From positions 1,674,001-1,738,000 of the forward strand of contig NC_017583.1 of NCBI RefSeq assembly GCF_000184345.1: 64,000 nucleotides of DNA, read 5' to 3'. Both the position numbers and the translations under genes were made by a program. The stretch is from Spirochaeta thermophila DSM 6578 (lineage in GTDB: Bacteria; Spirochaetota; Spirochaetia; Winmispirales; Winmispiraceae). The notes beneath the pieces were generated by a model. The model did no database searches. It was given only the letters and a program-made list of their open reading frames with translations, and had not been told where the DNA came from. Every line of letters starts with the position of its first letter. Position 1 is the first letter of the stretch. Shown here piece after piece: positions 1 to 64,000 of the stretch.

Positions 1-1000
1 ACTCGAACATGAGCGACCCTGCCGCCGCCGCCCCCGGCACCATCGCATCCTCAGGCTCCACCACCACCTCTCCCTCCTCCCGACCCTCATCCACACGCCC
101 GTCCACCGCCGCATCGATCCTCCTCAGCACCCGCTCCTCACTCTCACCCGACCCCACCTTCACCCGGTGGAACAACGCATACCGCGCCACCGCCCTCACC
201 AGCGAGGCATCCACCTCCTCCTGCTCGAGAAACGAGGCGAGCGCGCGGGCGGCCCTCACCATCACCAGCTCCGCCCGATGTCCCCGCGCCCCGAGCTCCG
301 CCGCAATCCTCACCGCCTCCCGGTAGGTCTCCTCGGCCACCCTCACCCTCCCGAGACGCTCTCTCGCCGCCTTCACCTGCGAGGCCAGCACCTCCTCCTC
401 TTCCTGCCATGCCCTGCAAAACCCCGCGGGATCCGTCTCGAACGCCAGCCTCCGCCGCACCACCTCGGCCCTCAAGTCCGGATCCTCCAGATGCCGCACC
501 GGCACCGCAAGCCCGAACCGGTCGAGAAACTGCGGCCTCAGATCCCCCTCCTCGGGGTTCATCGACCCCACCAGCAGGAACCGCGCCGGATGCTCATAGG
601 AGATCCCCTCCCGCTCCACGCGGTTGACCCCCGTTGCCGCCACATCGAGGAGCAGATCCACCAGGTGGTGCTCAAGGAGGTTCACCTCATCCACGTAGAG
701 GATCCCCCGGTGTGCCGCGGCGAGCAGCCCCGGCTCGAACTCACGCACCCCCTCGGAAAGGGCCTTCTCCACGTTGAGCGATCCCACCAGTCTGTCCTCG
801 GTGGTGTTGAGCGGGAGCTCCACCAGAGGCATCCCCGGCACGAGTGAGGCGAGGGCTCGCACAAGCGTGGTCTTTCCCGTACCCTTCTCGCCTGAGAGGA
901 GCACACCCCCAATACCCGGATCGATGACCCCAAGGAGGAGGGCCTGCTTCGCCTCCTCTTGGCCCACGATAGCCGAAAACGGAAACACACGATCGATCAC
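1..1000 (-). CDS. ChlI/MoxR-type AAA+ ATPase, partial (3' end beyond window)
   Basis: The reading frame starts with GTG at 1000 and stays open to base 1, so the C-terminus is missing and about 333 residues are visible. It has a Walker A motif GEKGTGKTT near residue 36, a Walker B segment ([11 protein letters not shown]) and sensor-like SMNPEEG, in the order of magnesium-chelatase subunit I. In organisms without chlorophyll such ATPases usually pair with a VWA-domain protein and act as metal-insertion or remodelling machines; the partner would lie left of the window. An AGGGGAG Shine-Dalgarno precedes the GTG, which lies 11 bases after the stop of the upstream membrane-protein gene, so the two form an operon. 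The exact substrate cannot be read from sequence. Confidence 0.85.
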
Positions 1001-1011
1001 GCCACACTCCC

Positions 1012-1533
1012 CTACTCAAGGGTGGCAGGATCGACAAACACGTCTATCCACGGCGTGGAAAACGAGAAGAAGACGAAGAAGAACCCCCCGAGCACCAGGA
1101 GTGCAGTCAACAAGAGGCGGGTGCGGCCCTTCCAGGGGAGGCGCTCCAGGTCGTGCTCAAGCATGCCAGCCACGAGCCCCACTACGTAGGTGACCGCAAA
1201 GGCCCAGCTCAGCTCCACCGCGAGGCTCTCCACCTTCCCCACAAAGCCCGGAAGCACGTACCAGATGAGCACCACCACCCACGGCGCAAGCACCACGGAG
1301 AGGAAGCGTGAGGGCCAGAAACCAGGCGTCTCCCGCCTCCTGAGCGATCCTGCGGCCGCCGCTTCTATGAGTGAGGCAAAAAGGTAGGCCCAGTAGACCA
1401 TCTTCAGGTGCTCGAAGACCGACTCGTTCGTGCCGAACACCGGAACCAGCCAGCTCCATCCCGTAAGCTCATACCCAAAGTGGAGCACCCCGTAGATCCC
1501 CAGAAATACAAATGACTTGAGGAATATGTTCAT
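1012..1533 (-). CDS. small integral membrane protein (DUF6512-like)
   Basis: This is a 173-residue protein with about five hydrophobic segments. Near the N-terminus it has [11 protein letters not shown] followed by [10 protein letters not shown], a conserved pattern I associate with the uncharacterised DUF6512 membrane family. The ATG at 1533 was chosen because it has an AGGAGAG Shine-Dalgarno six bases upstream and starts directly with a membrane segment; a longer frame to 1764 begins with an unlikely basic stretch. It is the first gene of a two-gene unit with the ChlI-like ATPase. Function is unknown; the linkage suggests a membrane partner for the ATPase, but that is only inference. Confidence 0.65.
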
Positions 1534-1581
1534 GCTCTCTCCTGAACGATATGCTCTCCTCTCAATTATAGACAAAGAGCC

Positions 1582-1593
1582 GGCCTTAAGGCC
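1582..1593. repeat. 12-bp perfect palindrome in divergent promoter region
   Basis: GGCCTTAAGGCC lies in the 101-bp gap between the divergent membrane-protein gene and the HAD hydrolase gene. It is next to a TATAAT-like hexamer reading leftward at about 1564. It could be an operator for either gene; nothing else supports a regulator. Confidence 0.35.
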
Positions 1594-1634
1594 ATATCCT
1601 TGACGAGAAGGCCGGAGATCCGCACCTTTTACCC

Positions 1635-2141
1635 ATGCGATACCGTATCTTCGTCGACCTCGACGGCGTGCTCGTGGACTTCGAGAAGGGAGTGCTCGAA
1701 GCCACAGGGAAACGGGTTGACGAGCAGTCCCCTTCCGAGATGTGGGCTGTGCTCGCCCGTACACCCCACTTCTACGCCCGGCTCGACTGGCTCCCCGGCG
1801 GCCGGAAGCTTTGGCACTTCCTCCGCCCCCTCGGCCCTACCGTGCTCACCGGCCTTCCTCTCGGCAGATGGGCAGCCCCCCAGAAGCGGGAGTGGTGCCG
1901 CATCCACCTCGGCCCGGATGTGCAGGTGCTCACGTGCCTCTCACGACACAAGGCCACCACGGCACAAAAGGTGCTCCAGCCTGGTGAAATCCCTGTGCTC
2001 ATCGACGACAGGGAAAGCCTCAGGGCATCCTGGGAGGCGATAGGCGGTATCTTCATCCACCACACCTCAGCGGAGGAGAGCATCGGAGCGCTCCGCATCC
2101 TCCTCACCCGCTCAGAAGGGAGCGACCGACCCGGCCCCTGA
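1635..2141 (+). CDS. HAD-superfamily hydrolase, 5'-nucleotidase (NT5C)-like
   Basis: A 168-residue cytosolic protein. HAD motif I is DLDGVLVDF with the two catalytic aspartates at residues 8 and 10, a motif II threonine lies in TVLTGLP near 72, a lysine in SRHK near 106, and motif IV VLIDDRESL has D124 and D125. The DxDGVLxDF form is typical of deoxyribonucleotidase-like HAD phosphatases, so a small phosphomonoester is the likely substrate. No Shine-Dalgarno precedes the ATG; a TTGACG -35-like hexamer lies at 1600-1605. The 3' end overlaps the convergent GIN-domain gene by 30 bases. Assignment to HAD is firm, the substrate is not. Confidence 0.8.
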   Translation: MRYRIFVDLDGVLVDFEKGVLEATGKRVDEQSPSEMWAVLARTPHFYARLDWLPGGRKLWHFLRPLGPTVLTGLPLGRWAAPQKREWCRIHLGPDVQVLTCLSRHKATTAQKVLQPGEIPVLIDDRESLRASWEAIGGIFIHHTSAEESIGALRILLTRSEGSDRPGP

Positions 2142-2807
2142 GACATCCACATCTACCTCTGACGGATTCCCCCTGTATCTGAGTGATCCTACACCCGAGA
2201 CCGAACCCAACAGCCGTTCAGTCACCCAGAGCGTCACATGAGCTGCTCCCGATATCTCCACCTCGGCTTCCTCAACCTCTACTTCATACAAATCCACCCT
2301 CCCTGCTCCTGAAACCTCAAGCTCAAGTTCGCCAAACGCGGCCTCCTTGCCCACCACATCCGCAGCGCCCGACACCTCAAGGGAGAACCGATCCTCAACA
2401 AGTCCACGGAAAGTGAGTTCGCATGCGCCTGAGAGTTCCACTGACCTCAAGGAGGGAACGGTAATCCTCGCAACAGGAGTGGGGACGTTTCCCCACATAG
2501 TGACCCTTCCCCGCCATCCAAGAGAGAGGATGTCCCCTCTCTCTTTTACCTCCAGATACTCAAACAGACGTTCAGGTGCCTCAACCTCAACCGACCACTC
2601 ATCCCCTTTCACCACCCTTATTTCCCACACACCTGAAGATACTATCTTTGAAAAGCCTCTCCCCTCCACCTTCCTGGTCTCTACATCTCCCCATGACAGG
2701 GGATGTGGTTCTCCCACACAGGAAGCAATCCCGGGGAAGAGTCCTACCAGGAGCACCATAACCCCGATCCACACTTCCAGAAGTATGTTCGTCACCTTAC
2801 GTCTCAT
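2112..2807 (-). CDS. secreted GIN-domain (DUF2807) beta-helix protein
   Basis: A 231-residue protein with an N-terminal hydrophobic signal ending in a possible lipobox cysteine (GIASC, residue 30). It then carries the repeated SGA motifs of the head GIN domain (VELSGACEL, LEVSGAADV, LEVSGAGRV, VEISGAAHV, DVSGAGSV), which fold as a right-handed beta-helix. It is last in an operon with a YtrA-type regulator and an ABC transporter. Its ATG overlaps the last codons of the regulator gene by 11 bases, implying translational coupling. GIN proteins are envelope proteins of unclear role; here the linkage suggests a cell-envelope stress function. Confidence 0.8.
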   Translation of the reverse strand: MRRKVTNILLEVWIGVMVLLVGLFPGIASCVGEPHPLSWGDVETRKVEGRGFSKIVSSGVWEIRVVKGDEWSVEVEAPERLFEYLEVKERGDILSLGWRGRVTMWGNVPTPVARITVPSLRSVELSGACELTFRGLVEDRFSLEVSGAADVVGKEAAFGELELEVSGAGRVDLYEVEVEEAEVEISGAAHVTLWVTERLLGSVSGVGSLRYRGNPSEVDVDVSGAGSVAPF

Positions 2808-3171
2808 GCGATTCCTCCTTCCATGTCGTATAGTAATGAATTAGATCATCAGCTGTGATCCCGAGGGTATCCATCATAAGGAAAACCTCCGGAAGCACCT
2901 CTTTAAAAAATCTTTCTCGCTGGAGCTCCTTCACCTTTTCCTTTGCCCCTTCGCTCACATAAAAGCCTGTACCCCGCTGCTTGTGAATAACACCGTGTCG
3001 TTCCAGATACCCATAGGTCTTGAGCACTGTATTTGGATTCACCTCCATCTCCTCTGCAAGGTCTCGCACTGAGGGAATGCGCTCCCCTTCCTTGAAACTC
3101 CCGGAGACGATCTTCTCGAAGATGTGATCTGCGATCTGAAGATAGATTGGTCGCGTCTCTTTAAACTCCAC
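2797..3171 (-). CDS. YtrA-type GntR-family transcriptional regulator
   Basis: A 124-residue regulator. The N-terminal GntR winged helix spans about residues 10-75, with the DNA-reading segment RIPSVRDLAEEMEVNPNTVL and the wing GTGFYVSEGA. A short helical tail of about 45 residues replaces the larger effector domain, as in the YtrA subfamily that controls ABC transporter operons. It overlaps the permease gene by 11 bases upstream and the GIN gene by 11 bases downstream. The inverted repeat over the operon promoter at 4758-4787 is the natural candidate operator, so the operon is probably autoregulated. Confidence 0.88.
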   Translation of the reverse strand: MEFKETRPIYLQIADHIFEKIVSGSFKEGERIPSVRDLAEEMEVNPNTVLKTYGYLERHGVIHKQRGTGFYVSEGAKEKVKELQRERFFKEVLPEVFLMMDTLGITADDLIHYYTTWKEESHET

Positions 3172-3904
3172 GCGCTTCCCTCTCCCTTATCCTGAAGTAA
3201 GAAAGTACCCAGAACCACACTGAGGTGAAGAGTGAAAGGCCTATTGAAAACATCCTCCATGAGCCAAGAGGAAAGCTGAATCCATCGAAACCTCCGAAAG
3301 GAACACCCCTGAGCTTGCTCCATGCCCATATGCTAAACACCACTATGGCTGAGAGAAAGATCATTCCACCCAGTGAAGCGAGGACGGTCTTCCCTACAGG
3401 ATGGGAGGTGAAGTACACCCCTCCAAAGTAGAACAGCGCGTGCCCCAGGAGATAGGTGAGAAGGGCATCCCCCACCCCCGGGGGATAGAGGGGTACGAGA
3501 AAGCCCGCATGATGCGCAGGATCAAAAAGGGCAAACACAAGCACAGCGAGCATGCGGCCCACCCATATGAGAGGGAAACACACAAGGGGCCAGATGATGA
3601 GGGAAGGTATCATGCGATAGATGGTCTTTTCCCATGAAGCGAGGGGAAGGGTGTACCACTCATGACGTGTCCCCTTCTGCTGAAGCTCCTTGTGCGCTGC
3701 CGCTGCACTCACCCATCCTGTGAAGGAAAAGATAAACAGATAGGCTGAGGCATCCCCTCCTTGAGGATCCACAGAAAGTCCAAGACACATGAAGACAAAC
3801 GAGAGTGCCGCAACCACTCCAGGGATGGTGTAGAGGCTGTCCCGTCGTAAGAGGGCATCCCGCATGAGGTAACGAGAGGCTCTATACACTATCGAGTTCA
3901 TCAT
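3161..3904 (-). CDS. ABC transporter permease subunit
   Basis: A 247-residue integral membrane protein with about six hydrophobic segments and no Walker motifs. It follows the ATPase gene with a 4-base overlap and has an AAGGAGGGAG Shine-Dalgarno before ATG at 3904. Family-level similarity is weak by eye, but position between an ABC ATPase and a YtrA regulator is the standard arrangement of YtrA-controlled ABC-2-like exporters. The substrate is unknown; such systems are often linked to cell-wall stress or antimicrobial peptides. Confidence 0.75.
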   Translation of the reverse strand: MMNSIVYRASRYLMRDALLRRDSLYTIPGVVAALSFVFMCLGLSVDPQGGDASAYLFIFSFTGWVSAAAAHKELQQKGTRHEWYTLPLASWEKTIYRMIPSLIIWPLVCFPLIWVGRMLAVLVFALFDPAHHAGFLVPLYPPGVGDALLTYLLGHALFYFGGVYFTSHPVGKTVLASLGGMIFLSAIVVFSIWAWSKLRGVPFGGFDGFSFPLGSWRMFSIGLSLFTSVWFWVLSYFRIREREARGV

Positions 3905-4743
3905 ACTCCCTCCTTTTCAAGGAATCTCGCGAACGCCTCTGGTTCGGTACGCGCCGCATCGAAGAGGAGCTCGAGGTCCACCTCGCCCTTGCCGCCACCC
4001 GGAAGGATCGCTCCATAGCCGCCGGGGACCTTCTCTGCGTAGAGGGCAGCGGAGGGCACCTCGGGCGCCACCACGAAGGAGAAACGTTCCTGAAGGTCAT
4101 CCATTGAGGCATGGAGCACCACCCTCCCCTTACGGAGGATGATCACCGGGTCGATGAGGTGTTCCAGATCGCGCACCTGGTGGGTGCTTATGAGGAACGT
4201 ACGGCCTTCTGCTGCATACCGAGGGATGAGCCGCCGTACCTGACGCTTTGAGGGTATGTCGAGGCCGTTCGTAGGCTCATCCAGAAGGAGGAGAGGGACC
4301 CCGGTTGCGAGGGCAAAGGCCAGGAAAAACTTCTTCTGCTGACCGTACGAGAGTTGGGTGAGCTTCTTCGAGACATCCACCTCGAGGTGGTCGGAGAGCT
4401 CGAGAAACATCTCGTGGCGGTACCTTGGGTAAAATACACCCGTGGTCCGGGCGTACGTCTCAGCAACCACTGAGTAGGAGGGAAGTTCCTCGGCAAGAAA
4501 GTAGAGCTGCCCAAGCACTTCCGGATCCCTGCGGTCAGCAGGGATACCGAAGACCTCTACCGTGCCCTCATCGGGAAAAAGTTCTCCTGCGATGAGCTTG
4601 AGGAGGGTGGTCTTCCCTGCACCGTTCTCCCCTAGGAGGCCTGCCACCTGACCGGGGTAGAGACAAAGGGAAAGATCCTGGAAGAGAGGGGTGTTCTTCG
4701 TATAACTAAAGGATAGGTCTTCTATTCGGATCACAGAATCCAT
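3901..4743 (-). CDS. ABC transporter ATP-binding protein
   Basis: A 280-residue ATPase with Walker A GENGAGKTT at about residues 38-46, a signature-like LSYGQQKKF, Walker B LLLLDEPTNGLD and an H-loop STHQ. The ATG at 4743 was chosen because AAAGGAGC lies at ideal spacing; an upstream ATG at 4773 would sit inside the operator. The C-terminal 60 residues after the H-loop are an extension that is common in exporter ATPases. It is the first gene of the four-gene ATPase, permease, regulator, GIN operon. Confidence 0.9.
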   Translation of the reverse strand: MDSVIRIEDLSFSYTKNTPLFQDLSLCLYPGQVAGLLGENGAGKTTLLKLIAGELFPDEGTVEVFGIPADRRDPEVLGQLYFLAEELPSYSVVAETYARTTGVFYPRYRHEMFLELSDHLEVDVSKKLTQLSYGQQKKFFLAFALATGVPLLLLDEPTNGLDIPSKRQVRRLIPRYAAEGRTFLISTHQVRDLEHLIDPVIILRKGRVVLHASMDDLQERFSFVVAPEVPSAALYAEKVPGGYGAILPGGGKGEVDLELLFDAARTEPEAFARFLEKEGV

Positions 4744-4757
4744 ACGTGCTCCTTTGA

Positions 4758-4800
4758 AATAGTGTAATATCAATGTATAACACTATTAGTCTTTTGTCAA
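4758..4800 (-). promoter_or_regulatory. promoter with overlapping inverted-repeat operator
   Basis: Reading leftward there is TTGACA at 4795-4800, a 17-bp spacer and TACATT at 4772-4777. A perfect 8-bp inverted repeat, AATAGTGT at 4758-4765 and ACACTATT at 4780-4787, straddles the -10 and the spacer. GntR/YtrA regulators bind such AGTGT...ACACT sites, so this fits repression by the operon's own regulator. Confidence 0.75.
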
Positions 4801-4892
4801 CCTTTTGGTGCGCATCTCCTCGTCTTTCGTGTTCTCCGCACCTCTCTGACAGTGCCCTTCCACTTCACCTCTCCTCCTGTTAGACTTGTTAT

Positions 4893-5213
4893 ATGACCAT
4901 ACACTTTCTCTACTTTGAAGGATGCCCTCACAGCAGAGAGACGAGAGAGCACCTGGAAGAGGCGCTCCAGCAGCTAGGGCTCGATCCTCACATGGTAAAG
5001 GACGTGCGGATAGAGAACCAGGAACAGGCCGAAACGTGGCGGTTTCCTGGGTCGCCCACCATCCTTGTCGATGCCACGGACCTCGCTACAGGTGAGGTGC
5101 CCACCACCGTGGGCTTCACCTGCAGGGTGTACCACATAGAGGGAAAGCCCACAGGTGTGCTTCCCACCCGGTTCATCGTGGAGCGACTCGAGTCTTTTCT
5201 CTCTCGCATGTAA
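4893..5213 (+). CDS. thioredoxin-fold protein with CPHS motif
   Basis: A 106-residue protein that begins with a beta strand and the motif FEGCPHSRET. C11 is in the position of the first active-site cysteine and S14 replaces the second, giving a monothiol CxxS type. Later motifs RFPGSPTILVDATD and FTCRVY match small thioredoxin-like proteins whose cis-proline region is GSPTI. It could be a monothiol oxidoreductase or thiol sensor. There is no Shine-Dalgarno; a TAGACT -10-like hexamer ends six bases before the ATG. It is a single gene. Confidence 0.7.
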   Translation: MTIHFLYFEGCPHSRETREHLEEALQQLGLDPHMVKDVRIENQEQAETWRFPGSPTILVDATDLATGEVPTTVGFTCRVYHIEGKPTGVLPTRFIVERLESFLSRM

Positions 5214-5302
5214 CACCGTCATACGCTCTGGCACACCCGTGTACCCATGATAAGGTTAAAGAGAGCGGTTCATTCCCTCTATTACATCAAACGGGAGGTG
5301 CC

Positions 5303-8086
5303 ATGAAACGTGTGCTGTGTGCGCTTCTCTTTGTCGTACTCTCTCTTTCCCCTCTCTCCGCCACGGACTGGAAATCCATCACCACCCCCCACTTCAAGAT
5401 CCTCTTTCCTGCGGAGCTAGAGGAGGATGCACAATACGTTGCAAACCTCCTGGAGCAGCACGTAGAGGAGATCTTCGGGATACGGCCAGAGGGTCCTGCA
5501 CGCACCTGGCCGGTGGTCCTCTGGAACACCACCATGACGGCGAACGGCTCGGTGGGCCTCCCCCCTGCGGTGAGTTACTGGTACGAGGTGCCCTACGTGC
5601 GCGGCGGCCTGTTCGCAGGCGACTGGTACTCGCTCCTCGCTGTGCACGAAGGCCGCCACATGGCACAGGTAGATGCGGCCCGCCTGGGTCCCTGGTGGCT
5701 CTACTACGCCCTCGCCGGGGAGGCCGGCGAGGCGGTACACGAAGCCCTCACCATGCCCCTGTGGTTCATGGAGGGCGATGCGGTGTGGGCTGAGACGGCC
5801 TTCTCCGACAGGGGCAGGGGCCGCGTCCCGGCTTTCGCCTCGCAGTTCAGGGCCCTCACCCTGGAGCACCCCCTCTCCTACCACACCATGGTGAACCGAT
5901 CCTATGTGGTCTATACCCCCAACCACTACGTACTCGGGTATCACCTCGTCTCCTACATCCGGGAGACCTATGGCGAGGAGGCGATCCAGGAGGCCATCAG
6001 ATGGGGGAGCATGCTGCCCTATGTAGGGTTCGACATAGGTCTACGCCGGGTAACAGGCAAGGGGGTGAAAGGGCTCTACAACGAGATGATCTCGCATTAC
6101 CAGAAGGTGTGGAAAGAGGAGGTGGAGGGGATACCCCGGTTCCCCTCCCGTACCCTGGTGCCAGAAAAGGGGGACTACACCTGGTACTCGGCGGTGCGGA
6201 CACGGCCGGATGGCTCCCTCCTTCTGGCCCGGGGCACCCTCGAGAAGGGCACGGAACTGGTGCTCCGCACGCCAGAGGGAAAAGAACGCTCGGTGGGACG
6301 GATCCCTTCCGGTGAAGCCATGGCCCTCACCGATGAGAGCGCCTACTGGGTGGAGTACGCCCCAGGATGGGGCGAGCAGGAAGGGTGGTCAGACCTGTGG
6401 TACATGAACGTCGCCACAGGAAGGAAGAAGCGCCTCACCTCGAAAGGCCGGTACTACGGGGTGGGAGCCTCAGAGGACGGGTCTCTGGTCATAGGGTTGT
6501 GGTTCTCCCGTGATCGGAACGCGCAACTCCAGGTGTTCACAATGGAACGACCCGATGAGCTTCCCCCTGCGCCTTACTTCTCCTACACCTTCCCCCACGG
6601 CGAGGTACCCTCAGAAGTGGCGGTCTCACCCGACGGAGAGACACTCGCCGTGGTGGTGCACTCCCCTGCAGGCGTCTCCCTCCAGCTCCTCCACATCCCC
6701 ACCGCCACCCGTACCACCCTCATCCCTCCACAGTCACTCCCCCTCACCTGTCCTCTCTACCGCGCCGAGGCCCTCTACTTCATCGCTCCCCTCCACGGCT
6801 ACCCCGCCATCTACGCCCTCGTGCCCCAACCCGACGGCCCGGCCCGCCTCTTCCTCACCGCCACCGCCCCCTACAACATCACCGCCACCTCCATCACAGG
6901 TGGGATCCTCTACTATGCCGCCCACACCACCTGGAAAGGCCATTCCATCCAGACACTCGTCCTGGACCCCTCCTCCTGGCTCCCGGCCGAGGAGGCCCCT
7001 CACATAGCCCTCACCCCCACCCCCCGGGCATCCTCCACCCCCTTCGCCACCACCGCCCTCTCCTCCATGGACAAGATTGCCTACCCGGTCGAGGACTACT
7101 CCGTCCTTGGCCACCTCCTCAACATCCACTCATGGGCCATCCTCCCCTTTGACCTCGCACACCTCCACCCCGAGAAAACCCTCCTCAACACCGCATCGCT
7201 CGTCCTCTTCTCCAGCGACCTCCTCGGCACCACAGACCTCATCCTCTCTGCCGCCTACACCTTCCCCACCCACACCGCCCACGGGGGGTGGGCCTTCGAC
7301 ACCACCTACCTCGGTCTTGCCGGCGACTACCTCCTCGAGGGAGCACCGGGCACCCCCTCCAGCACCCACCTCGCCACAGTCCGCCTCCCCATCCAGGGCG
7401 GCCACGGCACGGGCCTCAACGCCGTCCGATGGCTCCTCCAACCGGAACTCACCGCAGGCATCACAACCTCCCCTGAAGAGGGGTCCAGATACCCCGTGGA
7501 GGAAACCCTCTCCTTCACCCTCAGGGGAATAGGAGGCCCAAGAGACCCCTTCCCGCTGTGGGGCCTCAGCGCAGAACTCTCCCACCTCCACTACCCCCTC
7601 CAGGACCAGGCTTCCTACCTCCTCTCTCAAACCCTCGACATACGCATCCCCGGCCTGCTCCCCCACGCAGCCCTCACGCTGGAGGCCCACACAGCCCAGG
7701 GCACCCACGACCTCAGCGGAGAACCCTTTGCCCTCGGCTACATCCCTTCCGATGAGGCGCACAGCATCCTCAGCCTCACGGCCACCTATGCCGTTCCCTT
7801 CCTCTACCCCGACCTCGCCCCTCTCGGCTCACTCGTCTACCTCAGGCGCATGAGACTCGCAGGCGTGTACTCCGCAGGCTGGCAGAGCACCGAACCCACC
7901 CTGCCCGACCTCACCACCACCCCTGTTCAGTCCGCAGGGTGTGGGCTCATCACCGACATGGGCCTCTTCGACATCCCCTCAGTGGTCTTCAGCCTCACCA
8001 CCGGTATCTACTGGCCCTTCCCACCCCACGGTGACGGACGGCCCCGCCTGTGGCTGAACCTCGAGGTGGGAACTCTCACCATGTAG
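5303..8086 (+). CDS. large exported protein: zinc-protease motif, beta-propeller-like middle, barrel-like end
   Basis: A 927-residue protein with signal peptide residues 1-20. Residues 22-270 look like a gluzincin peptidase: HEGRH (H115, E116, H119) is a HExxH zinc site and E157 in WFMEGDAVWAE is a candidate third ligand. Residues about 290-560 have repeated short strands like TolB/WD40-type propellers (YTWYSAVRTRPDGSLLLARG, VAVSPDGETLAVVV). The last 300 residues are rich in aromatic and alternating hydrophobic residues like an outer-membrane barrel, ending in LEVGTLTM. A GGGAGGTGCC Shine-Dalgarno supports the ATG at 5303. Codon and amino-acid composition changes sharply near base 6600 to a C-rich coding strand. 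A surface-anchored protease or OMP-assembly factor is possible; function is not established. Confidence 0.7.
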   Translation: MKRVLCALLFVVLSLSPLSATDWKSITTPHFKILFPAELEEDAQYVANLLEQHVEEIFGIRPEGPARTWPVVLWNTTMTANGSVGLPPAVSYWYEVPYVRGGLFAGDWYSLLAVHEGRHMAQVDAARLGPWWLYYALAGEAGEAVHEALTMPLWFMEGDAVWAETAFSDRGRGRVPAFASQFRALTLEHPLSYHTMVNRSYVVYTPNHYVLGYHLVSYIRETYGEEAIQEAIRWGSMLPYVGFDIGLRRVTGKGVKGLYNEMISHYQKVWKEEVEGIPRFPSRTLVPEKGDYTWYSAVRTRPDGSLLLARGTLEKGTELVLRTPEGKERSVGRIPSGEAMALTDESAYWVEYAPGWGEQEGWSDLWYMNVATGRKKRLTSKGRYYGVGASEDGSLVIGLWFSRDRNAQLQVFTMERPDELPPAPYFSYTFPHGEVPSEVAVSPDGETLAVVVHSPAGVSLQLLHIPTATRTTLIPPQSLPLTCPLYRAEALYFIAPLHGYPAIYALVPQPDGPARLFLTATAPYNITATSITGGILYYAAHTTWKGHSIQTLVLDPSSWLPAEEAPHIALTPTPRASSTPFATTALSSMDKIAYPVEDYSVLGHLLNIHSWAILPFDLAHLHPEKTLLNTASLVLFSSDLLGTTDLILSAAYTFPTHTAHGGWAFDTTYLGLAGDYLLEGAPGTPSSTHLATVRLPIQGGHGTGLNAVRWLLQPELTAGITTSPEEGSRYPVEETLSFTLRGIGGPRDPFPLWGLSAELSHLHYPLQDQASYLLSQTLDIRIPGLLPHAALTLEAHTAQGTHDLSGEPFALGYIPSDEAHSILSLTATYAVPFLYPDLAPLGSLVYLRRMRLAGVYSAGWQSTEPTLPDLTTTPVQSAGCGLITDMGLFDIPSVVFSLTTGIYWPFPPHGDGRPRLWLNLEVGTLTM

Positions 8087-8122
8087 CACATCTCCCCACT
8101 CCCCCATGCGCCGCCTGCGTAA

Positions 8123-8154
8123 AAGGAGGGACCCCTCCCTCGAGGCCCCTCCTT
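8123..8154 (-). terminator. possible rho-independent terminator of the ZIP gene
   Basis: AAGGAGGG (8123-8130) and CCCTCCTT (8147-8154) form an 8-bp stem between two convergent genes. Read leftward the stem runs into TTTTA. The T-tract is short, so this is a moderate call. Confidence 0.45.
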
Positions 8155-8172
8155 ACATCCGTCCGGAGGCAC

Positions 8173-8982
8173 CTATCCCAGGGCCACGTCCAGCGTCATC
8201 ATCACGGCAAAGCCTATGATCGCTCCCAGGGTGGAGACATCGGAGTTACCCGAGAGCTGCGACTCGGGGATCACCTCCTCTACCACTACGAAGATCATGG
8301 CCCCGGCCGCAAACGCAAGGGCATAGGGAAGCACGGGCTGCATCGCGAGCACGAAGGCGGCCCCCGCCACCGCGGCAACAGGCTCCACCACCGCAGAGAG
8401 CTGCCCCCAGAAAAAGCTCCTGGCCGGGCTCATTCCCTCGCGCCTGAGAGGGCCAGAGACCGCGAGCCCCTCGGGGAAGTTCTGGATCCCGATACCAAGG
8501 GCAAGGGCCACGGCCCCGGCGAGGTCCGCCGAGGGGATGCCCGCACCTACGGCTCCGAAGGCCACCCCCACAGCAAGCCCCTCCGGGATATTGTGAAGCG
8601 TGATCGCGAGTACCAACAGGAGCGTCTTCTTCCATGTGGTGTGGATGCCCTCGGCCTGCTCCACCGGCTGGCCCAGGTGGAGGTGGGGGAGCACCAGGTC
8701 CATGAGCCTGATGAACCCCGCACCCAGAAGGAAGCCCACGAGCGGGGGGACCCAGGGGATGAGCCCCATCTGTTCTGAAAGCTCTATGGAAGGATTCAAG
8801 AGTGACCAGAAGCTCGCAGCAATCATCACCCCCGCCGCGAACCCCAGCATTGCATCCATCACCTTACGGGAAGGATTGGGGAAGAGGAACACGCCGCCGG
8901 CACCAAGCGCGGTCATACCCCACGTGAACAGCGTGGCGAGAAACGCCTGAAGGATCACATGGGCCTCGATGAACCACTGCAT
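8173..8982 (-). CDS. ZIP-family divalent metal transporter
   Basis: A 269-residue inner-membrane protein with about eight hydrophobic segments. The ZIP signature histidine and glutamate pairs are present: HNIPEGLAVG at residues 130-139 in TM4 and QNFPEGLAVS at 167-176 in TM5. A histidine-containing loop (LPHLHLG near 98) lies before them. It probably imports zinc or a related divalent metal. The ATG at 8982 has GAGGAGG five bases upstream; a longer frame to 9015 lacks support. It is transcribed alone, divergent from a small zinc-ribbon gene. Confidence 0.92.
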   Translation of the reverse strand: MQWFIEAHVILQAFLATLFTWGMTALGAGGVFLFPNPSRKVMDAMLGFAAGVMIAASFWSLLNPSIELSEQMGLIPWVPPLVGFLLGAGFIRLMDLVLPHLHLGQPVEQAEGIHTTWKKTLLLVLAITLHNIPEGLAVGVAFGAVGAGIPSADLAGAVALALGIGIQNFPEGLAVSGPLRREGMSPARSFFWGQLSAVVEPVAAVAGAAFVLAMQPVLPYALAFAAGAMIFVVVEEVIPESQLSGNSDVSTLGAIIGFAVMMTLDVALG

Positions 8983-9041
8983 ACCGCCTCCTCTCGCACT
9001 ACACCGTATGATCACATATACTTTACTAGAGGAATAATACT

Positions 9042-9236
9042 ATGGGGAAGCTCCCTCGCACCACTCTACGCCCACTCGCCTGTCCATTCTGCGGGAGGAC
9101 CAGTCTTCACTCACTCCCTCCCCTCACACAAAAGGAAGACGCGCTCAAGATGCCCTGCCCTTTGTGCCGGCGGACCTTCCTCGTGATCCGGAAGAAAGGC
9201 CTTCTCGGTACCCGTTATCGGTGCCATATCCTCTAG
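9042..9236 (+). CDS. small zinc-ribbon protein
   Basis: A 64-residue basic protein with two CxxC knuckles, CPFCG near residue 14 and CPLC near residue 39, which form a likely four-cysteine zinc ribbon. An AGAGGA Shine-Dalgarno lies eight bases before the ATG and a TATACT hexamer lies upstream at about 9017. It is unlike anything I can name. It sits beside the divergent ZIP transporter, so a metal-related role is possible but unproven. Confidence 0.55.
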   Translation: MGKLPRTTLRPLACPFCGRTSLHSLPPLTQKEDALKMPCPLCRRTFLVIRKKGLLGTRYRCHIL

Positions 9237-9277
9237 TAACGTGCGTCCAATGAACTCAGCACCCGACCTCGACCTCA

Positions 9278-9958
9278 TCATGCAAGGCCCAATGCCGCAC
9301 GCTGCGCCTCGTAGATGAGCCCGATCTCCTGTGCCGCGAGGTCGAGCATGGCATCGAGTTCCTCTCTGGTGAAGGCCCCCTTCTCCCCATTGCCCTGCAC
9401 CTCAACCAGCCTGTCATCACACATCACCACGTTCATGTCCACCTGCGCGGCCAGATCGTGTGCAAAATCCAGATCGGCCACCAGCTGGCCCTCCACGATA
9501 CCCACGCTCACCGCCGCCACCTGTCCTGCCAGAAAGTACTCAGGCCCCTCCACCCCGTGGAGCTCGGCGAGCTTCTCAAGCGCCTGGTAGAGCGCCACCC
9601 ATCCCCCGCTTATGGCCGCAGTCCTCGTCCCACCGTCCGCCTGGAGCACATCGCAGTCTATCACAATGGTATAGGGTCCCAGCCTTGTGCGGTCGAGGGC
9701 GGCCCTGAGTGACCTCCCGATGAACCGCTGGATCTCCACCGCCCTGCTATCCCGCTCCCTCCGCTTACGCCCTTCGGGCACACTCGCAGGAAGCATGGCG
9801 TACTCAGCAGTGAGCCACCCCTCCCCTTCCTGCTCGATGAAGGGCGGCACCCCTTCTTCTATGGAAGCCGCACACAGCACCTTGGTGTTCCCGAACGAGA
9901 CCAGACATGATCCCGCAGGATAGGCAAGCACACCTACTTCAAACGACATGGGCCTCAT
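9278..9958 (-). CDS. rph: ribonuclease PH
   Basis: A 226-residue phosphorolytic 3'-5' exoribonuclease that trims tRNA 3' ends. Family motifs are clear: GNTKVLCAASIE, GWLTAEYAMLPAS, EIQRFIGRSLRAALD, IDCDVLQADGGTRTAAISG and the C-terminal GEKGAFTREEL. The usual N-terminal MRxDGRxxxELRP segment is almost absent; the protein starts MRPMSFEVGVLAYPAGS, about ten residues shorter than most family members. No in-frame start with a usable Shine-Dalgarno exists upstream: the AGGAGG at about 9984 is 21 bases away, and an in-frame stop lies just beyond it. A promoter directly before the ATG suggests a leaderless mRNA. Confidence 0.93.
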   Translation of the reverse strand: MRPMSFEVGVLAYPAGSCLVSFGNTKVLCAASIEEGVPPFIEQEGEGWLTAEYAMLPASVPEGRKRRERDSRAVEIQRFIGRSLRAALDRTRLGPYTIVIDCDVLQADGGTRTAAISGGWVALYQALEKLAELHGVEGPEYFLAGQVAAVSVGIVEGQLVADLDFAHDLAAQVDMNVVMCDDRLVEVQGNGEKGAFTREELDAMLDLAAQEIGLIYEAQRAALGLA

Positions 9959-9965
9959 GCGAGCT

Positions 9966-9995
9966 ATGCTAGAAGGAAGCTTCCTCCTCTGTCAA
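9966..9995 (-). promoter_or_regulatory. rph promoter, probably leaderless
   Basis: TTGACA at 9990-9995, an 18-bp spacer and TAGCAT at 9966-9971. Only seven bases separate the -10 from the rph ATG at 9958, so transcription would begin at or beside the start codon. A palindrome AGGAAGCTTCCT lies in the spacer. Confidence 0.5.
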
Positions 9996-10082
9996 GGAAA
10001 CATCCGTCACCTTATCATCACGGATCACCGCGACTTCATATCCCATTCGCAACACCCATCCTGTAACTTCTTCCCTGCTCTA

Positions 10083-10111
10083 TTGTTTTTTCTAGAAAGT
10101 ACCCGTATCAT
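10083..10111 (+). promoter_or_regulatory. promoter of the gliding-type ABC operon
   Basis: TTGTTT at 10083-10088, a 17-bp spacer and TATCAT at 10106-10111. It is followed 33 bases later by a small membrane-protein gene with a good Shine-Dalgarno. Confidence 0.5.
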
Positions 10112-10143
10112 AGGTACGCATGAAACCCCGAAGGAGGACTCCG

Positions 10144-10368
10144 ATGCGACCACACCTCCAGACGCTCGTGCCGTCTCTGGTTGCGCTCGCCGTTCCGGTG
10201 CTCCTCTACATACGGGGTGACATCCTCAAGGTCCTCCAACCTCCCCTCACCCTCTACAACGCATTCTCGCTCTTCCTCTACGGTGCGCTCGCCGTTGGGG
10301 GTGTGTGGGGGATCGTCCGCTCGTTCTTCGACAAGGGCGAGGCGAACGAGGACCGCTCAGACTCCTGA
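10144..10368 (+). CDS. small two-TM membrane protein
   Basis: A 74-residue protein with two hydrophobic segments (residues about 5-22 and 38-57) and an acidic tail. AAGGAGG lies six bases before the ATG at 10144, which favours this start over the ATG at 10120. It is the first gene of the operon encoding a GldA/GldF/GldG-like ABC system and may be an accessory subunit. I do not recognise a family. Confidence 0.6.
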   Translation: MRPHLQTLVPSLVALAVPVLLYIRGDILKVLQPPLTLYNAFSLFLYGALAVGGVWGIVRSFFDKGEANEDRSDS

Positions 10369-10414
10369 GCCGCACACGAGCGGCCGTCAATCTCATGCAG
10401 GGAAGGAGGAAGCC

Positions 10415-11374
10415 GTGATCGAAGTCCAACATCTCACCAAACGCTACGGCATCCACACGGCGGTCCACGACGTGAGTTTCAGCATCCAGAAAGGAGAGAT
10501 CGTGGGGTTCCTCGGCCCCAACGGCGCGGGGAAGAGTACCACCATGAACATCCTCACCGGGTATCTCTCGGCCACCGAGGGCACCGTCGTCATCGACGGG
10601 GTGAAGCTCCTCGAAGAGCCGGAGGAGTGCAAGAAGAAGATCGGCTATCTGCCCGAGAACCCGCCCCTCTACGGCCACCTCACGGTGGACGAGTTCCTCA
10701 GGTTCGTCGCCGACCTCAAATACGTACCGAGGCGACGCCAGAAAGAACACCTCGAGTCGATCATGGAGAAGGTGGGGATCCTCCACGTGAGGGGACGCCT
10801 GGTGCGCAACCTCTCGAAGGGGTACAAGCAGCGCGTGGGGCTCGCACAGGCCCTCGTAGGGGATCCCGAGATCCTCATCCTGGACGAGCCCACCATAGGA
10901 CTCGACCCCAGACAGATCATCGACATCCGCACCCTCATCAAGGACCTCGGGAAGGACAGGACCGTGATCCTGAGCTCCCACATTCTCCCCGAGGTGAGCA
11001 TGGTGTGCAAACGGGTGCTCATCATCAACAACGGGGTCATCGTGGCCGACGACACCCCTGAGAACCTCGCCAAGCGGCTCATGGGTACCAATACCCTGCT
11101 CCTCCGCATCGAGGGCACGAGAGAGGCGGTGGAGAAGGCCCTCTCCGCCGTCAAGGAGGTGCAGGAGCTGGAGTTCCGCCCCTCCCAGGAAGAGGGTACG
11201 GTCGAGGTGGTGGCCAAGGCCCCGGAGGAAACCGACATCCGCAAGGCGGTCTTCACCGCCTGCGCCAGGGCCGGCCTCCCCATACTCCAGATGCGATCGC
11301 TCGACATCTCGCTCGAGGACATCTTCCTCCAGCTCGTCACCCAGGAATCCCAGACCAAGGAGGCAATCGCATGA
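10415..11374 (+). CDS. ABC transporter ATP-binding protein (GldA-like)
   Basis: A 319-residue ATPase: Walker A GPNGAGKST, signature LSKGYKQRVGLAQAL, Walker B ILILDEPTIGLD, H-loop SSHILPE, then a C-terminal regulatory domain of about 100 residues ending SLEDIFLQLVTQ. This is the layout of ABC-2 exporters of the gliding-motility/Nos type. The start is GTG at 10415 with AAGGAGG at ideal spacing; the frame extends upstream but out of family homology. The stop overlaps the permease ATG (ATGA). Confidence 0.92.
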   Translation: MIEVQHLTKRYGIHTAVHDVSFSIQKGEIVGFLGPNGAGKSTTMNILTGYLSATEGTVVIDGVKLLEEPEECKKKIGYLPENPPLYGHLTVDEFLRFVADLKYVPRRRQKEHLESIMEKVGILHVRGRLVRNLSKGYKQRVGLAQALVGDPEILILDEPTIGLDPRQIIDIRTLIKDLGKDRTVILSSHILPEVSMVCKRVLIINNGVIVADDTPENLAKRLMGTNTLLLRIEGTREAVEKALSAVKEVQELEFRPSQEEGTVEVVAKAPEETDIRKAVFTACARAGLPILQMRSLDISLEDIFLQLVTQESQTKEAIA

Positions 11375-12234
11375 AGGCGATCTACAAGAAGGAACTGCTC
11401 ACCTACTTCGTGAGTCCGCTGGGTTACGTCTTCATGGGGCTCTTCCTCCTCACCACGGGTTTCTTCTTCGCCACAGGGAATCTCTTCACGAGGAGCCCCG
11501 AATACGCGAGCTTCTTCTCCTCGGTGATCATGGTCTTTCTTTTCTCCGCGCCTATCCTCACCATGCGGCTTCTCTCCGAGGAGAAGAATCAGAAGACCGA
11601 TCAGCTCCTCCTCACCGCCCCCGTGCCGGTATGGCAGATCGTCACAGGGAAGTTCCTCGCCGCCTTCACGGTCTTTGCCCTCACCCTTCTCGCCACCGTG
11701 GTGTATGCCGTCATCATCGAGATCCACGGTTCCCTTCCCCTCTGGGAGACGGTGGGAAGCTATGTCGGCTTTCTCCTCCTTGGTGGGTGCTACATTGCAG
11801 TGGGCACCTTCATCTCGGCGGTCACCGAGAACCAGATCACTGCGGGCCTTGTCACCTTCTTCGCCATTCTCTTCTTCATCCTCATCGACAGCATTGCGAA
11901 TGCCCTCCCTGCGGACGCCACCGCCGGTGCCGTATTTGCGGTACTCCTGATCGGAGCCCTCGGATTCTATCTCTACAGCACCACGAGGAATCCCCTTCTC
12001 GCCGCAGCGGTACTCCTCGTCGGTATCCTCGCCATAGGTATCGGCTACGGTATCGAGAAGAGCCTGTTCGAACGTCTCATACAGAAGGTGCTCGGGTGGT
12101 TTTCCATCAATAAGCGGTACCAGGAGTTCGGGCTTGGCATTTTCAACGTGACCTCCATTGTGTACTACCTCTCGTTCATCACCTTCTTCCTGTTCATCAC
12201 CACACACGCGCTCGAGAAACGACGCTGGTCGTAA
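11371..12234 (+). CDS. ABC-2 type permease (GldF-like)
   Basis: A 287-residue inner-membrane protein with about six hydrophobic segments. It begins MKAIYKKELLTYFVSPLGYV, typical of the GldF-type permease family in which the first residues form an amphipathic lead into TM1. The motif RLLSEEKNQKTDQLLLTAP matches the conserved cytoplasmic loop of this family. It is translationally coupled to the ATPase by a 4-base overlap. The substrate is unknown. Confidence 0.88.
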   Translation: MKAIYKKELLTYFVSPLGYVFMGLFLLTTGFFFATGNLFTRSPEYASFFSSVIMVFLFSAPILTMRLLSEEKNQKTDQLLLTAPVPVWQIVTGKFLAAFTVFALTLLATVVYAVIIEIHGSLPLWETVGSYVGFLLLGGCYIAVGTFISAVTENQITAGLVTFFAILFFILIDSIANALPADATAGAVFAVLLIGALGFYLYSTTRNPLLAAAVLLVGILAIGIGYGIEKSLFERLIQKVLGWFSINKRYQEFGLGIFNVTSIVYYLSFITFFLFITTHALEKRRWS

Positions 12235-12244
12235 GGAGGCCGGA

Positions 12245-13711
12245 ATGAAACAGATATTCAAACATATACGATCTGCCATGGAAGGTTTCATCTCTTCTCT
12301 CAACAGGGATCCGGTACGGTACGGCGGGTATGCGGCCATCCTCACGGTAGGTATGGCACTCCTCCTCGTATTGGTGAACATCCTGGTCCAGCAGATCGAT
12401 CTCAAGTTCGACCTCACCGAGGAGAAGCTCTTCTCCCTTTCAGAGGAGAGTCTCAACTTTCTCAAAGGGCTCGATGAGGACATCACCGTCATCGCCCTCT
12501 ACGAGGAAGGAAAGGCCCCGCGGGTAGTACAGGAGGTACTCACCCTCTACGAGAAGGCCTCTCCTCGAATTCACGTGGAGTACATGGACCTGGAGAAAAA
12601 CCCTCAACTCGTCACGGAGTACGAAAAGGAGGGAGAGCGTCTCCAGCAGGGATCGATCATCGTGAAGGGAGAAGGAGCCTACAGGATCATCAGCTCGTAC
12701 GATCTCTATGACATCAACTACAACTCTCCCCAGGGACCCGAGATCACGGGGTTCTCTGCAGAGAAGCGCATCACCGCAGCGATTCACGCCGTGACCACCG
12801 GCGCGAGCCCTGTGGTCTACGAGCTGGTGGGACACCGCGAGGAACGACTCTCCCGTTACGCAATGAACGACTTCCTCGAACGGGAGAACCTCACCTCCAA
12901 GGAACTCAACCTTCTCCAGGAAGGCGAGGTCCCTGAGGACGCAGCCGTGGTGCTCATCCTCGCGCCCAAGCAAGACCTCACCCCGGGCGAGGCAGACCTG
13001 CTTGACGCATATCTCGCTGAAGGAGGACGACTCTTCGTCGCGGCCGATGTGCGGGCAGGAGAGCTTCCGGTGCTCAACGATCTACTCTCCAGATATGGCG
13101 CTCGGTTCGACTACGGATTCGTGATCGAGCAGGACAGGGAGCGCCATACAGGCAACCCTTATCAGGTGGTCCCCAACGTGGAGTACCATGATATCACCAA
13201 GACCATCACCCAGAACAAAGAGGCGATCGTCCTCCAGTGGACGCAGGCCGTGAAGGAAGAGGAGATCAAGAGGCGGAACGTGAGTGTCACGCCTCTCCTC
13301 ACCTCTTCGGACAGATCCTTTCTCCGAAAGGACCTGGAGAGAGAAGACATCCAGAGAGGAGAGGGCGACATCCCCGGCCCGCACACACTCGCGGCAGCTA
13401 TAGAGGAACGTCTCGACGACAGGGGAGAGAAGAAGACGCGGATCGTCCTCGTGGGCGCCGGCACACTGCTCGAAACCTTGTATCCCTTCAACGCCCAGAT
13501 CCCCGGTAATCTCGACTTCTTCATGGGCGGTGTGCTCTGGTGCATCGAGAGGAAGGACATGCTCTCCATTCCCTCCAAGAGCCTTCTCAATCTCCCCCTC
13601 AGTCTGACCGCCACGCAGGTGCTCGTCTATAGCGTGGTGGTAGTAGCCGTGATCCCCCTCGCCTTCTTCATCACTGGAACCATCATCTGGCTCAGGAGGA
13701 GGCATCTGTGA
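12245..13711 (+). CDS. GldG-like ABC transporter auxiliary protein
   Basis: A 488-residue protein with one N-terminal TM helix (about residues 22-45), a large extracytoplasmic domain and one C-terminal TM helix ending in a basic RRRHL tail. The segment FDLTEEKLFSLSEESLNFLKGLDEDITVIAL is diagnostic of the ABC_transp_aux/GldG family. The ATG at 12245 has AAGGAGGCC upstream. It lies between the permease and the DUF4340 gene and overlaps the latter by four bases. It probably forms the periplasmic arm of the ABC complex. Confidence 0.88.
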   Translation: MKQIFKHIRSAMEGFISSLNRDPVRYGGYAAILTVGMALLLVLVNILVQQIDLKFDLTEEKLFSLSEESLNFLKGLDEDITVIALYEEGKAPRVVQEVLTLYEKASPRIHVEYMDLEKNPQLVTEYEKEGERLQQGSIIVKGEGAYRIISSYDLYDINYNSPQGPEITGFSAEKRITAAIHAVTTGASPVVYELVGHREERLSRYAMNDFLERENLTSKELNLLQEGEVPEDAAVVLILAPKQDLTPGEADLLDAYLAEGGRLFVAADVRAGELPVLNDLLSRYGARFDYGFVIEQDRERHTGNPYQVVPNVEYHDITKTITQNKEAIVLQWTQAVKEEEIKRRNVSVTPLLTSSDRSFLRKDLEREDIQRGEGDIPGPHTLAAAIEERLDDRGEKKTRIVLVGAGTLLETLYPFNAQIPGNLDFFMGGVLWCIERKDMLSIPSKSLLNLPLSLTATQVLVYSVVVVAVIPLAFFITGTIIWLRRRHL

Positions 13712-15177
13712 ACAAGCGTGCAAAGAGTCTCGTGATCCTGCTCTCCGCCACCACCGTGGTGGCGGCGCTCATTCTCGTCCGCCCGCTCCTCCAGAAGGAG
13801 GAAGAGATAGAGGAGGATACGATCCTCTACGTGAGGACCCTCGAACGACAGGACATCGTGAGAGTCACGGTGGAACCCTCGGGGCTCGTCTTCGTTCGCG
13901 AGAAGAAAGAAGGAGAGGAAGGGTTGGGTGAATGGAAGTTCGCAGGCGAGACCCCTTACGCGATCGACAACTCAGAGGTGACGAGTCGCTGCTACAGCCT
14001 CACCAACCTGCGGGCCGACAGACTTCTCGAGGAGAACACCCAGGATCTCGCAAAATACGGACTGGATACACCACGGGCGAGCGTGCTCCTTGAAGACAAG
14101 AACGGAAACACCGAACGGATCCTCCTGGGAGACCTGAGTCCGGCGGGAAACACCTATTATGCGATGCGTGAAGGGGATAGCGCGGTATACACCATCCCCA
14201 AGTACATGGGAGACGCGTTCCTCATCACCCTGGACGACATAAGGGACAAACACCTCGCCTCGATCGACAGCAGCAAGCTGAAATATCTTCTCCTCGAGAG
14301 AAAGGGAGCCGCCCCCATCGAGATACAACCGACCACCCAGGAGGACAGGATCTTCGCACCTCTGAACACCTACAAGCTCACGAAACCCCTCGCCTACTGG
14401 ATCGCCATCGATCCCCAGAAGTTCGAGGACTTCATCCTCCCCGTAACCGGGATCATGATCCAGGAGTTCACGGACCTCACTCCGGAGAAGGTGAATCTGG
14501 TCGATCCTCCCTATCACCTCCTGGTGGAGGGCGAGGACGAGACGCTCGATCTCTACATAGGCAGCCAGCTTCCCGACGGCAGGTACTACGCCCGCAGGCC
14601 GGAGAGCCATGAGGTGTTCGTGATCAAAGACATAAGCCGCGTACTCACGGCCTCTCCGTTCGACTTCATCGACACTATGATCTTTCTGGTGAACATAGAC
14701 AACGTGGAAAGCTTCTCCATCATGGCTTCGGATGTCACCTATGAAGCGAAGATCGAGAGGGTAGCGAAGCCTGCACCCACGCCCTCCCCCACTCCGGGAG
14801 CATCCCCTGCATCGAGTCCTACGCCCACACCCACGCCTGAGGTAGAAGAACACTTCTACCTCAACGGCAAGGAGATAGAGGAGAAGGCCTTCCGCCAGTT
14901 CTATCAGAAGTGCGTGGGGATCGCCGGTGATTCCCCGAATCCCGCCCCGGACATCACGGGGAAACCGGAGGTGGTGATCTCCTACCGGTTCGACGAGACC
15001 CTCGGACACAAGAGTGAGCAGATCGCCTTCATCCCCTACGATGAAGAGTTCTACGCAGCTCAGCGGAGGGGCAAGGCCTACTTCCTCGTCTCCCGGAGGC
15101 AGATCGAGGCCCTCCTCGAAGCGGCCGAGGAAACCCTCACCCACCAGGTGGTAAGGGCGGAGGAGGCGGGAAGCTAG
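13708..15177 (+). CDS. DUF4340 protein
   Basis: A 489-residue protein with an N-terminal TM anchor (residues about 7-26). A DUF4340-type domain contains WKFAGETPYAIDNSEVTSRCYSLTNLRADRLLE and repeated GLDTPRASVLLEDKNG-type strands. A Pro-Thr-Ser linker near residues 353-375 separates a final domain. GTG at 13708 overlaps the stop of the GldG-like gene. DUF4340 proteins commonly close GldFG-type operons. It is last in the operon before a strong terminator. Confidence 0.85.
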   Translation: MNKRAKSLVILLSATTVVAALILVRPLLQKEEEIEEDTILYVRTLERQDIVRVTVEPSGLVFVREKKEGEEGLGEWKFAGETPYAIDNSEVTSRCYSLTNLRADRLLEENTQDLAKYGLDTPRASVLLEDKNGNTERILLGDLSPAGNTYYAMREGDSAVYTIPKYMGDAFLITLDDIRDKHLASIDSSKLKYLLLERKGAAPIEIQPTTQEDRIFAPLNTYKLTKPLAYWIAIDPQKFEDFILPVTGIMIQEFTDLTPEKVNLVDPPYHLLVEGEDETLDLYIGSQLPDGRYYARRPESHEVFVIKDISRVLTASPFDFIDTMIFLVNIDNVESFSIMASDVTYEAKIERVAKPAPTPSPTPGASPASSPTPTPTPEVEEHFYLNGKEIEEKAFRQFYQKCVGIAGDSPNPAPDITGKPEVVISYRFDETLGHKSEQIAFIPYDEEFYAAQRRGKAYFLVSRRQIEALLEAAEETLTHQVVRAEEAGS

Positions 15178-15196
15178 CCGAGGGGGCTCACAGGCA

Positions 15197-15233
15197 TAAA
15201 AGAGCGCGCCCTGTGGGGCGCGCTCTTTCTTTT
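15197..15233. terminator. bidirectional rho-independent terminator
   Basis: AGAGCGCGCCC (15201-15211), loop TGTG, GGGCGCGCTCT (15216-15226), then TTCTTTT. AAAA precedes the stem, so it also works leftward. It separates the convergent DUF4340 and hydA genes. Confidence 0.92.
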
Positions 15234-15246
15234 CCAGCCGCTCATG

Positions 15247-17001
15247 TTATTTGAGATAGAGCGGCCTAGCTGTATAGTGCGTGTGAAGGTATTTATGGGC
15301 CTTCTCGCTGAGCGGTTTTTCGAGGAACTCCTCATACAGCTGCTTGATGGCAGGGTTCTGGTGTGAGCACCGGTACACCGAACGCTCGTCGTCGGTGTAG
15401 ATCCCTGCAGCCCGCTTGGCCCTGATTTCGTCGGTGGCGCCATACGGCTGACCCCCGCCCCCCACACATCCGCCGCGACAGGCCATCACCTCGATGAAGT
15501 GATAGGGTGGTTCCTTGCCTTCTTGCAAGGCCTGCTTCACCCTATCGAGCACGTACTGGACGTTGGAGATGGAGTGGGCCACCGCGATCCGCACCTGCGT
15601 GCCATCGATATCCAGAGTGGCCTCCTTCACACCGTCGAGTCCTCTGATGGGAGTGTACTCCACCTTCTCCATCTCCTTGCCGGTGATGAAGTAGTACACA
15701 GTACGAACAGCCGCCTCCATCACACCTCCGGTGACGCCGAAGATGGTACCGGCACCGGTGTATATCCCCAGCGGTTGATCCGCCTCTTCATCCGGGAGGT
15801 TGTGGAAGTCGATACCGGCCGACTTGATCATACGGGCGAGTTCCCGGGTAGTGATGGAGGCATCCTGATCCTTGTAACCCGAAGAGTACATGTTCTCGTC
15901 ACGTTCGATCTCGTACTTCTTACTGGTACAGGGCATCACCGAGACCATGAAGATCTTGGAAGGATCGATCCCCTTCTTCTGGGCGTAGTAGGTCTTCACC
16001 ATGGCGGCGAGCATCATCTGCGGCGACTTGGCCGAAGAGAAGTGGGGGATCATCTCGGGGTAGTACTTCTCAAGGTAGTCCACCCACGAGGGACAACACG
16101 TGGTGATGAGGGGAATGGGGCCCTTGCCGTGGGCGAATCGCTCCACGAACTCGCTCGCCTCCTCCATGATGGTGAGGTCGGCGGCGAAATTGGTATCAAA
16201 GATCGCGTCAAACCCAAGTCGTCGAAGTGCGGCATAGGTCTTACCGGTGAGAAGTGTGCCGGGCTCGTAGCCAAAGGCCTCCCCTATGGCCACGCGCACC
16301 GCAGGAGCGATCTGTACCACGGTGTGGATCTCGGGATCCATGATGGCTTCCCACACCTTCCGGGTGTCGTCCTTCTCGTAGATGGCTCCGACGGGACAGT
16401 GGGCCGAGCACTGGCCGCACTTGATACACGGGCTGTCGTTGAGCGCGATGTCGCCCGCCGGAGCGATACGGGTACCGTCGCCCCTTCCCAGAAACTCGAG
16501 CGCCCACACGTTCTGCATGCTCTGACACACGTTCACACACCTGCCGCACTTCACACACTTCGAAGGATCGAGCACGATGGAGGGGGTGGAGCTGTCCTTG
16601 GGCAGATCAACGATGTTCTTCTCGTAGGGCTGCTCCCGTACTCCGAACTCGGCGGCAAGGCGCTGCAGTTCGCAGTTCTGGTTACGCGGACAGTAGAGAC
16701 AATCATCGGGATGGGTGGAGAGGATGAGCTCGATGACGGTCTTTCTCACCTGAACGATCTCAGGATCGTGAGTGATCACCTCCATCCCATCCTCGAGCGG
16801 TGTGGCACAGGCCCTGAGCATCTTGGGGCTGCCCGCCACCTTCACCACACAGATACCACACGCACCCCACGCAGGCAGGTCGGGATGGTGACAGAGGGTA
16901 GGGATCTTCACCTGTGTCTGCTTTGCTGCATCGAGGATGCTCGTGCCCTCAGGCACCTCTACCTGTATGCCGTTTATCGTAGCCGTTATCGTCTTCATCA
17001 T
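15247..17001 (-). CDS. hydA: [FeFe] hydrogenase catalytic subunit (NADH-linked, HydA)
   Basis: A 584-residue cytosolic subunit that makes or oxidises H2 at the H-cluster. Domains in order: N-terminal 2Fe-2S (C37, C48, C51, C65), a His-ligated 4Fe-4S (H97, C101, C104, C110), two ferredoxin clusters (C149/152/155/159 and C192/195/198/202), then the H domain. L1 is TTCCPSW (C302 proton relay, C303 ligand), L2 is MPCTSKK (C358), and L3 is MACRGGCVGGGGQP (C508, C512). All catalytic residues are present. It is last in the hydC-HATPase-ferredoxin-like-hydB-hydA operon and matches the bifurcating or NADH-dependent trimeric group. The ATG pair at 17001/16998 follows AAGGGGG. Confidence 0.97.
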   Translation of the reverse strand: MMKTITATINGIQVEVPEGTSILDAAKQTQVKIPTLCHHPDLPAWGACGICVVKVAGSPKMLRACATPLEDGMEVITHDPEIVQVRKTVIELILSTHPDDCLYCPRNQNCELQRLAAEFGVREQPYEKNIVDLPKDSSTPSIVLDPSKCVKCGRCVNVCQSMQNVWALEFLGRGDGTRIAPAGDIALNDSPCIKCGQCSAHCPVGAIYEKDDTRKVWEAIMDPEIHTVVQIAPAVRVAIGEAFGYEPGTLLTGKTYAALRRLGFDAIFDTNFAADLTIMEEASEFVERFAHGKGPIPLITTCCPSWVDYLEKYYPEMIPHFSSAKSPQMMLAAMVKTYYAQKKGIDPSKIFMVSVMPCTSKKYEIERDENMYSSGYKDQDASITTRELARMIKSAGIDFHNLPDEEADQPLGIYTGAGTIFGVTGGVMEAAVRTVYYFITGKEMEKVEYTPIRGLDGVKEATLDIDGTQVRIAVAHSISNVQYVLDRVKQALQEGKEPPYHFIEVMACRGGCVGGGGQPYGATDEIRAKRAAGIYTDDERSVYRCSHQNPAIKQLYEEFLEKPLSEKAHKYLHTHYTARPLYLK

Positions 17002-17008
17002 GGCCCCC

Positions 17009-18796
17009 TTAGCGTTTCTCTATGGCGTTGAACTTACAGGCCTCGTAACAGGCACCGCACTTGATACACTTGTCCTGATCGATCACGTGGGGCTGTTTCC
17101 GCTCCCCGCTTATGGCATTCACCGGACACCTACGGGCACATACGCCACAACCTATACACTTGTCGGGAAGGATGGTGTAGGTGACCAGCTCCACACACTT
17201 GCCGGTGGGGCACCGCTTCTCCACGATGTGGGCCCGATACTCGTCCTCGAAATAGTGCAAGGTGGAGAGCACAGGGTTGGGTGCGGTCTGGCCCAGACCA
17301 CAGAGCGAGGCCCGTTTCATCGCGTGGGAGATCTCCTTGATCTTGTCTATGTCCTCGAGAGTGCCCTTGCCCTTGGAGATGCGGTCGAGGATGTTGTAGA
17401 GCTTGCGGCCGCCCACCCGACACGGAGCACACTTGCCGCACGACTCGTCCACCGTGAAGCCGAGGTAGAATTTGGCCACGTTCACCATACAGTCGTCTTC
17501 GTCCATCACGATCATACCGCCCGAGCCCATAATGGAACCGAGCTTCTGGAGGTTCTCGTAGTCGATGGGCGTATCGAGGTACTCTTCGGGAATCACACCT
17601 CCCGAGGGACCACCGGTCTGCACGGCCTTGAACTTCTTGCCATTGGGGATGCCTCCCCCAATGTTGAAGACGATGTCCCTCAGGGTGGTGCCCATGGGGA
17701 CCTCAACGAGCCCCGAGTTGTTCACCTTACCGGTGAGCGCAAAGACTTTGGTTCCCTTGGATGTCTCTGTACCGATCTTCGCGAACCAGTCACCACCCCT
17801 CAGGATGATCACCGGGATGTTCGCAAGGGTCTCCACGTTGTTGATCACCGTGGGCTTGCCCCACAATCCCTTCACCGCAGGGAACGGTGGCCTTGGCCTG
17901 GGCGTACCCCTGGAACCTTCGATGGAGGCGAGAAGGGCGGTCTCCTCACCACAGACAAAGGCCCCTGCACCGAGCCTGATCTCGATGTCGAAAGAGAACC
18001 CGCTCCCCAGGATGTCCTCTCCGAGGAGGCCCAGCTCTCTCGCCTGTTCGATGGCGATGTTGAGCCTGCGGATGGCGAGCGGATACTCGGCGCGCACGTA
18101 GATATATCCCTTGTGGGCCTCCACCGTCTTACCTGCGATGATCATCGCCTCGAGCACGGAGTGCGGGTCTCCCTCGAGCACGCTCCGGTCCATGTAGGCA
18201 CCGGGGTCTCCCTCATCCGCGTTACAGACCACGTACTTCACATCGTCCTTCGCCTGCATGGTGAAGAGCCACTTCCGCCAGGTGGGGAATCCTGCTCCAC
18301 CCCGACCTCTGAGACCCGACTTCTTGAGCTCCTCGATCACCTCATCGGGACTCATCTCGAGAAGCACTTTCTCGAGGGCCGCATACCCGTCACGGGCGAT
18401 GTACTCGTTGATATCCTCGGGGTTGATGAACCCGCAGTTTCGCAACACCACCCTGAACTGCTTCTGATAGAAGTCGATATCGTCGACCCGTGCGAACTCC
18501 TTGCTCTGCTCCTTGTTGTAGAGGAGACGGGTGACCGGTCGCCCCTTTATGAGGTGCTCCTTGACGATCTCCTCTGCATCCTCCGGCTTCACCTGCACGT
18601 AGAAGGACTCCTCGGGGAGCACCTTCACGATCGGTCCCTGCTCGCAGAACCCGAAACATCCTGTCTTGACGACCTGGATATCGGACGAAATCCCTTCTTT
18701 CTCGAGGAGCCCGAGAAGATTCCGATACACCTGGTCGGACTTGTTCGACTCACACCCGGTACCGCCACATATGAGCACGTACTGCTTGTATGCCAT
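17009..18796 (-). CDS. hydB: NADH-binding hydrogenase subunit (HydB, NuoF-like)
   Basis: A 595-residue flavoprotein subunit carrying FMN and NADH sites. Residues 1-95 are a thioredoxin-like 2Fe-2S domain (C10, C15, C47, C51). The FMN/NAD region has SGLRGRGGAGFPTWRKW and the acidic NADEGDPGAYMDR. The N3-type 4Fe-4S site is ESCGKCAPC with C453, C456, C459 and C499. Two C-terminal 4Fe-4S clusters use C547/550/553/557 and C577/580/583/587. It passes electrons between NADH and HydA. It lies seven bases upstream of hydA. Confidence 0.97.
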   Translation of the reverse strand: MAYKQYVLICGGTGCESNKSDQVYRNLLGLLEKEGISSDIQVVKTGCFGFCEQGPIVKVLPEESFYVQVKPEDAEEIVKEHLIKGRPVTRLLYNKEQSKEFARVDDIDFYQKQFRVVLRNCGFINPEDINEYIARDGYAALEKVLLEMSPDEVIEELKKSGLRGRGGAGFPTWRKWLFTMQAKDDVKYVVCNADEGDPGAYMDRSVLEGDPHSVLEAMIIAGKTVEAHKGYIYVRAEYPLAIRRLNIAIEQARELGLLGEDILGSGFSFDIEIRLGAGAFVCGEETALLASIEGSRGTPRPRPPFPAVKGLWGKPTVINNVETLANIPVIILRGGDWFAKIGTETSKGTKVFALTGKVNNSGLVEVPMGTTLRDIVFNIGGGIPNGKKFKAVQTGGPSGGVIPEEYLDTPIDYENLQKLGSIMGSGGMIVMDEDDCMVNVAKFYLGFTVDESCGKCAPCRVGGRKLYNILDRISKGKGTLEDIDKIKEISHAMKRASLCGLGQTAPNPVLSTLHYFEDEYRAHIVEKRCPTGKCVELVTYTILPDKCIGCGVCARRCPVNAISGERKQPHVIDQDKCIKCGACYEACKFNAIEKR

Positions 18797-18805
18797 GCGT
18801 CCCTC

Positions 18806-19204
18806 CTATTCCTCTTTGCTCACGATATCAGCTGCGGGCCTGTCGTAGACGTGATTCTCCACCAGTTTTCCGCCAAGGATGTGGTCTTCCACGATACGCC
18901 GCGCCACATCAGGGGTGACCTTACCGTAGATCACACGCGGCATGCCGGGCATGATCACCTCCACGGTGGGCTCGGCATAATCGAGCCCGAAACCACCTAC
19001 CTGACGAACCGCCACGTTGGTGAGCCCTTTCTCCTCGATGATCCTCAAGAAGGCATCGAGCGTCTCCTTGGCCCCTGCAGCGATCCCACTGGTTCCCATA
19101 CCGACCACGATGTGGATCTCCTTATTGTCGGGATCGCGCATCTCAAGGAGCCGCTTCTTCTCTTCCCGAAGCTTCCTGAGCTGTTCCAGCGTCATCTTTC
19201 CCAT
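18806..19204 (-). CDS. ferredoxin-like thioredoxin-fold protein lacking all cysteines
   Basis: A 132-residue protein. It has the sequence frame of the small 2Fe-2S protein usually found in this operon (VVGMGTxGIAAGAKETLDAF, then a TGCxGLCxxEP-like site and GKVTPDVARRIVEDHILGG). The cluster ligands are gone: GTSGIAAGA replaces GTCGIAAGA, and QVGGFGLDYAEP replaces QTGCIGLCxxEP. The whole protein has no cysteine, so it cannot hold a 2Fe-2S cluster by this fold. The start at 19204 has AAGGAG six bases upstream and lies 62 bases inside the HATPase gene. A structural or regulatory role is more likely than electron transfer. Confidence 0.85.
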   Translation of the reverse strand: MGKMTLEQLRKLREEKKRLLEMRDPDNKEIHIVVGMGTSGIAAGAKETLDAFLRIIEEKGLTNVAVRQVGGFGLDYAEPTVEVIMPGMPRVIYGKVTPDVARRIVEDHILGGKLVENHVYDRPAADIVSKEE

Positions 19205-19766
19205 AGACATCTCCTTCACGTGAAGCGTTGAGGCACGAGCCTTCGAGCTCGTGCAAGAACCTGTCCAGCAGAAGGGCATGAGGTGCATACCAGAAGTCCC
19301 CGAGTTCATCCAGGAGCTCCCTCCTGGAGAGGGTGTACTCACCACCATCGCTCTCTCTCTGCACGAGAAGCTCGTAGTCCCCTTCGAAGGAGAGGGCTCC
19401 TCGCCACGTGCTCGCCAGGTCACCGATCGGAGGCGTGTCCACATGATCGAGCGGCATGCTGAAGCGTACCACCGTGCCCTTCCCCGGTTCACTCTCGATG
19501 GAGAGTCCGCCTCCGACCAAGTCGACCGTCTGTTTGAGGAAGGCGAGCCCCAGTCCCAGACGTCTGCCCGGGTGCTTTTTGCCATCGGTAAAAAAGGGGT
19601 CGAGCGCCCGCTCTTTCTCCTCAGGGGACATGCCCCTTCCATCATCCTTCACACGGACCGTACACCACCCTTCCCTGGTGGAACAGAACACCTCAATCGT
19701 ACGCGCTCCGGCTTCAAGCGAATTCTGAACGAGCTCGAGAATGAGATCGGAGAGCGTACGATGCAT
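19143..19766 (-). CDS. HATPase-domain protein of the hydrogenase operon
   Basis: A 207-residue cytosolic protein with a GHKL ATPase fold: N box LILELVQNSLEAGA, G1 box VKDDGRGMS, G2 region GRRLGLGLAFLKQTVDLVGG and GKGTVVRFSMPL. There is no histidine phosphoacceptor domain, so it is not a complete sensor kinase. Similar ATP-binding proteins recur between nuoE-like and nuoF-like genes in clostridial hyd operons. ATG at 19766 lies five bases after the hydC stop. The C-terminal 20 residues overlap the next gene, implying coupling. The role in hydrogenase control is unknown. Confidence 0.85.
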   Translation of the reverse strand: MHRTLSDLILELVQNSLEAGARTIEVFCSTREGWCTVRVKDDGRGMSPEEKERALDPFFTDGKKHPGRRLGLGLAFLKQTVDLVGGGLSIESEPGKGTVVRFSMPLDHVDTPPIGDLASTWRGALSFEGDYELLVQRESDGGEYTLSRRELLDELGDFWYAPHALLLDRFLHELEGSCLNASREGDVYGKDDAGTAQEASGREEAAP

Positions 19767-19771
19767 ACGTA

Positions 19772-20254
19772 CTATCCCTGTTCCCTGTACTTGGCAAGGA
19801 TGCCCGGAAGGTCGTCCTTGGTCACCTTGCCGTAGACCTCGCCGTCCACCATGAGTACCGGTGCGAGCCCGCAACACCCCAGACACCGAACCGCCTCGAA
19901 CGAGAAGAGCCCATCCTCGGTCGCGGTGTTCGGCCCCACACCCAGAAGGTCCTCCAGCTCTTTGAGGATGTCCTCGCCTCCCTTGAGGAAGCACGCAGTA
20001 CCTAGACACACCGAGATCCGATGCTTTCCGGGTTTACGGAGCTTGAAGAAGTGGTAGAACGTGATCACACCGTAGATCTTTGCGAGTGGTACATCGAGCA
20101 CCTTGGCGAGTTCCATGGCGATCTCCCGGGGAATATACCCGTAGATCTCCTGCGTTTTGTGGAGCACCATGATCAGATTCCCAGGCTTCTCCTTCCATTG
20201 ATCGATGAAGGACATAAGTTCCGGATGGAGCGTCACCTCTACTGTCTGAGCCAT
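19772..20254 (-). CDS. hydC: hydrogenase 2Fe-2S subunit (HydC, NuoE-like)
   Basis: A 160-residue protein: an N-terminal helical bundle with GYIPREIAMELAKVLDVPLAKIYGVITFYHFF, then a thioredoxin-like domain with 2Fe-2S ligands C83, C88, C124 and C128 (CLGTAC and CLGCC). It is the small electron-transfer subunit of the HydABC complex. The ATG at 20254 has AGGAGGG in front. It is the first gene of the leftward hyd operon, and a consensus promoter precedes it. Confidence 0.96.
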   Translation of the reverse strand: MAQTVEVTLHPELMSFIDQWKEKPGNLIMVLHKTQEIYGYIPREIAMELAKVLDVPLAKIYGVITFYHFFKLRKPGKHRISVCLGTACFLKGGEDILKELEDLLGVGPNTATEDGLFSFEAVRCLGCCGLAPVLMVDGEVYGKVTKDDLPGILAKYREQG

Positions 20255-20287
20255 GCACCCTCCTGTGTTTTTGTGGTGGTATGCTGT

Positions 20288-20316
20288 AGTATAGACAATA
20301 GGTGCATTAATATCAA
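20288..20316 (-). promoter_or_regulatory. hyd operon promoter
   Basis: Leftward TTGATA at 20311-20316, a 17-bp spacer and TATACT at 20288-20293. An imperfect palindrome ATTGATATTAAT covers the -35, and CAATAG is repeated at 20296 and 20314. Rex is encoded divergently and is the expected repressor, but the match to known Rex sites is weak. Confidence 0.7.
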
Positions 20317-20358
20317 TAGTCTTTTCTTTATTCAGGAATAATGGTAATATGAAACTCG

Positions 20359-21042
20359 ATGGATGCATTTAACGAGAAATCGATCACAAAAAACACTATC
20401 ACGAGGGCGTCGAGCTATCTCAGGGTGATCAAAAACCTCAGGTCCCTCGGGTTCGTGAGAGTCTATTCATCCAACCTTGCCGATGCGCTCGGCCTGACCC
20501 CCGCCGTGGTCCGCAAAGATTTTTCCGCCCTCGGCTTAGAGGGGAAAAAGAAGGGGGGGTACCTCATCGATGACCTCATCGCTCGCCTCGAAGACCTGCT
20601 CGGAGCACAGAAACCACGCAAGACAGTAGTGGTAGGGTGCGGAAGGATAGGCCGGGCCCTCATCGAATCTCAGGAGCTCCGTCGGGAAGGAATCCAGATC
20701 GTAGCAGGCTTCGATGTTGCACCACCCCCTCCTGACGAACAGGGTGAGGTCCCCATCTACCACGTGGATATGCTGCAATCATTCGTACAAAAAGAGGGTA
20801 TAAAGGTGGGCATTCTGGCCGTTCCTTCGCACGCAGCACTCGAGATGTTTCAGAGGATGCGCCTTGCAGGGATGCGGGGGTTTCTCAACTTCACAACGGT
20901 GAATCTCAAATGTCAGGAACAGTGCCCTCATGGATGCGAAGAGCAGTGTATCATTATCCAAATCAACATTGCGCTCAAACTTGAAAATCTCTTTCACATG
21001 GTGCACATTACAGAACACCATCCTGAACTTCTAAGGGAGTGA
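20359..21042 (+). CDS. rex: Rex-family NADH-responsive repressor with a Cx3Cx3Cx3C insert
   Basis: A 227-residue regulator. The winged helix (residues 5-80) has SSNLADALGLTPAVVRKDFSALG. The Rossmann domain has VVVGCGRIGRAL (residues 89-101), and the C-terminal swap helix is LKLENLFHMV. Rex senses the NADH/NAD+ ratio and represses fermentation and hydrogenase genes. After LNFTTVNLK there is CQEQCPHGCEEQC (C185, C189, C193, C197), where most Rex proteins have a short cysteine-free loop. There is no Shine-Dalgarno; a TAATAT hexamer at 20345-20350 lies eight bases before the ATG. It is divergent from hydC, with 104 bp between. Confidence 0.92.
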   Translation: MDAFNEKSITKNTITRASSYLRVIKNLRSLGFVRVYSSNLADALGLTPAVVRKDFSALGLEGKKKGGYLIDDLIARLEDLLGAQKPRKTVVVGCGRIGRALIESQELRREGIQIVAGFDVAPPPPDEQGEVPIYHVDMLQSFVQKEGIKVGILAVPSHAALEMFQRMRLAGMRGFLNFTTVNLKCQEQCPHGCEEQCIIIQINIALKLENLFHMVHITEHHPELLRE

Positions 21043-21083
21043 ACATAAGTCACAACCTCATACACATGCCTCAAGGAGGTATA

Positions 21084-21443
21084 ATGCGGCTTTCCGATAT
21101 AGTACGTGCCATACAAGGTTCACACGTCGCCGGTCCCTCACCTGAGTCGATCACCTGTGATGAAGTGATAGCGAGCGATCTCATGAGCGATGTACTCACG
21201 CATGAAGGAGAAGGCTTTCTGCTCATCACCGGCCTCGCCTCAGAACAGACCCTTCGTACCGCCCACATCGTGGGAGCTCCCGCGGTGATCCTGGTATGCG
21301 GGAAACCCGTCCAGCCCCGGATGAAGGCCCTCGCCGATGAATACGGGATCTGCCTCATCTCCACTCCTCTGCCCACGTTCGAGACCTGTGCGGTCATCGC
21401 CCGCATCAAGGAAGGTGCTTATGGATCAGGCGCCGCTGAGTGA
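21084..21443 (+). CDS. DRTGG-domain protein 1
   Basis: A 119-residue protein made up of one DRTGG-type alpha/beta domain, seen in SDLMSDVLTHEGEGFLLITGLASEQTLRTAHIVGAPAVILVCGK. AAGGAGG precedes the ATG at 21084, which is preferred to the ATG at 21039. The domain is probably a ligand-binding regulatory module. It overlaps the next gene by 23 bases. Paired DRTGG genes around a CBS-HATPase gene recur near [FeFe] hydrogenases in other anaerobes. Confidence 0.82.
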   Translation: MRLSDIVRAIQGSHVAGPSPESITCDEVIASDLMSDVLTHEGEGFLLITGLASEQTLRTAHIVGAPAVILVCGKPVQPRMKALADEYGICLISTPLPTFETCAVIARIKEGAYGSGAAE

Positions 21444-22380
21444 CATCCCTTCTCCCCGACTCCTCGAACTCATCTATACCCTCAAGGTGAGGGACGTGAT
21501 GACGCGGGAACTCATCACCGCCACTCCTGACGAATCCCTGCGTTCCATCCAGCACAAGATGAAAGAGAATCGCATCACCGGGGTCCCGGTGGTGCAGAAA
21601 AACCGTCTGGTGGGGATCGTGAGCATCGACGACATCATCACCGCCCTCGACAAGGGCTACATCGACGAACCGGCTGGTAGCTACATGACGAGAAACGTGG
21701 TGGTGCTGGAAGAGGACATGCCGCTCAGGTTCGCAATTTCTTATCTCGATAAGTACCACTACGGACGATTCCCGGTACTCGACAAGAAAGGAAGCCTCGT
21801 AGGCATCGTCACGAGCAGGGATATCATCACGAGCCTCCTCCTGCAGGCGAACCGAGCTCTCGAGCAGATGGAAGCAACCCTCTATAAGCGTTCCTACGAG
21901 GGACAGCCGCCGGAGGCGGGCTCATACACAAGGGAGTTCTACATCAGGCAGTACGACTTCGAACACGCAGGTACCGCTTCCACCCAGATAAAACGGATCC
22001 TCACCGAGCGAGGGTTCCCCCCCAAGGTGGTGAGGAGGGCGTCCATCGCCGCCTACGAGCTCGAGATGAATATCGTGGTGCACTCTGTAGGTGGGGTCCT
22101 CAGGCTTGTGCTCACCCCTCAGAGGGTGGAGATCACCGCTGAGGACTCAGGACCGGGTATCGAGGACATTGCCCTGGCCCTGCAGGAGGGCTACTCCACC
22201 GCAGCGGACTGGATACGTTCCCTCGGTTTCGGAGCAGGGATGGGACTTCCCAATACCAAACGCGTGGCGGATGAGTTCTCCATCCACTCCACCCCTGGAA
22301 AGGGGACCACCGTGAAGATCGCAATATCCTTCCAAGGAGGAGAAGATGCTCACTATAAAAAAAATCCCCCCTCTGGTTGA
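21421..22380 (+). CDS. CBS-pair protein with anti-sigma-type HATPase domain
   Basis: A 319-residue cytosolic protein. Two CBS motifs span residues about 18-140 (VRDVMTRELITATPDESL, GIVSIDDIITAL, YMTRNVVVLEEDMPL, GIVTSRDIITSLL), likely binding an adenine nucleotide. Residues about 185-305 form an RsbW/SpoIIAB-like HATPase (AAYELEMNIVVHS, EDSGPGI, GFGAGMGLPNTKRVADEF, GKGTTVKIAI). The ATG at 21421 has AAGGAAGG upstream. It may read energy state and act as a serine kinase or anti-sigma-like switch; no sigma or STAS partner is adjacent. It overlaps both neighbours. Confidence 0.87.
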   Translation: MDQAPLSDIPSPRLLELIYTLKVRDVMTRELITATPDESLRSIQHKMKENRITGVPVVQKNRLVGIVSIDDIITALDKGYIDEPAGSYMTRNVVVLEEDMPLRFAISYLDKYHYGRFPVLDKKGSLVGIVTSRDIITSLLLQANRALEQMEATLYKRSYEGQPPEAGSYTREFYIRQYDFEHAGTASTQIKRILTERGFPPKVVRRASIAAYELEMNIVVHSVGGVLRLVLTPQRVEITAEDSGPGIEDIALALQEGYSTAADWIRSLGFGAGMGLPNTKRVADEFSIHSTPGKGTTVKIAISFQGGEDAHYKKNPPSG

Positions 22381-22687
22381 GGCGGAGGAGGTTCTCATTC
22401 CCGATCCCGAGGTGGTGGTGAGGGCCGGATACACCTCCGACCTCCTGAGCGATGTGATGGCCAATGCCCCCGAAGACTCGATCCTCATCACCATCCAGGC
22501 GCACAAGAACACCATCGCGGTGGCCACCCTTACCGGCATCAGGGTGGTCCTCGTGTGCAACAGCAGGCCCATCCCTGAGGACATGGTGGAGGCCGCATCG
22601 CAGGAGGGGATCGCCATCCTGAGGACCAGCCGCAACCAGTTCGAGTGCTCCGGTATCCTCTACACGGCCCTTACCCAATCATCATGA
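22346..22687 (+). CDS. DRTGG-domain protein 2
   Basis: A 113-residue paralogue of the first DRTGG protein: VRAGYTSDLLSDVMANAPEDSILITIQAHKNTIAVATLTGIRVVLVC. AAGGAGGAG precedes its ATG inside the CBS-HATPase gene (35-base overlap). Its stop overlaps the PHP start (ATGA). Two different DRTGG proteins flanking one HATPase suggest a heteromeric switch, which is inference. Confidence 0.82.
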   Translation: MLTIKKIPPLVEAEEVLIPDPEVVVRAGYTSDLLSDVMANAPEDSILITIQAHKNTIAVATLTGIRVVLVCNSRPIPEDMVEAASQEGIAILRTSRNQFECSGILYTALTQSS

Positions 22688-23421
22688 GGTGGTGGAAGGC
22701 CGACCTTCACATCCATTCGTGTGTCTCACCGTGTGGGGACCTCTCCATGGGACCTCGCACCATCGTCCGGAGAGCGGCAGAGGAAGGACTTGCGCTCATC
22801 GCCCTCACCGACCACAACACCGCCCGCAATGCCCCTGCGGTCCATGCGTGCGGAGAAGAGGCAGGCCTCACCGTGCTTCCAGGCCTGGAACTCACCACCG
22901 CGGAGGAACTCCACATGCTTGCCATCTTCCCCACCCTTGAAGCGGCCCTCAAGTTCTCATCGTGGTGGGAAGCATCGCTCATCACCGTACCCCACAATCC
23001 CGAACGATACGGTGACCAACCGGTGGTCAATGCGGCCGAAGAGATCATCGAGGAGATCCCCTTCTCCCTCGCCTCGGCAAGCACGGTGGATCTCCACCGA
23101 GCCGTAAAGGCAGTGCACGAACAGGGAGGCCTCGCCATACCCTCCCACATAGACAGAGGTGCCTTCTCCTGCTACAGCCAGCTCGGCTTTCTCCCGGACG
23201 AGCCGTTCGATGCGGTCGAACTCTGGCACATTCCTCCTCAGCTCGAGACCCGTGGCTACCCCATCATCACCAATTCAGACGCCCACTTTCCCGATCGTAT
23301 CGGGGCGAGGTACTTTCTCTTTCAGGCTGTAGCACCTACATTTAGCGAGCTTAAAAAGGCGCTCACAGAAGGAAGGATACGGTGGGAGGTACGGGACCTC
23401 CCACCGGGAACATCCAGCTAA
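22684..23421 (+). CDS. PHP-domain phosphoesterase
   Basis: A 245-residue metal-dependent hydrolase fold: ADLHIHSCVSPCGD (H9, H11), LTDHNTARN, a mid-domain histidine in VPHNPE, SHIDRGAFS and the C-terminal NSDAHFPDR. These are the metal ligands of PHP phosphoesterases. It is last in the Rex-DRTGG-HATPase-DRTGG-PHP unit. The substrate is unknown; a nucleotide second messenger or phosphorylated regulator would fit the context. It converges with an outer-membrane gene, with stop codons overlapping. Confidence 0.88.
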   Translation: MRWWKADLHIHSCVSPCGDLSMGPRTIVRRAAEEGLALIALTDHNTARNAPAVHACGEEAGLTVLPGLELTTAEELHMLAIFPTLEAALKFSSWWEASLITVPHNPERYGDQPVVNAAEEIIEEIPFSLASASTVDLHRAVKAVHEQGGLAIPSHIDRGAFSCYSQLGFLPDEPFDAVELWHIPPQLETRGYPIITNSDAHFPDRIGARYFLFQAVAPTFSELKKALTEGRIRWEVRDLPPGTSS

Positions 23422-24509
23422 AAGAGATACGAGCCCAAGGAGAGGTAGAGCGGACTCCATCTCGTCCCATCGACATTGGTGTCTGTGAGTCGCCACTGCG
23501 TTGAAAGCGAGAGCACACCTACAGGAGCCAGCTCCAGGGCACATCCCAGACCAGCAGAGGAGACGAACACTCCCTCTTCGAACGCCTCGTCCCAGAAGTA
23601 TCCGTTGTCTGAAAATACGTAGAGCACGGGCCAGATAGTCAGGTTAAAGGCGAGCCCGGGCGATGGAAGGTAGAAACGTAGCTCCGCATTAGCTACACCT
23701 GAATTGGGAGTATCCAATCCCTGTCCATCCACCCCTCGAAGATACTCCGTCGCATAGCCCAGTTCAAAAAACGGAACGTGCTCTCCCCACATATGCTCGA
23801 AAAGTGCATGTGTGACAAGCACCACGCAAAACTCATCTCCCTCGGGATCAGAGTCGTACACCGTGAAACTCGCCTTCGTCTCCCCCCCCACCCCATAGTA
23901 GGAAACCGTCCCCCCAGACCCCTCACCCATCCCGGGAGGGACCATGCGGAACCACACCTCAGCCCCCATCCCCTCCTTGTACTGGTGAAGGATGTGCGGA
24001 AGCACATAATCTGCAAACACCGAGACTCTCAGCTCGTGCATGAGGAGTCCCTCCTTCTCGGGGACACTCGAAGCAAAGAGGAGCGCACCCTCATTCTCTA
24101 CATGATGACGCCAATCGCCGGTGTAGATCAGTTCGAGGCCAAGGAAGTCGTGCCCCCCTTTTGAGAGAAATCCCTGCTTCAGACCACTCTTCCACTCTAC
24201 CATCCAGTAGTTGAAGCCCACATCGTCCGGAGAGAATGCTCCCCTGGTCCCAGAGAAGACCGTACCATCGGGAAGTCGGTAGTATGTTCCGTAGAAATAA
24301 CCTCCCTCTGTCCCTGCAAAGACCGAGGTTGCAGTTCCCGGGACCATGAGATCTGCACATCGATAACCAACCACCACCCCAAGTCCCCATGTCGAAAGCA
24401 TGGGACTGAAGAATACCCCTGAGGAATCTTCCTCTTCCATCGCGCTCACAAGAAGGCACAAACCCAAAAACACACTCAACATAATAGCCCTTATAAACCC
24501 TTTTCGCAT
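23418..24509 (-). CDS. outer-membrane beta-barrel protein
   Basis: A 363-residue protein with signal peptide residues 1-23 (MRKGFIRAIMLSVFLGLCLLVSA). The mature part has alternating hydrophobic strands rich in Tyr, Trp and Gly. It ends in SLGSYLF, the terminal phenylalanine expected for BAM-assembled barrels. The segment DGTRWSPLYLSLGSYLF and preceding strands resemble the C-terminal half of surface-antigen barrels. AGGAGGG lies six bases before the ATG. Transported substrate unknown. Confidence 0.75.
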   Translation of the reverse strand: MRKGFIRAIMLSVFLGLCLLVSAMEEEDSSGVFFSPMLSTWGLGVVVGYRCADLMVPGTATSVFAGTEGGYFYGTYYRLPDGTVFSGTRGAFSPDDVGFNYWMVEWKSGLKQGFLSKGGHDFLGLELIYTGDWRHHVENEGALLFASSVPEKEGLLMHELRVSVFADYVLPHILHQYKEGMGAEVWFRMVPPGMGEGSGGTVSYYGVGGETKASFTVYDSDPEGDEFCVVLVTHALFEHMWGEHVPFFELGYATEYLRGVDGQGLDTPNSGVANAELRFYLPSPGLAFNLTIWPVLYVFSDNGYFWDEAFEEGVFVSSAGLGCALELAPVGVLSLSTQWRLTDTNVDGTRWSPLYLSLGSYLF

Positions 24510-24731
24510 CCACCCTCCTATTTTTGTGTTAGTGATTATCTACTATTTGCCACCTGGGAGTATTCTCTAAGTATAAAGTATATCCACCAGGAACTCACAG
24601 AGATCCTACATCCTCATCTCCCCTATGATTATACTGCCACGCCAATGCTTTCAAGTACAGCGGAAAACGGTGTACTGCGCCCACTACGTCAAGACAAAAA
24701 GGGGAGGGAGAAATGGTAGTACCTAAAGGGA

Positions 24732-25598
24732 TCATGCGACCTCCTCTCGTTGCATCTGCGCCCAAAGGGCCTCATATTCCTCAGGGCTCCTGTACCCCAG
24801 CGCACTGTGGATATAGTGCTGGTTGTACTCCTCCGCCCATCCCCTCACTGCCTCCTCCAGCTCCCCCACGTGTTCCCACTCCCGCAGCCACAACAGCTCC
24901 TCCTTCATCGTCCGTATCATCCGCTCCGTGTCCGCATTCCCCTTCGGATTGTTGTAGCTCGTGAACACCTGTTCGATCCCCAATACCTCCATCGCCTTCA
25001 TGAACGACCGGCTCAACGGTTGGCTCCCGTTGTCACTCACCAGCCGAAGCCCTCTCCCCCTCACCCCCTCGGGAAACTCCCGCTCCACCGCCATCTCCAT
25101 CGCCGCACACCACTCCTCACTCCTCCCCCTCACCGACACCTTCCACCCCACCAGCTTCTTCGTGTACCAGTCAAGTACGATCACGAGATAGACCCATCCT
25201 ATCCCTTTCACCAGCACCTTCGTCATGTCGATCCCCCACCACTCCCTCGGTCTCCTCGCCACCGGCTTCCCTCGCCCACTCCCACGTCTCGCTTTCTTCT
25301 TCTCCCGTCTACACATAAGCCCCGCACCCTTCATAAGTCCTCTCACCCGCTTCTCGCTCACCTCCTCCCCCTCCCGCCTCCTCAACCACCACGCCACCCG
25401 CCTGTACCCCCAGTACGGATGCTCCCCCACAAGATCCCTGATCTTCTCCATAAGCCGCCCATCGTCCCTCTCCTTCTCCTCCCGCTTCTTCCCCACCTTC
25501 TGCCCCCTTTTCCTCCTCGCATAGTACCGGCTCCGACTCACGCCAAGTGCCTCACACGCATCCTTCACCCGGTACCCTTCCCCCACCAGCCGCTCCAC
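24732..25598 (-). CDS. IS3-family transposase OrfB (DDE integrase)
   Basis: A 288-residue integrase-like protein. It has an HTH_21 region (HPYWGYRRVAWWLRR) and the rve catalytic core with D in WGIDMTKV, D in LVSDNGSQPL and E in NADTERMIRTMKEE. The spacing between the second D and E is exactly 35 residues. It is normally made as an OrfAB fusion by frameshifting. Its frame relative to orfA is +1 rather than the usual -1 in this copy. GTG at 25598 is only a nominal start. Confidence 0.9.
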   Translation of the reverse strand: MERLVGEGYRVKDACEALGVSRSRYYARRKRGQKVGKKREEKERDDGRLMEKIRDLVGEHPYWGYRRVAWWLRRREGEEVSEKRVRGLMKGAGLMCRREKKKARRGSGRGKPVARRPREWWGIDMTKVLVKGIGWVYLVIVLDWYTKKLVGWKVSVRGRSEEWCAAMEMAVEREFPEGVRGRGLRLVSDNGSQPLSRSFMKAMEVLGIEQVFTSYNNPKGNADTERMIRTMKEELLWLREWEHVGELEEAVRGWAEEYNQHYIHSALGYRSPEEYEALWAQMQREEVA

Positions 25599-25887
25599 TG
25601 CCTCTATCTCCCCAACAGCTCCTTCGTTTTTTTAGTATCTCGATCTGGATCGCCTGCTTCGCTATGATCTTCTCAAGCTGCTCTATCTTCGCTCGATAGG
25701 TGTCCTTCTCCTTCCTGCCGTCTGCAAGGGCTCTCGTGCCCCCTTCCAGAAACCTGTCCCGCCATCGGTAGTACATCGTCTGGCTGATCTGGTGTTCCCG
25801 GCAGATCTCGGCGATCTGCCGTTCGCCTCGGAGTCCTTCCAGGACGATCGCAAGTTTCTCTTCAGTGGTCCATGTCCGCTTCTTCAT
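25552..25887 (-). CDS. IS3-family OrfA (HTH protein), tail out of frame
   Basis: A 111-residue protein. The first 80 residues are a typical OrfA: helix-turn-helix EICREHQISQTMYYRWRDRF and a leucine-zipper-like KIEQLEKIIAKQAIQIEILKK. After KK an A7 tract is followed by RRSCWGDRGSGAAGGG, which is the out-of-frame reading of the start of orfB. With one more A the frame would read KKTKELLGR and stop, the normal ending. This suggests a one-base loss in the slippery tract. Confidence 0.8.
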   Translation of the reverse strand: MKKRTWTTEEKLAIVLEGLRGERQIAEICREHQISQTMYYRWRDRFLEGGTRALADGRKEKDTYRAKIEQLEKIIAKQAIQIEILKKRRSCWGDRGSGAAGGGRVPGEGCV

Positions 25888-25959
25888 CTGCGTCCTCCTC
25901 CCTTATTCCAGTCTTACCTCTACCATTTCTCCGTGTCCACTCCTACGGGACGCAGTATA

Positions 25960-26205
25960 ACTTCTTTTCTCATTTAACCACACCTCCTTCACCTACACTC
26001 GCAAGTGTCGACAACCATACTATTGTATTATATTACAGTCACTTACTACCATAACACGCTTTCATCCACAAAATCTTGGACACCTCGAATGTCATGGGTA
26101 TTCATCTACACCTTCATGACACCGTATGTTGCTTTTTTGCTTCACGTGCTCTGATTACTTCCACAATGATACCTTTTCAACATTGGAAGGACTCCTAATC
26201 CTGTG
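25960..26205. other. AT-rich intergenic stretch beside the IS
   Basis: About 245 bases between the IS right end and the GH16 terminator. It is clearly lower in GC than its neighbours and contains no supported gene, RNA or promoter that I can identify. It may be remnant DNA from the insertion. Confidence 0.5.
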
Positions 26206-26239
26206 AGAAAAAAAGAGAGGGTCATACACGGCCCTCTCT
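26206..26239 (-). terminator. rho-independent terminator of the GH16 gene
   Basis: Read leftward: AGAGAGGG (complement of 26232-26239), a 10-base loop, CCCTCTCT (complement of 26214-26221), then a run of seven T. It lies just after the original GH16 stop. Confidence 0.9.
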
Positions 26240-26262
26240 GATTCAAGTTATCACGAACCACA

Positions 26263-26650
26263 TTATTGCTGCGAACTCAGGCGCCACTCGGCAATGTAGT
26301 ACGGCTGTGCAGACCCAAGCGTAAAAATGGCTATCTGCGTGCTTCCCGCAAGTTCCTCTGGAGTGCCAAATGCAGACAGAGGCACAGACACCTGCTGCCA
26401 GTCAGTGGTGCTGGTATCGATGTACGGGAGGATGGAGATCTCTTTTGCAGAACCTGCGAGCTTCATGTGAATGTCATGATTAGAGCCCAGGTCGAAATCT
26501 GCAGGAAGTGCAAAGGTGAGCTTCACGGAGGTGTAGGTGGAAATATCCGCAGGGAAATCTGCCAACTTAGTGCCATCGTAGATGTCACCCATGAAGGCGA
26601 GCACACCTGCAGAAATACTCCATCTCGTGCCGGGGGTCACAGACCAGCAG
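26263..26650 (-). pseudogene. frameshifted C-terminal module of the GH16 gene
   Basis: This frame continues the C-terminal beta-sandwich module of the upstream GH16 protein (WSVTPGTRWSISAGVLAFMG, then IYDGTKLADFPADISTYT and ending IAEWRLSSQQ). The upstream frame leaves it near base 26645 (CTGCTGGTCTGTG), where one extra base, or two missing bases, separates the two frames. The terminator follows this frame, not the truncated one, showing the original stop was at 26263. The module resembles glucan-binding domains at the C-terminus of laminarinases. The shift could be a mutation or a sequence error. Confidence 0.8.
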
Positions 26651-28282
26651 TTCTTCCCAATTATAGGTCGCCTCAGCATCGTAGGTGGAGCCGGAACCCC
26701 ACACATCGGGCATCACAGCACCGGTCGTGAGAGCACTGTTATCCCAATCTATCACCACGTCCACAAGAGTGGAATCTTCAGCGATGAGGTAGTACTCAGG
26801 ATCCTCACTTGCCGTCACTTGATCTATCTGAACGGGTTCCTGCCAGGCGATCTCATAGTCGCAGTCCCACTTCTCCTGGCCGTCGATGGAATCGGGGTTC
26901 GTGTCCTCGTACACGCGAATGTAGTCCACCTCCATACGCTGTGGGAAGACTGTAGTAGCATCGGGATTGCCGGGCCAGTTACCGCCCACCGCCACGTTGA
27001 GGATGAAGAAGAAGGGGTGATCGAAGACCCAGTCAGACCCGATCTCATCCTTGTTCACCACGTGATAGAGCTGATCGTCGACGTAGAACTCCACCTCGTC
27101 GGGATCCCACTCCATGGCAAACACATGGAAGTCGTCGTTAAACGTGCCGGTTTCGAGGGTGTACCCAGAACCGACACCTGGTCCCTGGCTCACCGGCCCA
27201 TGTACGGTTCCATGTACCACATTGGGCACACTCCCTATCAGCTCCATGATGTCGATCTCACCACAGTTGGGCCAGGAATTGGTATCGATGTCAACCCCCA
27301 ACATCCACAGCGCAGGCCAGATTCCCTGCCCATAGGGAAGCCTCGCCCGAATCTCCACCCTTCCGTACTGGAACTCGTACTTATCCTTGGTCGTCATGCG
27401 GGCCGAGGTGTACTCATACGTACCATATTCATCGGTCACCTGCTCTTCTCGTGCCTCAATCACCAGAACCCCATTTTCAATGAATGCATTCTCAGCCCGG
27501 TAGTATTCCAGTTCGTTGTTTCCCCATCCCGGAATGCCCTGCGCTTGGCCATTACCTGTCTCAAAGTTCCAGATGCTGGTATCAATGGAGGGACCATCGA
27601 ACTCTTCAGACCACACGAGCTGCCAATTTTCAACCTTATCTTCATCTGTCTCTGTAAGCGTACCCTCTGTGGGGAGTTCCTCCTGACCTGTCTTCAGAAG
27701 AGAGATGTTATCCAACCAGTAGTCACCAGTGTCGAGGAACCACACCTCGAAGCGTGCGTTCTCATCGGTGTCGAGCTCCATCCTGAAGTCGGCTTCATAG
27801 GTCTGCATGCCTGTGGTGAGGGTGAAGGTGTTCTGGTAGTAGGCGGTCCAGCCTCTCTCCGCTGTACCTCCCACCTTGATCACCACCCGCATCCCCTCTT
27901 CTGAAGCCCGGGCATCAAAGCTGATGTGGTAGGTGCCGCCACGCTCCACCACCACAGGGGCCTGGAGGAGCTGTATCGCCCAATCTGCAGTGCCTGCATT
28001 CGTCACGCTTACATGGAGCTCTTCATCCACTATCTCTGACGTAGCCTCCCCGCCGCTGTTGAGGTAGAAGGCCCAACTTCCCCCTGTATCCAGGTTGCCG
28101 TTCGCATCGGGCTCGGCGGTGGATAGGGGCTCGGAGAAGTCCCCGTTGCCGGAGACAGGCTCTGGCGTTGGCGTGGGCGTAGGCTCACTCCCGGTACCTG
28201 GTCCCGTAGGACTGGTACACGCGATCACGCCGACCAATACCAGCCCACACACAAGACCCCATGACATCAATCTGGCTCTCAT
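26585..28282 (-). CDS. GH16 endo-beta-1,3-glucanase lipoprotein, C-terminus frameshifted
   Basis: A 565-residue lipoprotein (lipobox VIAC, C22) with a Pro-Thr linker. A CBM4_9-like module spans about residues 46-200, and a GH16 catalytic domain about 220-458 with the retaining motif GEIDIME (E342, D344, E347) and PALWMLG. A partial beta-sandwich module starts near 484. From about residue 547 the frame is shifted and ends in CDPRHEMEYFCRCARLHG. The catalytic domain is complete, so the enzyme should still act, with less binding. It cuts laminarin-type beta-1,3-glucan outside the cell. The ATG at 28282 has GGAGG upstream. It has its own promoter with a double operator. Confidence 0.93.
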   Translation of the reverse strand: MRARLMSWGLVCGLVLVGVIACTSPTGPGTGSEPTPTPTPEPVSGNGDFSEPLSTAEPDANGNLDTGGSWAFYLNSGGEATSEIVDEELHVSVTNAGTADWAIQLLQAPVVVERGGTYHISFDARASEEGMRVVIKVGGTAERGWTAYYQNTFTLTTGMQTYEADFRMELDTDENARFEVWFLDTGDYWLDNISLLKTGQEELPTEGTLTETDEDKVENWQLVWSEEFDGPSIDTSIWNFETGNGQAQGIPGWGNNELEYYRAENAFIENGVLVIEAREEQVTDEYGTYEYTSARMTTKDKYEFQYGRVEIRARLPYGQGIWPALWMLGVDIDTNSWPNCGEIDIMELIGSVPNVVHGTVHGPVSQGPGVGSGYTLETGTFNDDFHVFAMEWDPDEVEFYVDDQLYHVVNKDEIGSDWVFDHPFFFILNVAVGGNWPGNPDATTVFPQRMEVDYIRVYEDTNPDSIDGQEKWDCDYEIAWQEPVQIDQVTASEDPEYYLIAEDSTLVDVVIDWDNSALTTGAVMPDVWGSGSTYDAEATYNWEELLVCDPRHEMEYFCRCARLHG

Positions 28283-28296
28283 GGTGTGCCTCCATA

Positions 28297-28352
28297 ATGA
28301 TAGCGTTAACATGTTATCGCTATCATTATACCACGCTTCTCCACCCTGTCAA
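28297..28352 (-). promoter_or_regulatory. GH16 promoter with tandem LacI-type operators
   Basis: TTGACA at 28347-28352, a 16-bp spacer and TATAAT at 28325-28330. Two abutting 14-bp sites, TGATAGCGTTAACA (28298-28311) and TGTTATCGCTATCA (28312-28325), form a 30-bp near-palindrome over the start of transcription. Both match TGWTANCGNTAWCA. Confidence 0.85.
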
Positions 28353-28374
28353 GAAAAACGTCATCCCACCACTT

Positions 28375-31300
28375 CTAAAGGAGCATCTCTTCGGGAACCG
28401 TCAACAGGAGTTCACGGATCTCTCCTGATCGAGAGAAGAGTGCCTGCGTGAGGGAAGGATCAAGCTCACCTTTCTCCTGGGACCTCACCTCACCACCCCT
28501 CAACACCACCTTCACCTCCAAGCCCTCACCCATGGTGTACCGCACCGGGATCTGGCACAGGGTGAACACCAACTGGTGCGCAGAGACATCCACCTCATCT
28601 TTCTTCCCCATGAGATCATAGTATTCGAACGTTCGGGCCCCAGAGAGAAACTCCTCTCTCCTGAGGAGCGCCGGTTCGAAGCAGAGCCTCCCCCCCTTCA
28701 CCCTTACTCCCAGTTCCAACCACCGGGCGAGGATCTCCTCTTTCACCTGGCCGGTCATGCCAGGTTGCCTCGCCCCTGTGTGCCTCGGCGTGTGGGAGTA
28801 GGGATCGAGCGGGAAGGCGCCTTGCTCGGCAGGCGTCTTATTGAAGCCGAGGCCTGCACGAATCCGGTAGTAGTGTCGGGCAAGTGCACGGGCAATCTCT
28901 TCTTCACCCCGATCGTGTGCCTCCCAGAAAGCCTCTCCCACTGCGAGGAGCAGCTTTGCCACCATGTGCCAGTAGATGCTTCCCAGACCCTCGTACCCGA
29001 AAAAGGTGCCCGAACGTCCGGTAAACGAGGCGTGGTCGAAGACCTCCTCATAGAGGTCACAGAGCGCCTCCGCCTCTGCATCCACGAGCTCCGCATACTC
29101 AGGATCCTCCCGGAGCTCTGCAAGACGCGCCGTGAGGACCTCCACGTTCCGAAAATCGGGGTGGAAGTGGCAGTATCCCTCGTCGTCGATCCTGAAAAGG
29201 CGTTCGTCACCCCGCTCTTTCATCCTTGCCACAAGCCGGAAAGAGGTGAGGCGTTCGCGCGGGATCACGTTCCGATCGAGAAATGCAGAAAGGTCCCTAT
29301 CCGGGTAGAGGAGGAACGACTTCTGGTCTGCTCTATAGAGCGGACTCTCCCAAAGTGCATCGAGGAGTGAGCGCCCCTCCTCACCTGAAAGAAGGCCGGA
29401 AGAAAGGACGGCAACCTGTCCCTCGAGCATGGGGTAGAGGTGGCGTATGCCTATGCCGCCTTCCTCATCGAGTACCATGAGGTTGTAGGAGTGATAGAGC
29501 CCATCATCCCTTCGGTTGGCACTGAGCGAGGCATCCACCACCTGCAGGGCACGCTCACAGAAGGAGAGGAGATCCTCCTTTGAGAGGAGGATGCGCCTGC
29601 CGGGAAGACCGCGCTCGTAGAGGTGCCCCCTGTAGGTCTCCCCTTCCCTCCCCATACGATCCAGGAAGGCACGGCGCCGGCGTGGAGTCCACATCTCCAC
29701 TGAGGCGAAGTCTCTCAGCACACCATCCACACCGTGAAAGAGGCGGCCAATGGCATCTGGGACATCCCGCTTCCCCTCCCACGCCGAGAAGAGACTCCTG
29801 AGGAAGGCGAGGTGCCTGCGGAGATAGGCGAGCGTGACCACCGAGAGCCCGGGGCCGGCAAGCGCATTGTTGGCATCGTTCCACTCGGGCCGCTGGGTGT
29901 TCATCCAGATCCCGCCTTCTGGGACGAGGGAGGTGAGCTTCACCAACACGGGGAGGAGGAGCTTCTCGAGGAGCGTGCCGAGGTAGACACCGTCTCCCTC
30001 ATGGACGAGCCTTCCATCGGAGCCTTCTCTCTCTACCCGAGCCATGATCCTGCGATGCCAGTCGGGATCAAACTCGATGGTAGCCCGTGGGTTCTCCAGC
30101 ATTTCGTGATACGGCCTCATCCTGTAGGGGATCTCCACATAGGTGAATATCCTCTTCTTGGAGATCGCCTCGAGTCGGTCGGGGTACATGTGCGCGAGCT
30201 TTTCGAGCAACCTCAGGAGGTAGATGATCTGGTGGTCACCCCAGTAGCCGATGTTGGCCCAGGGATTCTCGAGCTCGGGAACCTCCCACTCCACTCCATC
30301 ACGCGAAATCCGGTAAGGGTTGTGGCCGTCCTGGGAACTCGCATTGAGAAACACCACCACCATGTGCTCCAGGAACTCGGGGAAGGAGACCGAGAGCGCC
30401 TCCCAGTTCTGGAAGATATCGCGCCAGTTGCCCTGATAGTAGAGCCGGGGTCTTCCTGCCTCATCTTTAAGCTCAATGGAAAAACGGTTCCACGGCCTCG
30501 AGGGATCCCCATGCCGCCTGCTGAAGTAGAGCGGGAGATACTCGTAGGCGAGACGCACGAGGTGAGGATCTCCACGCCTCTCCACCTCTTCCAGGAGTCT
30601 CTCTCGATCCATCTGGGGAGGGAGTGATGTGAACCAGGAGGTATGGGCCTCGAAGAGACGCCGGCTGCGCATTCGAAGGAAATCTGAAAAATCGTCCCTG
30701 GAAAGGCTGTAGCCAGAGGGAAAGGTTCCTCCCCGCATCACATTGAAGAGGACGTTCGCATAATGGTGAGCATCGTAGGCCTCCGAGGCGGTACATTGAA
30801 ACCCATCGGCCGATCCCACGATACGCTCGAGTTCCTCCATGCCTGCCTCGATATCACCTTCCAGAGCCGAACGCACCTCATCCCTTCCCTTTTCAAGAAA
30901 GGACCCCAGGCTGAGGACGTCGGTCTGGTCGTAGTCCACGTCGAGCACCACATGCCAGTCCTTGGAGGTCTCGCGAGGGCTCAGACGTGTCTTGAGCCAG
31001 AAGGCCCCTCTCCGTCCCCTGGTGAGAGACTCGGTCTCCACATCCTGCCCCCTTCTGAAGGCCTCCACCTGGGCATCCGAGAGGAGGACGGCCTCAGGTG
31101 CTTCCAGGGTGGTCCACGCCACCGTGGTCCTCAGCGCCTCGCTCGGCTCTGCCCTGTCGGTGAGTATGGAGCTGAGTCTGAAAAGGCCGAGAGGTCCGGG
31201 AAGGAGCTCGTTCAGCTTGTAGGCATCGACGAGACAGCTGAACTCATTCTGCTCTCGGGAGCTCACCCCGGAAGGGAGGATATTCCGCACCCCGGAGAGC

Positions 31301-31800
31301 ACCTCCACAAGGTGGGAACACTTCTTTCTCTCGAGGCGTACGTGCTGAACCAGTCCGAACCGGGAACTCGTGGTCCAGCCATAGATGAACGAGAGTCCGA
31401 GATCGAGGTTCTCCTCTTCAAAGTAGACCGCGGCACCGTTCAATCGCTTGTAGAGGGATCGAACCACCTCCCACCTGCCTTCAGAACGGCAGGAGAAGGG
31501 CTCCCATACCACCATACTCCCAGGAGTGAAGATCCGCACGATGCTCGAGGCCCCGGTGACTTCCGCCATGTCGGCGAGCTTGTCCTCGGTGTAGTAGGGG
31601 AAGAGTGCATGATCGGGGTTCTTCCTCCCTGCAGTAATCCCTCCGTTGGAGGTCAGATAAAGCCACAGATCTCCACCGCTCGCTACCGTGGTAAAGAACC
31701 AGGGCATCCTGTCGAAGTGACGGATTTGATACCAGCGTTCCCCAAGGAAAGAGACGATCTCACCTTCACCTTCGTGGAATGCCTTACCATCTACTTTCAT
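28375..31800 (-). CDS. GH94-clan glucan phosphorylase-like protein (candidate beta-1,3-glucan phosphorylase)
   Basis: A 1,141-residue cytosolic protein without signal. The centre is an (alpha/alpha)6-type domain with YYQGNWRDIFQNWEAL (454-469), GYWGDHQIIYLLRLLE (518-533) and RPEWNDANNALAG (637-649), where D642 is the likely catalytic acid, as in GH94-like phosphorylases. The N-terminal 300 residues are beta-rich. Length and motifs suit the long beta-1,3-glucan phosphorylases (GH149-like) rather than cellobiose phosphorylase at about 800 residues. It would release glucose-1-phosphate from imported laminari-oligosaccharides. ATG at 31800 has AGGAG nine bases upstream. Family number is inferred from memory of motifs and context. 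Confidence 0.75.
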   Translation of the reverse strand: MKVDGKAFHEGEGEIVSFLGERWYQIRHFDRMPWFFTTVASGGDLWLYLTSNGGITAGRKNPDHALFPYYTEDKLADMAEVTGASSIVRIFTPGSMVVWEPFSCRSEGRWEVVRSLYKRLNGAAVYFEEENLDLGLSFIYGWTTSSRFGLVQHVRLERKKCSHLVEVLSGVRNILPSGVSSREQNEFSCLVDAYKLNELLPGPLGLFRLSSILTDRAEPSEALRTTVAWTTLEAPEAVLLSDAQVEAFRRGQDVETESLTRGRRGAFWLKTRLSPRETSKDWHVVLDVDYDQTDVLSLGSFLEKGRDEVRSALEGDIEAGMEELERIVGSADGFQCTASEAYDAHHYANVLFNVMRGGTFPSGYSLSRDDFSDFLRMRSRRLFEAHTSWFTSLPPQMDRERLLEEVERRGDPHLVRLAYEYLPLYFSRRHGDPSRPWNRFSIELKDEAGRPRLYYQGNWRDIFQNWEALSVSFPEFLEHMVVVFLNASSQDGHNPYRISRDGVEWEVPELENPWANIGYWGDHQIIYLLRLLEKLAHMYPDRLEAISKKRIFTYVEIPYRMRPYHEMLENPRATIEFDPDWHRRIMARVEREGSDGRLVHEGDGVYLGTLLEKLLLPVLVKLTSLVPEGGIWMNTQRPEWNDANNALAGPGLSVVTLAYLRRHLAFLRSLFSAWEGKRDVPDAIGRLFHGVDGVLRDFASVEMWTPRRRRAFLDRMGREGETYRGHLYERGLPGRRILLSKEDLLSFCERALQVVDASLSANRRDDGLYHSYNLMVLDEEGGIGIRHLYPMLEGQVAVLSSGLLSGEEGRSLLDALWESPLYRADQKSFLLYPDRDLSAFLDRNVIPRERLTSFRLVARMKERGDERLFRIDDEGYCHFHPDFRNVEVLTARLAELREDPEYAELVDAEAEALCDLYEEVFDHASFTGRSGTFFGYEGLGSIYWHMVAKLLLAVGEAFWEAHDRGEEEIARALARHYYRIRAGLGFNKTPAEQGAFPLDPYSHTPRHTGARQPGMTGQVKEEILARWLELGVRVKGGRLCFEPALLRREEFLSGARTFEYYDLMGKKDEVDVSAHQLVFTLCQIPVRYTMGEGLEVKVVLRGGEVRSQEKGELDPSLTQALFSRSGEIRELLLTVPEEMLL

Positions 31801-31817
31801 GTGTGGATTCTCCTGAT

Positions 31818-31862
31818 TGTTATCGCTAACACAAGGGTAACGGATTCCTCCTTTCCTTTCAA
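31818..31862 (-). promoter_or_regulatory. phosphorylase promoter with LacI-type operator
   Basis: TTGAAA at 31857-31862, a 17-bp spacer and TACCCT at 31834-31839. The operator TGTTATCGCTAACA at 31818-31831 lies just downstream of the -10, where bound repressor would block initiation. Confidence 0.7.
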
Positions 31863-31876
31863 GAGCCCGGCACGGG

Positions 31877-32902
31877 CTAGACGTTTCTCTGATGTCCGAC
31901 CGTTTCACCTTCCACCAGGGTGGTCTCGAAGAACTCCCGTCGTGCAGGGAGATCCACATGCTGGACTCGCTCAAGCAACAACTCGGCGGCTCGTTCTCCC
32001 ATCTTCACGAGCGGCTGTTCCATGGTGGTGAGCGCGGGGTGCACCACCCTGGCCTCCGGGATGTTGTCGAATCCCGTGAGGGAAAGATCGCCGGGGATCT
32101 GCACCCCCCTCTCCCGAGCCCGCCGTATCACACCGATGGCCATCGAGTCCGTACCGCAGATGAGCGCGGTGGGGCGGTCATCCAGTGAAAGGAGCCTGTC
32201 CAGGGCCTCCGCCCCGCTCGCCTCGGAAAAATCCCCCCAGAACACCCAGTCCTCGCGAAAGCGAAGGCCATACCGGGAGAGTGCTTCCTTGAAACCCTCG
32301 AATCGTTCGACAATGTGGTACGTGGTCACGGTAGAGTGAAGGAAGCCTATCTTCGAATGCCCGTGCGCCACCACATACTCCACGAGGCGTGCCACCCCTT
32401 CCCGATTCTTGGTATCCACCACGTCCACATGAGGACTTTCCGGCCGCTCCCCCACCACACAGGAGGGGATGTGATACCTCTCTATCTGCTCGAGATGGGA
32501 ATCCCCGAAACCAGCGTTCAGGAAGATGAGACCGTCGACTTTTCGCTCGAAGTAGAGTCTGAAGTAGGGGAATTCCTCCTGGTCGTGACGGCGCTGGGAA
32601 GAGATGAGGAGATCGTACCCCTGATGGATACACGCCCATTCTATCCCCTGAAGCAGTCTGATAAAGTAGGGGTTGGACTCGAGGCCGATGTTCTCCGGGA
32701 GGGGAGCCACCACACCAAGGCTTCCTATGTATCGTCGAGCAAGGCTTCGCGCCCCGCTGTGGGGGTGGTAACCCAGCTCCTCCATGGCACGGAGGACTCG
32801 TTCCCTGGTCTCGGGCCTCACGCTCGGTGATCCATTCAAGACTCTGGAAACCGTCATGATGGAGACGCCCGCACGCTGTGCTACATCCTTCTGGGTGATC
32901 AT
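31877..32902 (-). CDS. LacI-family repressor 1
   Basis: A 341-residue regulator. The helix-turn-helix and hinge are MITQKDVAQRAGVSIMTVSR, VLNGSPSVRPETRERV and YHPHSGARSLA. A periplasmic-binding-protein-like sensor domain follows, with the signature ICGTDSMAIGVIRRARERG and SLTGFDNIPEARVVHPALTT. It lies between the phosphorylase and the second GH16, both of which carry the same operator, so it is the first candidate to control them. There is no Shine-Dalgarno; TACAAT ends six bases before the ATG, suggesting a leaderless transcript. Confidence 0.93.
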   Translation of the reverse strand: MITQKDVAQRAGVSIMTVSRVLNGSPSVRPETRERVLRAMEELGYHPHSGARSLARRYIGSLGVVAPLPENIGLESNPYFIRLLQGIEWACIHQGYDLLISSQRRHDQEEFPYFRLYFERKVDGLIFLNAGFGDSHLEQIERYHIPSCVVGERPESPHVDVVDTKNREGVARLVEYVVAHGHSKIGFLHSTVTTYHIVERFEGFKEALSRYGLRFREDWVFWGDFSEASGAEALDRLLSLDDRPTALICGTDSMAIGVIRRARERGVQIPGDLSLTGFDNIPEARVVHPALTTMEQPLVKMGERAAELLLERVQHVDLPARREFFETTLVEGETVGHQRNV

Positions 32903-32908
32903 AGCGAT

Positions 32909-32937
32909 ATTGTAATCAAGAGGTGCGATTCCCACAA
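32909..32937 (-). promoter_or_regulatory. LacI repressor 1 promoter, probably leaderless
   Basis: TTGTGG at 32932-32937, a 17-bp spacer and TACAAT at 32909-32914, then six bases to the ATG at 32902. A weak match to the regulon operator (9 of 14) overlaps the -10 and start codon at 32899-32912, so autoregulation is possible. Confidence 0.6.
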
Positions 32938-32957
32938 TACACATTCCTTTTTTAACG

Positions 32958-32987
32958 AAAAAGGCAGGCAGGGATGCCCTGCCTGCC
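32958..32987 (-). terminator. rho-independent terminator of the second GH16 gene
   Basis: Leftward: GGCAGGCAGGG and CCCTGCCTGCC form an 11-bp stem (32963-32973 with 32977-32987) with a 3-base loop, followed by TTTTTCG. Confidence 0.9.
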
Positions 32988-33026
32988 GCCACCACGATAC
33001 CCAGGGGTACCGTATGGAGAAGCTTC

Positions 33027-34130
33027 TCACCTCTGGTACCACCTCACCCAGTCGACATACATGGTCACCGGGAAGATGCTGTCGTCTATGGTGAAGCCCG
33101 GCCAGTTGCCCCCGATCGCGACATTGAGGAGGATGAAGAACGGACGGTGGAACTCCTCGGTGCTGTTGATACTGTTCTCTATGTTCGCCTCGTGGTACTG
33201 CACGCCATCGACGAACCACTTGATGGACGAGGCATCCCATTCGATGGAGTACACGTGCCACTGGGTCACATCGACGGGGGAAATATTGCCGCCGTAAGAG
33301 GCATATCCGCCCGCGTCCCAGTGGATGGTTCCGTACACGACATCTTCGGTGTTGATGTGCTCCATGATATCGATCTCGCCACAGGCGGGCCAGCTCACCT
33401 GTGAAAAGTTGTTTCCCAGCATCCAGAACGCGGGCCAAAGCCCCATTCCGATGCGAGAGAGGCGGATACGGGCCTCGATCCTCCCATAGGTGTGATACAC
33501 CTTGTTTTCGGTCTTGAGCCTGGCGGAGGTGTAATTCATCCCGCCGTACGACTCCCTACGGGCGATGATCTGAAGATACCCGCCGCTCACCTGTATGTTC
33601 TCGGGCCTGTCGGTATAGTATTCGAGCTCGTTGTTCCCCCAACCACTTCCCCCTATCTCGGGCGTCCAGTTGGAGGTATCCAGGGACGAGCCCTCGAACT
33701 CGTCGCTCCAGATGAGCACCCAGTCACCAGACGGAGGTGGCGTGGGTGTGGGGGTGCTCCCACCCGCGGTGTGCGTGTAGGAATACCAGCCCGTATCCTG
33801 CGCACCCGCGTTGAACCCGATGGTGAACCAGTAGTCGATCACATCACCCTCGGAGAGCCCGTTCACGTCGTACCAAAAGTAGGTGCCCTCCCGGTTCATG
33901 CGGACATTGAGCTGTCCCCCACTGTTCACCCTATAGTGCACGTCCGCCCACCCCGCATCGGCAGCATTGACCCAGATACGGGCGGTGTCGGCGTCCACAT
34001 AGTCGCACCCGCTCTCAAAGGCGGCACGGGAGACCAGGTCTCCACTCAGGTTGACGATCCCCCCTTCGCATGCTACAACCAGCATAAGCACGAGCATGAG
34101 GGGGGCAAGGTACGGAAGATAACGTCTCAT
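33027..34130 (-). CDS. GH16 endo-beta-1,3-glucanase lipoprotein with CBM56-like domain
   Basis: A 367-residue lipoprotein (lipobox VVAC, C21). Residues 45-120 resemble CBM56 (WADVHYRVNSGGQLNVRM, GDVIDYWFTIGFNAGAQDTG), a beta-1,3-glucan-binding module. A Thr-Pro linker follows, then a GH16 catalytic domain from about 137 with GWGNNELEYYTDRPEN, PAFWMLGNN and GEIDIMEH (E252, D254, E257). It is complete and shorter than the other GH16. It hydrolyses beta-1,3-glucan at the cell surface. AGGAGGGAG precedes the ATG; a promoter with operator lies upstream. Confidence 0.94.
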   Translation of the reverse strand: MRRYLPYLAPLMLVLMLVVACEGGIVNLSGDLVSRAAFESGCDYVDADTARIWVNAADAGWADVHYRVNSGGQLNVRMNREGTYFWYDVNGLSEGDVIDYWFTIGFNAGAQDTGWYSYTHTAGGSTPTPTPPPSGDWVLIWSDEFEGSSLDTSNWTPEIGGSGWGNNELEYYTDRPENIQVSGGYLQIIARRESYGGMNYTSARLKTENKVYHTYGRIEARIRLSRIGMGLWPAFWMLGNNFSQVSWPACGEIDIMEHINTEDVVYGTIHWDAGGYASYGGNISPVDVTQWHVYSIEWDASSIKWFVDGVQYHEANIENSINSTEEFHRPFFILLNVAIGGNWPGFTIDDSIFPVTMYVDWVRWYQR

Positions 34131-34226
34131 CTCCCTCCTCCTACATCAAGGTGTACGGACCTCCCTACGGGAGGCCATGCCAAGAGGATCCGGGTGGCGG
34201 CCTGGATCCTCTCTTTTCGCCACGCT

Positions 34227-34277
34227 TGTTACCGTTATCATAAACACGATTCTACCACCAGTTTCCCTTCCCGTCAA
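34227..34277 (-). promoter_or_regulatory. second GH16 promoter with LacI-type operator
   Basis: TTGACG at 34272-34277, a 17-bp spacer and TAGAAT at 34249-34254. TGTTACCGTTATCA at 34227-34240 lies just downstream and matches the shared operator consensus. Confidence 0.8.
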
Positions 34278-34320
34278 CGAAAACGTACGATCGAGGTCGG
34301 CCTGTATGGCTCCCCCTGTT

Positions 34321-35352
34321 TCAATCCACCACGGACTGTAGAGTCTCTCCCTCCAGGGGATATACCGGAAAGATGTGCGTCTCCCTGGGTGCGGATGGAT
34401 TACAGATATGCTTGTAGAGGATCTCGGCGGCCTTCCTCCCCATGTCCACGAGCGGTTGCTCGTTCGAGGCGAGGGTAGGAGAGATGCCGAGGTCCTTCAG
34501 GAACCCGTCGAACCCCACCACCGACACATCCTCCGGGACCCGGAGGCCCACCCTCCTGAGTCCTACAAACGCACCCAAGGCCATCTCGTCGGTGGCGCAG
34601 AAGAGGGCCGTCGGCTTATCGCTCAGAGCAGCGAATGCTTCCTCCACTGCACCGGCGACCTCTTCTTGATGGTAGCCCGTTCTGATGAGATACTCATCCG
34701 GCACTTCCTTTCCGGAGAGCTCCCGCATCGCCCTCCGGTAGCCGGCTTCCCTGTCGCGTATATTGGCGTTGTAGAACTCCGACTTGAGACCTACGAACAG
34801 GATCCGCCTGTGTCCACGCTTCCACATCCTCATCACCGTGTCGTATCCCGCCCGCTCGTTGTCGGTGTCGACCCACGAGAGATCTTCATCCTCAGGTCGG
34901 TCGCCTATCACCACGCAGGGGATTTTCCGCTTGTGGATCTCCTCACGTACCTGAGGAGGCATCCTCTGGAGTCCCACATAGATGAGCCCATCCACCTTCC
35001 GTTGTCTGTAGGGCCTTAAGTAATCAAACGAGGGGTCCTCGAGGGTGAGAGGCGAGAGGAGGATATCCTGCTGGTACTGTCTGCAGGCGAGGGATATCCC
35101 CCGTATCACCCTCATGAGATAGAGGCTCCCCATCGTGTCGTCGAAACGAGCAGGAGTCATGATGGCCACGGTGTCCGTGCGTCCCTGGTTGAGGGCCTTC
35201 CCCACGAAACTGGGGGAATACCCCAGCACCCGGATCGCCTCCTCCACCCGCCTGCGTGTCTCCGGTCGCACATTTCCCTTGTTGTTGATGACGCGCGAGA
35301 CGGTCATGAAGGAGACCCCTGCAAGCCGGGCGACATCTTTCTGTGTGACCAT
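34321..35352 (-). CDS. LacI-family repressor 2
   Basis: A 343-residue regulator beginning MVTQKDVARLAGVSFMTVSR with hinge region GYSPSFVGKALNQGR. The sensor domain contains LFCATDEMALGAFVGLRRVG and SVVGFDGFLKDLGISPTLAS. AGGAGG lies two bases before the ATG. It is placed at the end of the GH30-ABC importer-GH30 operon, 10 bases after the GH30 C-terminal fragment. It may read the CG-centred palindromes at the head of that operon. The IS inserted upstream could change its expression. Confidence 0.93.
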   Translation of the reverse strand: MVTQKDVARLAGVSFMTVSRVINNKGNVRPETRRRVEEAIRVLGYSPSFVGKALNQGRTDTVAIMTPARFDDTMGSLYLMRVIRGISLACRQYQQDILLSPLTLEDPSFDYLRPYRQRKVDGLIYVGLQRMPPQVREEIHKRKIPCVVIGDRPEDEDLSWVDTDNERAGYDTVMRMWKRGHRRILFVGLKSEFYNANIRDREAGYRRAMRELSGKEVPDEYLIRTGYHQEEVAGAVEEAFAALSDKPTALFCATDEMALGAFVGLRRVGLRVPEDVSVVGFDGFLKDLGISPTLASNEQPLVDMGRKAAEILYKHICNPSAPRETHIFPVYPLEGETLQSVVD

Positions 35353-35362
35353 AGCCTCCTCT

Positions 35363-35761
35363 TCAGGCCTCCAGGATCACGGTCTGGATCGAATGAGGAG
35401 GACAGACATGTCGGAATTCTCCACGGTCCCCCTTCCTTCGAACCGAGTACATGATGGAGACATCACGCGAATTGTACAAGACCAACACGATCCTCCCCTC
35501 GGGATCCCGCACCCCCAATGCCAGATCCCGTTGTTCCCAGAAGCGACCACCGGAGGATGAACCCTCATCCCCGGCCTCGGGAACGGTGACCTCGATTCTC
35601 CTGCTCCCGGGACGACACCACCGTGAGAGGTGACCTATGTAGTAGTACGAGGATTGAGGGAAGACCTCCTTCCCCTCGATATCCACGAGCACCGGTGCGT
35701 CGCAGAAGTTTCCTGCGTGATTCGGACCCCCTTCCGTATCGAGCACCACGTTCCAGTCGAT
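35363..35761 (-). pseudogene. C-terminal fragment of IS-disrupted GH30 gene
   Basis: This frame encodes the last 130 residues of a GH30 enzyme: NVVLDTEGGPNHAGN, then SYYYIGHLSRWCRPGSRRIEV and the beta-sandwich end. In intact GH30 proteins this follows an AWxxWN segment, which is found at the other side of the IS. It has no own start in the right context, so it is a dead fragment unless transcribed and translated from an internal GTG. Confidence 0.92.
35753..35761. repeat. 9-bp target-site duplication, left copy
   Basis: CCAGTCGAT, identical to 37107-37115 on the other side of the IS256-family element. It lies inside the GH30 coding sequence (codons for IDW). Confidence 0.93.
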
Positions 35762-37106
35762 GGGACTGTAACATCGAGTGTTGAAAAAGGCGGGGAAAAA
35801 AGATAAGGGGTATCTCCCACCACACTAATCCTTTTTTCAAGGAGGAGATACCCCATGAAGCGTGGTAACACACGCACACTGATTGAGACACAGTATACCC
35901 TCTCTGATCTGATGAAACAAGTGGAAGACCAGCTACGGGAGGAGGTGCGCCACACCTACAAGACGTACCTGGAACACCTCCTTGAGACGCTGAGAGAGGA
36001 GGCAGTAGGACGACCACGATATGCACGAGGGGAGCCTGAGAAAGGGCAGTACTACCGGTACGGCTACAGAAAGTGGAAGAGCGTGCAGACCCCCTGGGGG
36101 CCGATCGAGGAGGTACGCGTGCCCCGCATTCGCACCGGCGGGGGGAAGGAGGTAAAGCTGGTGACCTACGAGCAGAGGCTCGTGGCCCTCGCCGAGCAGC
36201 TCCTTCTCGGGTATGTGGGAGGGATGAGCGCGCGGACGTGGGCCATCCTGTTACGGGAGCTGGGGATAGGCGAGGCTCACCCGCAGACACTCCTGCGGCT
36301 CATAAAGCGTCTTCGTGAGGAGAAGGAGCAGTGGCGGAGGAGGTCCCTTAGAGGAGTGAAGGCCCTTGTGCTGGATGGAGTGTGGGCAAAGAGGCGTGGG
36401 AGGGGTCAGAAGAAGCTGGTTGTCCTGAGTGCCGTGGGGGTGAAGGAGGACGGATCTCATGAGCTCCTCGACTGGGTCGTTGCGGAGCAGGAGGACCAGG
36501 CGAGCTACGAGCGACTCCTTACCAGGCTCTATGAGCGAGGGCTTCATGAGGTGGAGCTGGTGGTGGCCGATGAGGCTGAGGGGATCCGGCAGGCCGTGGA
36601 GACGGTGTATCCTGAGGCGAAGAAGCAGGTATGCCTCTGGCACCTGCAGGGTACGCTTGAGCAGAAGCTCCTGCAGGACATGGGGGAACGGAAGGGGAAG
36701 AACGCAGACCTCCAGAAGGAGAGGCGAGCTTTTCGAGCGGAGTACTGGAAGCTCTTTGAGGCAGGAGGGAAGGAGGACGCAGCACGTGCGTTGGAGGCAT
36801 TCGTGAAGAAGTGGGCGGCGAAGGCTCCCCGGATGACGGCCTCCCTCCTGTGGCGGAAGGACCGGCTTTTCTCCTATCTGGAGTTACCCTATGAGTGGAA
36901 GGAGAAGGTGAGGACGAGCAACCTTGCGGAGAACATGTTTCGGCACATGAGAAGCTTTCTACGGAGGTATCCTGGGTATATGAGCCATGCCCATGCAGAT
37001 GAGGTGGTAGGCCTCTACGTGGTGGGCATGCAGGTGATACAAGAGGTGGGGAGACGCACCCCTTATCAGCTCCAGCTCAATTTCAACACTCCCCCTTGAC
37101 AATCCC
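35762..37106 (+). mobile_element. IS256-family insertion sequence, 1,345 bp, inside GH30
   Basis: Ends begin GGGACTGTAACATCGAGTGT on the left and GGGATTGTCAAGGGGGAGTG on the right (inverted); both continue into TTGAAA, giving imperfect terminal repeats. A single transposase gene fills it. Flanking 9-bp direct repeats are perfect, so the insertion is simple and probably recent. Confidence 0.95.
35855..37099 (+). CDS. IS256-family (mutator-type) transposase
   Basis: A 414-residue transposase. It has the DDE residues of this family, D in VLDGVWAKR, D in VVADEAEGIRQAV and E in TSNLAENMFRHMRSF. The Cys-His element VCLWHLQGTLEQKL lies between the last two. GGAGG lies before the ATG. The stop is seven bases from the right end. 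The gene looks intact, so the element may be active. It runs opposite to the GH30 gene it interrupts. Confidence 0.95.
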   Translation: MKRGNTRTLIETQYTLSDLMKQVEDQLREEVRHTYKTYLEHLLETLREEAVGRPRYARGEPEKGQYYRYGYRKWKSVQTPWGPIEEVRVPRIRTGGGKEVKLVTYEQRLVALAEQLLLGYVGGMSARTWAILLRELGIGEAHPQTLLRLIKRLREEKEQWRRRSLRGVKALVLDGVWAKRRGRGQKKLVVLSAVGVKEDGSHELLDWVVAEQEDQASYERLLTRLYERGLHEVELVVADEAEGIRQAVETVYPEAKKQVCLWHLQGTLEQKLLQDMGERKGKNADLQKERRAFRAEYWKLFEAGGKEDAARALEAFVKKWAAKAPRMTASLLWRKDRLFSYLELPYEWKEKVRTSNLAENMFRHMRSFLRRYPGYMSHAHADEVVGLYVVGMQVIQEVGRRTPYQLQLNFNTPP

Positions 37107-37115
37107 CCAGTCGAT
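37107..37115. repeat. 9-bp target-site duplication, right copy
   Basis: CCAGTCGAT, identical to 35753-35761. Removing the IS and one copy restores the GH30 frame. Confidence 0.93.
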
Positions 37116-38120
37116 CCACGCCTTGACCCCGTGGAGGAGGTCTTGGATCATCTCGTAGCCGTACCGCTCCCCCACCCACCACTCACCCGGCCTCGCCCCT
37201 CCCTCGATGCATCCCTCGGTGAACACGAGGAGCTTGCCATCGATGCGGGAAGAGGTCTCCTCCACGTTACCATACTGAGGACCGGAGTACCAGTGATACG
37301 CCACTCCGTCCACCACCTCCCTCACCCCCTCGAGTCCGAAACTCTCCTCCACTCGTTCCGGAAGCCTGTCCCTGTTGTGGTCCCAGATGAGCACCTTTTT
37401 CCCTTCCAGGCCGGCCCCTCTGAACGTCGGCACCAGGTGATCCCTGACGAACCGTCCTTCCTCCTCACCGGTGTAGATACACGACTCCCATGTCTGGACC
37501 GCCTCGGGCTCGTTCTGGACCGTCACGCCCCACACGTCGAGCCCTTCCCCTTGAAGAGCCCTGATGAAGGAGACGAAGTACCGCGCCCACACAGGGTAGT
37601 ATTCCGGAAGGAGCTTCCCCCCGTGGCACATCTCTCGGTTGTCCTTCATCCAGGCTGGCGGGCTCCAGGGGGAGACGAGAAGACGAAGACCACCCGAGAC
37701 CCTCCACGCATCCTTCACGAGCGGAAGCTGGTACCGTCGGGAAGGAGCCAGGTCGAACGAAGAGAGGGAGGGGTCCTCCTTCTCCACGAAGGCCCAGTTC
37801 CCGAACGAGAAGTCACAGCTGTTCATGTGCGTCCTCGCAAAGGTATACCCGTGCCCCTCCCTTCGATCGAAGTACATCCGGATCACCCGTTCCCTCTCCT
37901 TGTCCGGTAACAGAGAAAGCACGTATCCTGATGCCTCGGTGAGCGCCCCACCGAAGCCGAGTATGCGCTGATACTCCTGCGAGGGATCGAACACCACCTC
38001 CCGCTCGATATACGATGACCGTGACACAGACGCCGGGCTGCGTTCTTCCGGACGCAAATGGGTAAGACGCGTTCCTGTGACATACGAAGACTCGTAGAGC
38101 ACTGCCTCGTTCAAGTCCAT
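37107..38120 (-). pseudogene. N-terminal fragment of IS-disrupted GH30 beta-glucanase/glucosidase
   Basis: A 338-residue fragment, cytosolic (no signal). It has GFGGALTEASGYV, SPWSPPAWMK, acid/base E204 in VQNEPEAV and nucleophile E302 in VFTEGCIEGG. It stops at AWIDW, where the IS begins; the open frame then runs into the IS end and stops. Joined to the fragment at 35363-35761 it would be about 467 residues, normal for GH30. Both catalytic residues remain, but the last strand and the beta-sandwich are lost. ATG at 38120 is abutted by its GAGGAGG; a TTG at 38114 has better spacing. It lies in the ABC importer operon. Confidence 0.93.
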
Positions 38121-38160
38121 CCTCCTCACGTGAGTAGTAGATATATCCGACCAAAGGTGA

Positions 38161-39186
38161 TTACTTGAACACCCCCGTATCGATGAGACGCTGCATGAAC
38201 ACCCTCTGGGCGAAGGCGAACACTACCAACGGTATCACACTCGCGATGAGGGCCGCGGCCTGGATCAAGTGGTTCTGAGAGGTGTACATGTTGTTGAACA
38301 CCGTGAGCCCTATGGAGATCGGATAGAGGTCCCCCTTCCCGGAGAGATAGATGAGCGGACCGAAGAAATCATTCCAGGCGAAGAAAAAGTGGAAGAGTGC
38401 CACCGCGATGATCGCGGGCGTGGCCTGAGGAGCGATGATCTGGAACAGGGTCCTCAGAGGCCCCGCACCATCGATACGTGCGGCCTCATCGAGTTCCCTC
38501 GGTATACCCATGAGGAACTGTCTGAGCAGGAAGACGTTGTACGCATTCGAGAAGAAGGCCGGCACCATGAGGGGGAGCCATGTCCCCACCCAACCGAGAA
38601 AGTAGAACATCGCATACGTGGGTATGGACGTCACCGCCGAGGGGAGGATGATGGTCGACATGAGGACGACGAACAACACGTTTTTTCCCGGGAAGCTGAA
38701 CCGGGCGAAGCCGTAGGCCACGAGGAGCGATGAGAGCACGGTACCGAACGTGGTGATCACCGCATAGAGCACGGTATTCTTGAGAAGCACGGGGAACTTC
38801 GTCGCCTTCCACGCCTCGGCGAAGTTGCTCCACTGGGGATCGACCTTCCACACACGATCGAGTGTCCTCCAGTTCCCCTCCCATATGATCTGCTCACCCG
38901 GTTGTTGCGGATCCATGAACACGGAAGATGTCCGTCCCCTTTTTATCATGGCGAGTATGCGGACCTCTCCATCCACGGGAACCTCATAGAGGTCGTACTG
39001 CTTTCCTTCGTATTCCCAGGTCCCGGGGGAAAGAGGAAGTATGGAAAGTTTCGCGGATGCGATCTGGTCCCTCGTCTTGAGCGACATGGACAACCCGTAC
39101 ATCAGGGGAAGAAGATACACCGCCGCCAGCACGGCAACACCCAGGGTGAAGACGACTCGTCTGAGGAAAAGTCGTTGTTCTCTCAT
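38161..39186 (-). CDS. ABC sugar transporter permease 2 (MalG-like)
   Basis: A 341-residue inner-membrane protein with six TM helices and the EAA loop ELDEAARIDGAGPLRTLFQI. An unusually long periplasmic segment (residues about 35-130) between TM1 and TM2 carries YEGKQYDLYEVPVDGEVRIL. The ATG at 39186 overlaps the stop of permease 1 (ATGA). Together with permease 1 and the binding protein it forms a CUT1-type oligosaccharide importer. No ATPase gene is in the operon, so a shared MsmK-like ATPase is expected elsewhere. Confidence 0.93.
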   Translation of the reverse strand: MREQRLFLRRVVFTLGVAVLAAVYLLPLMYGLSMSLKTRDQIASAKLSILPLSPGTWEYEGKQYDLYEVPVDGEVRILAMIKRGRTSSVFMDPQQPGEQIIWEGNWRTLDRVWKVDPQWSNFAEAWKATKFPVLLKNTVLYAVITTFGTVLSSLLVAYGFARFSFPGKNVLFVVLMSTIILPSAVTSIPTYAMFYFLGWVGTWLPLMVPAFFSNAYNVFLLRQFLMGIPRELDEAARIDGAGPLRTLFQIIAPQATPAIIAVALFHFFFAWNDFFGPLIYLSGKGDLYPISIGLTVFNNMYTSQNHLIQAAALIASVIPLVVFAFAQRVFMQRLIDTGVFK

Positions 39187-40127
39187 GATTCCTCTCCTCC
39201 TCCTGCATAGAAGACCCAGTATCGTGAGGTCCTGAACAATATCAGAGTGAAGAAAAGCCCCAGGAAAAAGATGATCCATGCGATCACCGCGCCATAACCC
39301 ATATTGAGATAGGTGAAGGCCTGCCGGTAGAAGTAGATCATGGGGAAGTTGGTCATTCCATTCGGGAATCCGCTCCCCATGTTGATCACATAGGGCGGCA
39401 GGAAGTACTGCATGAGACCTATCACCCCTATCACCACATTGTAGAACACCACCGGTGTGATGAGAGGAAGCGTGACGCTGAAGAACTGCTGCGCCGGTCC
39501 TGCTCCGTCGATCTCTGCCGCCTCGTAGAGCTCGATGGGAATCCCCTGGAGTCCGGCAAGGAAGATGATGATGGTGTTCCCCAGCCCCCACAATCCGATG
39601 AGCGTGTAGGTGAAGTAGATCAGTCTCGGATCGGCGAGCCACCTGATCCCGTCGGTACCGGTCACATCGAGACCGGTGATCCCTTCGATCGCGAGGTTGA
39701 TCCACCCTGTGTGTTCATTGAGCACCCCCTGCCATATGATCACGGCCGCCACGAAGGGCACGATGGAAGGGAGGTAGAAGAGCGTCCTGAAAGCCCGCGT
39801 CCCCAACAGATACCTGCTGTGGAGGAGCAGGGCCACGGCGAGTGCGAAGAGCATGCCGATGGGAAGGGAGATGAGCGCGAAGAGGAGGATACGTCCAACC
39901 GAAGCCAGGACCTCTGGATCCTCCACGAAGGCCCTGCTCCAGTTGACGAACCCGACGAACTTCGTGGCCGCAGGATCGGCGAGGGAAAAGTCGAGCAGCG
40001 AGAACACGAACGATGCGACCATGGGAAAGAGGTAGAAGATCAGGAAACCCAGGAGCCAGGGCGCGATGAAGGCGAGCCCCCACCTGTATTCCCACAGTCT
40101 CAAAGGATGTCGTTCCTTATGGCTCAT
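39183..40127 (-). CDS. ABC sugar transporter permease 1 (MalF-like)
   Basis: A 314-residue protein with six TM helices, APWLLGFLIFYLFPM near the N-terminus and the EAA loop ELYEAAEIDGAGPAQQFFSV. AAGGAG precedes the ATG. It lies between the binding-protein gene and permease 2. The substrate is probably a beta-glucan oligosaccharide, inferred from GH30 genes on both sides. Confidence 0.94.
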   Translation of the reverse strand: MSHKERHPLRLWEYRWGLAFIAPWLLGFLIFYLFPMVASFVFSLLDFSLADPAATKFVGFVNWSRAFVEDPEVLASVGRILLFALISLPIGMLFALAVALLLHSRYLLGTRAFRTLFYLPSIVPFVAAVIIWQGVLNEHTGWINLAIEGITGLDVTGTDGIRWLADPRLIYFTYTLIGLWGLGNTIIIFLAGLQGIPIELYEAAEIDGAGPAQQFFSVTLPLITPVVFYNVVIGVIGLMQYFLPPYVINMGSGFPNGMTNFPMIYFYRQAFTYLNMGYGAVIAWIIFFLGLFFTLILFRTSRYWVFYAGGGEES

Positions 40128-40194
40128 AGCCTCAACTCCTTATATAAAAGAGAATAATGGTGGAGGACGCGAGGTCCTCCACCACCGGACCGAA

Positions 40195-41559
40195 TCACTG
40201 CTGAGCAGCCCTGAAGATCTTGTCCAGATCCTCTTTCAGCTTCTGGATCTCCGCATCGACGTCCACATCGGGGTTGTTGAAGATGAGATCCGTGAACTGG
40301 TTGTACCGGGTATTCGCCTCCTGGAAGCTGGGCATCCAGCTCTCGTGGTTGGGGTTGTCGGCGAACTGGATGCTGTCCTGGATCACCTTCAGATTGAACT
40401 CCTGATCCGGCCATCGCTTGGCGAAAAAGGTGTCGAGGAAATCACCCTGAAGCTCTTTTTTCGCAGGCATGCCGCCGTAAACCGCACAGAGATCACCTGC
40501 CACGTCGTCCACCAGATAGGAGAGCACCTTGAAGGCAGCATCGGGGTTCTTCGACTGCTTCGTGATGAGGAAGGTGTCGGCATGCATCTTGGCGGTCGTC
40601 CTTCCCTTGTAGGCAGGCACGGGATAGACGTTCCACTTGAAATTGATCTCGGCGAATCCCGCGTACCAGAGATGACAGTGGACCATGGCCACCCTGCCGG
40701 AGGAGAACCAGTCTCCGTTCTTCAGGAGGTCGCTCGACCCGTAAGGACCGTTGGGATAGAAGTGGCTCTTCCACATGCCGTCATACACCCACTTCCAACC
40801 CTCAGCCCAGTGAGGAGGAATCTGTGCTCCTCCATCCGGGGCCACGAAGGTGCCGGGGCCGAAGAGCGTGCCGATGCCTCTCGCGTCGGTCCATTGAATA
40901 CCGAACCCCCACTGCACGATGTTCTGAGGATCGAATTCGGGGCTCGAAGGGTCGTTTCCGTTCTGATCTACGGTGAGCTTCACGGCGATCCGTTTCACCG
41001 TGTCCATATCCCACGGCCAGCTCTTGCCGTTTTCATCCACATATGGCTGACCGTATTCAGTGGGTGGGAGCGGAATTCCCGCCTCTTCGAAGAGTTCCTC
41101 GTTCACATAGAGGAACGAGGGATAGATGGCAAACGGAAGTCCGAGGAGTCCCTCTCCGGGATTCCGATAGAAATCCACCATCGGCGCGTCGAAGATGGAA
41201 AGGTCGAACTGGTACTTGTCCACGAGCGGCTGGAGGTCGATCCACGCCCCCTTGAAGCTGTCCCGTCCTCTGATGCCCACAGGCCCCACCACATCGGGAG
41301 CGTTCCCTCCCGAGAGCTCGGTGGCCAGGGTCTGATACGCCTGGTTGTTGGGAACGATCTCGAGGACGAGCTCGATCTCATCCTGCGACTCGTTGTACCG
41401 CTTTACGATTTCTTCCTGGGCAGCGATAGTAGGCTCATCGGTGCCCGCACCCAGACCGACGAACCATCGAACCTGGGTCTTCTCAGCCTTCTGTGCCGGT
41501 CCCCCACACCCGGTAAGGACCAGGACGAGGCCTACAATGAGGAGCAGATACCGTCTCAT
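40195..41559 (-). CDS. sugar ABC transporter substrate-binding lipoprotein
   Basis: A 454-residue lipoprotein (lipobox LTGC, C18) of the family-1 extracellular solute-binding type. After an acidic start it has VRWFVGLGAGTDEPTIAAQE, VKRYNESQDEIELVLEIVPN and AFKVLSYLVDD near the end. AGGAGG precedes the ATG at 41559; the longer frame to 41637 is not supported by a signal sequence. It captures oligosaccharides for permeases 1 and 2, which follow. Confidence 0.94.
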   Translation of the reverse strand: MRRYLLLIVGLVLVLTGCGGPAQKAEKTQVRWFVGLGAGTDEPTIAAQEEIVKRYNESQDEIELVLEIVPNNQAYQTLATELSGGNAPDVVGPVGIRGRDSFKGAWIDLQPLVDKYQFDLSIFDAPMVDFYRNPGEGLLGLPFAIYPSFLYVNEELFEEAGIPLPPTEYGQPYVDENGKSWPWDMDTVKRIAVKLTVDQNGNDPSSPEFDPQNIVQWGFGIQWTDARGIGTLFGPGTFVAPDGGAQIPPHWAEGWKWVYDGMWKSHFYPNGPYGSSDLLKNGDWFSSGRVAMVHCHLWYAGFAEINFKWNVYPVPAYKGRTTAKMHADTFLITKQSKNPDAAFKVLSYLVDDVAGDLCAVYGGMPAKKELQGDFLDTFFAKRWPDQEFNLKVIQDSIQFADNPNHESWMPSFQEANTRYNQFTDLIFNNPDVDVDAEIQKLKEDLDKIFRAAQQ

Positions 41560-41586
41560 GACTCCCTCCTTAGGGAAGATATCTCT

Positions 41587-41606
41587 CATTTCCCCTACGG
41601 GAAATG
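41587..41606. repeat. inverted repeat upstream of the binding-protein gene
   Basis: CATTTCCC, CTAC, GGGAAATG: perfect 8-bp arms, in the gap between the GH30 stop and the binding-protein start. It could be an RNA hairpin that adjusts expression within the operon or an operator. Confidence 0.5.
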
Positions 41607-41633
41607 TGGTCGACCACCTCTTCACACACGACC

Positions 41634-43073
41634 TCATCGCACCACGATCGTGGCTGCAGCCCCGGAAGGCAGCTCAAGGAATACAGAGCTCCCCCCTATG
41701 CGAACCACCCCCCGTTGGGTGGAAAAGAAGGGATTGTGCACCACCACCACGATCTCGCCTGAAGGAGTTACAAAGGCGACGTGGCCTACACTCCCTGCGA
41801 GGGTATTCGATTCGATCCTGTACGATCCCCTCTTCACGAACCGAGAGAAGTGTCCAAGCACATACCAGCCTGACCGGTACGGTTCACGGATCCGGCCCTT
41901 TCGGCTCCCTGAATCGACTACGATCTCCACGAGACCGTGATTCGCAGTATTCTCAAACACGATGGGACCGTTGTGCTGATCGAGGGCGATATTCCAAAGA
42001 ATGAGGGCCGAAGCATGGTTGCGGAATATCTCTATCGCCTCTCGCATCCCCTCACGGAACGTGGCGGAAAATGAACCCCGCCCAATCCACCTCCCATTCC
42101 CTGCCTCGGTTACCCACATCTCAAGGTCGGGAAAGTGTTCATGAACCTCACTCATCGCTGAGGGCGCTCCCCCGTAGTGATGCCAGGCAACCCCCGATAG
42201 GTAGCGCAAGGCATCGGGGTGACGGAGGATCTCCAGAACAACATCCTTCCCATCCCAATTGTGATCGTAGCAGAAGATCTTCACCCCAAGGCCCGCTGCC
42301 TTGAACGCAGGACCCAAGGCCTCTGAAACAAACCGGGCCTGTTCTTCTGCCGACATGAGCATTCCCGGATAGGTGGGAGGAGCATAGAGGATCTCGTTCT
42401 GCGGCGTGACCGCATAGATGGGAATTCCTTCCTCCGCGTAGGCCTGGACGAACTTCACAAAATAGCGAGCATACACCTCATAACAGTCCTCCCTCAGCCT
42501 TCCTCCCTCTATTCCTATGAGACTTTGTCCTGTCTTCATCCAGGCAGGAGGGCTCCAGGGAGAGGCCATGATGAGGAGTTCAGGATTGACCCCGAGTGCC
42601 TCTTTGAGGTAGGGAATGATGAAACGTCTGTCCCGATCTATGGAAAATCTGGAAAGTGGAAAGTCCTCCTCTCCCTCCGGCAGATCATCATAGGTGTACA
42701 TTGAGAGGGCAAAATCAGGGGATCCCATGGGTTGACGAAGGAGATTGAGTCCCAGACCAATCTCCGGATCGAAGAGGGCCTGGAGGAGGGCCGTCCGATC
42801 TTCCTGGGGCAAGGTGGAGATGACATAGCCCGAGGATTCGGTAAGCGATGCCCCGAACCCCATGATTCGCTGATACTTCGTATGTGGGTCTACAGATATC
42901 TCGAAAGAAAGCGAGGCAGGAGGGGATATGGGCGTGACGGGAGAGAGGAGGAAGGAACAATCAGTGGTGGTCATCCACATCTCCGCCTTCCGGGAGGCAC
43001 AGGAGGTAAGACTCATAACGAGCACGCCATGGAGCAGGAGGATAGTACAAGGGACTAATGTTTTCGAAAACAT
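41634..43073 (-). CDS. GH30 glycosidase lipoprotein
   Basis: A 479-residue exported protein with a lipoprotein signal ending SLTSC (C25). The (beta/alpha)8 domain has MGFGASLTESSGYV, SPWSPPAWMKTG, acid/base E227 in VTPQNEILY and nucleophile E323 in WVTEAGNGRW, then a beta-sandwich with YVLGHFSRFVKRGSYRIES. It probably acts on beta-1,6- or beta-1,3-linked glucan at the surface. The ATG at 43073 fits the lipoprotein signal but has no good Shine-Dalgarno and lies inside a 30-bp palindrome. It heads the importer operon. An ATG at 43127 is possible. Confidence 0.88.
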   Translation of the reverse strand: MFSKTLVPCTILLLHGVLVMSLTSCASRKAEMWMTTTDCSFLLSPVTPISPPASLSFEISVDPHTKYQRIMGFGASLTESSGYVISTLPQEDRTALLQALFDPEIGLGLNLLRQPMGSPDFALSMYTYDDLPEGEEDFPLSRFSIDRDRRFIIPYLKEALGVNPELLIMASPWSPPAWMKTGQSLIGIEGGRLREDCYEVYARYFVKFVQAYAEEGIPIYAVTPQNEILYAPPTYPGMLMSAEEQARFVSEALGPAFKAAGLGVKIFCYDHNWDGKDVVLEILRHPDALRYLSGVAWHHYGGAPSAMSEVHEHFPDLEMWVTEAGNGRWIGRGSFSATFREGMREAIEIFRNHASALILWNIALDQHNGPIVFENTANHGLVEIVVDSGSRKGRIREPYRSGWYVLGHFSRFVKRGSYRIESNTLAGSVGHVAFVTPSGEIVVVVHNPFFSTQRGVVRIGGSSVFLELPSGAAATIVVR

Positions 43074-43080
43074 TAGTCCC
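43051..43080. promoter_or_regulatory. 30-bp perfect palindrome over the GH30 start codon
   Basis: GGGACTAATGTTTTCG and its exact complement fill 43051-43080. The core TGTTTTCGAAAACA is a typical CG-centred LacI-family site. It overlaps the start codon and first codons, so it may act both on DNA and as an mRNA hairpin. Confidence 0.8.
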
Positions 43081-43145
43081 AGAAAATAAAAGTGCTTATA
43101 AAACAAAGATAAAATATTCTTTCCCATGTAATGTTAGCCTTATCA

Positions 43146-43159
43146 TGTTTTCGGAAACA
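43146..43159. promoter_or_regulatory. second CG-centred operator upstream of GH30
   Basis: TGTTTTCGGAAACA, one mismatch pair from the downstream site and 87 bp from it centre to centre. Two sites on either side of the likely promoter would allow looping. Confidence 0.7.
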
Positions 43160-43188
43160 TTTTACTCCCGGTTTCGGGATCTGTCAAC

Positions 43189-43218
43189 AAAAAAAAGATC
43201 CCCGAACGGGGATCTTTT
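43189..43218. terminator. rho-independent terminator of the GH3 gene
   Basis: GATCCCC, loop GAAC, GGGGATC (43197-43214) with TTTT on the right and a run of A on the left; read leftward it ends in at least seven T. It probably works in both directions. Confidence 0.9.
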
Positions 43219-43237
43219 CCGATCAACACCCTACAGA

Positions 43238-45319
43238 CTAACACTCTACCGTGAGGTCCACACCCTCCGGCGCACCTAGTGCCTGTGCTCGCCCACCCGG
43301 AGAGGCCGGCCCCACATGGAAGTGGAGTCTCCCCTCGGGGAGAACCTTCCTCCCCTCCTCGTCTATAAAGGAAAGCTCTTCTGGAGAAAGCACGAAACGC
43401 ACTTGTTTCCGTTCACCGGCGCCAAGGGACACCCTCGTGAACCCCTTGAGCGACCATAACGGCACTCGGAAGGGAGCGTCCTCCCACCTCACGTAAAGCT
43501 GGACCACCTCGTCGGCAGGGATCGAGGAGGTGTTTTCGACCTCACACACGAGCTCGAGTGTCTCTCTCTTGTCCCATCTCGAGGCCGAGGACTGGAGACC
43601 TCTGTACGAGAAGGTTGCATAGGAGAGCCCGAACCCAAATGGATAGAGAGGTTCTTCCCTCATGTAGCGGTAGGTGCGCCCCTCCATGCTATAGTCGGTG
43701 AAGGGAGGGAGCTGGTCCACACCTCGCGGGAAGGTGATGGGGAGCCTCCCCGAGGGCGAGATCTCACCGAAGAGCACCCGCGCAATGGCGTTCCCCCCTT
43801 CTTCGCCTGGATACCATGCGTACACGATGGCGTCCGCGAGCTCCTCGAGCTCGGGAGAGCACACGGGGGCTCCCGAGAGGAGGACCACCACGAGGGGTTT
43901 TCCTATCTCCTTTATTCGTCTCAAGTACTCAATCTGCTCGCGGGGGAGGTCGAGGTCGGAGAGATCGCCGTAATTATCGGAGAAGATCGCATCTCCCTCT
44001 TCTCCCTCCACCGTGGAGTCACGTCCCATCACGGCGACGGTCACGTCCGCATACCGGGCCACCCCGCTCGCCCAATCGATGGGGTTTATCTTGTTGCCCT
44101 GGAGGGGACACCCGATCTTGTACGTCACCGTGATTCCAGGGCCCGCATAACCGGTGATCCCCTCGAGCACCGTGACCAGGCGTGAGGACACACCCGCATA
44201 GTTACCCAGGAGGGCGACGGGGTTTGCAGCGTTGGGGCCTGTCACATAGATGTACCGCAGCTTCTGCCGATCAAAGGGAAGAATTCCATTGTTCTTGAGG
44301 AGCACAACCGACTTCTCCGCCGCCTCCCTCGCGAGCGCACGGTGTGCCTCCCAGTCGATATCCGAGAGGGAAAGCCGTGCGTAGGGGTGGTCATCGGTGA
44401 AGAGACCAAGGCGGTCGAGAGTGGAGAGAAGTCGAGCCACCGATCTATCCACAAGCTCCTCAGAGACCACTCCGGCCTTCACCGCATCGAGGAGGTGCTC
44501 ATAGGTGTTCCCGCAGTTGAGGTCACAGCCCGCCTCAAGGGCCATGGCGATCGACTCTATGGGATCCTTCGTCACCTTGTGATGGAGGTGGAAATCGGCG
44601 ATGGCCCAACAGTCGGAGACCACGTGTCCTTTAAAGCCCCACCTCTTCCTCAGGATCTCATCGAGGAGTCGCTTACTGCCACAGGCCGGTTCACCGTTCA
44701 CCCGGTTGTAGGCCCCCATCACCGCCTCGACTCCCGCCTTCACAAGAGCCTCGAAGGCAGGGAGATACGTCTCCCAGAGATCTTTTTCCGATACCCGAGC
44801 ATCGAAGACATGGCGCAACCCCTCGGGACCGGAGTGTACCGCGTAGTGTTTCGCGCAAGCCGCCACCCGCATGTAGTAGGGATGATCGCCCTGCAGGCCC
44901 TTCACAAAGGACACCCCTATCTTGGAGGTGAGGAAGGGATCCTCACCATAGGTCTCCTGTCCTCTTCCCCATCGCGGATCCCTGTAGATATTGATGTTGG
45001 GAGACCAGAAGGTGAGTCCTCGCTCGTATTCCGCAGCCCGTTCCTTGCCGATTGCGTTGAACTTCGCACGCGCCTCCGTGGAGATGGCCTCCGCCACCCG
45101 CCGTACGAGATCGGGATCGAAGGTGGCCGCAAGCCCTATGGCCTGGGGGAACACGGTGGCCTCTCCCGAGTTGGCCACTCCGTGGAGGGCCTCGTTCCAC
45201 CAGTTGTAGTGGGGGATCCCCAGCCGGGGAATTCCTTTCGCCCGATGCAGCATGAGCCCCGCCTTCTCCTCGATCGACATCTTGGATAGCAGAGAGGTCA
45301 TACGCTCATTTCCATCCAT
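43238..45319 (-). CDS. GH3 beta-glycosidase, beta-xylosidase type
   Basis: A 693-residue cytosolic enzyme (no signal). The N-terminal barrel has NWWNEALHGVANSG, the KH motif at 157-158, and nucleophile D236 in GHVVSDCWAI. A C-terminal sandwich and a fibronectin-III-like domain (PADEVVQLYVRWEDAPFRVP) follow. The NWWNEALHG form is typical of beta-xylosidase members of GH3. It would remove xylose from xylo-oligosaccharides. The neighbour is a GH67 alpha-glucuronidase, consistent with glucuronoxylan use. AGGAGG precedes the ATG; the gap to GH67 is 58 bases. Confidence 0.9.
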   Translation of the reverse strand: MDGNERMTSLLSKMSIEEKAGLMLHRAKGIPRLGIPHYNWWNEALHGVANSGEATVFPQAIGLAATFDPDLVRRVAEAISTEARAKFNAIGKERAAEYERGLTFWSPNINIYRDPRWGRGQETYGEDPFLTSKIGVSFVKGLQGDHPYYMRVAACAKHYAVHSGPEGLRHVFDARVSEKDLWETYLPAFEALVKAGVEAVMGAYNRVNGEPACGSKRLLDEILRKRWGFKGHVVSDCWAIADFHLHHKVTKDPIESIAMALEAGCDLNCGNTYEHLLDAVKAGVVSEELVDRSVARLLSTLDRLGLFTDDHPYARLSLSDIDWEAHRALAREAAEKSVVLLKNNGILPFDRQKLRYIYVTGPNAANPVALLGNYAGVSSRLVTVLEGITGYAGPGITVTYKIGCPLQGNKINPIDWASGVARYADVTVAVMGRDSTVEGEEGDAIFSDNYGDLSDLDLPREQIEYLRRIKEIGKPLVVVLLSGAPVCSPELEELADAIVYAWYPGEEGGNAIARVLFGEISPSGRLPITFPRGVDQLPPFTDYSMEGRTYRYMREEPLYPFGFGLSYATFSYRGLQSSASRWDKRETLELVCEVENTSSIPADEVVQLYVRWEDAPFRVPLWSLKGFTRVSLGAGERKQVRFVLSPEELSFIDEEGRKVLPEGRLHFHVGPASPGGRAQALGAPEGVDLTVEC

Positions 45320-45377
45320 AGGTTTTCCTCCTCAGAAAAAGTAAAGTCATTGAAGAGAACCTCCCGTCTATCGACAA

Positions 45378-47417
45378 TCAGTAGAGAGTTCTCCCCTTTT
45401 CGTCCGGTATACCGGTTTTTCTATAGAAATAGGTGTTGAGCACGTCACGCCATTCCACAGCGTTCTTCACCTGTCTGTCGAATCGTTCGAGGACCTCCCG
45501 GAATACACGAGGAGATATGTGCTTCCTCAGCTTGAGCCACTCCTCTCTGAGGCGTTTCACCTCCTCGACTCCCTCGAAGTGACTGTCATAGTAGTACTGG
45601 ATGAGGGTTCTACCGTCCTTCAGTGTATAGGTGTAAGGCAACCTGTGGAAGAAGAGGACGAGCTCCTCCGGGCAGGTCGCAGGATCGTCGTAGAGCTCCC
45701 GCCACGGAGAACGATACTGGGTGGCGAACCCCGTTCCACGGGACGATCTGTCCACTCCTATGGCGTGGTTGTCTGCCCTGTGATAGGTTCCCCAGAACGA
45801 GTACTCATACCCTTCAGGGCTGGGACCGTAGTGATGTCCCGGATTCACCATCCATCCGAGCCCGAGCGGCGTGGTATACTTCTCATAGACAGGCCACGAG
45901 GCGAGGAGCATGTCCACCAGCCGATCTACGGCTTCTCCATCCCGGGTGAGGGTTCTCAGACACCACTCCCTCGCGATCTCCTCCGACGAAAGGTCGGGGT
46001 TCCATGTGAGACGCCCGTATCCGTAGAGATTCGCCTGGGCGAGCCAGTGCCCCGTCCAGTTGTAATCCGATCCCACGTTCGCCACACCTGCACACCCTCC
46101 GTGAGGACGTCCGAAGAGGGAACCGTCCACCACACGTCTCACCGTGGAGCCCTCACCCCTCGCATGCGTATCGAACTCGAGCACCTCCTTCCACATGGGC
46201 ACGAGGTAGCACAGATCGATCTGCTGACCGGTGTACTCCTGGGTGATCTGGAACTCCACCATCTGATTCGTACGCTCCATGCCGCCGAAAAGGGGCGAGA
46301 CCGGTTCTCTCACCTGGAAATCCATGGGCCCGTTTTTTATCTGAAGGAGCACATTGTCGGCAAACCGCCCATCGAGGGGGGAGAAGATGTCGTAGGCCGC
46401 CCTCGCCCGATCGGTCTTCCTGTCCCTCCAGTCCTGGATGTTGTAGACAAAGGCCCGCCAGATAAGAAGACCGCCGTGAGGAGCGAGGGCCTCGGCCAGC
46501 AGGTTGGCGCCGTCGGCCTGGGACCTCCCATAGCTGTGCGGCCCGGGATTGAACTCGGAATCCGCCTTCACAAGGAAACCGCCGAAGTCGGGAACGTACT
46601 CGTAGATGCGTGCGACGACCTCGGCCCACCACTTCTTCACAGAGGGGTCAAAGGGATCGGCGGAGGGAAGCCCCCCGACGTATACGGGGCTCATGAAGTT
46701 CACGCTCAAGTATACCCGTATCCCGTAGTCGCGGAAGACATCGGCTATCCTTCTCACGGAGGGCAAGTACTCCTCGGTGATGAGTCTGAGGGCCTTGTTC
46801 CGTACGTTCACGTTGTTGAGCACCACTCCGTTTATGCCCACCGAGGCAAGGAGACGGGCATAGTCCCTTATGCGATGGAGCCCCTTCACCACCTTGTTCC
46901 TGTGAAAGAAAATCGACTTGCCTGCGTATCCACGCTCTATCGTGCCGTCGAGGTTGTCCCAGTGGTCGATGATCCTCAACGGAAACGCCGGTTCCTCGTG
47001 GAGAGAGATCCCATCCAGAGAGATGCCTCTCTGCAACATGGAAACGAGAGAGAAAACCCCGTACACGAGACCCCGTCGGGTCCGAGCGGTGAGAACCAAG
47101 GAGGAGGAACCATCCCTTTCCCCCACTTCCTTCAGGATGAACCCCTCATCACCGAGCTTCCCCAGCTCCGCGGCAGAAATCCGCTCCGCTACAGGCGACT
47201 GGTCAGAGGTTCCAACGTAGAGGGCTCCACCGCCTCCCGTCGATCCCTCCTGGGGGGTATGATGAAAGAGTCGGGAGAGTGCATCCCGGATCTCGGAGCC
47301 GACGATGTCCTCGCCCGGTTGGACCCACAGGGTGCGGATACGATTGATGACAGCTTCCCTGTACACACGGTCGTCACACGGCCGGTACTCCAGCCAGCAG
47401 AGAGCGTATCGAGGCAT
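45378..47417 (-). CDS. aguA: GH67 alpha-glucuronidase
   Basis: A 679-residue cytosolic enzyme, the usual GH67 length. It has NWTGHWLAQANLYGYGRL, acid E288 in VKADSEFNPGP, and the paired general-base residues D366 in KNGPMDFQVREP and E394 in ITQEYTGQ, aligned with D365 and E393 of the Cellvibrio enzyme. It removes 4-O-methylglucuronic acid from the end of aldouronic acids derived from xylan. AAGGAG is five bases before the ATG at 47417; the frame extends upstream without support. Operon with GH3. Confidence 0.95.
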   Translation of the reverse strand: MPRYALCWLEYRPCDDRVYREAVINRIRTLWVQPGEDIVGSEIRDALSRLFHHTPQEGSTGGGGALYVGTSDQSPVAERISAAELGKLGDEGFILKEVGERDGSSSLVLTARTRRGLVYGVFSLVSMLQRGISLDGISLHEEPAFPLRIIDHWDNLDGTIERGYAGKSIFFHRNKVVKGLHRIRDYARLLASVGINGVVLNNVNVRNKALRLITEEYLPSVRRIADVFRDYGIRVYLSVNFMSPVYVGGLPSADPFDPSVKKWWAEVVARIYEYVPDFGGFLVKADSEFNPGPHSYGRSQADGANLLAEALAPHGGLLIWRAFVYNIQDWRDRKTDRARAAYDIFSPLDGRFADNVLLQIKNGPMDFQVREPVSPLFGGMERTNQMVEFQITQEYTGQQIDLCYLVPMWKEVLEFDTHARGEGSTVRRVVDGSLFGRPHGGCAGVANVGSDYNWTGHWLAQANLYGYGRLTWNPDLSSEEIAREWCLRTLTRDGEAVDRLVDMLLASWPVYEKYTTPLGLGWMVNPGHHYGPSPEGYEYSFWGTYHRADNHAIGVDRSSRGTGFATQYRSPWRELYDDPATCPEELVLFFHRLPYTYTLKDGRTLIQYYYDSHFEGVEEVKRLREEWLKLRKHISPRVFREVLERFDRQVKNAVEWRDVLNTYFYRKTGIPDEKGRTLY

Positions 47418-47673
47418 AACAACTCCTTCCATTCCAGAAATGTATATCACGTGAGAGTCTCGAATTCCAGCAAGACCCCACCCCGAGATGCTGCTTCCCA
47501 GAACCGATGTTTTTCCCCGTATCCAGCCGGGAGTGGGCCGGAAAGACACACCCGCAGGAAGGACTGCTCACTCGTCGAGAGGCCTCGGACTCCGGAGGCC
47601 GAGATGGGGAAAGGAAAAGACCCGTAGTCACTCTCAGGACGTCCTCCATGGGATTCCAGTCTTCACCCTCGAT
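47418..47673. other. intergenic stretch upstream of GH67
   Basis: Part of a 315-bp gap before the GH67 start. It contains a short inverted repeat GGCCTC/GAGGCC near 47582 but no clear promoter hexamers or operator. Short open frames here have no start signals or recognisable sequence. Confidence 0.5.
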
Positions 47674-47711
47674 AAAAAACGGGAGGGGTCCCGGTATTCC
47701 ACCGGAACCCC
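47674..47711 (-). terminator. rho-independent terminator of the CBM22-like gene
   Basis: Read leftward: GGGGTTCCGGT and ACCGGGACCCC (47701-47711 with 47685-47695) form an 11-bp stem with one mismatch, followed by CTCCCG and six T (47674-47679). Confidence 0.82.
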
Positions 47712-47732
47712 TGTACCGTAAAGAACTTTTTG

Positions 47733-48287
47733 CTACTTCACCTGAGAGATGGTGACATCATCCACATAGTAGGAGAGGGAGCTGTTCTCCGCCTCCACAT
47801 AGAAGACGAGCTCTTCCACCTTCACCGGCTTCACCTGGTACTCCCCTTTCAGTTCAACCCATGTGTTGGGAGCCACCATCACTTCACCTATGCGGTCCCA
47901 CCCTTTCTCCCCGTTGTAGATACGCTCCATGGTGATGATGAGCTTCTTGGGAGAGGCGGAGGTGTGGTAGACCCACACGGAGAAGCCGTATTTCTTGCCG
48001 GGCTGGAGCTTCTTGAGAAGATCGATCTGCGTGCCATGCCAGTTGGCGCTCCTGTTGGAGACATAGAGGCTGTACTTCCCGGAGTGGGCCGCAGCGTCCG
48101 AGATTGCTATCCTGGTTCCATCTCCCCGCGCCATCCAGTCCCCGGTTTTCTGGTCCTCGAAATCGTTCGAGACGATCACTGCCTGTTGAGGGGAAGTCGG
48201 CGTCTCGGCCATCGTCACCTGCTGAGAGGCACATCCCCCAAGCAAGAGCATGATCATAAGCCAACGGAATCCCATGAATCGTTTCAT
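47733..48287 (-). CDS. stand-alone CBM22-like lipoprotein
   Basis: A 184-residue lipoprotein (lipobox LGGC, C19). The whole mature part is one beta-sandwich: SNDFEDQKTGDWMARGDGTR, AHSGKYSLYVSNRSANWHG, then LQPGKKYGFSVWVYHTSAS and the end strand YYVDDVTISQ. This is the CBM22 pattern, usually xylan-binding. There is no catalytic domain. It probably holds xylan at the outer membrane or delivers it to the adjacent porin-like barrel. GGAGG precedes the ATG; a consensus promoter lies upstream. Confidence 0.85.
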   Translation of the reverse strand: MKRFMGFRWLMIMLLLGGCASQQVTMAETPTSPQQAVIVSNDFEDQKTGDWMARGDGTRIAISDAAAHSGKYSLYVSNRSANWHGTQIDLLKKLQPGKKYGFSVWVYHTSASPKKLIITMERIYNGEKGWDRIGEVMVAPNTWVELKGEYQVKPVKVEELVFYVEAENSSLSYYVDDVTISQVK

Positions 48288-48404
48288 GTCGCACCTCCTC
48301 ACAAAGTATCTTCCGGGGACAGCCCCGGTCCGGGCAGGGGTTCACATAATAAAACCAATACGAAAAAACCCTTCAAAAGCCTGTCCCCACAACCCGTCAT
48401 CTCG

Positions 48405-48432
48405 ATTATATCACACCATGTTCCTGTGTCAA
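48405..48432 (-). promoter_or_regulatory. promoter of the CBM22-like gene
   Basis: TTGACA at 48427-48432, a 16-bp spacer and TATAAT at 48405-48410. The leader is about 110 bases. The same 16-bp spacing and TATAATCGA context occurs at the GH4 promoter. Confidence 0.85.
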
Positions 48433-48462
48433 GGGAAATAGCATACCTGACACAGATTTTTC

Positions 48463-48491
48463 TTTACACATTTCTAAAGGCGATTTATAAT
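48463..48491 (+). promoter_or_regulatory. promoter of the outer-membrane barrel gene
   Basis: TTTACA at 48463-48468, a 17-bp spacer and TATAAT at 48486-48491. The leader is about 47 bases with AGGAGG near its end. Confidence 0.85.
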
Positions 48492-48544
48492 TTCCCTGCA
48501 GAGTATGTGTCTGCAAACTACCATAATATCATGAGGAGGTTTCC

Positions 48545-49741
48545 ATGAACAGTAAACGGCTATGGGTTGTGCTGCTCATCGCAGTGATGGCCACCCCGTT
48601 GGTCGCCGGCGACTACAAGATCACCGCTACGATGGACCTCGGATTCGGTGTGGGGATTCCCGGCATCGCAAAGGACGGCTCATCCACCGCCAAACTCGAC
48701 TGGTCGATCGTGAAGCTCGACGGTACTATCGACGAGTACAACTCGTACTCCCTCACACTGGAGTACAACGACTGGTACGACAAGGAGATCACCAGCTTGG
48801 ATTTGAAGAACAGCTTCAACCTGGGCGTCTCTGAGTTCTTCCTCACCACCGACCTCCTGGGACCGTTCGGGCTCTCGGGCCTTCCCTTCAGCCTCAAGAT
48901 GGTGAGCGGCTACGGCCCCCTCGCGGTGAGCGGGCGATACGACAATCTCACCGGTTGGAGCACAGGGCGCTGGAGCGGTTGGGGCGTGGCACACCTCTAT
49001 GACAGGTGGAACAGATTCGGCGTGCTCGACTTCAGACTCGGACTGATGGACAACAAAATCGTCCTCCGGTACGGTCTCTCGCCCCTGATCAATAGGGTGG
49101 GACCCGACGGCGAAGAGAAGCGCATCCCCATGCTCGGAGAGATCACCTTCGGGGAATTCTCGTTGGGACTCGTGTCCCTCAAGGGCGATGTGAACTTCCG
49201 AGGCGAGGGATACCTCATGGCTGGGGGAGGGAGGCTCAACCTCACGATGATGCTGGGACCGGTGACCCTCGGGGGATTCCTGGGAGAGGACTACAAGACC
49301 AACACCGACACAAAAGAAGCGGACAACGCACTCTTCGTGGGTATCAAACCCTCACTCTACCTCTCAGGTCTCGGCACCGCGTATCTCGGCGCCTGGTACG
49401 GGCTCGCCACCACCATGCCCGCCGGGGGAGATACGACCAATGTGCACAAGCTCGCAGTGGACGGGGGGCTCACCGTCAAGGCCACCAAGACCACCATCTA
49501 CGGCGGTGTGCGCTACGACGACCTCCTGGACACCGAGGACAACGGCGGTCAGTATGAGCGACAGATGTCCTATGAGTACGGCGTGAAGCAGGAGTTCGGT
49601 GCGGTGGCCATGTACCTGGGTTACAACTACACACAGAACGGCCAGGATATGTACGCCGCCCAGGGCACGGTGGGTGTGTTCACCAACGACGAAGGCGACA
49701 AGGTGGGCAACCTGTACATGAGGATAAAGTTCTACTGGTGA
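48545..49741 (+). CDS. outer-membrane beta-barrel porin-like protein
   Basis: A 398-residue protein with a signal peptide cleaved after VAG (residue 22). The mature part is many amphipathic strands with Gly and aromatic girdles (SYSLTLEYNDWYD, LAVSGRYDNLTGW, AAMYLGYNYTQNGQ-like) and ends NLYMRIKFYW, the terminal aromatic of BAM substrates. A strong promoter points to high expression. Flanked by xylan genes on both sides, it may be an oligosaccharide porin. AGGAGG lies five bases before the ATG. Confidence 0.82.
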   Translation: MNSKRLWVVLLIAVMATPLVAGDYKITATMDLGFGVGIPGIAKDGSSTAKLDWSIVKLDGTIDEYNSYSLTLEYNDWYDKEITSLDLKNSFNLGVSEFFLTTDLLGPFGLSGLPFSLKMVSGYGPLAVSGRYDNLTGWSTGRWSGWGVAHLYDRWNRFGVLDFRLGLMDNKIVLRYGLSPLINRVGPDGEEKRIPMLGEITFGEFSLGLVSLKGDVNFRGEGYLMAGGGRLNLTMMLGPVTLGGFLGEDYKTNTDTKEADNALFVGIKPSLYLSGLGTAYLGAWYGLATTMPAGGDTTNVHKLAVDGGLTVKATKTTIYGGVRYDDLLDTEDNGGQYERQMSYEYGVKQEFGAVAMYLGYNYTQNGQDMYAAQGTVGVFTNDEGDKVGNLYMRIKFYW

Positions 49742-49757
49742 GAAACACACCAATAAG

Positions 49758-49789
49758 AGAGGGGAGGCGGGAGCCTCCCCTCTTCTTTT
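49758..49789. terminator. rho-independent terminator
   Basis: AGAGGGGAGGC, loop GGGA, GCCTCCCCTCT (49758-49768, 49773-49783), then TCTTTT. It ends the barrel gene and may also stop the convergent CBM-like gene. Confidence 0.93.
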
Positions 49790-49796
49790 GTGTCCA

Positions 49797-50372
49797 CTAT
49801 TCAGCTGTCACCACAGTGACAGTAGCATTATTCCCCTGCCATCCTTGTTCTGTCCCATCCTCAAAATCCCACGTCACCACTTCTGTATCATTCTGGGTGA
49901 TGACAAAGTCATCGAAATAAAAGGTGATGGGATTAGTAGCAGATTCGAGATACAGGTCGGTAGGATTGCCAAGAGTAGCACTGTCAAGAGTGAAGTCTGC
50001 TTCAAGGAGTGTCCACTCTCCGGAAGGCACCGTCTGTTGATAGAAGACTGAGTTATAATGCTCAGTCGAACCATCAGAGGACTTCAACGTGAGGGTAAAC
50101 TGTTGGTCGGATCCCGTCTCCTGATAGACCCACACTGCGTAGTGATAGGTCTGATCAGCCGACACATGGTTCTCGATGTCGTAGTACCACGCAGTCTTCC
50201 ATCCCGCATCTCCCGTCTCCACCTTCAACGCATAGGTTCCCCCATGTGGCACAAATCCTTGCGTTTCTTCCCCTCCACCACCTCCTCCTGCACCTGCTTC
50301 CTCACAGCCTGCGAGGAAGAGGATCACCAAGACGCCCAGGATGATCCCGAGCACGCTCAACGCACGTTTCAT
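49797..50372 (-). CDS. circularly permuted CBM-like lipoprotein
   Basis: A 191-residue lipoprotein (lipobox LAGC, C23) with a poly-Gly linker. Residues 44-160 (HGGTYALKVETGDAGWKTAW through FYFDDFVITQ) match the body of the CBM22/CBM4_9-type sandwich, corresponding to SGKYSLYV through YYVDDVTISQ in the lipoprotein at 47733. The first strands of that fold (NDFEDQKTGDW..., here WDFEDGTEQGWQGNNATVTV) come last, at residues 168-187. The order is thus permuted. No catalytic domain. Its ATG overlaps the GH4 stop, so it is co-expressed with GH4. Binding specificity unknown. Confidence 0.8.
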   Translation of the reverse strand: MKRALSVLGIILGVLVILFLAGCEEAGAGGGGGGEETQGFVPHGGTYALKVETGDAGWKTAWYYDIENHVSADQTYHYAVWVYQETGSDQQFTLTLKSSDGSTEHYNSVFYQQTVPSGEWTLLEADFTLDSATLGNPTDLYLESATNPITFYFDDFVITQNDTEVVTWDFEDGTEQGWQGNNATVTVVTAE

Positions 50373-51790
50373 GTCGTACCTCCCATGGGAAAGTTTTGTC
50401 TCAGTTCTTCGTGGAAGGGCAACGCCCAGATGTCACGAAGAACCGCTTGTACCTGTTCGAACGACCTGGTGCGGGGATCCCTCACCAGGATCTCCTCGAA
50501 GACACGGATGTCCCGTGAGCGATAGGCCTCGAGGGCCCACTCCATGCGGAGGATACGCGGCCAGAGGTACATCTTCTTGATGCGCGGGGTGAGGTCGGGC
50601 TCGATCCTCTCGGGGTGGAGTCCTTCTCCATCCACGCGTGCAGGTATTTCCACCACCACGTCGTCGGGAATACCTTCGATGACACCCCTGTTGGGTATGT
50701 TGAGCACAAGGCGCCGGGGTGTCCCGCACTCGAGGGCCTGGATGAAGAGTATCTGCTGCTCCCCGCTGAGTCTGTCCCTGGAGAAGAGACGAGGCCAGCG
50801 TTCGGTGAGGCGGATGGTCGGGTCCGAGGCCACCTCGGATGCGAGCTCGAGCATCTTCCTCTTTCCCTCTCTCAGTTGGTCGTGGAACCTGGGGCGTTCC
50901 ACCTCGTTGTCTATACCGCCGAACTTCCCGTACCACCGTTTCTTGGTGGCGAGATCGTAGTTGTACTTCCAGGACCCGTTCCGGCAGGTGTCCCCTATGG
51001 GGAGCATCCCGTAGAAACGGTACATGTCCATCACCGCGGGGCTCATCTGCACGTCCCAGGGACTGCGAGACTCCCAGGAGGACCCCTTCTCCTCCATCCA
51101 GCGATCCAGCAACGGATAGGCGTCCTGGCCGTTGTGACGGAACCTGTTGAGCCATATCCCGTGGTTCACCCCGGCCACCTGCCAGTCCACCTCCTCGTAC
51201 GGAAGCCCAAGCTGTTCGCAGACCTCGTGGACCCCGCCGTGGCCGTGGCAGAACCCCACGGCCTTCACCGGACTCTCCCGAGTGAGGATCTGGGTGATCT
51301 CGAACACAGGGTTTCCGGTCTGAAGGATCCAGCCCTCGGGGGCGTACTTCTCCATGGTCCGCGCCACGTTGAGGGCGAGGGTGAGGTCGTAGTAGCTGCA
51401 GAAAAGGTATGTATAGGTGGAGACGAAGTTGAACTCCTGGGCGTCGATCCCCCGGTAGTAGCCGTGCTTCTCGGAGACCTCCACCACCTTCTCGTAGGCG
51501 GCGAACCCATCGCCTCCCTCGGGACGGGGATAGGCGAGGGCCGTGTTGATCACGTAGTCGGCCCCCTCCAGCGCCGCTTCGAGAGAGGTAGTTGCCTCGA
51601 TCTTCACTGGAACCTCGAGCTCTTCCATGTACCTGCGGGCGAGGACCTCGGTGGCCTCAAGTCGTTCCTCGCTTATGTCCATGAGGCTCACCACAGGACC
51701 CTTCTTCGAAAGCTCCTCGATCTTCGCGAGATCTCCCAGGAGCTGAAGCGCATACCGAACACTTCCTGCACCGACGATTGCAAGCTTCAC
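50369..51790 (-). CDS. GH4 NAD-dependent glycosidase, alpha-glucuronidase type
   Basis: A 473-residue cytosolic enzyme. Rossmann motif IVGAGSVRYA near residue 5, TGNPVFEIT near 158, and the metal-binding signature CHGHGG at 181-186. GH4 substrate groups differ in the residues after CH; the CHG form marks alpha-glucuronidases, against CHEV and CHSV for other groups. It would use NAD+ and Mn2+ to hydrolyse glucuronides. The start is GTG with AAAGGAG five bases upstream. It is the first gene of an operon with the permuted CBM protein. Confidence 0.9.
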   Translation of the reverse strand: MKLAIVGAGSVRYALQLLGDLAKIEELSKKGPVVSLMDISEERLEATEVLARRYMEELEVPVKIEATTSLEAALEGADYVINTALAYPRPEGGDGFAAYEKVVEVSEKHGYYRGIDAQEFNFVSTYTYLFCSYYDLTLALNVARTMEKYAPEGWILQTGNPVFEITQILTRESPVKAVGFCHGHGGVHEVCEQLGLPYEEVDWQVAGVNHGIWLNRFRHNGQDAYPLLDRWMEEKGSSWESRSPWDVQMSPAVMDMYRFYGMLPIGDTCRNGSWKYNYDLATKKRWYGKFGGIDNEVERPRFHDQLREGKRKMLELASEVASDPTIRLTERWPRLFSRDRLSGEQQILFIQALECGTPRRLVLNIPNRGVIEGIPDDVVVEIPARVDGEGLHPERIEPDLTPRIKKMYLWPRILRMEWALEAYRSRDIRVFEEILVRDPRTRSFEQVQAVLRDIWALPFHEELRQNFPMGGTT

Positions 51791-51878
51791 ACCATCTCCT
51801 TTCCCAAAAACACGTACCCGATATGATCTGTCATCCTATCGAGGGGACGTCTTGTCAACAGATCGTCCTTCTCGTTCG

Positions 51879-51906
51879 ATTATACCATGCCCTTCTACGC
51901 TGTCAA
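51879..51906 (-). promoter_or_regulatory. GH4 promoter
   Basis: TTGACA at 51901-51906, a 16-bp spacer and TATAAT at 51879-51884. The 80-base leader contains an inverted repeat GATCTGT/ACAGATC (51825-51831 and 51858-51864), which may be an operator or hairpin. Confidence 0.85.
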
Positions 51907-51997
51907 GAAAAATAAACCATCTTTAAAAATACCGTTGGTTATTCGCCACACGACGGGTCCAGTTCCATTCCCGCTCTATTTGAAGTATAACTATAAT

Positions 51998-52621
51998 ATG
52001 GAAAAAGATACCCTCATCCGCCTCCTCGAGCGTGAGGGGATTCACGAACGGAGGATCCTCGACGCCATCGACAAGGTCCCTCGAGAAGAGTTCGTACCCC
52101 CTGATCAACGGCAGTACGCGTACGAAAACATTCCCCTCGAGATAGGCTGGGGCCAGACCATAAGCCAGCCCTACACCGTGGCCTTCATGATCCAGTTGCT
52201 CGAGCTTATGCCGGGACACAAGGTTCTGGAAGTAGGGGGCGGCTCGGGCTACAACGCCGCCGTCATGTGGGAGGTGATGAACCACACGGGAGAGCTGTAC
52301 TCGATGGAGATCCATCCAGAGGTGTACCGGATGGGAAAGGCCAACCTCGAACGTACGGGGTACACCGACATTCGCTTCATCCTGGGGGATGGCTCGAAGG
52401 GGCTCCCGGAAGAGGCGCCCTTCGACCGCATCATCGTGACAGCCGCAGCCGAGGAGACGCCTTCCACCCTGCTCTCTCAGCTCGGAGAAGAAGGAATCCT
52501 CGTCATCCCTGTACACGTGGGCGGGGGCACGTCGGTCATGACCCGCATCCAGCGCGGGGGCGACGAGTTCCACACCACCACTCACGGCTACTTCAGGTTC
52601 GTGCCGCTCGTGACGCGGTGA
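51998..52621 (+). CDS. pcm: protein-L-isoaspartate O-methyltransferase
   Basis: A 207-residue SAM-dependent methyltransferase that repairs damaged aspartyl residues. Motifs: PREEFVPPDQRQYAYENIPL, GWGQTISQPYTVAFM, motif I VLEVGGGSGYNAAV, and PFDRIIVTAAAEETPSTLL. A long upstream frame to 51887 has no homology. The ATG at 51998 lacks a Shine-Dalgarno; a TATAAC hexamer ends six bases before it. It stands alone, divergent from GH4. Confidence 0.94.
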   Translation: MEKDTLIRLLEREGIHERRILDAIDKVPREEFVPPDQRQYAYENIPLEIGWGQTISQPYTVAFMIQLLELMPGHKVLEVGGGSGYNAAVMWEVMNHTGELYSMEIHPEVYRMGKANLERTGYTDIRFILGDGSKGLPEEAPFDRIIVTAAAEETPSTLLSQLGEEGILVIPVHVGGGTSVMTRIQRGGDEFHTTTHGYFRFVPLVTR

Positions 52622-52635
52622 GGCGGTCGGCGGGG

Positions 52636-52663
52636 TTTACATTCCGTACACATCGGCTATACT
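52636..52663 (+). promoter_or_regulatory. trmH promoter, probably leaderless
   Basis: TTTACA at 52636-52641, a 16-bp spacer and TATACT at 52658-52663, then eight bases to the ATG. No Shine-Dalgarno is present (TGAGCCCC). Transcription should start at the start codon. Confidence 0.7.
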
Positions 52664-52671
52664 TGAGCCCC

Positions 52672-53421
52672 ATGGTGCACGTCGATGACCGTTACAGGAA
52701 GGCACTCATCCTCTACCTCGCGCGGTGGGTGACGCCGAGGAGGTTCCGCAGGATGCAGGAGGTGGTGAAAGAGCGGACCCGGTACATAACCGTCGTCCTC
52801 GAAAACATCTACCATCCGCACAATGCCAATGCGGTCTTGAGGAGCGCAGAGGCCATGGGTCTACAGGATGTGCACATCGTGGAGGATGCCGTTCCCTTCA
52901 CTCCGTCGAAAGGGGTGTCAATGGGCACCGCCCGGTGGCTCTCGCTCCATCGATACCAGGATCCTCGAGTGGCGGTCAGCCGCCTCAGGGAGGAAGGCTA
53001 CCGCATCATCGCCACCACCCCGCACCGCACCCCCACTCCCGTAGACGAGTTCGATGTCACACGGGGAAAGTGCGCGTTCTTCTTCGGAGGCGAGCTTCCG
53101 GGTCTCAGTGACGCCGTGCTCGAAGCGGCAGACGAATACCTCACCATCCCCATGTACGGGTTCGTGGAGAGCCTCAACATCTCGGTGACGGCAGGAATCG
53201 TACTCCATAACGTGGTCCAGCGGCTCAGGAAGACCGACATCCCGTGGAGGCTCACGTCCTCCGAGCAGGAGGCCCTCCTCCTCTCGTGGTTGAGGAGACG
53301 GATCCCTCACCACAAGGAGCTCGAGGAAGTCTTCTGGAAAGACCCCTCCCCCTATCTGGAGGCACTCGCCTCTTCCGAAGTCCTCGGGGACTCGACGCCG
53401 GAGGAAGCCTCGTCCTCCTGA
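52672..53421 (+). CDS. trmH: tRNA (guanosine-18-2'-O)-methyltransferase, SpoU/TrmH family
   Basis: A 249-residue trefoil-knot methyltransferase. It has NIYHPHNANAVLRSAEAMG (motif 1), FFFGGELPGLSDAVL (motif 2) and IPMYGFVESLNISVTAGIVL (motif 3), in the order of TrmH, which methylates G18 of tRNA. The C-terminal tail after residue 225 is long and acidic and overlaps the convergent MFS-HEAT gene by 70 bases. The start at 52672 matches the family start; a longer frame is not supported. Confidence 0.92.
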   Translation: MVHVDDRYRKALILYLARWVTPRRFRRMQEVVKERTRYITVVLENIYHPHNANAVLRSAEAMGLQDVHIVEDAVPFTPSKGVSMGTARWLSLHRYQDPRVAVSRLREEGYRIIATTPHRTPTPVDEFDVTRGKCAFFFGGELPGLSDAVLEAADEYLTIPMYGFVESLNISVTAGIVLHNVVQRLRKTDIPWRLTSSEQEALLLSWLRRRIPHHKELEEVFWKDPSPYLEALASSEVLGDSTPEEASSS

Positions 53422-55592
53422 AACGAGACCCGGGAGAGGAGCGTGTAGCACCAGTAGAGCAGGGCGAGGGCCTCGGCCCGTCCTTCGGGGACGGGTGCCT
53501 CTTTCACGAGGTCTGCGAGTCTCCCGAGCACCGGGGTAAGCCGGGAGGTAGGCACTCCTGCGAGCACGTGCGACACCCATGCACCGATATCGGCGAACCT
53601 CCCCTCCTCCCACAAGGTGCGCAGATCCTTGCGTGCCTTCAAGAAGACATCGAGGTGACGCGCCTCGTCCAGAAGCAGGGAAAGCCCCGCTCCCTTCCTC
53701 CGGTTCTCCCTCTGATAGACAAGGGACAGAGGGGGTTCACCGTCCAACAAGTCGGCCAGGAGGGAGTGGTACGTCTGGAGAAACCCCTGCGACCGCCCCG
53801 ACGGGATCTGGAAGAAGAGATCGAACTCCCGGGGCCCCATGAGGATCCAGGCGATGACGTAGTTGAGGAGGCTCACCGGGTCCATGAACTCACGCTGTTC
53901 CCTCAAACGGTACTCCACCAGGGGGAGGAGCCCCTTCTCCCCGATCCGGGCGAGCGACTTGGCCGCGACCGAGGCGGGCCGCAGGTGATCGTTCCTGCAG
54001 ACCTCCTCGAGGAGCCTTCGGGTCTCCTCTCCGGGATAGGCCCCCAGGGCGAAGAGGGCCTCCTCCCTCACGTAGGAATCGGGGTCGGCGGCTTCCTTGA
54101 GGATGTACGGCAAGAGCGAGGGCCGGGGATGCTCGAAGAGGGCGAGGAGGATCTGCTTCTTCTCGGGAGAGAAGGGAGAGAGGAGGAGGTCCCTGAGGGT
54201 CCTGTCCGCAAGCGGACCGGGATCCTGGGTGATCCTGAAGAGGAGCACCTGCTTCTGCTGGGGGTCCTTCTCCTCCACGAGGGCATGGCTCGCGAGGAAC
54301 ACCCTGAGGTTGCGGGTGGAGAAGAGGATGGAAAGGACGTCCCGCACGCTCATCCCTCCTCCCTCCTCGAGTCCGGCCGCGAGGAAGACGAGGGTGAAAA
54401 GCCCCGCACCCATGGCGAGGAACACGAGGTCGAACCCGTCGGTCCCGGGCACGGTCCCGGAGAGGTCGGAAAGCACTCCCGCGAGGAAGCCGCTGCCCAG
54501 GGCGATGAGCGCGGTGGAGGCCGTCATGAACGAGGAGAATCCTGCGGTGTTCCCGTCGGGGATCATCTGGATGCTGATCTTGCTCACGAAAAGCCCCACC
54601 ACGCCCACGAAAAACTGAAAGGCCATGCCGACGAGGAAAAACGCCCACACCGGTGCCGAGAGCGGCATGAACACGAAGAGGAGTACGCACACCGCCGCCC
54701 CGGACGTACCGAGGATGAGGAGGGGACGAGCCCCCATCCTGTCGACGAACGGGATCATCAGCATGCCCGCGAGGGCCGAAACCACGAAGGATGCAAGGGA
54801 ATAGAGGAAGACCGTACCCTGCGAGAAGAGGAGGACCTTCCTCAGGAAAGGAACGATCATTCCCTGCAGGGTGAAGACGATGGAGGCCACCCATCTGATA
54901 GTCGTCCTCCTCCGTACCTCCCTGGTGAATGCGTAGCGAGCGGCCTCCCACAACCCGGAGGTACCGGGAGGAGGCTGGATCCGATCCCGGGAGGGGACCT
55001 GCCAGTAGTAGTACGCTGCGAGGGAGTTCATCACCACCCCGAGGCTGAGGAGGAAGAGGAGCTCATACGGGTGCGGGAACGGGAGGTAGGTGACGGCCAC
55101 GAAACTGATGACCTGTGAGAGGGCCCCGGTGATCTGGAAACGGATATTGAGGGAGGAGATGAACTCACCCAGCTCGTGACTCGGAGCCACCCTCTTCTGG
55201 ACCGTCTCCTGCATCGCGATCCCGACTATCCGGGCGACGCAGAAGAGGGTATAGAGCACGAGGATGAGGAGGACCGCCCCCCTTCCGGAAGTGAGGAGGA
55301 GGAACCAGTACCCGAGACCGGTGGCCCCCCGAATCCACCACGCCACCGCCCACACCTTCCCCATGGGGAGCCCCTCGAGGAGACGGGGGACGAAGAGGAG
55401 CGCGAGCCCCGCCACGTTGATCACGGAGGAGAGGTACCCGAGCTCCAGGTTGGTGGCGCCATAGGAGATGGCGAGCAACGAGATGACGGTGGACCCCAGG
55501 AAGGAGAAACCGAGACCGTTGAAGAGGGAGCCCTGCAGGTAGGCCCATCTCCCCTTCCTTCGTTCCTGGGGGGTGAGATACTGCGTCCTCAT
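53352..55592 (-). CDS. MFS transporter fused to HEAT-repeat domain
   Basis: A 746-residue protein. Residues about 20-430 form twelve TM helices of a major-facilitator type (QGSLFNGLGFSFLGSTVISL, MIPFVDRMGARPLLILGTSG). After EEGGGMSVRDVLSILFSTRN a soluble region of about 300 residues contains HEAT-like repeats (PSLLPYILKEAADPDSYVRE, EALFALGAYPGEETRRLLEE). Fusion to a cytosolic repeat domain suggests coupling to another protein or a lipid-flipping role. The ATG lies eight bases after TATAGT with no strong Shine-Dalgarno. Substrate unknown. Confidence 0.85.
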   Translation of the reverse strand: MRTQYLTPQERRKGRWAYLQGSLFNGLGFSFLGSTVISLLAISYGATNLELGYLSSVINVAGLALLFVPRLLEGLPMGKVWAVAWWIRGATGLGYWFLLLTSGRGAVLLILVLYTLFCVARIVGIAMQETVQKRVAPSHELGEFISSLNIRFQITGALSQVISFVAVTYLPFPHPYELLFLLSLGVVMNSLAAYYYWQVPSRDRIQPPPGTSGLWEAARYAFTREVRRRTTIRWVASIVFTLQGMIVPFLRKVLLFSQGTVFLYSLASFVVSALAGMLMIPFVDRMGARPLLILGTSGAAVCVLLFVFMPLSAPVWAFFLVGMAFQFFVGVVGLFVSKISIQMIPDGNTAGFSSFMTASTALIALGSGFLAGVLSDLSGTVPGTDGFDLVFLAMGAGLFTLVFLAAGLEEGGGMSVRDVLSILFSTRNLRVFLASHALVEEKDPQQKQVLLFRITQDPGPLADRTLRDLLLSPFSPEKKQILLALFEHPRPSLLPYILKEAADPDSYVREEALFALGAYPGEETRRLLEEVCRNDHLRPASVAAKSLARIGEKGLLPLVEYRLREQREFMDPVSLLNYVIAWILMGPREFDLFFQIPSGRSQGFLQTYHSLLADLLDGEPPLSLVYQRENRRKGAGLSLLLDEARHLDVFLKARKDLRTLWEEGRFADIGAWVSHVLAGVPTSRLTPVLGRLADLVKEAPVPEGRAEALALLYWCYTLLSRVSFQEDEASSGVESPRTSEEASASR

Positions 55593-55600
55593 GGACCACC

Positions 55601-55629
55601 ACTATACATCATTCGAATCCCGTATACAA
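55601..55629 (-). promoter_or_regulatory. MFS-HEAT promoter, probably leaderless
   Basis: TTGTAT at 55624-55629, a 17-bp spacer and TATAGT at 55601-55606, then eight bases to the ATG at 55592. Confidence 0.65.
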
Positions 55630-55648
55630 TTGCAGGTATGGTCTGGTC

Positions 55649-55678
55649 TTGTACAAGAGACCGATTTATACGTATGCT
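55649..55678 (+). promoter_or_regulatory. DUF1820 gene promoter
   Basis: TTGTAC at 55649-55654, an 18-bp spacer and TATGCT at 55673-55678. Confidence 0.45.
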
Positions 55679-55722
55679 GTACTCCCGGCCATGCGAAGAC
55701 CGACAGGTGAAGGAGCGTGAGC

Positions 55723-56049
55723 GTGTCGATCTACAGGGTGCACATCCAGTGGAAGGACAAGGAGCTGGTGGTAGAGGCCAGGAGTCTCGACCTCACCCAC
55801 CCCTACTTCGTCTCGATCAAGGACATCCTCCTTCCCGAAGAGAGTTCCCTCATCATCAACCCGCAGGCCGACGAGGTGCGGAAACTCATCGGTGACGCCC
55901 ACCACCTCATGTTCCCTTTCCAGAAGGTGACCCTCATCGAGGAACTCGACGAGAAGAAGACCCGCGGGCCTAAGATCAAGGCCTTCCCGGTCACGGGCGA
56001 GGGTGTGGACGAGGAGGACGGAGGACCGGGTGATCCCAAGGACGGCTGA
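55723..56049 (+). CDS. DUF1820 family protein
   Basis: A 108-residue protein beginning MSIYRVHIQWKDKELVVEAR, with HPYFVSIKDILLPEES and NPQADEVRKLIGDAHHLMFPFQKVTLIEE, the pattern of DUF1820. The C-terminal 30 residues are acidic and disordered (EGVDEEDGGPGDPKDG). The second of two in-frame GTG codons was chosen because AAGGAG lies seven bases before it. It is convergent with htpX with no gap. Function unknown. Confidence 0.82.
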   Translation: MSIYRVHIQWKDKELVVEARSLDLTHPYFVSIKDILLPEESSLIINPQADEVRKLIGDAHHLMFPFQKVTLIEELDEKKTRGPKIKAFPVTGEGVDEEDGGPGDPKDG

Positions 56050-56904
56050 TCACGCACGCAACGAGAGGAGCCTCCTAATCCGCTCCTCGGTGGGCGGGTG
56101 TGAGAGGAAGAGCGAGTGCTCCCGCTCGAGTCGTCTGAGACTGCGGCCGAAGGGGAAGAGGGCCCCAAGGATGTCGTAGCGAGGGCTCGTGATGCGGTAG
56201 AGGGCCATCGCAAGGCCCTGGGGATCGCCGGTGAGCTCCGCGGCGGTGAGGTCGGCCTGGAACTCACGGGTGCGTTGGATCGCGAGGGCGAGGAGCAGGC
56301 TCAGGATGGGCGAGGCTACCATAAAGAGGAAGAAGCTCAAGGGCTGAACCTGACGGGCGAAGAGGAGGAAGGGAAAGAAGAAGACGAGGAGGACCCAGCC
56401 GGCCTGGGAGACCATCTCGGTGAACTGACGGATGATCTCCACCATCCTGAAGAGGGTGAGGTCTCCATTGCGGATGTGCGCGATCTCATGCGCGAGTACA
56501 CCGGCGAGCTCGCGGGGGGGAAGGGAGGAGAGGAGGGTGTCGGTGACCACAATGACGGGACGTTCGGCAGGGCCTGTGGTGAGGGCGTTCATGAGCGGCG
56601 AAGGGACGAGGTAGAGCTGAGGAGCCTGAGGGATGCCTGCACGCTCCGAGAGGGTGTCCACAAGGCGATACACTTCAGGGGCCTCCCAACGGGAGAGCGG
56701 GCGCGCATTCGCCGGGATGAAGTAGGCGTCTCTCGACAGGCGTACCATGAGGTAGATGAGCCCTCCGATGAGAAAGAGTCCCAGTCCGGAGAGCCCCAAA
56801 ATGGTGCGCGCCGAGAGGTAGAGGAGGACACCGAGGAGGGCGAGGAGGCCTGCACTCTTGAAAAAAAGGAGCATCTTTTCTCTCACGACCATGTCCCTGG
56901 GCAT
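56050..56904 (-). CDS. htpX: HtpX-like M48 zinc metalloprotease
   Basis: A 284-residue inner-membrane protease. Two N-terminal TM helices (residues 14-55), NARPLSRWEAPEVYRLVDTL, NALTTGPAERPVIVVTDTLL and the zinc site GVLAHEIAHIRNGD (H139, E140, H143), two further TM helices, then REFQADLTAAELTGD with the third ligand. HtpX degrades misfolded membrane proteins. GGAGAAGG precedes ATG at 56904, preferred to the longer frame. Confidence 0.93.
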   Translation of the reverse strand: MPRDMVVREKMLLFFKSAGLLALLGVLLYLSARTILGLSGLGLFLIGGLIYLMVRLSRDAYFIPANARPLSRWEAPEVYRLVDTLSERAGIPQAPQLYLVPSPLMNALTTGPAERPVIVVTDTLLSSLPPRELAGVLAHEIAHIRNGDLTLFRMVEIIRQFTEMVSQAGWVLLVFFFPFLLFARQVQPLSFFLFMVASPILSLLLALAIQRTREFQADLTAAELTGDPQGLAMALYRITSPRYDILGALFPFGRSLRRLEREHSLFLSHPPTEERIRRLLSLRA

Positions 56905-57017
56905 TGTACCTTCTCCAGTAAAGAAGATACCCACGGACCGTCCCATCGAACACCCCTTGCAGAGAAAAGGAAAGGTCGGCACCATACTGAGCAGTTCCCT
57001 GTACCGAGGAGGAGGCC

Positions 57018-57287
57018 ATGGAAATAGAGGTGAAGAGGCTTACGGAAGAGGAGATAGAACGGCGGGGCATCCGCTCGTGGCCTGTCTGGAGCTGTGGGGT
57101 CGAGCGCTTCCCTTGGATCTACGATGAGGATGAGGAGTGCCTCATCCTCGAAGGCCGGGTCATTGTGGAGACGCCCGATGGGAAGAAGGTGGAGATCAAG
57201 GCTGGCGACTTCGTGAGGTTTCCGAAAGGTCTTTCCTGTATATGGGACGTGAAGGAGCCCATTAGAAAGCACTACCTGCTGGGATAA
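57018..57287 (+). CDS. small cupin protein
   Basis: An 89-residue single-domain cupin: ERFPWIYDEDEECLILEGRV, VETPDGKKVEIKAGDFVRFP and GLSCIWDVKEPIRKHYLLG. This is the short DUF861/(S)-ureidoglycine-aminohydrolase-like cupin type (W-x-Y/W-x-E-x-E-x-x-x-I-L-E-G). GAGGAGG lies two bases before the ATG. Metal and substrate are unknown. Confidence 0.85.
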   Translation: MEIEVKRLTEEEIERRGIRSWPVWSCGVERFPWIYDEDEECLILEGRVIVETPDGKKVEIKAGDFVRFPKGLSCIWDVKEPIRKHYLLG

Positions 57288-57290
57288 GGA

Positions 57291-57313
57291 AAGCCGGGCG
57301 TGATGCCCGGCCC
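57291..57313 (-). terminator. terminator of glnS
   Basis: GCCGGGC (57293-57299), loop GTGAT, GCCCGGC (57305-57311); read leftward it is followed by TTTCCTT. It lies between the convergent cupin and glnS genes. Confidence 0.75.
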
Positions 57314-57321
57314 TGTGTGTA

Positions 57322-59025
57322 TCAGCCCTGCTCCATCCGTCGCTTGATACGTTCCCACTCGTCTTTGAGTGTGACGGTACGGTTGAACACGAGCCGCTCA
57401 GGGGTGGAGTATTTTGAGTCGAGGCAGAAGTAGCCCTTGCGGAGAAACTGGTAATTCTCTCCTGCCTCCACGTGTTCGAGCGAGGGCTCGAGCACCGCAT
57501 CTTCCAGTATCACGAGGGAATCGGGGTTGATGTAGTCCAGGAATGTCTTGCCCTCCTCCACGTCGGTGGGGTCCTCTTTGGTGAAGAGCCTGTCGTACAG
57601 CCGCACCTGGGCCCTGAAGCCGTGGCGAGCCGAGACCCAGTGGAGGGTGGCTTTCACCTTCCGGTCGCTTCTCCGTCCTCCGCTCCTGGTCTCGGGATCA
57701 TACGTGCAGCGAATCTCCACGATGTTGCCCGCCTCATCCTTCACCACTTCCTCGCACCGGATGATGTAGGCGTGCTTGAGTCGCACCTCCCTTCCTGGAG
57801 CGAGGCGGTAGTATTTCGGCGGCGGATCCTCCATGAAGTCCTCGCGCTCGATGTAGAGCTCACGACAGAAGGGGATGAGTCTGGTACCGGCGGAAGGATC
57901 CTCGGGGTTGTTCTCGGCCTCGAGCCACTCCACCTGGTCTTCAGGATAGTTGGTGATAACGAGTTTCACCGGCTCGAGCACGGCCATGCGTCGGGGCGCG
58001 GTCTTGTTGAGCTCCTCTCGGATCACGGCCTCGAGGAAGGCCATGTCCACCACGCTCTCCACCTTGGAGACACCTATGCGATAACAGAAGGTACGGATGC
58101 TCGATGGGGTGAACCCCCGCCGCCTCAGGCCGGCGATGGTGGGAAGTCTGGGGTCGTCCCATCCGTCCACGTGGCCCTCCTGGACCAGTTGCGTGAGAAG
58201 GCGCTTGCTCATCACGGTGTGGGTGAGATTGAGACGTGCAAACTCTATCTGCTTGGGGTGCGGGAGATCGGGGATCTGGTCGAGGAACCAGTCGTAGAGC
58301 GGCCTGTGCACCTCGAACTCGAGGGTACAGATCGAATGCGTGATGCCCTCGAAGGCATCCTCGAGTCCGTGGGCCCAGTCGTAGGTGGGATAGATGCACC
58401 ACCTGTCGCCCTGACGGTAGTGGGAGACCTTCCTGATGCGGTACATCACGGGGTCACGAAGGTGCATGTTGGGAGAGGACATGTCGATCTTGGCCCGCAG
58501 GACGCACTCCCCCTCCTCGAACTCGCCCCTGCGCATCTTCTCGAAGAGCTCGAGGTTCTCCTCCACGCTCCGGTCCCGGTAGGGGCTCGGGATACCCGGC
58601 TCGGTGGGCACCCCTCGCATCCTGCTTATCTCTTCAGGGGTCGAATGATCCACGTAGGCCTTGCCCTCTTTGATGAGCCGGACCGCGAGCTCGTACATCC
58701 GGTCGAAGTAGTCGGAGGCGAAGTAGAGCCTGTCCCCCCAGTCGAAGCCGAGCCAACGCACGTCCTCCATGATGGCCCGCACGTACTCCTCGGTCTCCTT
58801 CTCGGGATTGGTGTCGTCGAACCTGAGGTTGCAGGTGCCCCCGTACTTCTCGGCGAGGGAGAAGTTGAGGACGATGGACTTCGCATGGCCTATGTGGAGA
58901 TAGCCGTTCGGCTCGGGGGGGAAGCGTGTATGTACCGTGGTGCACCACCCGGTCTCCAGGTCCTTTCGGATGATATCGTCTATGAAGTTGTCGGGCATGG
59001 TCTCTCGTACCGGCTCAGGCGACAT
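57322..59025 (-). CDS. glnS: glutaminyl-tRNA synthetase
   Basis: A 567-residue class I synthetase. HIGH motif [16 protein letters not shown] at residues 35-50, [31 protein letters not shown], and the KMSKS equivalent VMSKRLL. The C-terminal anticodon-binding beta-barrels are complete ([20 protein letters not shown]). ATG at 59025 has AAGGAG five bases upstream. Presence of GlnRS is typical of some spirochaetes. Single gene. Confidence 0.97.
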
Positions 59026-59059
59026 AGCGGCTCCTTGTGTGAGGAGATATACGGGTGCA

Positions 59060-59088
59060 AGAGTAGCCTGAAGGAAGAGAAGTGACAA
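59060..59088 (-). promoter_or_regulatory. glnS promoter
   Basis: TTGTCA at 59083-59088, a 17-bp spacer and TACTCT at 59060-59065. Leader about 30 bases. Confidence 0.55.
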
Positions 59089-59111
59089 GGGGAAAGTGAC
59101 TTCAAATACAT

Positions 59112-59140
59112 ACGACAGATGTACGGATTCATGGTATACT
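59112..59140 (+). promoter_or_regulatory. SDR-ALDH operon promoter
   Basis: ACGACA at 59112-59117, a 17-bp spacer and TATACT at 59135-59140. The leader is about 36 bases with GGGAGG before the ATG. Confidence 0.5.
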
Positions 59141-59182
59141 ATGTTCCTATCGTGACGAACGTGACGAAGGGAGGAACGGCAC

Positions 59183-59998
59183 ATGTCAGAGGTGCGTGGT
59201 GCGATCACGCTCATCACCGGAGCAGCCTCAGGGTTCGGAAAGCTCCTGGCGCTCAGGGTCGCGCAGGAGGGGGGAGATCTCGTGCTCGTCGACCGGGACA
59301 AGGAGGGCCTCGAGGCCACGAGCGAGGCATGTGGGGCATGTGGGGTGAAGGTGTGGCCGTATGTGGTCGACATCTCCTCGAGGGAGGAGATCTTCCGTAC
59401 GGCCGCACGGATCAAGGACGAGGCGGGCCCGGTGGATATTCTGGTGAACAACGCAGGGGTGGTGACAGGGAGGTCATTCCGGGAGGCGCCGGTGGAGAAG
59501 ATCGAGGCTACGTTCGCAGTGAACACGTTGGCACACGTGTGGCTGGTAAAGGCCTTTCTGGAGGAGATGATCGCCCGGAACCGGGGGCACATCGTGACGA
59601 TCTCCTCTGCTGCGGGTATCATCGGAGTGCGGAGGCTCGCTGACTACTGCGCCTCGAAGTTCGCAGTGTTCGGATTCACCGAGGCCCTCCGTATGGAGTT
59701 CAAGAAGGAGGGGCTTCGCATCAAGACCACGATCGTGGCTCCCTACTATGCGAAGACCGGGATGTTCGAGGGGGTGAGGACCAGGGTGCCGTGGGTGCTT
59801 CCCCTCCTCGAGCCCGAGTACGTGGTGGCACGGATCTTCAAGGCCATCAAGAAGGACAGGCCCCTCGTGGTACTGCCTCCGGTGGTGCGGAGTGTGTGGT
59901 TCTTCAGGCTCCTCGGGGTGCGGGTGTTCGATGCGGTGGCCGATGTGCTCGGGGTGCACACGAGCATGGATACGTTTGTGGGAAGGAGGACCTCGTGA
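59183..59998 (+). CDS. short-chain dehydrogenase/reductase
   Basis: A 271-residue NAD(P)-dependent oxidoreductase. TGAASGFG at 12-19 binds the cofactor, NNAG near 89, catalytic S142, Y155 and K159 (YCASK). The long C-terminal part with [20 protein letters not shown] resembles lipid- or retinol-type SDRs. Its stop overlaps the GTG start of the ALDH gene, so the pair may oxidise an alcohol to an acid in two steps. The substrate is unknown. Confidence 0.9.
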
Positions 59999-61569
59999 AC
60001 AGGGTGTACACGGTGTCCCGCGATCCGTATACCGGGGAGGAGTTGGGGAGGTTTCCGGTGCATACGCCGGAGGAGGTTCGCGAGGCGATCGCCCGGGCAA
60101 GGGAGGCCTCGCGGGTGTGGCGCGAGGTTCCACCACGGGAGCGGGCGCGAAGGCTCCTTCGGGTGCGGGAGGTGCTGGTGGAGGAGGCCGAGGCGATTGC
60201 CATGGATATAAGTCGGGAGAACGGCAAGGTGCCCACCGATGCGATGGCGACCGAGGTGCTCCCTGCGACAATCGCACTCACCTACTACTGCAAGATGGCG
60301 CCACGGTGGCTCAGGGAGGAGCGTCCCGGGGGCGCGACGGTGATCCTGGCCCACAAGCGGGTGCGTATCGTGAAGGAGCCATGGGGGGTGGTGGGTATCA
60401 TCTCACCGTGGAACTACCCGTTCGCGATCCCGTTCTCCGAGGTGGTGTGCGCCCTCCTTGCGGGTAACGGGGTGGTGCTCAAGGCGGCTTCGATAAGCCA
60501 GCTCGTGGCGCACAGGCTCGCCGGGTGCTTCGAGCGTGCGGATCTGCCGGAAGGGCTCTTCTCGCTGGTGAATGTGCCGGGGAGGGTGGCGGAGGAGTGC
60601 TTCCTGGGGGAGGGGGGTGTGGACAAGTTGTGCTTCACGGGGTCGGTGGCGGTGGGGAGGCGGCTGGCCGAGCGGGCAGGGGCGAGGCTCGTGCCGGTGG
60701 TGCTCGAGCTGGGGGGGAACGATCCGGCCCTGGTGCTCGAGGATGCGGACCTGGATCGTGCGACGTGGGGGATCGCGTGGGCGGGGTTCCAGAACGCGGG
60801 GCAGTCGTGCGGCGGGGTGGAGCGGGTGTACGTGCAGGAGGGGGTGTACGAGGCCTTCCTGGAGCGGCTCGCGGGGGTGCTGGAGGGGCTGCGCTACGGG
60901 CTGGACGGGAGGGTGGAGAACGATCTTGCGGGGCTGAGCACGGAGGAGCAGGCGCGGGTGGTGAGGGAGCACGTGGAGGATGCGCTCACGAGGGGGGCGC
61001 GGGTGTACTACCGGAAGGAGGTCCCCGAGCCCTGGGCCGGGCATCCTCTCGCCGTGCCGCCTACGGTGCTGGTGGAGGTGGACCACTCGATGCGGGTGAT
61101 GCGCGAGGAGACGTTCGGGCCGGTGGTGGGGGTGATGCGGGTGGGGAGCGTGGAGGAGGGGGTGCGGCTGGCGAATGAGGGGGGTATGGGGCTCACGGCG
61201 TCGGTGTGGAGCAGGGACAGGCGGAAGGCGCTGCGCATCGCCCGGATGCTGGAGGCGGGTGTGGTGACGGTGAACGATCACCTGATGAGTCACGGCCTGC
61301 CGCAGGCGCCGTGGGGTGGGTGGAAGGATTCGGGGCTGGGGTGGACGCATGGGAGGCGGGGGTTCGAGGAGATGGTGCGCCTCAAGACGGTGGTCGACGA
61401 TGTGCTCTCGTGGCTGCCGAAGCAGGTGTGGTGGCACCCGTACGGCGAGGAGTCGTTCGGGGCGCTGGGGGCAGGGGTGCGGGCGCTGTACGGGAGGGGG
61501 GTGTGGGAGCGGGTGAAGGGGTGGGTGAGGCTGGCGCGGGGGGCGGTGAGGAAGGTGCGGAGGGGATAG
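59995..61569 (+). CDS. aldehyde dehydrogenase
   Basis: A 524-residue NAD(P)-dependent enzyme. PWNYPF (N140), VLKAAS (K163), FTGS, ELGGNDP (E238), and GQSCGG with catalytic C272. The C-terminal 50 residues after WLPKQVWWHPYGEES extend beyond the usual ALDH and have an amphipathic or membrane-associating look, as in fatty-aldehyde dehydrogenases. AAGGAGG precedes the GTG at 59995. The coding strand is very G-rich from about 60,550 on. Confidence 0.92.
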   Translation: MNRVYTVSRDPYTGEELGRFPVHTPEEVREAIARAREASRVWREVPPRERARRLLRVREVLVEEAEAIAMDISRENGKVPTDAMATEVLPATIALTYYCKMAPRWLREERPGGATVILAHKRVRIVKEPWGVVGIISPWNYPFAIPFSEVVCALLAGNGVVLKAASISQLVAHRLAGCFERADLPEGLFSLVNVPGRVAEECFLGEGGVDKLCFTGSVAVGRRLAERAGARLVPVVLELGGNDPALVLEDADLDRATWGIAWAGFQNAGQSCGGVERVYVQEGVYEAFLERLAGVLEGLRYGLDGRVENDLAGLSTEEQARVVREHVEDALTRGARVYYRKEVPEPWAGHPLAVPPTVLVEVDHSMRVMREETFGPVVGVMRVGSVEEGVRLANEGGMGLTASVWSRDRRKALRIARMLEAGVVTVNDHLMSHGLPQAPWGGWKDSGLGWTHGRRGFEEMVRLKTVVDDVLSWLPKQVWWHPYGEESFGALGAGVRALYGRGVWERVKGWVRLARGAVRKVRRG

Positions 61570-61583
61570 GGGGACAAGGCGGG

Positions 61584-64000
61584 CTAGAAGAGGGTGTACT
61601 GGCGGGGGCCACGGTCGGGCAAGGGTGCGGGGCGCCAGGGGAGGTGGGCGAGGAGGGGGGAGGGGGCGCCGGGGAGGATCCGCCCCTTCAGGGTGCGCCG
61701 CCTCGCCATGGTGAGGACCACCTCGCGTTTCGCGCGGGTGAGGGCCACGTAGAGGAGCCGACGCTCCTCTTCCTCGTCCGATCCCTCGGTGGGAAACAGG
61801 GAGAAGGGGACCAGGCCCGCCTCACAGGCGGGGATGAAGACCACCTCGAACTCCAGGCCCTTGGCGGCGTGCATGGAGAGGAGGGAAACCTCCCCCTTCC
61901 TCCCCTCCACCCCCTCCATCCCCCCCGCCAGGCAGTCCGCCACCAGTTCCCGCACCGGAAGGTGCGGGAACCTCCCCACGAGCTCCTCCCACACCCGCAG
62001 ATCCTCGCCCTCCAGCCCCCACCGCCTCCCCACCCCTCCCCCCACCTCCCCTGCAGCCCGCTCCCACACACCCCCCTCACCCATCACCCGCGCCAGACGC
62101 TCCCGCGCCCCCCTTGACAACCGCACCCCCTCCCCCACCCGCCGGTACGGGATCCCATGGTTCCTGAACGCCTCCTCCAGGACATCCATCACCAGGTGGG
62201 TGCGGCACAGCACCCCTATCTCCTCCGGCGCCACCCCGCCCTCATCCTCCACCACCTCGCTGTCGAACGAGAAGAACGTCGTCCCCCCCAGCCGCTGCTC
62301 GATCTGCCGTGCGATGAACTCCGCCTCGCTCTCCGGGCTCGCACACTCCCACGCACTCACCCTCCCGCCCCCACCCCTCGCCCGCATCCTCCGCCCCACC
62401 CCCTCACCCAGCACCCCCTCCGCCACCTCCAGCACCTCCGCCGGACAGCGGAAACTCTCCTCGAGCCGCACCACCCGCGCCCCATACTCCTCCACGAACC
62501 GATCCATCCACTCAGGGGAAGCCCCCCTGAACCCGTAGATCGCCTGCGCAGGATCCCCTATCATGCACACCACCCCCTCCCCCCCGGGCGCCATCCGCAC
62601 GAGGAGCTCGTACTGCGCCGCATTGAGATCCTGCGCCTCATCCACCAGGACCCACCGGCACCGCCCCCTCACCCACTCCCGCACCCCCTCCACCTCGTCG
62701 ATGAGCCGGGCCGCCCGAAGGAGAAGATCATCCACGTCGCAGGCCCCCCGCTCCGCAAGCACCCCCTCGTACACCCGCCACACCTCCCCCACCACTCCCT
62801 CCACCTCCTCCGGACGCATCCCCTCCCGCTTGAGCCGCTCCAGCCTCCCCAACCCCACCCTTCCCGCACCCACCCGTCCGCACGCCTCCTCCCACACCTC
62901 CCGCCGCTCCTCTTCATCCAGCACCACCGGCGGCACCTCGTACCCGGCCTCACGGTGGAACCGCACCAGGCACTCATAGGCCCAGGCGTGGAACGTCCCC
63001 GCCCACACCCCCTCGGCTCCACAGGTCCCCTGGAGCCTCGCCTTCAGCTCCTCTGCAGCCTTGCGCGTGAACGTGAGCACGGTGATACCCCCCTCCCCCT
63101 CTGCCACCAGCCTCGCCACCCGCTCCACCAGGACCCTCGTCTTCCCCGCCCCCGGCCCGGCCACCACACACAGCGCCCCATCCCCGACTCTCACCACCTC
63201 CCTCTGTACACCGGTGAGCCCTCCCTCGACCACAGCACCCCCCTCTTCCCTTCCCTTCACCCGCGAGAGCATCCCGGGATCGAAGGCGAGCAGGGGCCGT
63301 ACCGGCACCTCGGGCGCCTGATCCCTCCCGAAGAGCCCCCCTTCAGGCCTCCACCCCTCAGGAAACACCCGCACCACACCATACTGTCCATCGAACCCCT
63401 CCCTCACCCACACCCGCCGTGCCCTCATCCTCACCACCCCCTCGGCCACCCACCCATCCACCCGGATGATCTCCTCCACCGGCACTTCGAGCAGGACCTG
63501 AAGCTCACCCCCCAGCTTCCGGACAAGATCGAAGTAGCGCCCCTTCACCCCCTTCGACTGCACCCCCTTTCCCTCGACCTCGGCCACCACCTCATCGAGC
63601 GGCACGAGCGAGTAGAACGGCGGGAACCGCTCCGGCTCGATCAGATCCCGGTCTGCAAGCTGCACCACACGGTTCATCACCCCCACGGTGAGCGGCCGAC
63701 CACACACCGGGCACCTCCCCTCCCTCTCGAGCGTCTCCACCGGCGTGAGACACACCCCGCACTTCCGGTGTCCGTCCAGGTGATACTTCCCCTCCTCGGG
63801 GAAGAACTCCACCGTCCCCAGGAACCCCTTCCGGGTCTTGAGCGCCTCCCGCATTGCAGGAAACGAAAGCTCGGTGTCGAAGAGGTTCGCCTCCCTCCCC
63901 AGATTGCCCGCGGAGTGGGCATCCGAGTTGGAGACCAGGGTGAACCTGTCCAGGAACGAGCAGAGCCAGTTCATGGGAGGATCCGACGAGAGCCCGGTCT
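61584..64000 (-). CDS. PHP domain-UvrD helicase fusion, 5' end beyond window
   Basis: At least 804 residues; the frame is open to base 64000, so the N-terminus is missing. It starts in TGLSSDPPMNW and DRFTLVSNSDAHSAGNLGREAN, the end of a PHP-type domain of the YqxK/TIGR00375 kind. A zinc-ribbon-like CGVC...CPVC follows. A superfamily I helicase comes next: Walker A AGPGAGKTR, LTFTRKAAEELK, VDEAQDLNAAQ, GDPAQAIYGFRGA, SLLSMHAAKGLEFEVVF and LLYVALTRAKREV. The PHP phosphoesterase-helicase combination suggests DNA repair or processing. It converges with the ALDH gene with a 14-base gap. Confidence 0.92.
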   Translation of the reverse strand, partial: TGLSSDPPMNWLCSFLDRFTLVSNSDAHSAGNLGREANLFDTELSFPAMREALKTRKGFLGTVEFFPEEGKYHLDGHRKCGVCLTPVETLEREGRCPVCGRPLTVGVMNRVVQLADRDLIEPERFPPFYSLVPLDEVVAEVEGKGVQSKGVKGRYFDLVRKLGGELQVLLEVPVEEIIRVDGWVAEGVVRMRARRVWVREGFDGQYGVVRVFPEGWRPEGGLFGRDQAPEVPVRPLLAFDPGMLSRVKGREEGGAVVEGGLTGVQREVVRVGDGALCVVAGPGAGKTRVLVERVARLVAEGEGGITVLTFTRKAAEELKARLQGTCGAEGVWAGTFHAWAYECLVRFHREAGYEVPPVVLDEEERREVWEEACGRVGAGRVGLGRLERLKREGMRPEEVEGVVGEVWRVYEGVLAERGACDVDDLLLRAARLIDEVEGVREWVRGRCRWVLVDEAQDLNAAQYELLVRMAPGGEGVVCMIGDPAQAIYGFRGASPEWMDRFVEEYGARVVRLEESFRCPAEVLEVAEGVLGEGVGRRMRARGGGGRVSAWECASPESEAEFIARQIEQRLGGTTFFSFDSEVVEDEGGVAPEEIGVLCRTHLVMDVLEEAFRNHGIPYRRVGEGVRLSRGARERLARVMGEGGVWERAAGEVGGGVGRRWGLEGEDLRVWEELVGRFPHLPVRELVADCLAGGMEGVEGRKGEVSLLSMHAAKGLEFEVVFIPACEAGLVPFSLFPTEGSDEEEERRLLYVALTRAKREVVLTMARRRTLKGRILPGAPSPLLAHLPWRPAPLPDRGPRQYTLF

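Follow-up and report, generated by a model that had tools for sequence, protein, structure and literature searches.

The four genes that follow rex in the hydrogenase locus of Spirochaeta thermophila DSM 6578 (DRTGG-a, CBS-kinase, DRTGG-b and php) are widespread in the same order across Spirochaetota and Clostridia, and this recurrence indicates that the gene set at the locus did not arise by chance. The best explanation, which we hold with about even confidence, is that they form a kinase-centred cassette that signals to NAD-linked enzymes of the HydBC type, most of them electron-bifurcating. Judged from sequence, the cassette is best read as a partner-switching-like module for such enzymes with an interchangeable input, either an H2 sensor or a CBS adenylate sensor. 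The window is the whole stretch of DNA that was analysed (64,000 nt; NC_017583.1, positions 1,674,001 to 1,738,000), and feature coordinates refer to it.

Organization of the locus

All five genes that the original prediction had placed at 20359-23421 were found there and match their families; the starts given here were chosen from ribosome-binding sites and the ends of homologues. On the forward strand, rex (20359..21042) encodes a redox-sensing repressor (NF003996, 185 bits versus a cut-off of 138). It is followed by four genes that overlap one another. DRTGG-a (21084..21443; ribosome-binding site aaggagg) encodes a small single-domain DRTGG protein 5′ of the kinase (PF07085, 28.5 bits, above the cut-off). 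CBS-kinase (21421..22380) joins a CBS pair to a SpoIIAB/RsbW-like GHKL serine-kinase domain (PF00571, 8.7e-32; PF02518 and PF13581, HATPase_c and HATPase_c_2). The CBS pair covers approximately residues 51-170 of the 347-aa frame (21487..21846; motifs GIVSIDD and GIVTSRD), and the kinase domain lies at 21937..22338 (N-box YELEMNIVVH; G-boxes DSGPGI and STA...RSLGFGAGMGLPN). The second DRTGG protein, DRTGG-b (22346..22687), is encoded 3′ of the kinase; it scores below the PF07085 cut-off (4e-4) and is backed by its position and by its own profile, that of a conserved family (A3). The last gene, php (22684..23421), encodes a PHP-family metal-dependent phosphoesterase (PF02811, PF13263).

As predicted, these genes diverge from a hydC-HATPase-ferredoxin-like-hydB-hydA operon that adjoins the cassette on the reverse strand, and a single intergenic region (20255..20358), common to hydC and rex and containing a conserved AT-rich block when aligned in three genomes, lies between them. 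The operon encodes HydC, a NuoE-like 2Fe-2S subunit (19772..20254; PF01257, 3e-47), a long-form HydB with an N-terminal thioredoxin-like part and a C-terminal 2x[4Fe-4S] part (17009..18796; PF01512, PF10589, PF01257 and two Fer4), and HydA, an NADH-dependent [FeFe] hydrogenase of group A6 (15247..17001; NF040763, 827 bits, cut-off 765). Group A6 HydA, long HydB and HydC together characterize an electron-bifurcating HydABC, bifurcation itself being predicted.

The second GHKL ATPase expected within the operon is HATP2 (19143..19766, reverse strand; PF02518, 6e-23), a stand-alone protein whose best NCBIfam matches are histidine kinases and whose sequence is histidine-kinase/MutL-like rather than RsbW-like. 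The ferredoxin-like protein, FdL (18806..19204, reverse strand), has a thioredoxin fold and weak matches to 2Fe-2S ferredoxins. When the 2Fe-2S cysteine ligands were sought in the window FdL, zero cysteines were found in the whole protein; GMGTSGIAAGA and GGFGLD stand where relatives have GMGTCGIAAGA and GCxGxC. Therefore, FdL is unable to bind an Fe-S cluster through cysteines.

Proteins of the cassette

The window kinase combines a GHKL fold, the catalytic Glu and Asn of the N-box and intact G-boxes, as SpoIIAB/RsbW kinases do, and the nearest solved folds are SpoIIAB. Across 133 relatives, the N-box residues E, E and N and the G-boxes are invariant or nearly so. Both window CBS repeats have the G-h-x-S/T-x-x-D ribose/phosphate motif, whose S/T and D are conserved at 95 and 97% (motif 1) and at 95 and 76% (motif 2) among the 37 CBS kinases. 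The fold neighbours of the pair are CBS pairs that bind AMP, ADP, ATP, SAM or c-di-AMP, and the window CBS domain is likely ATP/AMP-sensing. The adenylate-sensing, kinase-based switch of the original prediction is plausible on these grounds (SpoIIAB nearest, both CBS ribose-binding motifs conserved), while the membership of Rex and a hydrogenase-only target fell away. The window php carries the PHP metal ligands HxH, DH, E, H, H and DxH, which are 97-100% conserved in 96 relatives.

The invariant serine of the DRTGG proteins was considered as a cassette-specific phosphosite and this candidate was weakened: the generic DRTGG protein 2IOJ has the same Met-Ser, and the serine is consequently weak evidence for a phosphosite. 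A structural model of a natural kinase-DRTGG fusion has confident folds and an uncertain relative placement (pTM 0.61), and the interdomain geometry is of low confidence in both models (pTM 0.61 and 0.50). Both observations count against the kinase-centred explanation.

That the nearest solved kinase relative is SpoIIAB also favours classical transcriptional partner switching, whereby the kinase would act as anti-sigma factor on a sigma factor whose gene lies elsewhere, the DRTGG proteins being its antagonists and SpoIIE phosphatases from other loci providing the reset. The genome does contain four SpoIIE-type phosphatases, one of them in an hfs-type operon with a sensory hydrogenase. However, the conserved cassette contained neither a sigma factor nor a STAS gene at the Spirochaetota and Clostridia loci compared, and we regard this mechanism as quite improbable.

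Linkage to HydBC-type enzymes

We fetched 80 genome loci by their kinase alone, some on incomplete contigs, and found HydS, a group-D sensory [FeFe] hydrogenase, as a neighbour at 79, DRTGG-a at 74, PHP at 66, DRTGG-b at 63, HydC at 56, HATP2 at 54 and HydB at 47. DRTGG-a homologues lie upstream of 115 kinases. The window kinase, which has a DRTGG gene on either side and php next to the second, is of the same subfamily as the kinases of these HydS-type cassettes. In-frame fusions of the kinase with DRTGG-b occur in 8 genomes from two families, and a natural fusion of the kinase with HydS in one genome.

Linkage to hydrogenases beyond this genome had been set beforehand as a test, and it proved strong. 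Using FdL as the marker gene for the hyd operon, kinase and FdL co-occur in 196 Clostridia genomes (94/4/15/83, p 8e-34), FdL lying at most 12 kb from 62 of 100 clostridial kinases. In Spirochaetota, the CBS-kinase is associated with a close FdL (26/12/3/157, p 3e-20; by genus, p 1e-13).

Two findings argue against the kinase-centred explanation. A HydB gene lies within about 10 kb of only 11 of the 37 CBS cassettes, plus the window, and some genomes with kinase-DRTGG fusions, G082 and G122 among them, have no convincing hydABC. Stand-alone CBS cassettes share no common neighbour, their surroundings differing from case to case (RseC-like, HAD hydrolase, integrase, MgtE and others). In some Spirochaetota, the cassette adjoins an NAD-linked formate dehydrogenase or a [NiFe] hydrogenase with HydB/HydC-type subunits. 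The predicted tie to hydrogenase is borne out here and in Clostridia, but not as the sole target; on the best reading of these gene neighbourhoods, the common target would be HydB/HydC-type NAD-linked enzymes.

Because the HydBC core is the partner that stays the same regardless of whether the catalytic subunit is [FeFe], formate dehydrogenase or [NiFe], control could instead be exerted after translation or during assembly. In that case, HydBC would be bound directly by the kinase, the DRTGG proteins, PHP and HATP2, which would gate its flavin/bifurcation activity or its assembly by ATPase-driven binding, not phosphorylation. As direct binding would have it, most clostridial loci place HATP2 and FdL inside the operon of the enzyme, and the conserved cassette includes no transcription factor. 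Set against this, the Thermotoga HydABC has been studied as a three-subunit enzyme (PMC9499530), and the kinase clusters with SpoIIAB, its catalytic Glu and Asn being retained. Direct binding is rather unlikely.

Exchange of the sensor

In Clostridia, the gene order is DRTGG-a, SpoIIAB/RsbW-like kinase, HydS, DRTGG-b, PHP and then the hyd operon, and in many gut and soil anaerobes the cassette is accompanied by a hydrogen-sensing protein. Clostridial sets near hydrogenases had been described in the original prediction as having no known defined function, which does not wholly hold, since the HydS among them has previously been put forward as an H2 sensor. In Spirochaetota, the kinase is often without HydS and has an N-terminal CBS pair. 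Group D HydS is absent directly 3′ of the kinase in the window and beside all 37 CBS kinases, as compared with its presence beside 81 of 87 kinases without CBS (37:0 versus 6:81, p 1e-25). The S. thermophila genome has five Fe_hyd_lg_C genes, each either a hydA or located elsewhere than the HydS slot.

The best reading of this mutual exclusion is that the kinase-fused CBS pair replaces HydS as the input in the window lineage. In the kinase tree, the CBS label needs 4-5 changes and long branches meet, so that either input may be the older one.

Rex

Each of the three Winmispiraceae genomes has rex immediately between the hyd unit and the cassette. This position is compatible with the hyd operon being regulated by Rex itself, the four downstream genes being merely co-transcribed and having an unrelated general function. 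However, the four-gene set is kept without rex in dozens of genera, and rex stands beside the cassette only in Winmispiraceae and at one clostridial locus. Moreover, no canonical match to the Rex operator TTGTTAA-N4-TTAACAA was found near hydC/rex (20255..20358), where a diverged operator is possible, and the canonical operator is not enriched genome-wide (8 matches versus 13 in the reversed control). Regulation by Rex alone is thus very unlikely. Rex, one of three family members in the genome (the others at 920478 and 170137), had been counted as part of the conserved set; by its distribution it is an add-on in Winmispiraceae.

Discussion

From gene order, linkage, sensor exclusion, the fusions and the intact kinase, CBS and PHP motifs, we infer the kinase activity, CBS ligand, phosphorylation, substrate and output of the kinase-centred cassette. 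The CBS pair would sense an adenine nucleotide and set the state of the SpoIIAB/RsbW-like kinase, which would bind, and probably phosphorylate, both DRTGG proteins. These may hold the place of the STAS antagonists of classical partner switching. The PHP enzyme would hydrolyse a phosphoester belonging to the circuit, and the output would tune HydABC activity or expression. In Clostridia, the same kinase would receive its input from HydS, encoded directly 3′; in the window lineage this slot is empty and the kinase-fused CBS pair would be the input.

A broader proposal, to which we give somewhat less than an even chance, places the HydBC core of NAD-linked bifurcating enzymes ([FeFe] and [NiFe] hydrogenases and formate dehydrogenase) under a single kinase-DRTGG module across phyla. 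Evolution would have plugged different sensors into the same kinase, H2 being read by an H-cluster protein and energy charge by a CBS pair, and this kinase would be the so far missing partner with which group D sensory hydrogenases interact. How the latter relay the H2 signal is called open in papers from 2020 and 2026 (PMC8163306, PMC13104023), the later of which describes finding the interaction partner of group D HydS as critical (PMC13104023). Our comparison names a concrete candidate set, a SpoIIAB-like kinase together with its pair of DRTGG proteins, for which natural fusions exist. It also suggests that the turnover of H2 and of formate is subject to a shared signalling device in many anaerobes. 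In the thermophile version, where the CBS pair would replace the H2 sensor, the proteins are small, soluble and heat-stable, making ligand binding, phosphorylation and input exchange testable.

Among known systems, the SpoIIAB and RsbW anti-sigma serine kinases share the fold, N-box and G-boxes of the window kinase, whereas the cassette has DRTGG proteins instead of a STAS substrate or sigma factor, and an additional CBS pair. In CBS pyrophosphatases, CBS and DRTGG domains jointly form the AMP/Ap4A-binding regulatory part, a CBS-DRTGG-CBS region acting on adenine nucleotides (3L2B, 3L31; PMC11172384). The window has both domain types, but on separate polypeptides and with a kinase rather than a pyrophosphatase; the same authors doubt the importance of DRTGG in pyrophosphatase regulation (PMC11172384), which weighs against the kinase-centred explanation.

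The group C HydS/hfs operon of Thermoanaerobacterium, as described in PMC5707799, likewise combines a sensory hydrogenase with serine phosphorylation parts; deletion of hfsA/B alters adhE and ethanol yield, and the HydS work of Zheng et al. 2014 is cited there. An hfs-type operon is present elsewhere in the S. thermophila genome (L091: a hydrogenase-like protein, SpoIIE and a second hydrogenase). It differs from the cassette in its locus and in having neither DRTGG nor PHP.

Another close counterpart is the cluster of group D (M2e) HydS, a putative sensory [FeFe] hydrogenase and proposed H2 sensor, exemplified by TamHydS upstream of HydABC in Thermoanaerobacter mathranii. Excerpts of PMC8163306 and PMC13104023 remark on a histidine-kinase-like ATPase flanking HydS; no discussion of the DRTGG and PHP members was found in these excerpts. 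The TamHydS cluster and the window share the same hyd operon and, as gene order suggests, the same kinase family. Unlike that cluster, the window lacks HydS in its slot, has a CBS pair on the kinase, and carries the cassette in divergent orientation to hyd and preceded by rex. The HydS cluster itself is already published; what is new here is a sensor-swapped form of a partly known HydS-type cassette.

A conserved cassette beside the hydrogenase operon

All five genes of the original prediction (rex, DRTGG-a, the CBS-kinase, DRTGG-b and the PHP phosphoesterase) and the divergent hyd operon (hydC, HATP2, FdL, hydB and hydA) were found in the window, C1:1674001-1738000 of the single 2,560,222-base contig of source genome G000. 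The cassette's last four genes overlap one another and are therefore probably translated as one unit. An IS3-type transposase pair (HTH_Tnp_1 and rve; window 24732-25887, minus strand) lies ~1.3 kb downstream of php. A long HydB and a group A6 HydA are expected for a bifurcating HydABC; the window's HydB has the long form's thioredoxin-like N-terminal and 2x[4Fe-4S] C-terminal parts, and its HydA belongs to group A6, matching what is expected of the predicted bifurcating enzyme. FdL (18806-19204, minus strand) contains zero cysteines. Its Fe-S ligand cysteines are all lost in Winmispiraceae and in genomes G091 and G126 (seen in the window and at L038, L039, L040 and L049), and relatives retain three. 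Because the cysteine-less gene is otherwise well conserved, its predicted product must work without a cluster.

The same genome carries a second HydC-HydB-HydA set (L090:7475-11053), whose short HydB is without Fe-S extensions and which is possibly a non-bifurcating NADH hydrogenase. An hfs-type operon (L091:8486-13248; G000:C1 ~1420-1425 kb) encodes a 574-aa sensory hydrogenase-like protein with a probable PAS C-terminus, a SpoIIE-family phosphatase that could supply the cassette circuit, a short NuoE-like fragment and another hydrogenase of 532 aa. At L092:8302-10449, a 715-aa fusion of an [FeFe] hydrogenase domain with a methyl-accepting chemotaxis signalling domain is a possible cytoplasmic H2 chemoreceptor.

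Full-length CBS-kinase relatives occurred in 38 of the 198 Spirochaetota genomes searched, and the order DRTGG-a, CBS-kinase, DRTGG-b, PHP was repeated around them. We then scanned an alignment restricted to the kinase domain (A1, 23 rows) against one genome per species. Gene order was nearly fixed in the best 80 loci, mostly from Clostridia: DRTGG-a, kinase, a 430-residue [FeFe] hydrogenase-like protein, DRTGG-b, PHP, HydC, HATP2, FdL, HydB and HydA, with variants where HydC had moved to the front or the hyd operon was inverted. The 430-residue protein has Fer4, Fe_hyd_lg_C and a C-terminal FeS motif without PAS, a make-up that fits group D (M2e) HydS, a putative sensory hydrogenase, as described in PMC8163306.

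The original prediction's five-gene module thus stood in part: the four genes after rex recur in Spirochaetota and Clostridia, but rex adjoins them only in three Winmispiraceae genomes and at one clostridial locus, L162. G000 has three Rex-family genes. A canonical Rex operator was not found in the conserved hydC-rex intergenic block, and canonical matches across the genome showed no excess over a reversed control; Rex control of the hyd operon is possible, though unsupported by these operator searches. Near the third Rex-family gene (170137-170766), and not the hyd-linked rex, lies a palindrome that weakly resembles the canonical Rex site (G000:C1:171086-171103; 3 mismatches).

Linkage to a HydBC-type core

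Because the best 80 loci were ranked by similarity to a HydS-type kinase, we took a second sample of 196 Clostridia genomes regardless of neighbourhood, comparing the kinase with FdL, a small gene restricted to this hyd operon. The predicted co-occurrence beyond this genome was borne out: 94 genomes had both, 4 the kinase only, 15 FdL only and 83 neither (p 8e-34, shared descent not fully corrected). FdL lay within 12 kb of 62 of the 100 clostridial kinases, despite many short contigs. The corresponding Spirochaetota counts for the CBS-kinase and a close FdL were 26/12/3/157 (p 3e-20) by genome and 19/6/2/77 (p 1e-13) by genus, shared descent again being incompletely corrected. Adjacency was looser there, with HydB within ~10 kb at 11/37 CBS loci and, in some genomes (e.g. 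G026), the cassette and hyd unit far apart.

The controlled enzyme, originally proposed to be hydrogenase, is probably not hydrogenase alone. At L088, L178 and L179, the gene following HydC-FdL-HydB encodes the alpha subunit of an NAD-linked formate dehydrogenase (TIGR01591, with Fer2, NADH-G and molybdopterin domains), and at L060 and L181 the HydB-like gene is part of an [NiFe] hydrogenase (PF00374, VhuA-like) ~8 kb from the cassette. Judging from these neighbours, the predicted constant partner of the cassette is an NAD-linked core of the HydBC type rather than the H-cluster.

Exchange of the kinase's input

A CBS pair was present in 37 of 133 kinases, with HydS within 2.6 kb of none of the 37, whereas HydS lay beside 81 of the 87 kinases without CBS and without fusions (p 1e-25). 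The six exceptions include L107 and L127, where the contig ends in or near the gene, L072, a broken reading frame, and L158, where HydS is displaced. In the kinase tree, 22 CBS kinases closely related to the window's make up a supported clade (98/93), neighboured by the HydS-linked clade (100/84); the remaining CBS kinases branch deeper. This mutual exclusion and tree placement argue that the input was exchanged between CBS and HydS, either of which may be older. Some genomes (e.g. G165, G197 and G146) hold both kinds at separate loci. At L051 (7060-9144), a ~690-aa protein with an MCP-type signalling domain occupies HydS's usual slot, between CBS-kinase and DRTGG-b; L054 (7223-9298, ~690-aa insert) and L055 have the same gap.

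Fusions, motifs and a proposed mechanism

Kinase and DRTGG-b share a single reading frame in eight genomes of two families, and kinase and HydS in one (L080); such fusions usually reflect contact between the separate proteins. AlphaFold modelled single domains confidently in the kinase-DRTGG fusion (a SpoIIAB-like kinase and a DRTGG fold, 2IOJ and 3L2B) and in the window protein (CBS pair, 29-residue helix and kinase), the inter-domain arrangement not being confident. The N-box Glu, N-box Asn and G-boxes are invariant or nearly so in the 133 kinases, as in SpoIIAB. The G-h-x-S/T-x-x-D motif, with which known CBS proteins bind adenosine ribose and phosphate, is conserved in each of the two CBS repeats, and the PHP metal ligands are kept. 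One serine is invariant in each of the DRTGG proteins (100% of 115 and 100% of 100), at best a candidate phosphosite, because it is shared by a generic DRTGG protein.

The gene set, linkage, exchange, fusions and motifs we observed suggest, as the likeliest, a scheme where the CBS pair, binding an adenine nucleotide, or HydS would inform the kinase, which would phosphorylate the DRTGG proteins; PHP would act within the circuit, whose output would fall on HydABC. The HydS form is partly known already, since a 2020 paper placed a histidine-kinase-like ATPase next to group D HydS and ahead of HydABC, calling the signalling route open (PMC8163306). Within the literature searched (most subscription journals lay outside it), DRTGG and hydrogenase appeared together in a single paper, where the context was unrelated, and the CBS form, the CBS/HydS exclusion rule, the fusions and the formate dehydrogenase link appear to be new. 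CBS pyrophosphatases are inhibited by AMP and ADP and activated by ATP and Ap4A; their regulatory insert combines CBS and DRTGG domains, the DRTGG role being doubted by the authors (PMC11172384). By analogy, the proposed scheme would be consistent with this adenine-nucleotide control.
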